A stretch of 20,610 bases of DNA from positions 1 to 20,610 of the IMG/VR virus record IMGVR_UViG_3300005841_000091; one strand, written 5' to 3'. Positions 1-20,610 of the stretch are shown here, piece after piece (the stretch's first letter is position 1; each line of letters begins with the position of its first letter). Origin of the DNA: a virus. Below the pieces are notes generated by a model. That model did no database searches and was not told the origin of the DNA. It saw only the letters and a program-made list of their open reading frames with translations. The position numbers and the translations under genes were made by a program.

Positions 1-342
1 CTTAGGAGAATTTACCCATCCTCCCCAAATGTACCCAACAAGGCTTCCGGCGGTGGGATTAGCTGTGTATTGCAAGACAGAGGCACTGTAAGCTGGATTA
101 TTACTGTTGTGTGAGACAGCAGTTGGAGCAGCAGAAGTGCCGCCAGTGTTAGCAGTAGAACGCTTTGCCAGGAAAAACGCATTGACACCTTCCGTGGTTT
201 GTGTGGTAGATATGCCCATTCTCAGCACATAGACGTTACTTGTTGCGCTGCCCGTGATGCTAAAGATATCAACAGGTGCAGTTCCTGGAGTAAAGGCCGT
301 AGAGACGGCGCTGTAGGTGTAATTGGTTCTATATGTTGTCAT
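1..342 (-). CDS. Virion structural protein, partial (C-terminus beyond window)
   Basis: The minus-strand reading frame is open for 114 codons from ATG at 342 to the window edge. Its start overlaps the stop of the upstream gene by one base (TAATG). A purine-rich GGTGG lies four bases before the ATG. The visible protein begins MTTYRTNYTYSAVSTAFTPG, is rich in Ser, Thr, Ala and Asn, lacks charged helices and looks like a beta-sandwich virion protein of the decoration or appendage type. Its place after the capsid and appendage genes supports a structural role. I do not recognise a named family, so the function is inferred from composition and position. The end of the gene is outside the window. 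Confidence 0.6.
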   Translation of the reverse strand, partial: MTTYRTNYTYSAVSTAFTPGTAPVDIFSITGSATSNVYVLRMGISTTQTTEGVNAFFLAKRSTANTGGTSAAPTAVSHNSNNPAYSASVLQYTANPTAGSLVGYIWGGWVNSPK

Positions 343-1541
343 TAAGCCACCGTTATATTGCCCATTGAAGACCGCACCACAAAGACGGTGTTTGCCGTAA
401 CACAGATAAGTTCGATACAGTCATACTGATTAGTTGAAGCCAAGGACCCTGCACTAGAGGTAACAGAGCTTCCTAGGTGTGCTGTCTGGCCTGTATTCAT
501 CTGAACCAACCAGCCACTGGCACTTTTACCCACGACCGCGAAAGTGTCACCCACGGCTGCTGTAGCAGGTACATTAAGTGTCACCAGACCTGCGTTATCT
601 ACCACATAGCCATTTGATTTAACTAAGGTAACGGGCGTTGTAGTCTGGTCTGTCCAAGACATTCCACCCACTACTGTGGCAAAAGACAAAACCCCAGATG
701 CATTGGTAGTGAGCGCCTGGCCATTGGTGCCGTCTGCTATAGGCCATGTCCAAGTAATGCTCGACGCCATGGCACCTGCTTGGATAGCCGCAAAGAAGGT
801 ATTGGCTTGATTCCAAAGCTTCACAGAGCCCGCGTTAGTTGCGCCCCGAATGGATAAGCCACCTGTTCCTTTTGGCAAAATACCCACATCGATATTGGTG
901 TCGGTACCTTTTGCTTGCAGGAGTGGCAGACCGATAGTACCCGTAGCCGCTGAGATAGCCGACAAATAATCTACCGCGACCGCAGGAGAGGCATCTACCT
1001 GAAACCCTCTTAGGGCATTTGTAGAGAAGTCGAGGGTATTGGCTGCGCTATGCCACATCCCCGTATCTAAGTCGCCAGTAAACGTGTAACTCGGCGTACC
1101 AATCAGACCTGCGCCATTGGCAATGGAGTTAACGAGGGTTAGATTACCTGAGTCATCCTCAAGTATCGTGCCATTTTTGACTAAGCGACCCGTGGTTCCA
1201 TCCCAACGAACTAAGGCGTTGTTTGTAGAGCTGGTAGGACCCACAACGTCGCCAGGCTCAAAGAACAACGTGATAGAAACAGCTGGTGGGTCAGCTGTGA
1301 CGCTGCTTACGGTGTACAATGCCTGGTCATCGCTACCAACCACGTAAATTAAGTCGTTAACCCGCAATATATTGGCCAAGGACGCGAAGTAATTGGCAAC
1401 GGATATATTTGCTAAGGTCTCACTTCCTGACTGGTAGCTATAAAGGCCCGGGGCACCCGTCACAGTACTGTCTTGCAGTGCATATGACGGGATGACACCT
1501 GATTCCGATATGACCGCCCAGTTATTTGGGTTAAAGGCCAT
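342..1541 (-). CDS. Tail fibre / virion appendage protein
   Basis: This 399-residue protein has an AAGGA site six bases before its ATG and follows the capsid gene by nine bases. Residues 1-100 form a beta-rich N-terminal domain. Residues 101-118 (GPTSSTNNALVRWDGTTG) match a linker motif common in phage tail and fibre proteins. The middle is a series of short beta repeats typical of trimeric fibre shafts. Residues 292-399 form a terminal beta module with the pattern GGxSW, then GY.V, then VPA...GD, then GW.VQ, then GQ. A related module occurs inside the plus-strand tail fibre at 18267. It probably sits on the outside of the virion as a fibre or appendage; receptor binding is inferred, not shown. 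Confidence 0.7.
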   Translation of the reverse strand: MAFNPNNWAVISESGVIPSYALQDSTVTGAPGLYSYQSGSETLANISVANYFASLANILRVNDLIYVVGSDDQALYTVSSVTADPPAVSITLFFEPGDVVGPTSSTNNALVRWDGTTGRLVKNGTILEDDSGNLTLVNSIANGAGLIGTPSYTFTGDLDTGMWHSAANTLDFSTNALRGFQVDASPAVAVDYLSAISAATGTIGLPLLQAKGTDTNIDVGILPKGTGGLSIRGATNAGSVKLWNQANTFFAAIQAGAMASSITWTWPIADGTNGQALTTNASGVLSFATVVGGMSWTDQTTTPVTLVKSNGYVVDNAGLVTLNVPATAAVGDTFAVVGKSASGWLVQMNTGQTAHLGSSVTSSAGSLASTNQYDCIELICVTANTVFVVRSSMGNITVA

Positions 1542-1550
1542 GATCGATCC

Positions 1551-2408
1551 TTATGGGTTCACACTCTCATCGGAGTTAATGAAAAACACGCCTCGGTTAT
1601 CCACGGTGACAGCGCCAGCGAAGAACAAGCCGTTAACGAACCAAGTGGTTTCACGAGGCAAGTAGTTGACTTCAGTACGCATGTCTTGACCGATAGCCAT
1701 GCCCATGGCCATTTTGTGCCAAGCGTAGTTGTTCCGTACGTTAGCAGCGGTAACGCCCAGAGGTAAGCCGCCTTCAGTCATGTCTGGGATTACAATTGGC
1801 ATTAGGCTTAATAGCTGCTTGTAGTTGATGTCTCCATTGGCCACCAAGTCATTGCTGGTGTAGAAGCGTGAGATGATATGGTCATCAGCCAATAAGGCCC
1901 GTAAGCCGTTACCAGATAAGGCCATGAACCTGTCTCCGATAGGTACCGCATCTTGCTCGAAGTACTGCAATACGTTACGCAGCTTGGCGTAGGACATATT
2001 GGTACCCCCGGCTGCGATGGTGCTTTGAGCAGAACCACCAGCACCTAAGGCATCGATGATGATTTGGTCAGCTCGACGGCCGATGGCCATGGCCACAACC
2101 ATTGCCAGCTCGCGTTTCGTGTCGAAGTTGACGGTTAAGTCTTGGATTTCGTCGACGCCCGTTCCGGCAGCGTACTTCAGAAGTGTTGCTGTTTGGGCGG
2201 TGAATCCTGGGTCTTGGATAGCAATGGTATTTTGGTAAGCAACGTTGTTGGCGATTACCTGGCCGACCTTACGGAACTGGCAAGTGTTGCCGATGACATC
2301 GGTTCTGATACGAACGGTGTCACGTAGTAAAAAGCCTCTCGAGCGATATTCAATCTTAACGAGGGCGTCAAATTCTGTTTGTTGGACGTTACTGAGCGAT
2401 AAAGACAT
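1551..2408 (-). CDS. Major capsid protein
   Basis: This 285-residue protein forms the icosahedral shell. It resembles the short phage capsid family found beside T7-type portals: an N-terminal segment with FDALVKIEYRSRGFLLRDTV, a central helix with FDTKRELAMVVAMAIGRRAD, and a C-terminal beta region ending in a TTWFVNGLFFAGAVTVD-like strand pair. This order is expected of an HK97-type fold. The start is set by AAGGAG seven bases before ATG. It lies directly downstream of the scaffold gene, the usual order. No long N-terminal delta domain is visible, in keeping with a separate scaffold gene. The fold is inferred from family resemblance and position. Confidence 0.85.
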   Translation of the reverse strand: MSLSLSNVQQTEFDALVKIEYRSRGFLLRDTVRIRTDVIGNTCQFRKVGQVIANNVAYQNTIAIQDPGFTAQTATLLKYAAGTGVDEIQDLTVNFDTKRELAMVVAMAIGRRADQIIIDALGAGGSAQSTIAAGGTNMSYAKLRNVLQYFEQDAVPIGDRFMALSGNGLRALLADDHIISRFYTSNDLVANGDINYKQLLSLMPIVIPDMTEGGLPLGVTAANVRNNYAWHKMAMGMAIGQDMRTEVNYLPRETTWFVNGLFFAGAVTVDNRGVFFINSDESVNP

Positions 2409-2541
2409 TCCATGTCTCCTTAATTAAAACAAAACAAATCCGTTGCTTCGTTTATCTCTTAAGGGTCAATGGGTGTCAGATTATCCTTTCGGGTCCGGCC
2501 TCAATGATTGGCCACAGCGATAAATGGCAGTAATTACAATT

Positions 2542-2570
2542 AGTCTATACCGGGTCTATTGGTTTGGCAA
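2542..2570 (-). promoter_or_regulatory. Possible promoter before the capsid gene
   Basis: The 167-base gap between scaffold and capsid genes (2409-2575) contains no gene. On the minus strand it has TTGCCA (2570-2565), a 17-base spacer and TAGACT (2547-2542), a fair but not strong sigma70-like pair. A short GGCC hairpin with a nine-base loop follows near 2495-2511. Such a promoter would give extra capsid transcript relative to scaffold and portal. The -10 match is only four of six, so this is tentative. Confidence 0.3.
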
Positions 2571-2575
2571 CTTAT

Positions 2576-3280
2576 CTACTCTTCGCCAACTACCTGCGAT
2601 ATCTCCTGTTGCATTTTAGTCCTATAGCTCGCATCTTCATAATAGCGCGTTCTATTCTGGTAAATCTCTTCATGAATTTCTGGCAACGTGCGAAGCTTAA
2701 ACTCAGGGGCTGCCTCTGTAGACCCGGGTACCTTGGTCTGCGCGTGAACACCTCTTTGCCTAACTTCATCTAACATATTGATGAACTCAGCCCTGACTGG
2801 GATATATTCAAATGCCTTATAAGATTCTGGTGTTAGGTTATTCTTAGCCCAGTTCTGCACGGTCTTCACCTTCTCGATACCATTGGGCCCCAGCTTAGCA
2901 ATTTCCTTATCTACATCTGGCCGCTTAGAGCGCTCAATTTCAACATAAGTTTCCATGGTCTTCTTGAAAGCTTCTTGGCTTAAACGATTTTCTTTAGCGT
3001 AGATTTGGAACTCTTTGAGGGCCTGGTTGTCTAAGTCCAGTTCCTTAGCCAGTTCACCAAACTCGTACTGCTCTGGAGCGCCCTGTTGAGCGCCTAAGGT
3101 CTTGCGCAGAGAGGGATAAGCCTTTGCCTGCTCTGCTGCGTTATTGAAGTTAGAAAGCAGCCAGTCGGGTCTTGGGCCTTGTCCGGGCACACCATCCATC
3201 AGGAACCATTCGGGGGTTGGCGCAGCAGGGGTGTCGGGTAATTCGTTCGCTAAATCGGCAATAGACTTTTCCTTAGTCAT
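2576..3280 (-). CDS. Capsid scaffolding / assembly protein
   Basis: This 234-residue protein is acidic, highly charged and mostly helical by composition, with a disordered Pro-rich N-terminus (residues 12-45), a helical centre with many Glu, Lys and Gln residues, and a helical C-terminal tail. This composition and its position between portal and capsid genes are typical of podovirus scaffolding proteins, which guide procapsid assembly and then leave. The start is clear: AAGGAGG lies six bases before ATG, and the ATG overlaps the stop of the preceding gene (ATGA). No protease or chaperone motif is visible. The role rests mainly on composition and gene order. Confidence 0.7.
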   Translation of the reverse strand: MTKEKSIADLANELPDTPAAPTPEWFLMDGVPGQGPRPDWLLSNFNNAAEQAKAYPSLRKTLGAQQGAPEQYEFGELAKELDLDNQALKEFQIYAKENRLSQEAFKKTMETYVEIERSKRPDVDKEIAKLGPNGIEKVKTVQNWAKNNLTPESYKAFEYIPVRAEFINMLDEVRQRGVHAQTKVPGSTEAAPEFKLRTLPEIHEEIYQNRTRYYEDASYRTKMQQEISQVVGEE

Positions 3281-3594
3281 CGTTGGCCTCCTTGATTAAT
3301 CCTTGCTTGGTGCCTCATTCCATTCTCAATCGTTAACCCTCGCATGGCCGTGCGAAAGCCGTCCCACCAAATAGCCAAAGTGCTGGCATTTGGGTCTGTC
3401 GGGACAAAATGGGAAGGCAAAATGAATCTTTCACGTACTAGGTCAGCTAGAATTTTGCCATCCTTTAGCATAATGAAGATTTCAAAGCACAGACGTTCAA
3501 ACTCAATTTGCTTCTCTTGCTTGAGTTTCTCGAGCGCTATGTTTCCCTCAAATGGGTTGGGCGGGGGGTTGAGAAATGGGTTGTCCTTGTTCAC
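3277..3594 (-). CDS. Small conserved-position protein between portal and scaffold
   Basis: The gene encodes 105 residues and starts with GTG. GGAAGG lies eight bases upstream, inside the portal coding sequence; the two genes overlap by 47 bases in different frames. The N-terminus is rich in Pro and Asn (PFLNPPPNPFEG), followed by an amphipathic helical segment and a mixed C-terminal half containing LAIWWDGFRTAMRGL. No signal peptide or membrane helix is seen. It ends in an ATGA overlap with the scaffold gene, so it is probably translated with its neighbours. A small head-assembly or connector accessory is a reasonable guess from position, but I recognise no family. Confidence 0.6.
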   Translation of the reverse strand: MNKDNPFLNPPPNPFEGNIALEKLKQEKQIEFERLCFEIFIMLKDGKILADLVRERFILPSHFVPTDPNASTLAIWWDGFRTAMRGLTIENGMRHQARINQGGQR

Positions 3595-5137
3595 TTTGCA
3601 TACCTTCCATGGCTAACTGCTCTTGTTCTTGAGCTTTTTCTGATTGTTGTTTCATAAATACTTCCATGTCTTCCTCAGACACGACAACACTTGGGTCGGC
3701 ACCACATTTCTCGCGCACCCATCCTGGGAGCTTGACCGGGTCTATGGTAACGGGCGCCGCGTCGCCGTTAACAAGTTGCATGACTTGGTAGAACTGAACA
3801 AAAGCTTCCAAGTCTTTTTGGCCTTGTTGAACGGCTAAGGGCGACTTATAACTTATTTGGATTTCACGGCCATTGATAACCAGCTTTTCAATGAGTCCCC
3901 GCTGTTGAAGCAAGAACACAACGCGCTTGAGTATCTTGGCTAAGAACTCCTGATTTAGGCGAGTAAAGGAGGGGCCAATCTGCTCTGCCAAATTCCGTTG
4001 GCGTAATGCTAATTCCGTAGCTGTCCTAGTGGGCCCCGAGACTGGAGTTAGAGGGTCGGCGAAGAGTAGTTTGTTTATCTGCTGCCGTAAGTCAAAAGAA
4101 GACATCTGCATAAAAGCAGGGTTAGCCGTGTCTGGAAAGGGCTGTATTGGCCACTGACCTGAGCTATTGGGCGAAACGGGTATAATCGTATTGGGCTCTA
4201 ACTTGAATGTCCAGGGATTAAATACGCCGTCTGAGTAGCCCATATAAGGCTTGGAGAGGTTAAAATTGGCAGACGCCAGTTCTATCCGATATATCTCTTG
4301 GAGCGAGAGTATAGTGGGTAGGGCCTGAATAACTGGCCCTCTGCCGTAAATCTCATTGGACACCTTGGACCAGCGGAATAGAATCCAAGGGGAGTCTTCC
4401 ATCCACTCGTCAACAAACTTGGCGTTGTCGTAGAACACCACATAACGGTAGCGTTTGCGGTAAGGATTACCCGGGTAACAGATAGTGCCTTCCGTTAAGC
4501 TCTTAAGGGTAGCATTTTCATCCTCTCTGAAGAGCATCTCTACTTCGATGGGAAGCTTGGCTTGAGGCCACAAGACTTGTATATCGGCAATGCGGATTTC
4601 GTCCCACCACCGAAATACAGTCTCTAGCTTATTGCCCGCTGTCTCTTCAATCGCGATACGCGCTAAGGGCACCGAGAAGAATTCCAAAGGTTCATCATCT
4701 GAAGGGCCTGGATTACAGAGCATACAGCCCGTACCGATAGCCAAGTCGTAGAGGGCTTCGTTAACAATCAGGTCGAAGTTGGAATTACGCAGATAGAAGT
4801 AAACTTGGTCTGATATTTGTTGGAGCCGGATATTTATTTCTTCTTTCTGGTCTTCTGGTACCCCAGGACCCGCTTCAAAGAGAAACCAGCGTTGATCGGG
4901 AGGACAAAGACCCCCATGTATTTTAGAGACGAAGTTCTCAACGGCAGCAATACTGGTGGAATCCCAGACACGTGCGTTCTTCTGAGCCCCTTGATATTGC
5001 GAAGTCCAGTAGAACAGGTTACGAGAAGGCACGGTGTAGTGGTAACAGGCTTCTAATAAGGCTATCCACAAATCAGCCTTAGACCTGGCTTTCTTGTACC
5101 TACGTTTGATTAACTCTAAGTCTTGGGTGTCTGACAT
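3548..5137 (-). CDS. Portal protein (head-to-tail connector)
   Basis: This 529-residue protein matches the T7-type 'head to tail connecting protein' family. Visible landmarks include FVSKIHGGLCPPDQRWFLFE (about 69-88), EIYGRGP (262-268), a helical stretch around 350-360 and RTATELALRQ (371-380) leading into a long helix with LAEQIGPSFTRLNQEFL. These are the core and crown helices of the dodecameric portal through which DNA is packaged and ejected. The C-terminal 40 residues are Gln- and Glu-rich and low in complexity. The start ATG overlaps the stop of the preceding gene (TAATG), with only a weak AGG site, suggesting translational coupling. Length is normal for the family. Confidence 0.92.
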   Translation of the reverse strand: MSDTQDLELIKRRYKKARSKADLWIALLEACYHYTVPSRNLFYWTSQYQGAQKNARVWDSTSIAAVENFVSKIHGGLCPPDQRWFLFEAGPGVPEDQKEEINIRLQQISDQVYFYLRNSNFDLIVNEALYDLAIGTGCMLCNPGPSDDEPLEFFSVPLARIAIEETAGNKLETVFRWWDEIRIADIQVLWPQAKLPIEVEMLFREDENATLKSLTEGTICYPGNPYRKRYRYVVFYDNAKFVDEWMEDSPWILFRWSKVSNEIYGRGPVIQALPTILSLQEIYRIELASANFNLSKPYMGYSDGVFNPWTFKLEPNTIIPVSPNSSGQWPIQPFPDTANPAFMQMSSFDLRQQINKLLFADPLTPVSGPTRTATELALRQRNLAEQIGPSFTRLNQEFLAKILKRVVFLLQQRGLIEKLVINGREIQISYKSPLAVQQGQKDLEAFVQFYQVMQLVNGDAAPVTIDPVKLPGWVREKCGADPSVVVSEEDMEVFMKQQSEKAQEQEQLAMEGMQSEQGQPISQPPAQPI

Positions 5138-5466
5138 TAGCCTAGGTGCTGCCCCAGTTGCCCGCTTGGGTTCTGCTCCCCAAAGATACCACCCCTAATG
5201 CGAGAGCGGGAAGCCCGAGCCACGCCTGCCTGGAGCTTGTCTTTGGCTGCCTTTAACTGGTTATTGATTCTGTCTTGTTCACGCTGCAAGAGGCTTCGTT
5301 GCTTCTCATACTCAGCGTTCTGGGCCCCTTCCTGCTTTTTGAGCTCCTTCTTACCACGCCTTGCCTCATCAGCGGCATTCCCGAGCGCATATCCACTCAC
5401 GGCCCCAGCGGGACCACCCAAGATACCCCCGGCAATAGCGCCGATAATTCTTCCTAATCTTGCCAT
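5137..5466 (-). CDS. Glycine-zipper small virion or membrane protein
   Basis: This is a 109-residue protein. I place the start at ATG 5466 because AAGGA lies seven bases upstream; the frame extends to a TTG at 5490 but that site has no ribosome-binding sequence. Residues 5-31 form a glycine-zipper hydrophobic segment (GRIIGAIAGGILGGPAGAVS), followed by a long charged helix (about 33-80) with coiled-coil character and a Gly/Arg-rich tail. Glycine zippers insert into or oligomerise in membranes. In podoviruses, small proteins of this sort encoded beside the portal are candidates for virion-borne ejection proteins. That role is inferred from composition and position only. Confidence 0.65.
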   Translation of the reverse strand: MARLGRIIGAIAGGILGGPAGAVSGYALGNAADEARRGKKELKKQEGAQNAEYEKQRSLLQREQDRINNQLKAAKDKLQAGVARASRSRIRGGIFGEQNPSGQLGQHLG

Positions 5467-5476
5467 TCCTGCATCC

Positions 5477-5605
5477 TTACAGTTTAACAATGACCCATAT
5501 CACATAGGGTTCGTTGGTAATATCCTCTTCCCGAGTGACGTATTTAAACGTCATCTTCGGTTTTAGCAGCTTTTCAAGCTTACTGAGCCGTGCCGTTATT
5601 GACAT
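5477..5605 (-). CDS. 42-residue small protein between terminase and glycine-zipper gene
   Basis: A short minus-strand frame begins at ATG 5605 inside the 3' end of the small terminase gene (26-base overlap, different frame) and ends in TAA at 5477. GGAAG lies about six bases before the start. It fills what would otherwise be an empty gap, and its stop codon merges with the AAGGA site of the next gene (TAAGGATG), a usual sign of coupled phage genes. The protein is basic at the N-terminus (MSITARLSKLEKLLKPKMTF) and ends in a hydrophobic PYVIWVIVKL strand. No function is recognised. Confidence 0.5.
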   Translation of the reverse strand: MSITARLSKLEKLLKPKMTFKYVTREEDITNEPYVIWVIVKL

Positions 5606-6128
5606 GCTGGGCTTCCAATGCCTCTAAGCGTTTCTCAATCTCCGTCATAGACTCTATTTTAGCACCTGCCCCTACGAAGTTCGCTAGCTTTAACGCTTCA
5701 TCAGGGGTTATTTCAGCGCGACCCAAGGCCGCAAGAACGGCGTTGTACTGGCCCCTAAAGGTAGGCGCTTCTGCCATTCCAGGCACCGAAATAAGGCGTG
5801 AGTCCGTCATGTCAAACCTATTCCTCATCTGCAAACGCCAGGCATTGGTGTTGAACTTTGAGTCATTCAAAGACCGCTGACCGTAACTTTCCCACCAATG
5901 TTTAGCCAATTCATGGGCAATTTCAGTGGCCTCAAGGAAGTCGGGAAACTGTTTGCGCCAGGCATGCCAGGTGCGACATGACATTTTGAAGTGGGCGCAG
6001 AAGGCGGCTATCCCACCGCCTTCAGAAAAAATCTGCATAAGAACAGGGATATGCTTTGCTGGGTCATATAGCCAATTCCCAGCCCCTGTACCGCCGCGTC
6101 TTTTTGTGCGCTCTTCCTTGATGCTCAT
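5580..6128 (-). CDS. Terminase small subunit (DNA packaging)
   Basis: This protein has 182 residues from ATG 6128; an in-frame TTG at 6146 would add six residues, and neither site has a strong Shine-Dalgarno sequence. An N-terminal helix-turn-helix region is visible (FSEGGGIAAFCAHFKMSCRT, then a tryptophan-rich helix and PDFLEATEIAHELAKHWWE), followed by FNTNAWRLQMRNRFDMTD. This order matches small terminase subunits that recognise the packaging site and regulate the large ATPase. The C-terminal third includes a coiled helix (TEIEKRLEALEA), consistent with ring oligomerisation. The large subunit normally found next to it is absent; the next genes lead straight to the portal. Confidence 0.75.
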   Translation of the reverse strand: MSIKEERTKRRGGTGAGNWLYDPAKHIPVLMQIFSEGGGIAAFCAHFKMSCRTWHAWRKQFPDFLEATEIAHELAKHWWESYGQRSLNDSKFNTNAWRLQMRNRFDMTDSRLISVPGMAEAPTFRGQYNAVLAALGRAEITPDEALKLANFVGAGAKIESMTEIEKRLEALEAQHVNNGTAQ

Positions 6129-6149
6129 GGCTTTATTGTATATCAACGT

Positions 6150-6485
6150 TTAAGCTTTGTCTTCTTCTGGGTCCTCTGGAGGATAGAGCCCATATTGGCT
6201 TTTGATTAATCCTAGGGCTTCAGGGATCGAACTGCCTCGATTTAGGTAGGTCAAGAACACGCCTCGTAGGTTATCTGGGTCTATTCCCTCATCAGGCTTA
6301 TGCTTCAACACAAGTTCCCATAGGCTGTTGATGGACTCGTGCAGGTGGTTACCGTCAACCACGTCCTGCCAGCTTTGTATACGGCAGCAGCTTTGGCACA
6401 TAAGGAGTTCAGCTATGCGGTACTTCTCCTGGGTGTTCCAACGCGTCACTAGCCATAGGTGTTTGCAATGCGGATCGAATTTCAT
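6150..6485 (-). CDS. Small putative zinc-binding protein
   Basis: This is a 111-residue protein starting at ATG 6485, chosen because AAGGA lies seven bases upstream; a longer frame upstream overlaps the neighbouring gene and has no good start. The N-terminus carries H6, C7 and H9 and then C30-x2-C33 with C34 next to it, a spacing that could bind one zinc ion. The remainder is helical and ends in an acidic tail (PPEDPEEDKA). The first 77 bases overlap the 65-aa gene in another frame. It lies between Erf and the small terminase. No named family is recognised; nucleic-acid binding is a guess from the cysteine pattern. Confidence 0.55.
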   Translation of the reverse strand: MKFDPHCKHLWLVTRWNTQEKYRIAELLMCQSCCRIQSWQDVVDGNHLHESINSLWELVLKHKPDEGIDPDNLRGVFLTYLNRGSSIPEALGLIKSQYGLYPPEDPEEDKA

Positions 6486-6606
6486 CTTGTTTTCCTTGTT
6501 CTTGGAGGAGCAACTTAAGTCCCTCAGCATCCTTCAGGAGGCCCCAGAGTTTCTGCTCCTCTAGGGCCCGGCATATCTTTTCCAGTGTCTCGATTTGATT
6601 ACTCAT
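6409..6606 (-). CDS. 65-residue helical protein following Erf
   Basis: The ATG at 6606 lies eight bases inside the 3' end of the Erf gene, pointing to translational coupling. The protein is mostly one amphipathic helix (IETLEKICRALEEQKLWGLL, then KLLLQEQGKQDE) with heptad-like leucines, followed by a 25-residue polar tail that is overprinted by the start of the next gene. The ribosome-binding site of that gene is within this coding sequence. No family is recognised. A small partner of the recombinase or a coiled-coil adaptor is possible but unproven. Confidence 0.5.
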   Translation of the reverse strand: MSNQIETLEKICRALEEQKLWGLLKDAEGLKLLLQEQGKQDEIRSALQTPMASDALEHPGEVPHS

Positions 6607-7294
6607 TGGCTTGTTCCCATTGGCCTTTGTCTTCCTCGGATTGCTGCGTGTTCTTTTCGAGCTGTTTGTAATGCGCGATTAGCTTTAACGCATATTCTTG
6701 TGGAATCTTGGTTAAGTCTATCGTAGCATCTTTTGTCAGCCCTCTTTTGTGTAACCCGGTAAACCAAGATTGAACCTTTTCCTGGGGCACCTCAAAGGCA
6801 AGCAGATAATGACCCAGTTCGCTTAAAGTCTCAGGATGAACCAGCTCCACAGGCTTGGGTGAAACAGGCTGAGGCGTAGGAGTGGCCTGCTTTTTTGGAG
6901 CCTCTTCTTTTATCGCTGCATCATCGTCAGTCTGCGTTATACCCAGCAGGGCTGTCAAACTGTACCTGCGCATGTAAGTTATAACACCGCCTGAGTCTTG
7001 TGCTTTGTTGTTTCTGCTTTTTTCAGGGACGTCAAAAGCCAGGGTCTCGCTAATCCATTGCCCCGAAGCGTGCATTAGGACAGTTTCTACGCTGATTTTA
7101 TCTCCCACTGTTCCGCATAACTGGGTCACAGAGAGGTTGTTCTTGGCTAAAAGTGGTCTGGCAATTTCTAACACCGATCCAAGGGTGGCGTACTTATACC
7201 CATGCCCCTGTGTGTCCTTATGTGCATCGATTATCTCGCCTTGAAGGCAAGAAAGCGCTAGGGCTAACTCATTGATATTTTCGGATTTATTCAT
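6599..7294 (-). CDS. erf: Erf-family single-strand annealing recombinase
   Basis: This 231-residue protein starts at ATG 7294, chosen because AAGGA lies eight bases upstream; the open frame continues to 7363 but would cross both promoters. The ERF domain occupies residues 5-125, with GYKYATLGSVLEIARPLLAK (32-51) and GGVITYMRRYSLTALLGI (102-119) followed by the acidic TQTDDDA. P22 Erf-type proteins bind single-stranded DNA as rings and anneal homologous strands during replication and genome circularisation. A Pro/Gln linker (about 130-148) joins a C-terminal helical domain. It is the first gene of the leftward arm. No exonuclease partner is visible in the window. Confidence 0.88.
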   Translation of the reverse strand: MNKSENINELALALSCLQGEIIDAHKDTQGHGYKYATLGSVLEIARPLLAKNNLSVTQLCGTVGDKISVETVLMHASGQWISETLAFDVPEKSRNNKAQDSGGVITYMRRYSLTALLGITQTDDDAAIKEEAPKKQATPTPQPVSPKPVELVHPETLSELGHYLLAFEVPQEKVQSWFTGLHKRGLTKDATIDLTKIPQEYALKLIAHYKQLEKNTQQSEEDKGQWEQANE

Positions 7295-7307
7295 TTTCAT
7301 TTCCTTG

Positions 7308-7336
7308 TTGACTTCGCTGTTTATCGAATGTATATT
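7308..7336 (+). promoter_or_regulatory. Strong sigma70-like rightward promoter
   Basis: TTGACT (7308-7313), a 17-base spacer and TATATT (7331-7336) give five of six matches at each element. The predicted start is near 7343, leaving about 22 bases of leader with GGAG eight bases before the ATG at 7365. It should drive the early rightward genes. It overlaps the leftward promoter and an inverted repeat. Confidence 0.7.
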
Positions 7337-7343
7337 GTTACAT
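7328..7343. promoter_or_regulatory. Inverted repeat, candidate operator
   Basis: ATGTA (7328-7332) and TACAT (7339-7343) form a perfect inverted repeat with a six-base spacer. It covers the rightward -10 box, the rightward start point and the leftward -10 region. A bound repressor here would block both promoters. The adjacent gene encodes a ribbon-helix-helix protein, a class that commonly binds such repeats and controls its own gene. Confidence 0.4.
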
Positions 7344-7363
7344 ATCACAAGTGGAGATGTCAA
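7335..7363 (-). promoter_or_regulatory. Candidate leftward promoter for the Erf arm
   Basis: On the minus strand a perfect TTGACA (7363-7358) is followed after 17 bases by TAACAA (7340-7335), a poor -10 element. The -35 box is consensus, so the site may need activation or may be weak. The leader to the Erf ATG at 7294 would be about 35 bases. It faces and overlaps the rightward promoter. Confidence 0.4.
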
Positions 7364-7364
7364 G

Positions 7365-7565
7365 ATGCAGAAAGAAAATAAAACAACAATAACGGTTCGG
7401 ATAAGAACCGAGCAATACGAACGGCTTTTAAAGTTGGCAATGAAGGACTCTAAGAAGCGTGCTGTTAGTGTAGGTCAATTGACCCGTGCAGCAGTAGAGG
7501 ATTATTTGGAAAAACGGGAAGGAAAAGGAAATGGCAAAGAAAAAGAGAGTGCCTGCAACACCTAA
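7365..7565 (+). CDS. Ribbon-helix-helix transcriptional regulator
   Basis: This 66-residue protein starts at ATG 7365, with GGAG eight bases upstream; the open frame extends further left but those codons lie in the promoter. Residues 7-15 (TTITVRIRT) form the expected DNA-contacting beta strand, followed by two helices (EQYERLLKLAMKD and SVGQLTRAAVEDYLEKRE), the layout of Arc/MetJ/CopG dimers. A Lys-rich tail follows. As the first gene rightward of a divergent promoter pair with an inverted repeat, it is probably an autoregulator that also affects the leftward arm. Its 3' end overlaps the next gene by 35 bases. Confidence 0.7.
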   Translation: MQKENKTTITVRIRTEQYERLLKLAMKDSKKRAVSVGQLTRAAVEDYLEKREGKGNGKEKESACNT

Positions 7566-7779
7566 AGCAATTGCAGCAAGAATGGAAGAAGTTACACAAT
7601 TATTTACAGACTTACTTGAGGAGACGCAGAATGTCTACGCCGCACTTGCCGACCAAAGAAAAAAAACCAAGTCCTGGGAAAATAAATATTACGGACTGCA
7701 CCCAGAATATGCCCGAGGGAAAGGCGGAGGAAAGCATGGATTTTGTCAAAAAAAACCAAGAGGGGAAAGTCATGAATGA
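7531..7779 (+). CDS. Small basic early protein, unknown function
   Basis: This 82-residue protein begins MAKKKRVPATPKAIAARMEE. Its ATG at 7531 is preceded by purine-rich GGAAGGAAAAGGAA inside the ribbon-helix-helix gene. Residues 10-45 are helical. The C-terminal third is Gly-, Lys- and His-rich (GKGGGKHGFCQKKPRG) and may bind nucleic acid. It overlaps the next gene by eight bases. No family is recognised. Its place just after an early promoter fits a host-takeover or regulatory protein, but this is inference from position only. Confidence 0.55.
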   Translation: MAKKKRVPATPKAIAARMEEVTQLFTDLLEETQNVYAALADQRKKTKSWENKYYGLHPEYARGKGGGKHGFCQKKPRGESHE

Positions 7780-8182
7780 GAACGAATTTGTTTTAACGCA
7801 AGAGAGAATCGAAAGCCTGGAAGGACATTTGAAAACGGTAGAAGAGAAGCTGTGTGAGTATATGGGCAAGAATCCTGCATCTGACAACCCGTTTTTTATG
7901 CATACGTTTAAGCAACTAGAGCAGCGCATAAGGACGGTAGAGGATATCGAGCAGGAGAAGAGAGAGTGTAAGGGAAATCTTAGCGATGTTCTTATTCCAG
8001 AATTCGAGAAAATTGAAGAACGTTTATCAGAAGCGGCTTCAGAAATGAGAGAAGCTTTGAGAAGCATTAATTCTTTAAGACGGTTTGCTGCCAGAACGCG
8101 CTTTTCAAAGTTACTTAAACACACACAGGAGCTTCAGCAAAAAGTAAATTTCTTGGAGGCTCAGGAAAAGGCAGCTACCTAA
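7772..8182 (+). CDS. Coiled-coil early protein, unknown function
   Basis: This gene encodes 136 residues from ATG 7772. GAGGGGAAA just upstream favours this start over earlier in-frame ATG codons that overlap the previous gene in another frame. The protein is almost wholly helical, with heptad-like patterns at 8-30 (LTQERIESLEGHLKTVEEKL), 45-65 and 78-130, and few hydrophobic patches outside these. It has no membrane segment or catalytic motif that I can see. Its stop overlaps the next start (TAATG), so the two are probably made in step. Function unknown; an oligomeric adaptor is the simplest reading. Confidence 0.65.
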   Translation: MNENEFVLTQERIESLEGHLKTVEEKLCEYMGKNPASDNPFFMHTFKQLEQRIRTVEDIEQEKRECKGNLSDVLIPEFEKIEERLSEAASEMREALRSINSLRRFAARTRFSKLLKHTQELQQKVNFLEAQEKAAT

Positions 8183-8595
8183 TGGAAAAAGAACAGAAGC
8201 CAATAGTCGACGCAATGCTAAGGACAAGCTTCCGGCAAGTGGTATGGAGAAGCATAGCGTTGCTGCTGATGAAGAAGGTAGGCCAACGCTTTGATGACAT
8301 GGTCATTGATGCACCCAGCCACATCACGGCAGAGCAGAAGGTACAGCTCAAGCGGCAGTATGCCCAGGAGCTGCTTAAAGACGACAGAGTTAAGAAAGAC
8401 GCGCAGCATGACCTAGATGATATATGTCGAATGAAGGTCGACGTTGTGGCGGAAATCTTACGACAGTACTCGCTTGATAAGAACCCAGGCGAGTCAACAC
8501 ACTACCACGATAGGTTATGTTTCCTGTTCGACGAATGCATATGGAACATACGCTATCTGGTAAAAAAAGGTAAATGGAAAGAGTTAGGAGTCTAG
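8182..8595 (+). CDS. Hypothetical early protein
   Basis: This 137-residue protein is joined to its neighbour by a TAATG overlap. It is mixed charged and helical, with a hydrophobic patch near residues 20-30 (VVWRSIALLLMKK) that is too short and charged for a clear membrane span, then alternating charged helices. The C-terminal quarter contains STHYHDRLCFLFDECIWNIR, with a His, Asp, Cys and Glu cluster that could bind a metal. No family is recognised. It belongs to the run of small early genes between the first regulator and the replication genes. Confidence 0.6.
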   Translation: MEKEQKPIVDAMLRTSFRQVVWRSIALLLMKKVGQRFDDMVIDAPSHITAEQKVQLKRQYAQELLKDDRVKKDAQHDLDDICRMKVDVVAEILRQYSLDKNPGESTHYHDRLCFLFDECIWNIRYLVKKGKWKELGV

Positions 8596-8597
8596 AA

Positions 8598-9044
8598 ATG
8601 AAAGCAAGTAAGAGAGACGTGATGAGAATGCTAAATGAGTCATTCCCAATTGTAGCGGTAATTGAGGTAGAGAAAAAAGACCCTGAAGCAATAGAAGAGA
8701 TAGAAAAGCTTTTGGGAGGAGACATATTGTTGAGGGCAAGCTCGTTTGCTAAGTTAAATGGAGAACCTTGCGCTGTCATATTTTTGCGCAATACCATTTC
8801 AGGAGACATGTACGATGTGGTTTGCGGGAAACTTAACATGACTTTTGGAGAGAAGTTTAGCTTAACGACCATTCACAAGCTGGCACGTGAGTCATTTGAA
8901 GGGAATATTGAGCTTCGCTTTTTGGAAGAGAAGGATAAGGTTGAGTTCATCAAGCGTCATCTCGAAGACGACGAAAAAGCGACTCATGTTTCTGAAATGC
9001 TGGAGGAGTTGTTCAAGGCTGCAAAGCAACATCTGAAGGACTAA
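8598..9044 (+). CDS. Hypothetical early alpha/beta protein
   Basis: This 148-residue protein starts at ATG 8598, where TTAGGAG lies seven bases upstream, two bases after the preceding stop. The sequence alternates predicted helices and strands: an N-terminal helix, strand PIVAVIEVE, helix DPEAIEEIEKLLGG, strand EPCAVIFLRN, strand MYDVVCGKLN, then helices with an acidic C-terminal pair (DDEKATHVSEMLEELFKAAK). This looks like a small compact alpha/beta domain. I see no catalytic signature. Two RNA hairpins follow its stop. Function unknown. Confidence 0.6.
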   Translation: MKASKRDVMRMLNESFPIVAVIEVEKKDPEAIEEIEKLLGGDILLRASSFAKLNGEPCAVIFLRNTISGDMYDVVCGKLNMTFGEKFSLTTIHKLARESFEGNIELRFLEEKDKVEFIKRHLEDDEKATHVSEMLEELFKAAKQHLKD

Positions 9045-9050
9045 GTAATA

Positions 9051-9116
9051 GCTGCCCTGGTCAATCGGCTTTAGGCCAGGGCAGCATCTAAACAGCGAGT
9101 CTAGGCACTCAGTTTA
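9051..9116 (+). other. Two tandem RNA hairpins in an 88-base leader
   Basis: GCTGCCCTGG (9051-9060) pairs perfectly with CCAGGGCAGC (9076-9085) around a 15-base loop. A second hairpin follows at once: TAAAC (9089-9093) with GTTTA (9112-9116), enclosing GAGT (9097-9100) with ACTC (9107-9110). Neither is followed by a T-run, so they are not standard intrinsic terminators. They sit between the early gene ending at 9044 and the one starting at 9133; processing, protection or translation control are all possible. Confidence 0.5.
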
Positions 9117-9132
9117 ACACAAAGGGAATTAC

Positions 9133-9384
9133 ATGCACACAGCAAATGAACGACTCGAACTACTCAAATGGGTATCCGCAAACATGTCGAAGGTAGAGCG
9201 CCTTCAAACCGCAATCTCTAAGCTAGCTGACAGAGTGGTGACAGAGCCTGCCTTGCAAGACATTGAGATATGCAGTGTATTAAGCAAGTTACAGCACTTA
9301 GGCGACAGGATGAGTTATCTGGATAAAGAGATAGATAGCCAGCATTTTGTGAACGAAGGAGTCTTGAAGATAAAGGATAAATAA
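9133..9384 (+). CDS. 83-residue helical protein, unknown function
   Basis: ATG 9133 has AAAGGG six bases upstream. The protein is a run of amphipathic helices (LELLKWVSANMSKVERLQTA, then DIEICSVLSKLQHLGDRMSY) with no membrane segment or enzyme motif. It is flanked on both sides by structured non-coding stretches, unlike the tightly packed genes around it, so it may be expressed separately. I recognise no family. A small binding or inhibitor protein is compatible with size and composition but not demonstrated. Confidence 0.6.
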   Translation: MHTANERLELLKWVSANMSKVERLQTAISKLADRVVTEPALQDIEICSVLSKLQHLGDRMSYLDKEIDSQHFVNEGVLKIKDK

Positions 9385-9393
9385 GCGTATAGT
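9364..9393 (+). promoter_or_regulatory. Possible promoter for the replication genes
   Basis: TTGAAG (9364-9369), an 18-base spacer and TATAGT (9388-9393) lie at the end of the 83-aa gene. Matches are four of six and five of six. A start near 9400 would give a leader of about 150 bases containing all the hairpins described downstream. Confidence 0.4.
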
Positions 9394-9400
9394 CACTGAA

Positions 9401-9437
9401 GGCCATAAAGAAGAAAGGCCCGTCCTGAAACGAGCCC
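9401..9437. other. Competing short hairpins in the replication leader
   Basis: GGCC (9401-9404) can pair with GGCC (9417-9420), but the second copy also belongs to a stem formed by 9416-9423 and 9430-9437. On the plus strand this second stem has one C-A mismatch. On the minus strand it pairs fully with G-U wobbles and is followed by a T-rich stretch, resembling a weak leftward terminator. Confidence 0.3.
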
Positions 9438-9474
9438 TCTAAACACTGTAGCAAGGTTAGAGTACCTCAACCTC

Positions 9475-9510
9475 AGGACAAGTTGCAAGGGGTAGACCTG
9501 CAAATGTCCT
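9475..9510 (+). other. Long hairpin in the leader of the replication initiator gene
   Basis: AGGACA (9475-9480) pairs with TGTCCT (9505-9510), TTGC (9483-9486) with GCAA (9500-9503), and AGG (9488-9490) with CCT (9497-9499), giving 13 pairs with small bulges and a six-base loop GGTAGA (9491-9496). The loop bases GGTAG are complementary to CTACC at 9509-9513, which overlaps the stem end and the anti-Shine-Dalgarno stretch downstream, so a loop-tail pseudoknot is possible. Confidence 0.5.
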
Positions 9511-9512
9511 AC

Positions 9513-9546
9513 CTCCTTGTTGGATCGTCATGACTACTAACAGGAG
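9513..9546 (+). promoter_or_regulatory. Hairpin hiding the ribosome-binding site
   Basis: CTCC (9513-9516) and TGTT (9518-9521), separated by one bulged T, pair with AACA (9539-9542) and GGAG (9543-9546); G9522-T9538 and G9523-C9537 extend the stem. GGAG is the ribosome-binding site of the gene starting at 9553. Folding would therefore lower its translation. Confidence 0.5.
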
Positions 9547-9552
9547 ACAAGA

Positions 9553-10260
9553 ATGTCTATTGAATATATCGCCCACGAATCCGTTCACAACCACCCTTTC
9601 ACCATCGTTGACAATGAGTTAATTAACTCAGACTTAGCCCCAGAAACATGCTTCATGCTCATCTACATGTGTAGTAAGCCACCTAAGTGGAAATTCCATG
9701 ATCACATGCTAATGGAGAGACTTAAGTGTGGCAAAGATAAACTTCAGAGGATGCGAAAGGAAGCTCGGGAAGCGGGGTACATGAAGCTTCAGACCATACC
9801 ATCCGGGGCTTCTGACGGTAAGTTCAATGGCACCTACTACCTATTCTCTTGCCGTCCAATATTCAAATCCACCGAGAGCGGGCTTTTCCGACTGTCGGCA
9901 AATCCGACTCCCGGTAAACAAGGCTCTGAAGTTAGTAATACTGAAAGACATAATAATACTGAAAGACTAATAAGCAGCACAGATTCAGAGTTAGAAAAGG
10001 AACTTATAGAGGTAGGATACACCGAAGCATCGGCCAAGATGTTGATCCAATGTCATGGCGTGGACAAGATGCGAGAGGGGGTAAGAGCAACACACAAAGA
10101 GTCAGTCGTGAATCCACGAGGATTCCTCAACACTTGGTTAGCTTCACGAAGAGGGGTGACTGTAGGCGCTGCTAATGAGCAACATGTCTTGAACCTTGAG
10201 CACAGACGACTAGAGGAAGCGCTAAGAAAGAGCGAACAGTTACTTTGTGGAGCAGTGTAG
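9553..10260 (+). CDS. Replication initiator / helicase-loader-like protein
   Basis: This is a 235-residue protein whose ATG has AGGAG about seven bases upstream. Residues 15-80 resemble the winged helix-turn-helix found at the N-terminus of phage replication proteins: FTIVDNELINSDLAPETCFM, then LIYMCSKPPKWKF, then a recognition-helix region with CGKDKLQRMRKEAREAGYMK. The linker (about 105-145) is low-complexity and rich in Ser, Thr and Asn. The C-terminal part has helices and NPRGFLNTWLASRRG, a motif often seen in helicase-loading proteins. It sits directly before the helicase gene (adjacent stop and start), as lambda O-like or DnaD-like initiators do. Origin binding is inferred. No iterons were noticed in the gene. 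Confidence 0.65.
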   Translation: MSIEYIAHESVHNHPFTIVDNELINSDLAPETCFMLIYMCSKPPKWKFHDHMLMERLKCGKDKLQRMRKEAREAGYMKLQTIPSGASDGKFNGTYYLFSCRPIFKSTESGLFRLSANPTPGKQGSEVSNTERHNNTERLISSTDSELEKELIEVGYTEASAKMLIQCHGVDKMREGVRATHKESVVNPRGFLNTWLASRRGVTVGAANEQHVLNLEHRRLEEALRKSEQLLCGAV

Positions 10261-11598
10261 ATGTATAACAAAACCATTACGTTGCCTCAAGACGCGCTTG
10301 TTCGTGCAGATAGCTACATGGGTGTGGATACTGGACTTATCGAGTCACCAGGCTTATCTGGGTGGGAATCAGCGGCATCTTTGGAGCCTACCAAAGAGAT
10401 TTGCTTAGCTGATAGCGCTACCAACGCAGGTTCACTCTACCTTTATGAGCTTGGACTAGGTCTGCTATGGCCTCCCGCCTTTACAGACGATAAGCATGAG
10501 TGGATAGAAGCTGAGTTCGAGAACTTAAAGCAGTACGACACGATTTACCTGTGCTTTGCCAACGATGCGGTGGGTCAAAAGTGTGCAGCTGAAGCGTCTA
10601 GGAGATTAGGGGCTTCACGCTGTCCTTTAGTGCGTCTTCCTCATATCGATGCTCAAACTTGCTTGCAACAAGAGGTGCCCAAGGAAACCATACAACAGTG
10701 CTTCAAGGATGCAAGACCAATCGATCCAGCTGAGCTGAGACGTGCATCAAGCTACCTGGATTCGATAAAGCAGGGAATAAACCATGTCACTGATGTGCAG
10801 ATGGGTTATGCGCTGCCGTGGGATAAGGCCTTTGGCACAATCAACTTTCGTCCTGGGGAGCTAACTGTTTGGACTGGCATTAACGGCCATGGAAAGTCGC
10901 AGCTGCTTGGCCATTTGATGCTCGATCAGCTTAAGCAGGGTGCTAACGTGTGTATCGCTAGCATGGAGCTGGCCCCAGTGAAGACCTTGATCCGTATGAC
11001 TCGCCAAGCAGCTGCCATGAAAGCACCTACGGACGAGCACATCGACCGAATCTGCCAATGGTGGGGAAAGAAGTTGTGGCTCTTTGATCTGGTGGGAACA
11101 GCCAAGGCAGACCGCTTAATCGAAGTCTTCAAATATGGCTGTCAGCGATATGGCATAGACGTCTTTGTGATTGACTCCCTGATGAAGTGTGGGTTTGCTG
11201 ACGATGACTATTCTGGACAGAAGAGATTCTTAGATCAGATCGCTGACTTCAAGAACCAATTCAATTGCCATGTGCATGTAGTAGCCCATCCCAAAAAAGC
11301 TCAAGACGAGAACACTGCGCCAAGCAAGTTAGATGTGAAAGGGGTTAGTGGCATAACAGATCTGGCAGATAACTGCATGAGTGTTTGGAGGAACAAACCA
11401 AAGGAAGACTTAGTCAACTTTGCCAAGAACAATGGCACGGAGCCTTCCCCAGAGATAGTGGCGAAACCAGATTGTCACCTTAGGTGCTCTAAGCAGCGCT
11501 TCGGAGATTGGGAGGGCGTCATAACGCTGTGGTTTGATAAAGATTCTTTGCGTTACCAGGAGCGAATGACTGACAGAGTGAATCCATTTGTTAAATAA
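10261..11598 (+). CDS. Replicative DNA helicase, DnaB/Twinkle-like, with decayed Toprim domain
   Basis: This 445-residue protein begins immediately after the previous stop. The RecA-like helicase domain (about 185-440) has Walker A GINGHGKS (206-213), H1a SMEL with Glu236, Walker B VFVIDS with Asp305, H3 HVHVVAH ending at His343, and H4 GVSG (361-364) with Arg377 as likely arginine finger. It should form a hexamer and unwind DNA at the fork using NTP. Residues 45-125 resemble a Toprim fold (YDTIYLCFANDAVGQKCAAE), but the usual Asp-x-Asp reads Ala100-x-Asp102 and the expected Glu motif reads LADSAT. No zinc-binding primase domain is present, so primase activity is probably lost. Confidence 0.88.
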   Translation: MYNKTITLPQDALVRADSYMGVDTGLIESPGLSGWESAASLEPTKEICLADSATNAGSLYLYELGLGLLWPPAFTDDKHEWIEAEFENLKQYDTIYLCFANDAVGQKCAAEASRRLGASRCPLVRLPHIDAQTCLQQEVPKETIQQCFKDARPIDPAELRRASSYLDSIKQGINHVTDVQMGYALPWDKAFGTINFRPGELTVWTGINGHGKSQLLGHLMLDQLKQGANVCIASMELAPVKTLIRMTRQAAAMKAPTDEHIDRICQWWGKKLWLFDLVGTAKADRLIEVFKYGCQRYGIDVFVIDSLMKCGFADDDYSGQKRFLDQIADFKNQFNCHVHVVAHPKKAQDENTAPSKLDVKGVSGITDLADNCMSVWRNKPKEDLVNFAKNNGTEPSPEIVAKPDCHLRCSKQRFGDWEGVITLWFDKDSLRYQERMTDRVNPFVK

Positions 11599-11602
11599 TG
11601 TG

Positions 11603-11631
11603 TTGACAGTGTGGCGACAAACTGACATACT
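11603..11631 (+). promoter_or_regulatory. Promoter with start point at an AUG
   Basis: TTGACA (11603-11608), a 17-base spacer and CATACT (11626-11631) with an extended TG one base before the -10 (11623-11624). The expected start falls at about 11637-11639, on the ATG at 11638. No ribosome-binding site precedes that ATG, so the transcript may be leaderless. Confidence 0.55.
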
Positions 11632-11637
11632 ACGCTG

Positions 11638-11838
11638 ATGAATAAACTGATAAAGTTCGGATACGATAAGCTTGAGGGTATCCTCTTCTCGGATAGAGAA
11701 CTATGGGTAAAGCCTGTCCTCAAGCAGTATCAACAACAAGGGCATCCTGAGTACATGGTACTAGCAGCGGAGCGTCTGGCATACATGCTGCGCAAAGACT
11801 TTAACGTGAGGAATGGGCTAGAAGATGACCCGTCCTGA
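11638..11838 (+). CDS. 66-residue protein, possibly leaderless
   Basis: The gene starts with ATG at 11638, which has no Shine-Dalgarno sequence and lies where the promoter at 11603 should begin transcription. The product is helical and mixed charged (LWVKPVLKQYQQQGHPEYMV, then LAAERLAYMLRKDFNV) without membrane or enzyme motifs. Its 3' end overlaps a ribbon-helix-helix gene by 14 bases, suggesting that both act in one regulatory module. I recognise no family. The absence of a standard initiation site is the main reason for doubt. Confidence 0.5.
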   Translation: MNKLIKFGYDKLEGILFSDRELWVKPVLKQYQQQGHPEYMVLAAERLAYMLRKDFNVRNGLEDDPS

Positions 11839-11977
11839 ACTCTATTCAGCCAAATTACACATGCGCATTAGCCCTGAGTTGATGCGCAAGCTTAAGGTAG
11901 TCGCTAGAGAAAAGGGCATTACCGCTTCTGAAATGGTACGCCGCCTTGTGCTTAACTACCTAGAAGGCTTAAGCTAG
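11825..11977 (+). CDS. Second ribbon-helix-helix regulator (Arc-like)
   Basis: This is a short gene of 50 codons from ATG 11825 to TAG 11977. The product reads MTRPELYSAKLHMRISPELM, then RKLKVVAREKGITASEMVRR and LVLNYLEGLS. LHMRISPE is the beta strand that contacts DNA; the two helices follow with the usual KGIT-SEMVRRLV turn. The length is typical of phage Arc/Mnt-type repressors. It overlaps the 66-aa gene and is probably translated by coupling; only AGAAG precedes the ATG. It differs in sequence from the regulator at 7365. Likely targets are promoters near 11603 and 12384-12462, inferred from closeness. Confidence 0.7.
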   Translation: MTRPELYSAKLHMRISPELMRKLKVVAREKGITASEMVRRLVLNYLEGLS

Positions 11978-11993
11978 TATATACACTTTTAAC

Positions 11994-12383
11994 TCAAGGA
12001 CTGGGCCTGTGGACGCTTTCGCTTGGACGCTCTTTGCTGTCGCTGTCGTCATCAATCTTTGGGCCACGTGGTGGATGGTCAAACGACTTTGGTAGCCTCC
12101 ATGACCGATAACGATGGTCTATATGTAGATCTACTTCCAGGCTATCATCGCACTGGGGTATATGGACATCTATTCCAGATGGATTACTTTCAGGATGAAT
12201 CTGGGCAAGTGGTTGAGGTTGAGGTGCTTCTTGAGCCGCTAGATTTTGTGCAACGGCTACGGCCCCTACGATACAGGCGGAGCCGACTGGGAATAGTACT
12301 GGCACGAAAACGCCACCGATGCAGAGTCCTAGACCTACGACGAGCAGAGAATAGAATACGACACGCTTCTTGTTGATACGCAT
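11994..12383 (-). CDS. Small membrane protein on the opposite strand
   Basis: This minus-strand gene encodes 129 residues. ATG 12383 is preceded by GGGAGGTGGCAT, a near-perfect ribosome-binding site, which also argues against the longer frame to 12446. Residues 8-28 (VVFYSLLVVGLGLCIGGVFV) and about 29-48 (VLFPVGSACIVGAVAVAQ) are hydrophobic and may form a membrane hairpin with a basic N-terminus. The rest is Pro-, Gln-, Asp- and Ser-rich and looks disordered. It is the only leftward gene within the right arm. A lysis-related (holin-like) or host-envelope function is possible, but no family is recognised. Opposite-strand frames in the same stretch make the C-terminal part less sure. Confidence 0.5.
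   Translation of the reverse strand: MRINKKRVVFYSLLVVGLGLCIGGVFVPVLFPVGSACIVGAVAVAQNLAAQEAPQPQPLAQIHPESNPSGIDVHIPQCDDSLEVDLHIDHRYRSWRLPKSFDHPPRGPKIDDDSDSKERPSESVHRPSP
12009..12095 (+). CDS. 28-residue single-pass membrane microprotein
   Basis: GTG at 12009 has AAGGA eight bases upstream. The frame encodes VDAFAWTLFAVAVVINLWAT followed by WWMVKRLW and a stop. It is one hydrophobic helix of about 18 residues, a Trp belt and a basic end, the normal layout for a small inner-membrane peptide. It lies in the gap after the second ribbon-helix-helix gene and is antisense to the C-terminal codons of the minus-strand membrane protein. Short length makes chance possible. Confidence 0.4.
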   Translation: MDAFAWTLFAVAVVINLWATWWMVKRLW

Positions 12384-12462
12384 ATGCCACCTCCCTGAAT
12401 GTAATGTACACTGAGTATAGGAAAGTATGCGTCTAAAGCTGCGCAACTAAGTAAGGATTACT
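12384..12462. promoter_or_regulatory. Divergent intergenic region
   Basis: This 79-base gap separates the minus-strand membrane protein from the ejection operon. It contains TGTA-ATG-TACA (12400-12410), an inverted repeat with the same half-site as the operator at 7328. TATACT on the minus strand (12419-12414) and TATAGG on the plus strand (12416-12421) resemble -10 boxes, but no good -35 was found for either. The plus-strand ribosome-binding site AAGGA lies within AGTAA-GGA-TTACT (12450-12462), a small hairpin that ends at the ATG. Confidence 0.35.
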
Positions 12463-14739
12463 ATGGCAGAGACCCCTAAATTCGAGCGTTCAACGCCTAT
12501 TAAACCCGCTCAGGCAACCCAGGGATTTGGTGAGGTAACCAGTCAATTTGCGTCGTTCTCAAGCAATATAGGTCAGATGGGTGCGACACTCGCACAAGAG
12601 TCAGCCAATAAGTATGCCCAGCTACAGGGAATAAAAGACGCCCAGCGTAATGCCAAAGAAGGTAAGCTTAGGCCAATGTTGCCGAGCTTCACTGAGGCAG
12701 ACAAGCATTACGCAGCAGCTTATCAGCAAGAGCAATCTCAGGCCATAGCGCATGAGGGACAACAGACTTTACAGGCTTATCTGAGAACCGCCTCCAAGAC
12801 GCCTACAGGAGACGCTCTGGGGGATTACGAGAAGTTTGGTAAGCAGAGTATCGATGACTTGGTTAGCAAGGCACCACGGGCCGTACAACCAAATCTAAGA
12901 CGTGGCCTAGAAGACGTTTACCTTAATGGCTTTAATAAGCTGGCCGATCGAGTACAGCAATCTAACAAAGAATACCTAGAATCCCAGAACGTGGCGTTTG
13001 CCAACGCGAAGTTAGATAACATAAGCGACTTGGTTAACTCTAACGATTTAAATGCAGGCTACGAGGCTTTGCAGAACTACAAGCAATTTGTGAATGAACA
13101 AGCTGAGCAATACCGCGTAACCGGAGGGCAAGCGGGATATGCACCCCATATTGCCATAGCTGCTATGAAGCAGGGAGAGGACCGCTGGCACCAGGCTGTA
13201 TTTAACCAGGGCTGGAAAGAAGCAGAAGCTGAAGGGAAAAGTAGCGAGTACATAAAAAATGCTCGAGAGAACAAGCCTAAGGAAATCACGGCAGCCCAGC
13301 ACGACCAATACATGAAAGGGCTTGTATCCTATGCAGCAGAGTATAATGCCGCACTAAGTGCCCAGCAAACCATCGATTATATTAAGTACGCCACCAAAGT
13401 GGACACAGGCCAGATGACTGAGGCGGACCTATTGCAAGCACAGCAGAAGATATCTGAAAAGCAAATGGCTGAACTTGAGCATCGAATAGCTACCCGCAAT
13501 AACTCTGCCTCGAAAGCCACTCTCCTGTATAACGAATCTGAAAATAGGCAGAATGAAGCAGGCTTTATGTCTCGCTACTCTGGTCATGAAATTGACATGA
13601 TTTTTGGCAAGAAGATGGAGTTATACAATAATGCGATGACCCAGCAGACAGGGCAGCCGCATGAAGCTACCTTGGCAGAAAAGGCTATGGTTGCCCAAAC
13701 CATTAACGCACCCATACCTGCGCTTACTCAAGAACTCTCTCGTGTGGCCAACTATGGAACGCCTGCGGAAGCCGTAGAGGCCGCCCGTAGCATGGTCATG
13801 TTGGATAATAACAACCTAGGCGTCACTATAGGCGGCATGTCAGACAAGGATAAATCGATTCTCAATACGTTTAAAGACCTTCGAAGTGACACCACTTACA
13901 GTCCAGAAGAGTCCCTCAAATTGGCCAGAGAACAATCTAACGTAGATGATAATACCAAACAGTCACGGTTGAATCGATGGAACGACATCAAGAAGGAAAA
14001 AGATTACTACAAAGATACTGCGGCAAAGATAAAGCGTATTGGCGATAACATTGGTGCTAAGACAGGGTGGTTCAGGGAGAGAAATCTTGTCCCTACTGGG
14101 CTAGATGTTTCTTTCGATCGGATTATGAATCGACTAATTCCCCTCTATGCAGACCCTGCGAAAGCTGAGGCGGAAGCATTCCTGCAACTGTCTAGAGTTA
14201 ACAAACCCACCAACGTCAATAACCGAAATGAATTAATGAAGATGGCACCTCCGCCCGAAGTATGGAACGACCGCTATCGTGCCTTAAAAGAATTTGTAGA
14301 CAAGAGTAATGCCCATAAAGCGGCTGGAGGATTCGTGCTGAATGACGTTGACTGGCCGAACGCACCAGATATTGATTCTCTATATAGCCAACCACCCATT
14401 GGCGGTGACCTGGTTATAAATGTAGATGGAAAGCCGCGTAAGATTATCATAGAGGGGGATTTAACAACGCAATGGGGTTCTGATATGGTGCCCAGTTACG
14501 CGTTCTCATATCTCGATGATGACGGCGTGGCAATGGCGCTTATGGATTTCAACACTGGTGAACAGGCTAGGTGGATTCCTGACTATCTCGGTATTGATAA
14601 GAGGCTTAAGCTGAAGTCCCCTGACCAAAGAAAAACGGAAGCCATAGAAAAAGCGCATGCTCAACAACTTCGTGCCTTCGAAGATGAGCGCATAAATGAA
14701 GCAGGGGTATACAATCCGATTATTGGAGGCATTCAGTAA
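12463..14739 (+). CDS. Internal virion (ejection) protein, T7 gp15-like
   Basis: This 758-residue protein has AAGGA five bases before its ATG. It is Gln-, Ala- and Asn-rich, mostly helical and lacks transmembrane segments: an N-terminal helical region with ANKYAQLQGIKDAQRNAKEG (about 48-67), long helical repeats from 100 to 500, and a C-terminal beta-rich part (about 640-700). In size, composition and position directly before a giant gp16-like gene it matches podovirus internal core proteins that form the periplasmic tunnel during DNA ejection. The stop overlaps the next start (TAATG). Assignment rests on composition and order rather than a sharp motif. Confidence 0.7.
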   Translation: MAETPKFERSTPIKPAQATQGFGEVTSQFASFSSNIGQMGATLAQESANKYAQLQGIKDAQRNAKEGKLRPMLPSFTEADKHYAAAYQQEQSQAIAHEGQQTLQAYLRTASKTPTGDALGDYEKFGKQSIDDLVSKAPRAVQPNLRRGLEDVYLNGFNKLADRVQQSNKEYLESQNVAFANAKLDNISDLVNSNDLNAGYEALQNYKQFVNEQAEQYRVTGGQAGYAPHIAIAAMKQGEDRWHQAVFNQGWKEAEAEGKSSEYIKNARENKPKEITAAQHDQYMKGLVSYAAEYNAALSAQQTIDYIKYATKVDTGQMTEADLLQAQQKISEKQMAELEHRIATRNNSASKATLLYNESENRQNEAGFMSRYSGHEIDMIFGKKMELYNNAMTQQTGQPHEATLAEKAMVAQTINAPIPALTQELSRVANYGTPAEAVEAARSMVMLDNNNLGVTIGGMSDKDKSILNTFKDLRSDTTYSPEESLKLAREQSNVDDNTKQSRLNRWNDIKKEKDYYKDTAAKIKRIGDNIGAKTGWFRERNLVPTGLDVSFDRIMNRLIPLYADPAKAEAEAFLQLSRVNKPTNVNNRNELMKMAPPPEVWNDRYRALKEFVDKSNAHKAAGGFVLNDVDWPNAPDIDSLYSQPPIGGDLVINVDGKPRKIIIEGDLTTQWGSDMVPSYAFSYLDDDGVAMALMDFNTGEQARWIPDYLGIDKRLKLKSPDQRKTEAIEKAHAQQLRAFEDERINEAGVYNPIIGGIQ

Positions 14740-17700
14740 TGGATGAAGAGACCAAGACACCTGACAAGCAAGAAGTTAAGGTTCCTTCTAACATTGCGCC
14801 ACTGCTATTAGACAAGACGCCTATCGGCAATTACGAAATTAGTAATGACACGTTTGAAGAGACGAACGCTGAAAAACCAAAGCTGAACCAGGGCTTCTTC
14901 GAGACAGCTCAAAAGTTATTCCCCGCCAACCCCGTATATCGGAAATTCATGCAGGTGCGTGATGAAGTCTTGGCTATCTCGGAATACATAGAAAACCCAA
15001 ACGAAAAGTTCAACATGTGGCAAGAGCAATACATGTCCCAGATAGACCCTGAGTACTGGCCTGAAGCGTCCTTTGCCAAGACTGAAGGTCAGTTCTTTCG
15101 CAAAGTGGCTGAAATTAATCAACGCATCGAAGAGCGCCAAACTCTCGAGGAAAACAGCGGTTGGACCAATCTGTCAGCAGGCATTGCCAATGGCATCGTA
15201 AACCCGCTTAATTACGTCGCCATGGGTACAGGACTGGTTAATCCTACCCTTATGCCGTTCTTGAAGAATATCGCCACCAAGAGCATTCCAGCGGCCATGA
15301 CAGGCGCTGCTATCGATGAGTTTGACCTGCATTACAACCATCAAATGCGGACCTTTGAAGAAGCCATACTTAACACTGCTTTCACTGGTGTGTTGGTCGG
15401 AATTCTAGGTGGAGTAGGACAAGGCTACCGTAGCCTTAAAATGCAAACCTATAAGCAAATGATAAAAGACCAAGTCCAGGGTGCAGATATCAAGTTTCGT
15501 GTCAATGACAAAGGTGAGTATGCAGGGTTTGCTGTGACCGAGCATCCTAAGTCTGCTAGCTCCGGCGCAGTTGAGAATCCAGTCACTCGTTATATCGACC
15601 TGGAAAATGAAAGTCTCTATGGTTGGGGAAAAGATGGCAAGATACGCCCTGCAAACCTGCCTATATGGCTGGGCGCAAAACTTCTTCAGAATCCTATCCT
15701 TCGTGGATTGACCAGCAAGTCGGCTTCAGTCAGAGGCTTCGTGAACGACGCTCTAGAGCACAATCTTGACTTAACCATGACTGAGAAGGGATTCAAAGCA
15801 CCCCCTCAATCCATTCAGTCCGCTATACAAGACCGGATGACAAACAACCATAAGTTCAATGTGCGTACATTAGAGGGCTATTACAAATATCTCGGTGTCG
15901 ATCCAGATAAGTCTTTTATCGGCAAAGCCATGGAAGCCAGGACTAAGCGTGCCGCAGAGAATGGCGAGCAAATATATACCTATTCCCAATACTTAAAGCA
16001 GCTTAATATTGCAGCAGTAGAGGGCGGAGTGCATGAGAACGGAAGCATAGCGGGAACAGCAAAGGAGCTAATTCAAGAGCTTTTCGACCCCATTTATGCG
16101 GATGCTGTTGAACTGGAATTGTTGCCATCTGACTTAACACCCGCAATGGCAGCCCAACATGTAATGCGCGTGCATGACAGGGAGTGGATAGCAGCCAACA
16201 GACCCGCTACGTTAAGTTTTTTAATCAATGAATTTACCGAAACAAACGACAAGCTTATCAAGATACAAGAACCCATTCGCTTATCGGAACAAAGGATTTC
16301 CGCTTTAGAAAATGAAGTGAAAGCCGCAAAGAAAGCTGATAAAAAAGCCCTACAAGCCGAGCTTAAGAAAGCAAAGCAAGCGCTAGCAGAACAGGAAGAT
16401 ATTCTAAATAAAAAGATTAAAACCAATTCACATCCTGAAGAATTAACAAGGGACATGCTAATTGGTGAAGGAAAAGACAGGCGCTTAAGACCCATTGCAG
16501 ACATGGACAGCATCGCTGAATCAGCCAATCACACTATCGAAAAGATATTACGTCTCACCGAAGAGCAAATGAATGAGGATATTGTAGGTTTCTTAAGGTC
16601 CGGAACAGCTGGAACCGATCCACTTAAGCGCCGCACTCTAATGATATCTGATAAAAAAATGCTGGAATTCGGAATGCTTAATGGCGACATACGGGTTGCT
16701 TATGGGGCATACAACACCCGTATGTCTCGCTTAATTGAGATGGAGAAGTATCTAAAGTCACAGGGCTACGATGGTAAAGGCGGTCGACTAGAGTTCCTTA
16801 CTAATGGCATTGACAATGATTATCGTCTAATGAGGCAAGAAGCAGCAATTAAGCATGCTGAACGTATAGAGGGGAAGTCTGGTAAAGAACTGGAGAAGCT
16901 GGAAACCATCTACAGAAAAGAAAACATAAAGCTTGCAAAGTCTCAAGAACGAGATGTAGAAACCGTATCAACGATATACAAGCGCCTAATGGGTCAAACT
17001 GGGGTCAAATATGGCAGTTTCCTAAAGCTTGCTAATGCCGCCAAGAAATGGCTATACGCTACTGAACTAGGTGCCATGACTCTATTGCAGCTTCAGGATA
17101 TTGCGGCGCCCATATTTAGAATGGGGTGGGGAAGGTTCCTTAATCATGGCACCCTACCTTTTCTAAAGAATATGGCGAAACTAGACTTTAAAGCCAATAA
17201 GCGACTGCGTGAAAATGCACAGGACTTAGGTCTCGGGATAGATTCTGCCCTGGCTTTCCATAACATCGGTTTTTCTTTTGAGAGAGACAGCTTTGTTCCC
17301 TTGAACTTCGCTGAGCGTGCTTCAGACAAGATGGCTAATGCCATGGGTATCGCTAATCTATCCAACTTTGTGGGTGACGTAATGAACCACATGTCTGCTA
17401 CCGCAACCGCCTCAAGCATTATTAGGGACCTAGAGCATGCCATTGCAGGAACGCTCGATGAGAAGTGGGTTAAAAGATTGCTTAATTTACGCGTAGACCC
17501 CAAAAGCGAAGTCGCTCAAGAACTACTTCGGCAAGCAAAGAAGTATGGCACATGGAAGTCTGGCGCAGTCGATCCAAATCTTACCCTATGGGATATAGAA
17601 ACCCCCCTGCAACGTCAGGCGTTACAGTTATTCCGCACTGCTATACGAAAAGAAACCAGATCGGTTATGTTCTCAGGGTCAAATATTGCTTCCTTCCCCG

Positions 17701-18266
17701 TGGGCGGAGAGCCCAATGGTATGCTAGGTGCATTTATCATGTACATGGGATGGGGTCTTAATGCAGTAACCAACTTCACTATTCCTATGTTCCAGAAGCT
17801 AGACATGAGTCGAGTAACTTCGGCTATGTCTATGATACTCATTGCCTCTACTGTAGAACCCATTAGAGCCTGGGCATCTGGCAGGGAAGTCAAAGAAGAA
17901 ATGCTAGAACCAGGAATGCTATTTAAAGAAGGCGTTTTAAACTCAGGATTACTGGGCACATTCTCTGACGTGTTTAACAAGCTAAATGAAATGGGCGATG
18001 TATTCCCAAGCCTTAGGGTCGATCGATTCAAGAATACACGGGGAATGGTTACCTTTGGTCCTGAAAGATTGGTTATGGATTTAGTAAATGTAATGGGCAT
18101 GGTGGCCAACAATGAGTATAATAAGAAAGACCTTAAACGGTTGATAAAGAACTTAGGCCCAGTGGCTAATATTCTTTATATGAGAAAACTGTTTAATGAT
18201 TGGCTCGATAGTATGGATATACCCGAGACCAGAGCGAAGGCAGAAAGGCTAAAGGAATGGCGCTAG
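14739..18266 (+). CDS. Giant internal virion (ejection) protein, T7 gp16-like
   Basis: This 1175-residue protein is the largest in the window. Residues about 140-195 and 209-230 are Gly- and Ala-rich hydrophobic segments (AGIANGIVNPLNYVAMGTGL and LNTAFTGVLVGILGGVGQGY), as in gp16-type proteins that enter the host membrane. A strong coiled coil runs from about 505 to 562. The C-terminal third has further amphipathic and hydrophobic stretches. The T7 protein carries an N-terminal transglycosylase; no matching Glu/Ser motif is visible here, so the cell-wall enzyme may be missing or encoded elsewhere. It follows the gp15-like gene with a one-base overlap, supporting a shared ejectosome. Confidence 0.75.
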   Translation: MDEETKTPDKQEVKVPSNIAPLLLDKTPIGNYEISNDTFEETNAEKPKLNQGFFETAQKLFPANPVYRKFMQVRDEVLAISEYIENPNEKFNMWQEQYMSQIDPEYWPEASFAKTEGQFFRKVAEINQRIEERQTLEENSGWTNLSAGIANGIVNPLNYVAMGTGLVNPTLMPFLKNIATKSIPAAMTGAAIDEFDLHYNHQMRTFEEAILNTAFTGVLVGILGGVGQGYRSLKMQTYKQMIKDQVQGADIKFRVNDKGEYAGFAVTEHPKSASSGAVENPVTRYIDLENESLYGWGKDGKIRPANLPIWLGAKLLQNPILRGLTSKSASVRGFVNDALEHNLDLTMTEKGFKAPPQSIQSAIQDRMTNNHKFNVRTLEGYYKYLGVDPDKSFIGKAMEARTKRAAENGEQIYTYSQYLKQLNIAAVEGGVHENGSIAGTAKELIQELFDPIYADAVELELLPSDLTPAMAAQHVMRVHDREWIAANRPATLSFLINEFTETNDKLIKIQEPIRLSEQRISALENEVKAAKKADKKALQAELKKAKQALAEQEDILNKKIKTNSHPEELTRDMLIGEGKDRRLRPIADMDSIAESANHTIEKILRLTEEQMNEDIVGFLRSGTAGTDPLKRRTLMISDKKMLEFGMLNGDIRVAYGAYNTRMSRLIEMEKYLKSQGYDGKGGRLEFLTNGIDNDYRLMRQEAAIKHAERIEGKSGKELEKLETIYRKENIKLAKSQERDVETVSTIYKRLMGQTGVKYGSFLKLANAAKKWLYATELGAMTLLQLQDIAAPIFRMGWGRFLNHGTLPFLKNMAKLDFKANKRLRENAQDLGLGIDSALAFHNIGFSFERDSFVPLNFAERASDKMANAMGIANLSNFVGDVMNHMSATATASSIIRDLEHAIAGTLDEKWVKRLLNLRVDPKSEVAQELLRQAKKYGTWKSGAVDPNLTLWDIETPLQRQALQLFRTAIRKETRSVMFSGSNIASFPVGGEPNGMLGAFIMYMGWGLNAVTNFTIPMFQKLDMSRVTSAMSMILIASTVEPIRAWASGREVKEEMLEPGMLFKEGVLNSGLLGTFSDVFNKLNEMGDVFPSLRVDRFKNTRGMVTFGPERLVMDLVNVMGMVANNEYNKKDLKRLIKNLGPVANILYMRKLFNDWLDSMDIPETRAKAERLKEWR

Positions 18267-20610
18267 ATGGCTGACATAATCGTTACTGACCTAACACCGC
18301 GTGTCCAATACACGGCCAGTGGCGGCGCTACTGTCTTCATCTATTCCTTCCCTATATTCGCCAATACCGACCTTAATGTTTACTTAACCCCTGTAGGGGT
18401 CGCCCCTGATGATGTCACTCAAATACTGGTCTATAACGTCGATTATACTGTCACTAATTCTGTGCCTCCTACTGTTGGCGGAACCATTACTCTAAGCTCT
18501 GGTGCTACGGCAGGCGACGTTATCACGATTGTCCGTAATCAGCCAGATAACCGCCTAAATAACTACCTCAATGGCGGGCTATTTGAAGCCACGACAGTAA
18601 ACACAGATTTTGACCGCACGGTCTTCATGGCCCAACAGAACAAGATGTACGACCGGGCGGTGGGTGTTCATTACAATCTATCTGCGCAGCCTGTGGCCCC
18701 TTTAGATACAGTACTACCTGTACTGGGTGCCAATGAAGTCTGGATGAAGGACGGTGCGAACACAGCGATTATTGCGGTGGACATCACAGGCGGGGCAGGA
18801 CTGGTTAACTCTGTTACGGGTACGGCCAATGAGATTACCGCCTCTCCCACACAAGGGAACGTGGTTTTGAGTATCCCTTCTACTTTTGTGGCTCCTGGCA
18901 CTATCCGTGCGGTGACCAGCATATCCTCACCCAGCTATCTGTTGACGGGCTCTGGAAGCGGCACCATTTCTATTTTACCTCAAGCAGCTGCCGGGACCTA
19001 TAACTTCAATTTACCTACCACTGCTGGCACTTCTGGGTATCTTCTCACCTCAGCAGGTGGGGCAGGCTCTCCCATGACCTGGACTGACCCTGCCTCAATA
19101 ACCCCCACAGGGGCTGCTTTAACCAAAACAGACGACACCAATGTCACGCTAACTTTAGGGGGAACGCCTGCAACCGCACTCGTGAGAGCTGCTAGCCTTA
19201 CCCTGGGCTGGACAGGTCTGCTGTCGTTAGCAAGAGGGGGGACAGCTGCGAATCTCACGGCCAGTAATGGCGGCCTGGTCTACTCTACTGCTTCAGCTTT
19301 GGCGATACTGTCTGGCACATCTACGGCGAACCAGATACCTTTATCAGGCGCTAATGCTGCGCCATCATGGAGTACGGCCACTTATCCCTCCACCACGACC
19401 ATTAATCAAATACTTTATAGTTCATCCGCTAATGTCATTGCAGGGCTTGCTACAGCCAATAGAGCTGTGCTTACCACAGGTGCCACGGGTATTCCTGTCT
19501 TAACAGCCCTTGCAACCGATGGGCAGCTTATTATTGGCTCTACATCTGGTGTACCTGCTGCGGCCACGCTTACTGCTGGCGCTAACATGACCATTACAAA
19601 TGCCGGAAACAGCATTACCTTGGCATCAGCAGGCGGCGGTATATCCTGGCAAGCCGTTCAAACGACCAACTTCAGCGCCACTTCAGGTGACGGTTACGCT
19701 GTTAACACTACGGGTGGAGCTATTACAGCCACTCTTCCTGCAAGTCCTTCAGCGGGCGATATTATTAGCCTGGTGGACTACGCAGGTACCTTTTCATCCA
19801 ACAACTTAACTATCGATCCAAATGGCCAGAAGATAGACGGCTCTACATCGAGTCTTGTTCTGATGAACTCCCGAGAGGCGGTTCAATTGGTTTACATTGA
19901 CGCTACTCAAGGCTGGCTTGCGTATGGCGGCAGCCATGGATCGGCCCCTGCTCCTGGAACCTATTCTGCTTCTTATCTGGTTGTCGGCGGCGGCGGTGGT
20001 GGCGGCGGCGGATGGGGTGGCGGCGGTGGCGCGGGTGGCTTCTTAACCGGAACTGCCACCCTAACGACTGGTACAGTTTATACCGTTACTGTAGGAGCAG
20101 GGGGTGCTGCGGGAAGCAATGCGCCTACTGTTGGGGGAAATGGGAGCAATTCTAGTGCTCTGGGCGCAACTGCAATCGGCGGCGGTGGTGGCGGAACTGA
20201 ATCTTCCCCTATCGGACCAGGTGCCAATGGTGGCTCAGGTGGCGGTGGCGGCGGTGTAGCGAGTGGAACTGGCGGAACAGGCACGGGTGGACAAGGTAAT
20301 AATGGCGGTTCAGGACTCGGCGGCGCCGTTGGCACGGCAGCCGGGGCTGGTGGTGGTGGCGCAGGTGCCGTTGGTGCCAATGCTTCTGCCGGAACAGCTG
20401 GAAATGGCGGAAACGGATCGTCTTCCTCTATCACAGGGTCATCAATCACTTATGCAGGTGGTGGCGGCGGCGGTGCTCAAGCTACTTTCGGCACAGGCGG
20501 AACGGGTGGCGGTGGCGCAGGAAGTATTGCCGGGAGCAATGGAACGGCTGGAACCGCAAATACGGGCGGTGGTGGTGGCGGCGGCGGCGGTACTACAGGT
20601 ACAGATTACG
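18267..20610 (+). CDS. Tail fibre with glycine-rich C-terminal region, partial
   Basis: The ATG at 18267 directly follows the previous stop and the frame stays open for 781 codons to the window edge. Residues 1-135 match the head-binding N-terminal domain of podovirus tail fibres and spikes: LTPRVQYTASGGATVFIYSF, then YTVT...GGTITLSSGATAGD, VITIVRNQPDNRLN and FEATTVNTDFDRTVF. Residues about 190-455 are short beta repeats of shaft type (for example DGQLIIGSTSGVPAAATLTA). Residues 456-556 are a beta module similar to one in the minus-strand appendage protein. From about 571 onward the sequence is dominated by glycine runs with Ala, Ser, Asn and Thr, as in polyglycine adhesin tips. It should attach to the tail and bind the host surface. 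The C-terminus lies beyond the window. Confidence 0.85.
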   Translation, partial: MADIIVTDLTPRVQYTASGGATVFIYSFPIFANTDLNVYLTPVGVAPDDVTQILVYNVDYTVTNSVPPTVGGTITLSSGATAGDVITIVRNQPDNRLNNYLNGGLFEATTVNTDFDRTVFMAQQNKMYDRAVGVHYNLSAQPVAPLDTVLPVLGANEVWMKDGANTAIIAVDITGGAGLVNSVTGTANEITASPTQGNVVLSIPSTFVAPGTIRAVTSISSPSYLLTGSGSGTISILPQAAAGTYNFNLPTTAGTSGYLLTSAGGAGSPMTWTDPASITPTGAALTKTDDTNVTLTLGGTPATALVRAASLTLGWTGLLSLARGGTAANLTASNGGLVYSTASALAILSGTSTANQIPLSGANAAPSWSTATYPSTTTINQILYSSSANVIAGLATANRAVLTTGATGIPVLTALATDGQLIIGSTSGVPAAATLTAGANMTITNAGNSITLASAGGGISWQAVQTTNFSATSGDGYAVNTTGGAITATLPASPSAGDIISLVDYAGTFSSNNLTIDPNGQKIDGSTSSLVLMNSREAVQLVYIDATQGWLAYGGSHGSAPAPGTYSASYLVVGGGGGGGGGWGGGGGAGGFLTGTATLTTGTVYTVTVGAGGAAGSNAPTVGGNGSNSSALGATAIGGGGGGTESSPIGPGANGGSGGGGGGVASGTGGTGTGGQGNNGGSGLGGAVGTAAGAGGGGAGAVGANASAGTAGNGGNGSSSSITGSSITYAGGGGGGAQATFGTGGTGGGGAGSIAGSNGTAGTANTGGGGGGGGGTTGTDY
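19978..20610 (+). repeat. Glycine-codon-rich low-complexity tract in the fibre gene
   Basis: This stretch has many runs of GGY/GGN codons, for instance near 19988-20035 and 20570-20590, broken by Ala-, Asn-, Ser- and Thr-rich segments. All runs keep the fibre frame. Such tracts can gain or lose triplets by slippage or recombination without breaking the protein. Confidence 0.6.

Follow-up and report, generated by a model that had tools for sequence, protein, structure and literature searches.

The 168-nt leader of the putative replication initiator gene of this virus can be folded into two mutually exclusive sets of helices, one of them hiding the Shine–Dalgarno (SD) sequence of the gene and the other leaving it available, and in the energy model the leader shifts between both sets with the position of the 5' end of the transcript. 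On the basis of these folds, we tentatively propose that the leader could be a regulatory two-state switch for translation of the initiator; a regulatory switch and incidental folding are about equally likely.

The window analysed was the whole virus record, 20,610 bases classed as linear. As the reading frame preceding the initiator gene stops at 9384, the leader spans 168 nt up to the start codon. The features that define this locus are the following:

9553–10260, + strand: replication initiator or helicase-loader-like gene, 235 aa, with PHROG matches, directly 5' of the helicase gene
10261–11598, + strand: replicative helicase (C-terminal part of primase/helicase), 445 aa, matching phrog_239 (1.3e-82) and Pfam AAA_25 (2.2e-9)
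9543–9546, + strand: SD sequence GGAG of the initiator, read from the sequence, 6 nt 5' of the ATG at 9553
9364–9393, + strand: promoter-like TTGAAG-18-TATAGT, which would place the RNA start near 9400

The PHROG matches of the first gene (“DNA binding protein”, 2.3e-6; “DnaD-like helicase loader”, 2.5e-5; “replication initiation protein”, 6.8e-5) are weak but consistent, and its product is probably akin to phage DNA-binding, DnaD-like loader or replication initiation proteins. Promoter-like sites of the type found at 9364–9393 were not more numerous than in shuffled sequences. The helicase is shorter than its aligned relatives (445 aa vs. about 545–630), with the N-terminal primase-like part missing. 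In addition, two AT-rich, iteron-like tandem repeats of 17 nt, 94% identical and with a spacing of 18, lie at 9933–9967 inside the initiator gene; lambda-like origins lie within the initiator gene and have their iterons there. A perfect 10-bp inverted repeat (GCTGCCCTGG/CCAGGGCAGC), without a T run, was also found in the intergenic region at 9051–9085.

Sequence reading and folding of the leader yielded the following helices:

9475–9510, + strand: hairpin H, 13 pairs with the loop at 9491–9496, −15.8 kcal/mol in the fold of 9475–9512
9513–9516 and 9518–9521 with 9539–9546, + strand: SD-hiding stem S, from sequence reading and folds
9422–9428 with 9473–9479, + strand: helix P1, GTCCTGA/TCAGGAC, with an inner hairpin; it excludes H
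9486–9495 with 9509–9519, + strand: helix P2, 10 pairs with a bulged T9514, −12.9 kcal/mol for 9486–9519
9390–9395 and 9397–9399 with 9528–9536, + strand: possible closing helix P0, in the minimum free energy structure of 9385–9600
9545–9558, + strand: small hairpin AGACA/TGTCT covering the last bases of the SD together with the start codon, in the minimum free energy structures, independent of the state of the leader

The pairs of H, P1, P2, and S were each asserted by script, except for the inner GG/CC of H, two pairs for which the fold is the only source; the remaining strands of this hairpin are AGGACA (9475–9480) with TGTCCT (9505–9510) and TTGCA (9483–9487) with TGCAA (9499–9503). When 9475–9552 was folded alone, exactly H and S were obtained, at −26.9 kcal/mol. 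An earlier note on this DNA had described both elements from the letters, and both are present as described, with the correction that the TGTT of the SD-hiding stem lies at 9518–9521 and its bulged T at 9517. The same note had proposed that GGTAG (9491–9495), in the loop of H, contacts CTACC (9509–9513). These sequences are indeed complementary, but such a contact is impossible on the full hairpin, whose stem already contains C9509 and T9510 and leaves no linker nucleotides, so a pseudoknot on the 13-pair hairpin is ruled out. The pairs belong instead to the nested helix P2, formed by CAAGGGGTAG (9486–9495) with CTACCTCCTTG (9509–9519), which occupies the anti-SD strand and excludes both H and S. 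Thus, the idea of two exclusive folds hiding or freeing the SD held thermodynamically, with P2 and not a pseudoknot as the competitor of S. The P1 region (9422–9480) folds at −19.6 kcal/mol, and P0 had probabilities from 0.03 to 1.0 depending on the transcript ends. The segment ACCTCCTT at 9511–9518, identical to the anti-SD of 16S rRNA, was also considered as a mimic of the 16S rRNA 3' end, a candidate that was rejected, as the alignment was not significant (6–23% of shuffles score as high). On the − strand, an AAGGAGGT (9518–9511), with no copy on the + strand, precedes a possible 36-codon frame.

The balance between the two helix sets was followed in constrained folds and partition functions for transcripts with different ends. 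For 9385–9570, P1 plus P2 reached −52.6 kcal/mol vs. −46.2 kcal/mol for H plus S, and for 9450–9570, where the 5' arm of P1 is absent, P2 gave −30.6 vs. −33.1 kcal/mol for H plus S. P1 and P2 dominated in transcripts starting at 9133, 9385, or 9400, and H and S in those starting at 9430 or 9460. With starts at 9385 and 9400, the probability of P1 was 0.96–1.0 in all prefixes but 9385–9512, that of H was 0–0.05 with the exception of the same prefix (0.76), and that of S was 0–0.05 in all prefixes but one; from 9133, P1 had a probability of 0.65–0.96. The exceptions for S were the prefixes ending at 9552, in which it rose to 0.75 (start 9133) and 0.89 (start 9400) with P1 present. For starts at 9430 and 9460, S ranged from 0.44 to 0.99 once the SD was included, and H from 0.82 to 1.0, except for the 3' end at 9540 (0.07–0.09). 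The probability that the SD is paired with the leader increased from 0.13 to 0.75–0.78 on 5' shortening.

As P1 and P2 mostly form and S is usually at 0–0.05 in transcripts from 9400 or earlier, the default state looks open, and the hidden state is predicted to prevail chiefly in transcripts that lack the 5' part. Even in long transcripts, the small local hairpin keeps the SD end and the start codon partly paired. The closed and open leader of the earlier note is recovered as two states in the model, with control located at the 5' arm of P1 (9422–9428), outside the region to which it had been assigned. In contrast, the suggested sensitivity to temperature was not borne out by the model, and an RNA thermometer was rejected: the unpaired probabilities of the SD bases of 9400–9585 were nearly constant from 20 to 50 °C, with some rise for 9385–9585.

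According to the mechanism that we propose, the leader would act in cis, tuning translation of the initiator through the two exclusive helix sets. In the ON state, P1 would hold 9473–9479, so that H is blocked, and P2 would capture the anti-SD strand (9509–9519), leaving GGAG free for the ribosome. The OFF state would be triggered when the 5' arm (9422–9428) is missing or occupied, be it in a shorter or processed RNA or through an antisense RNA or a bound protein; H would then form, P2 would be broken, and 9513–9521 would close over the SD. The pairings and their shift with the 5' end are seen in the sequence and the model, whereas where the transcripts begin, what would trigger the change, and whether initiator synthesis responds are inferred for this scheme. 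If it is true, the commitment of the phage to DNA replication would be gated by RNA folding at the translation of its initiator.

About as probable as this switch is that the fold is incidental, as could be found in any 168-nt RNA, and that an ordinary SD and the weak local hairpin at the start codon determine how the gene is translated. Opening the SD in the complete leader costs as much as in the average shuffle (4.84 vs. 4.82), and the cost was only mildly high in shortened leaders (4.5–15% of shuffles). Opening requires 7.5 kcal/mol or more at five of the 19 starts examined in the window, among which the initiator ranks third. The SD stem alone (9511–9552; z −1.64, 6% of shuffles) is not unusual either, and the fold of the whole leader (9385–9552) was matched by 7% of shuffles. 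Against an incidental fold, the segment 9400–9519 ranks second by z (−3.9) among 347 windows of 120 nt in a scan of the + strand with 25 shuffles, to which five windows around the leader, including this one, had been added; its neighbouring windows have z values of −1.3 to −2.1. In addition, the change in SD pairing on 5' shortening was equalled by just 1.3% of 400 dinucleotide shuffles in the same direction and 3.5% in either direction. None of 500 shuffles was as stable as the segment of hairpin H or as 9422–9520, which contains P1 and P2 (z −3.7), both segments having been chosen after folding. These chance tests were all designed post hoc, once the fold had been seen, and the shuffle values are modest. 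Even if the switch is not real, the case shows that a strong-looking SD stem can disappear once the remaining leader is folded along.

Conservation, as far as it was searched, also fits an incidental fold. DNA searches of phages, viral contigs, and genomes found no related leader, so that no covariation could be obtained for it; the 69 contigs with a 15-mer of the leader shared only about 16–25 nt with it, and none was a usable relative. No relative of the initiator was found by a pattern search of viral and genome contigs, which can miss moderately diverged proteins, and tblastn gave only distant partial matches. The record whose portal protein comes closest (67% identity) has the helicase and no detectable relative of this initiator; its own initiator-like gene follows the upstream reading frame almost without a gap. 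Beside the helicase that the first scan placed closest, the initiator-like gene likewise almost abuts the upstream frame, so that a leader is nearly absent in both of the nearest relatives examined. Neither a tRNA nor a known RNA family was detected in the window (no Rfam match at E up to 1). Regulation by the leader is thus plausible, with no support from conservation.

A less probable explanation is translational coupling, based on a short frame within the leader:

9504–9533, + strand: possible leader ORF, MSYLLVGSS, from ATG to TGA, spanning the strands of H, P2, and S, with an SD-like AAGGGG at 9487–9492

Ribosomes translating this ORF would pass through the anti-SD strand (it covers 9509–9521) and unfold it, and the terminating ribosome would be left 9 nt before the SD, as the ORF stops at 9533. 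A precedent exists in reinitiation following leader peptides, an established idea (PMC4833913). However, the SD-like sequence is separated from the ATG by 11 nt and, when the full leader folds, lies buried in P2; moreover, a comparable ORF appeared in 4.5% of shuffles.

It is quite improbable that an antisense RNA, about 145 nt long and covering the leader, controls the initiator level as in plasmid copy control. Such an RNA would run from the first to the second of two candidate sites bracketing the leader:

9590–9563 (near), − strand: promoter-like site
9439–9414, − strand: terminator-like hairpin

The two sites are ordered and oriented as required, but sites of these kinds are no more numerous than in shuffles (9 vs. 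7.7 and 4 vs. 6.5). Least probable of all is a role of the inverted repeats as DNA, for instance within a replication origin or in the binding of a protein, since the leader adjoins the initiator gene but holds no repeat array, the sole nearby tandem repeat being that at 9933–9967 within the gene.

Returning to the two-state switch, leaders at other loci with the same helicase were also analysed. Around 60 helicase loci had a candidate gene just upstream, with calculated leader lengths from overlap to more than 200 nt, gene starts having been called by a simple rule. A motif not listed in Rfam, AGGAAGTTT..GGCTTCCTGCC, was found upstream of the helicase at ten loci, and an int-alpA-like core at fourteen, some of them near-identical in both cases. 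Both motifs lie directly 5' of the initiator gene in the sampled cases, the genes downstream being initiators or loaders by PHROG. A conserved structured RNA, either int-alpA or the unlisted motif, is thus often found at the pre-initiator position in other phages with this helicase, a point in favour of the switch. The int-alpA-like elements reported by Rfam scored 30.9–33.8 bits, just below its threshold of 35.8, and five others (L097, L099, L102, L103, and L122) were unreported at E up to 0.1. The leader of the window contains neither the int-alpA core nor the pattern of the unlisted motif and, having no sequence similarity to the latter, it appears to lie outside it.

The unlisted motif (L064:1460, L065:1457, L069:1397, L070:639, L072:1399, L073:1414, L078:1390, and L116:1391), found before phage replication initiators, consists of a pseudoknot-capable AGGAAG-TTT-RAAGG-CTTCCT-G-CCTT and a TTTGAAT/ATTCAAA hairpin. 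A further hairpin has the constant loop GCTTTGGCTTA and a stem that covaries in L065, L069, L070, L072, and L078; no Rfam family was reported for L069 and L072 at E up to 1. The int-alpA (RF02996) core, whose family name is scarcely mentioned in the literature searched, was found just 5' of varied phage and prophage genes, including homing endonucleases (loci L211, L212, L214, L215–L294, L335–L370, and others). Of 67 int-alpA elements that differ in their loops, 50 have a loop complementary, over at least 5 nt, to the SD region of their own gene, against 12 expected and no more than 20 when the loops were permuted 500 times. In 34 of the 67, the loop complements an upstream partner as well as the SD region (3.8 expected; at most 10 in the permutations). 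The elements are related and so not independent. This complementarity suggests that int-alpA RNA may be a cis translational switch.

We consider it unlikely that the leader is a genuine two-state regulator run from 9422–9428 and also one of several unrelated RNA regulators, such as int-alpA and the unlisted motif, at this spot of the helicase module. If true, unrelated RNAs would have repeatedly taken the position before the initiator.

Among known systems, erm-type attenuators have alternating leader helices that are closed by default and are triggered by a ribosome stalled on a leader peptide. Common to both are overlapping segments that form two exclusive helix sets, one of them hiding the downstream SD, which in this leader is seen in the energy model. 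In contrast to the erm type, this leader is mostly predicted to be open, apart from the hairpin at the start codon; its candidate for a leader peptide is a 9-codon ORF with a poorly placed, buried SD. In the repZ leader of IncIα/IncB plasmids, there is an SD-hiding stem and a short upstream ORF, and control is exerted by a pseudoknot and an antisense RNA. The leader described here resembles it as a structured initiator leader in which a stem can hide the SD and a short ORF precedes the gene, but the pseudoknot proposed here is sterically excluded (9509–9513 overlaps the stem at 9509–9510, with no linker), and for a candidate antisense RNA, the − strand offers promoter- and terminator-like sites of kinds that are no commoner than by chance. 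Finally, the window differs from int-alpA in lacking a match to this family and in having another core and topology; as in this leader, int-alpA-like RNAs stand directly before the initiator in phages with the same helicase, and in a typical int-alpA, the loop can pair with a downstream partner or with the SD region.
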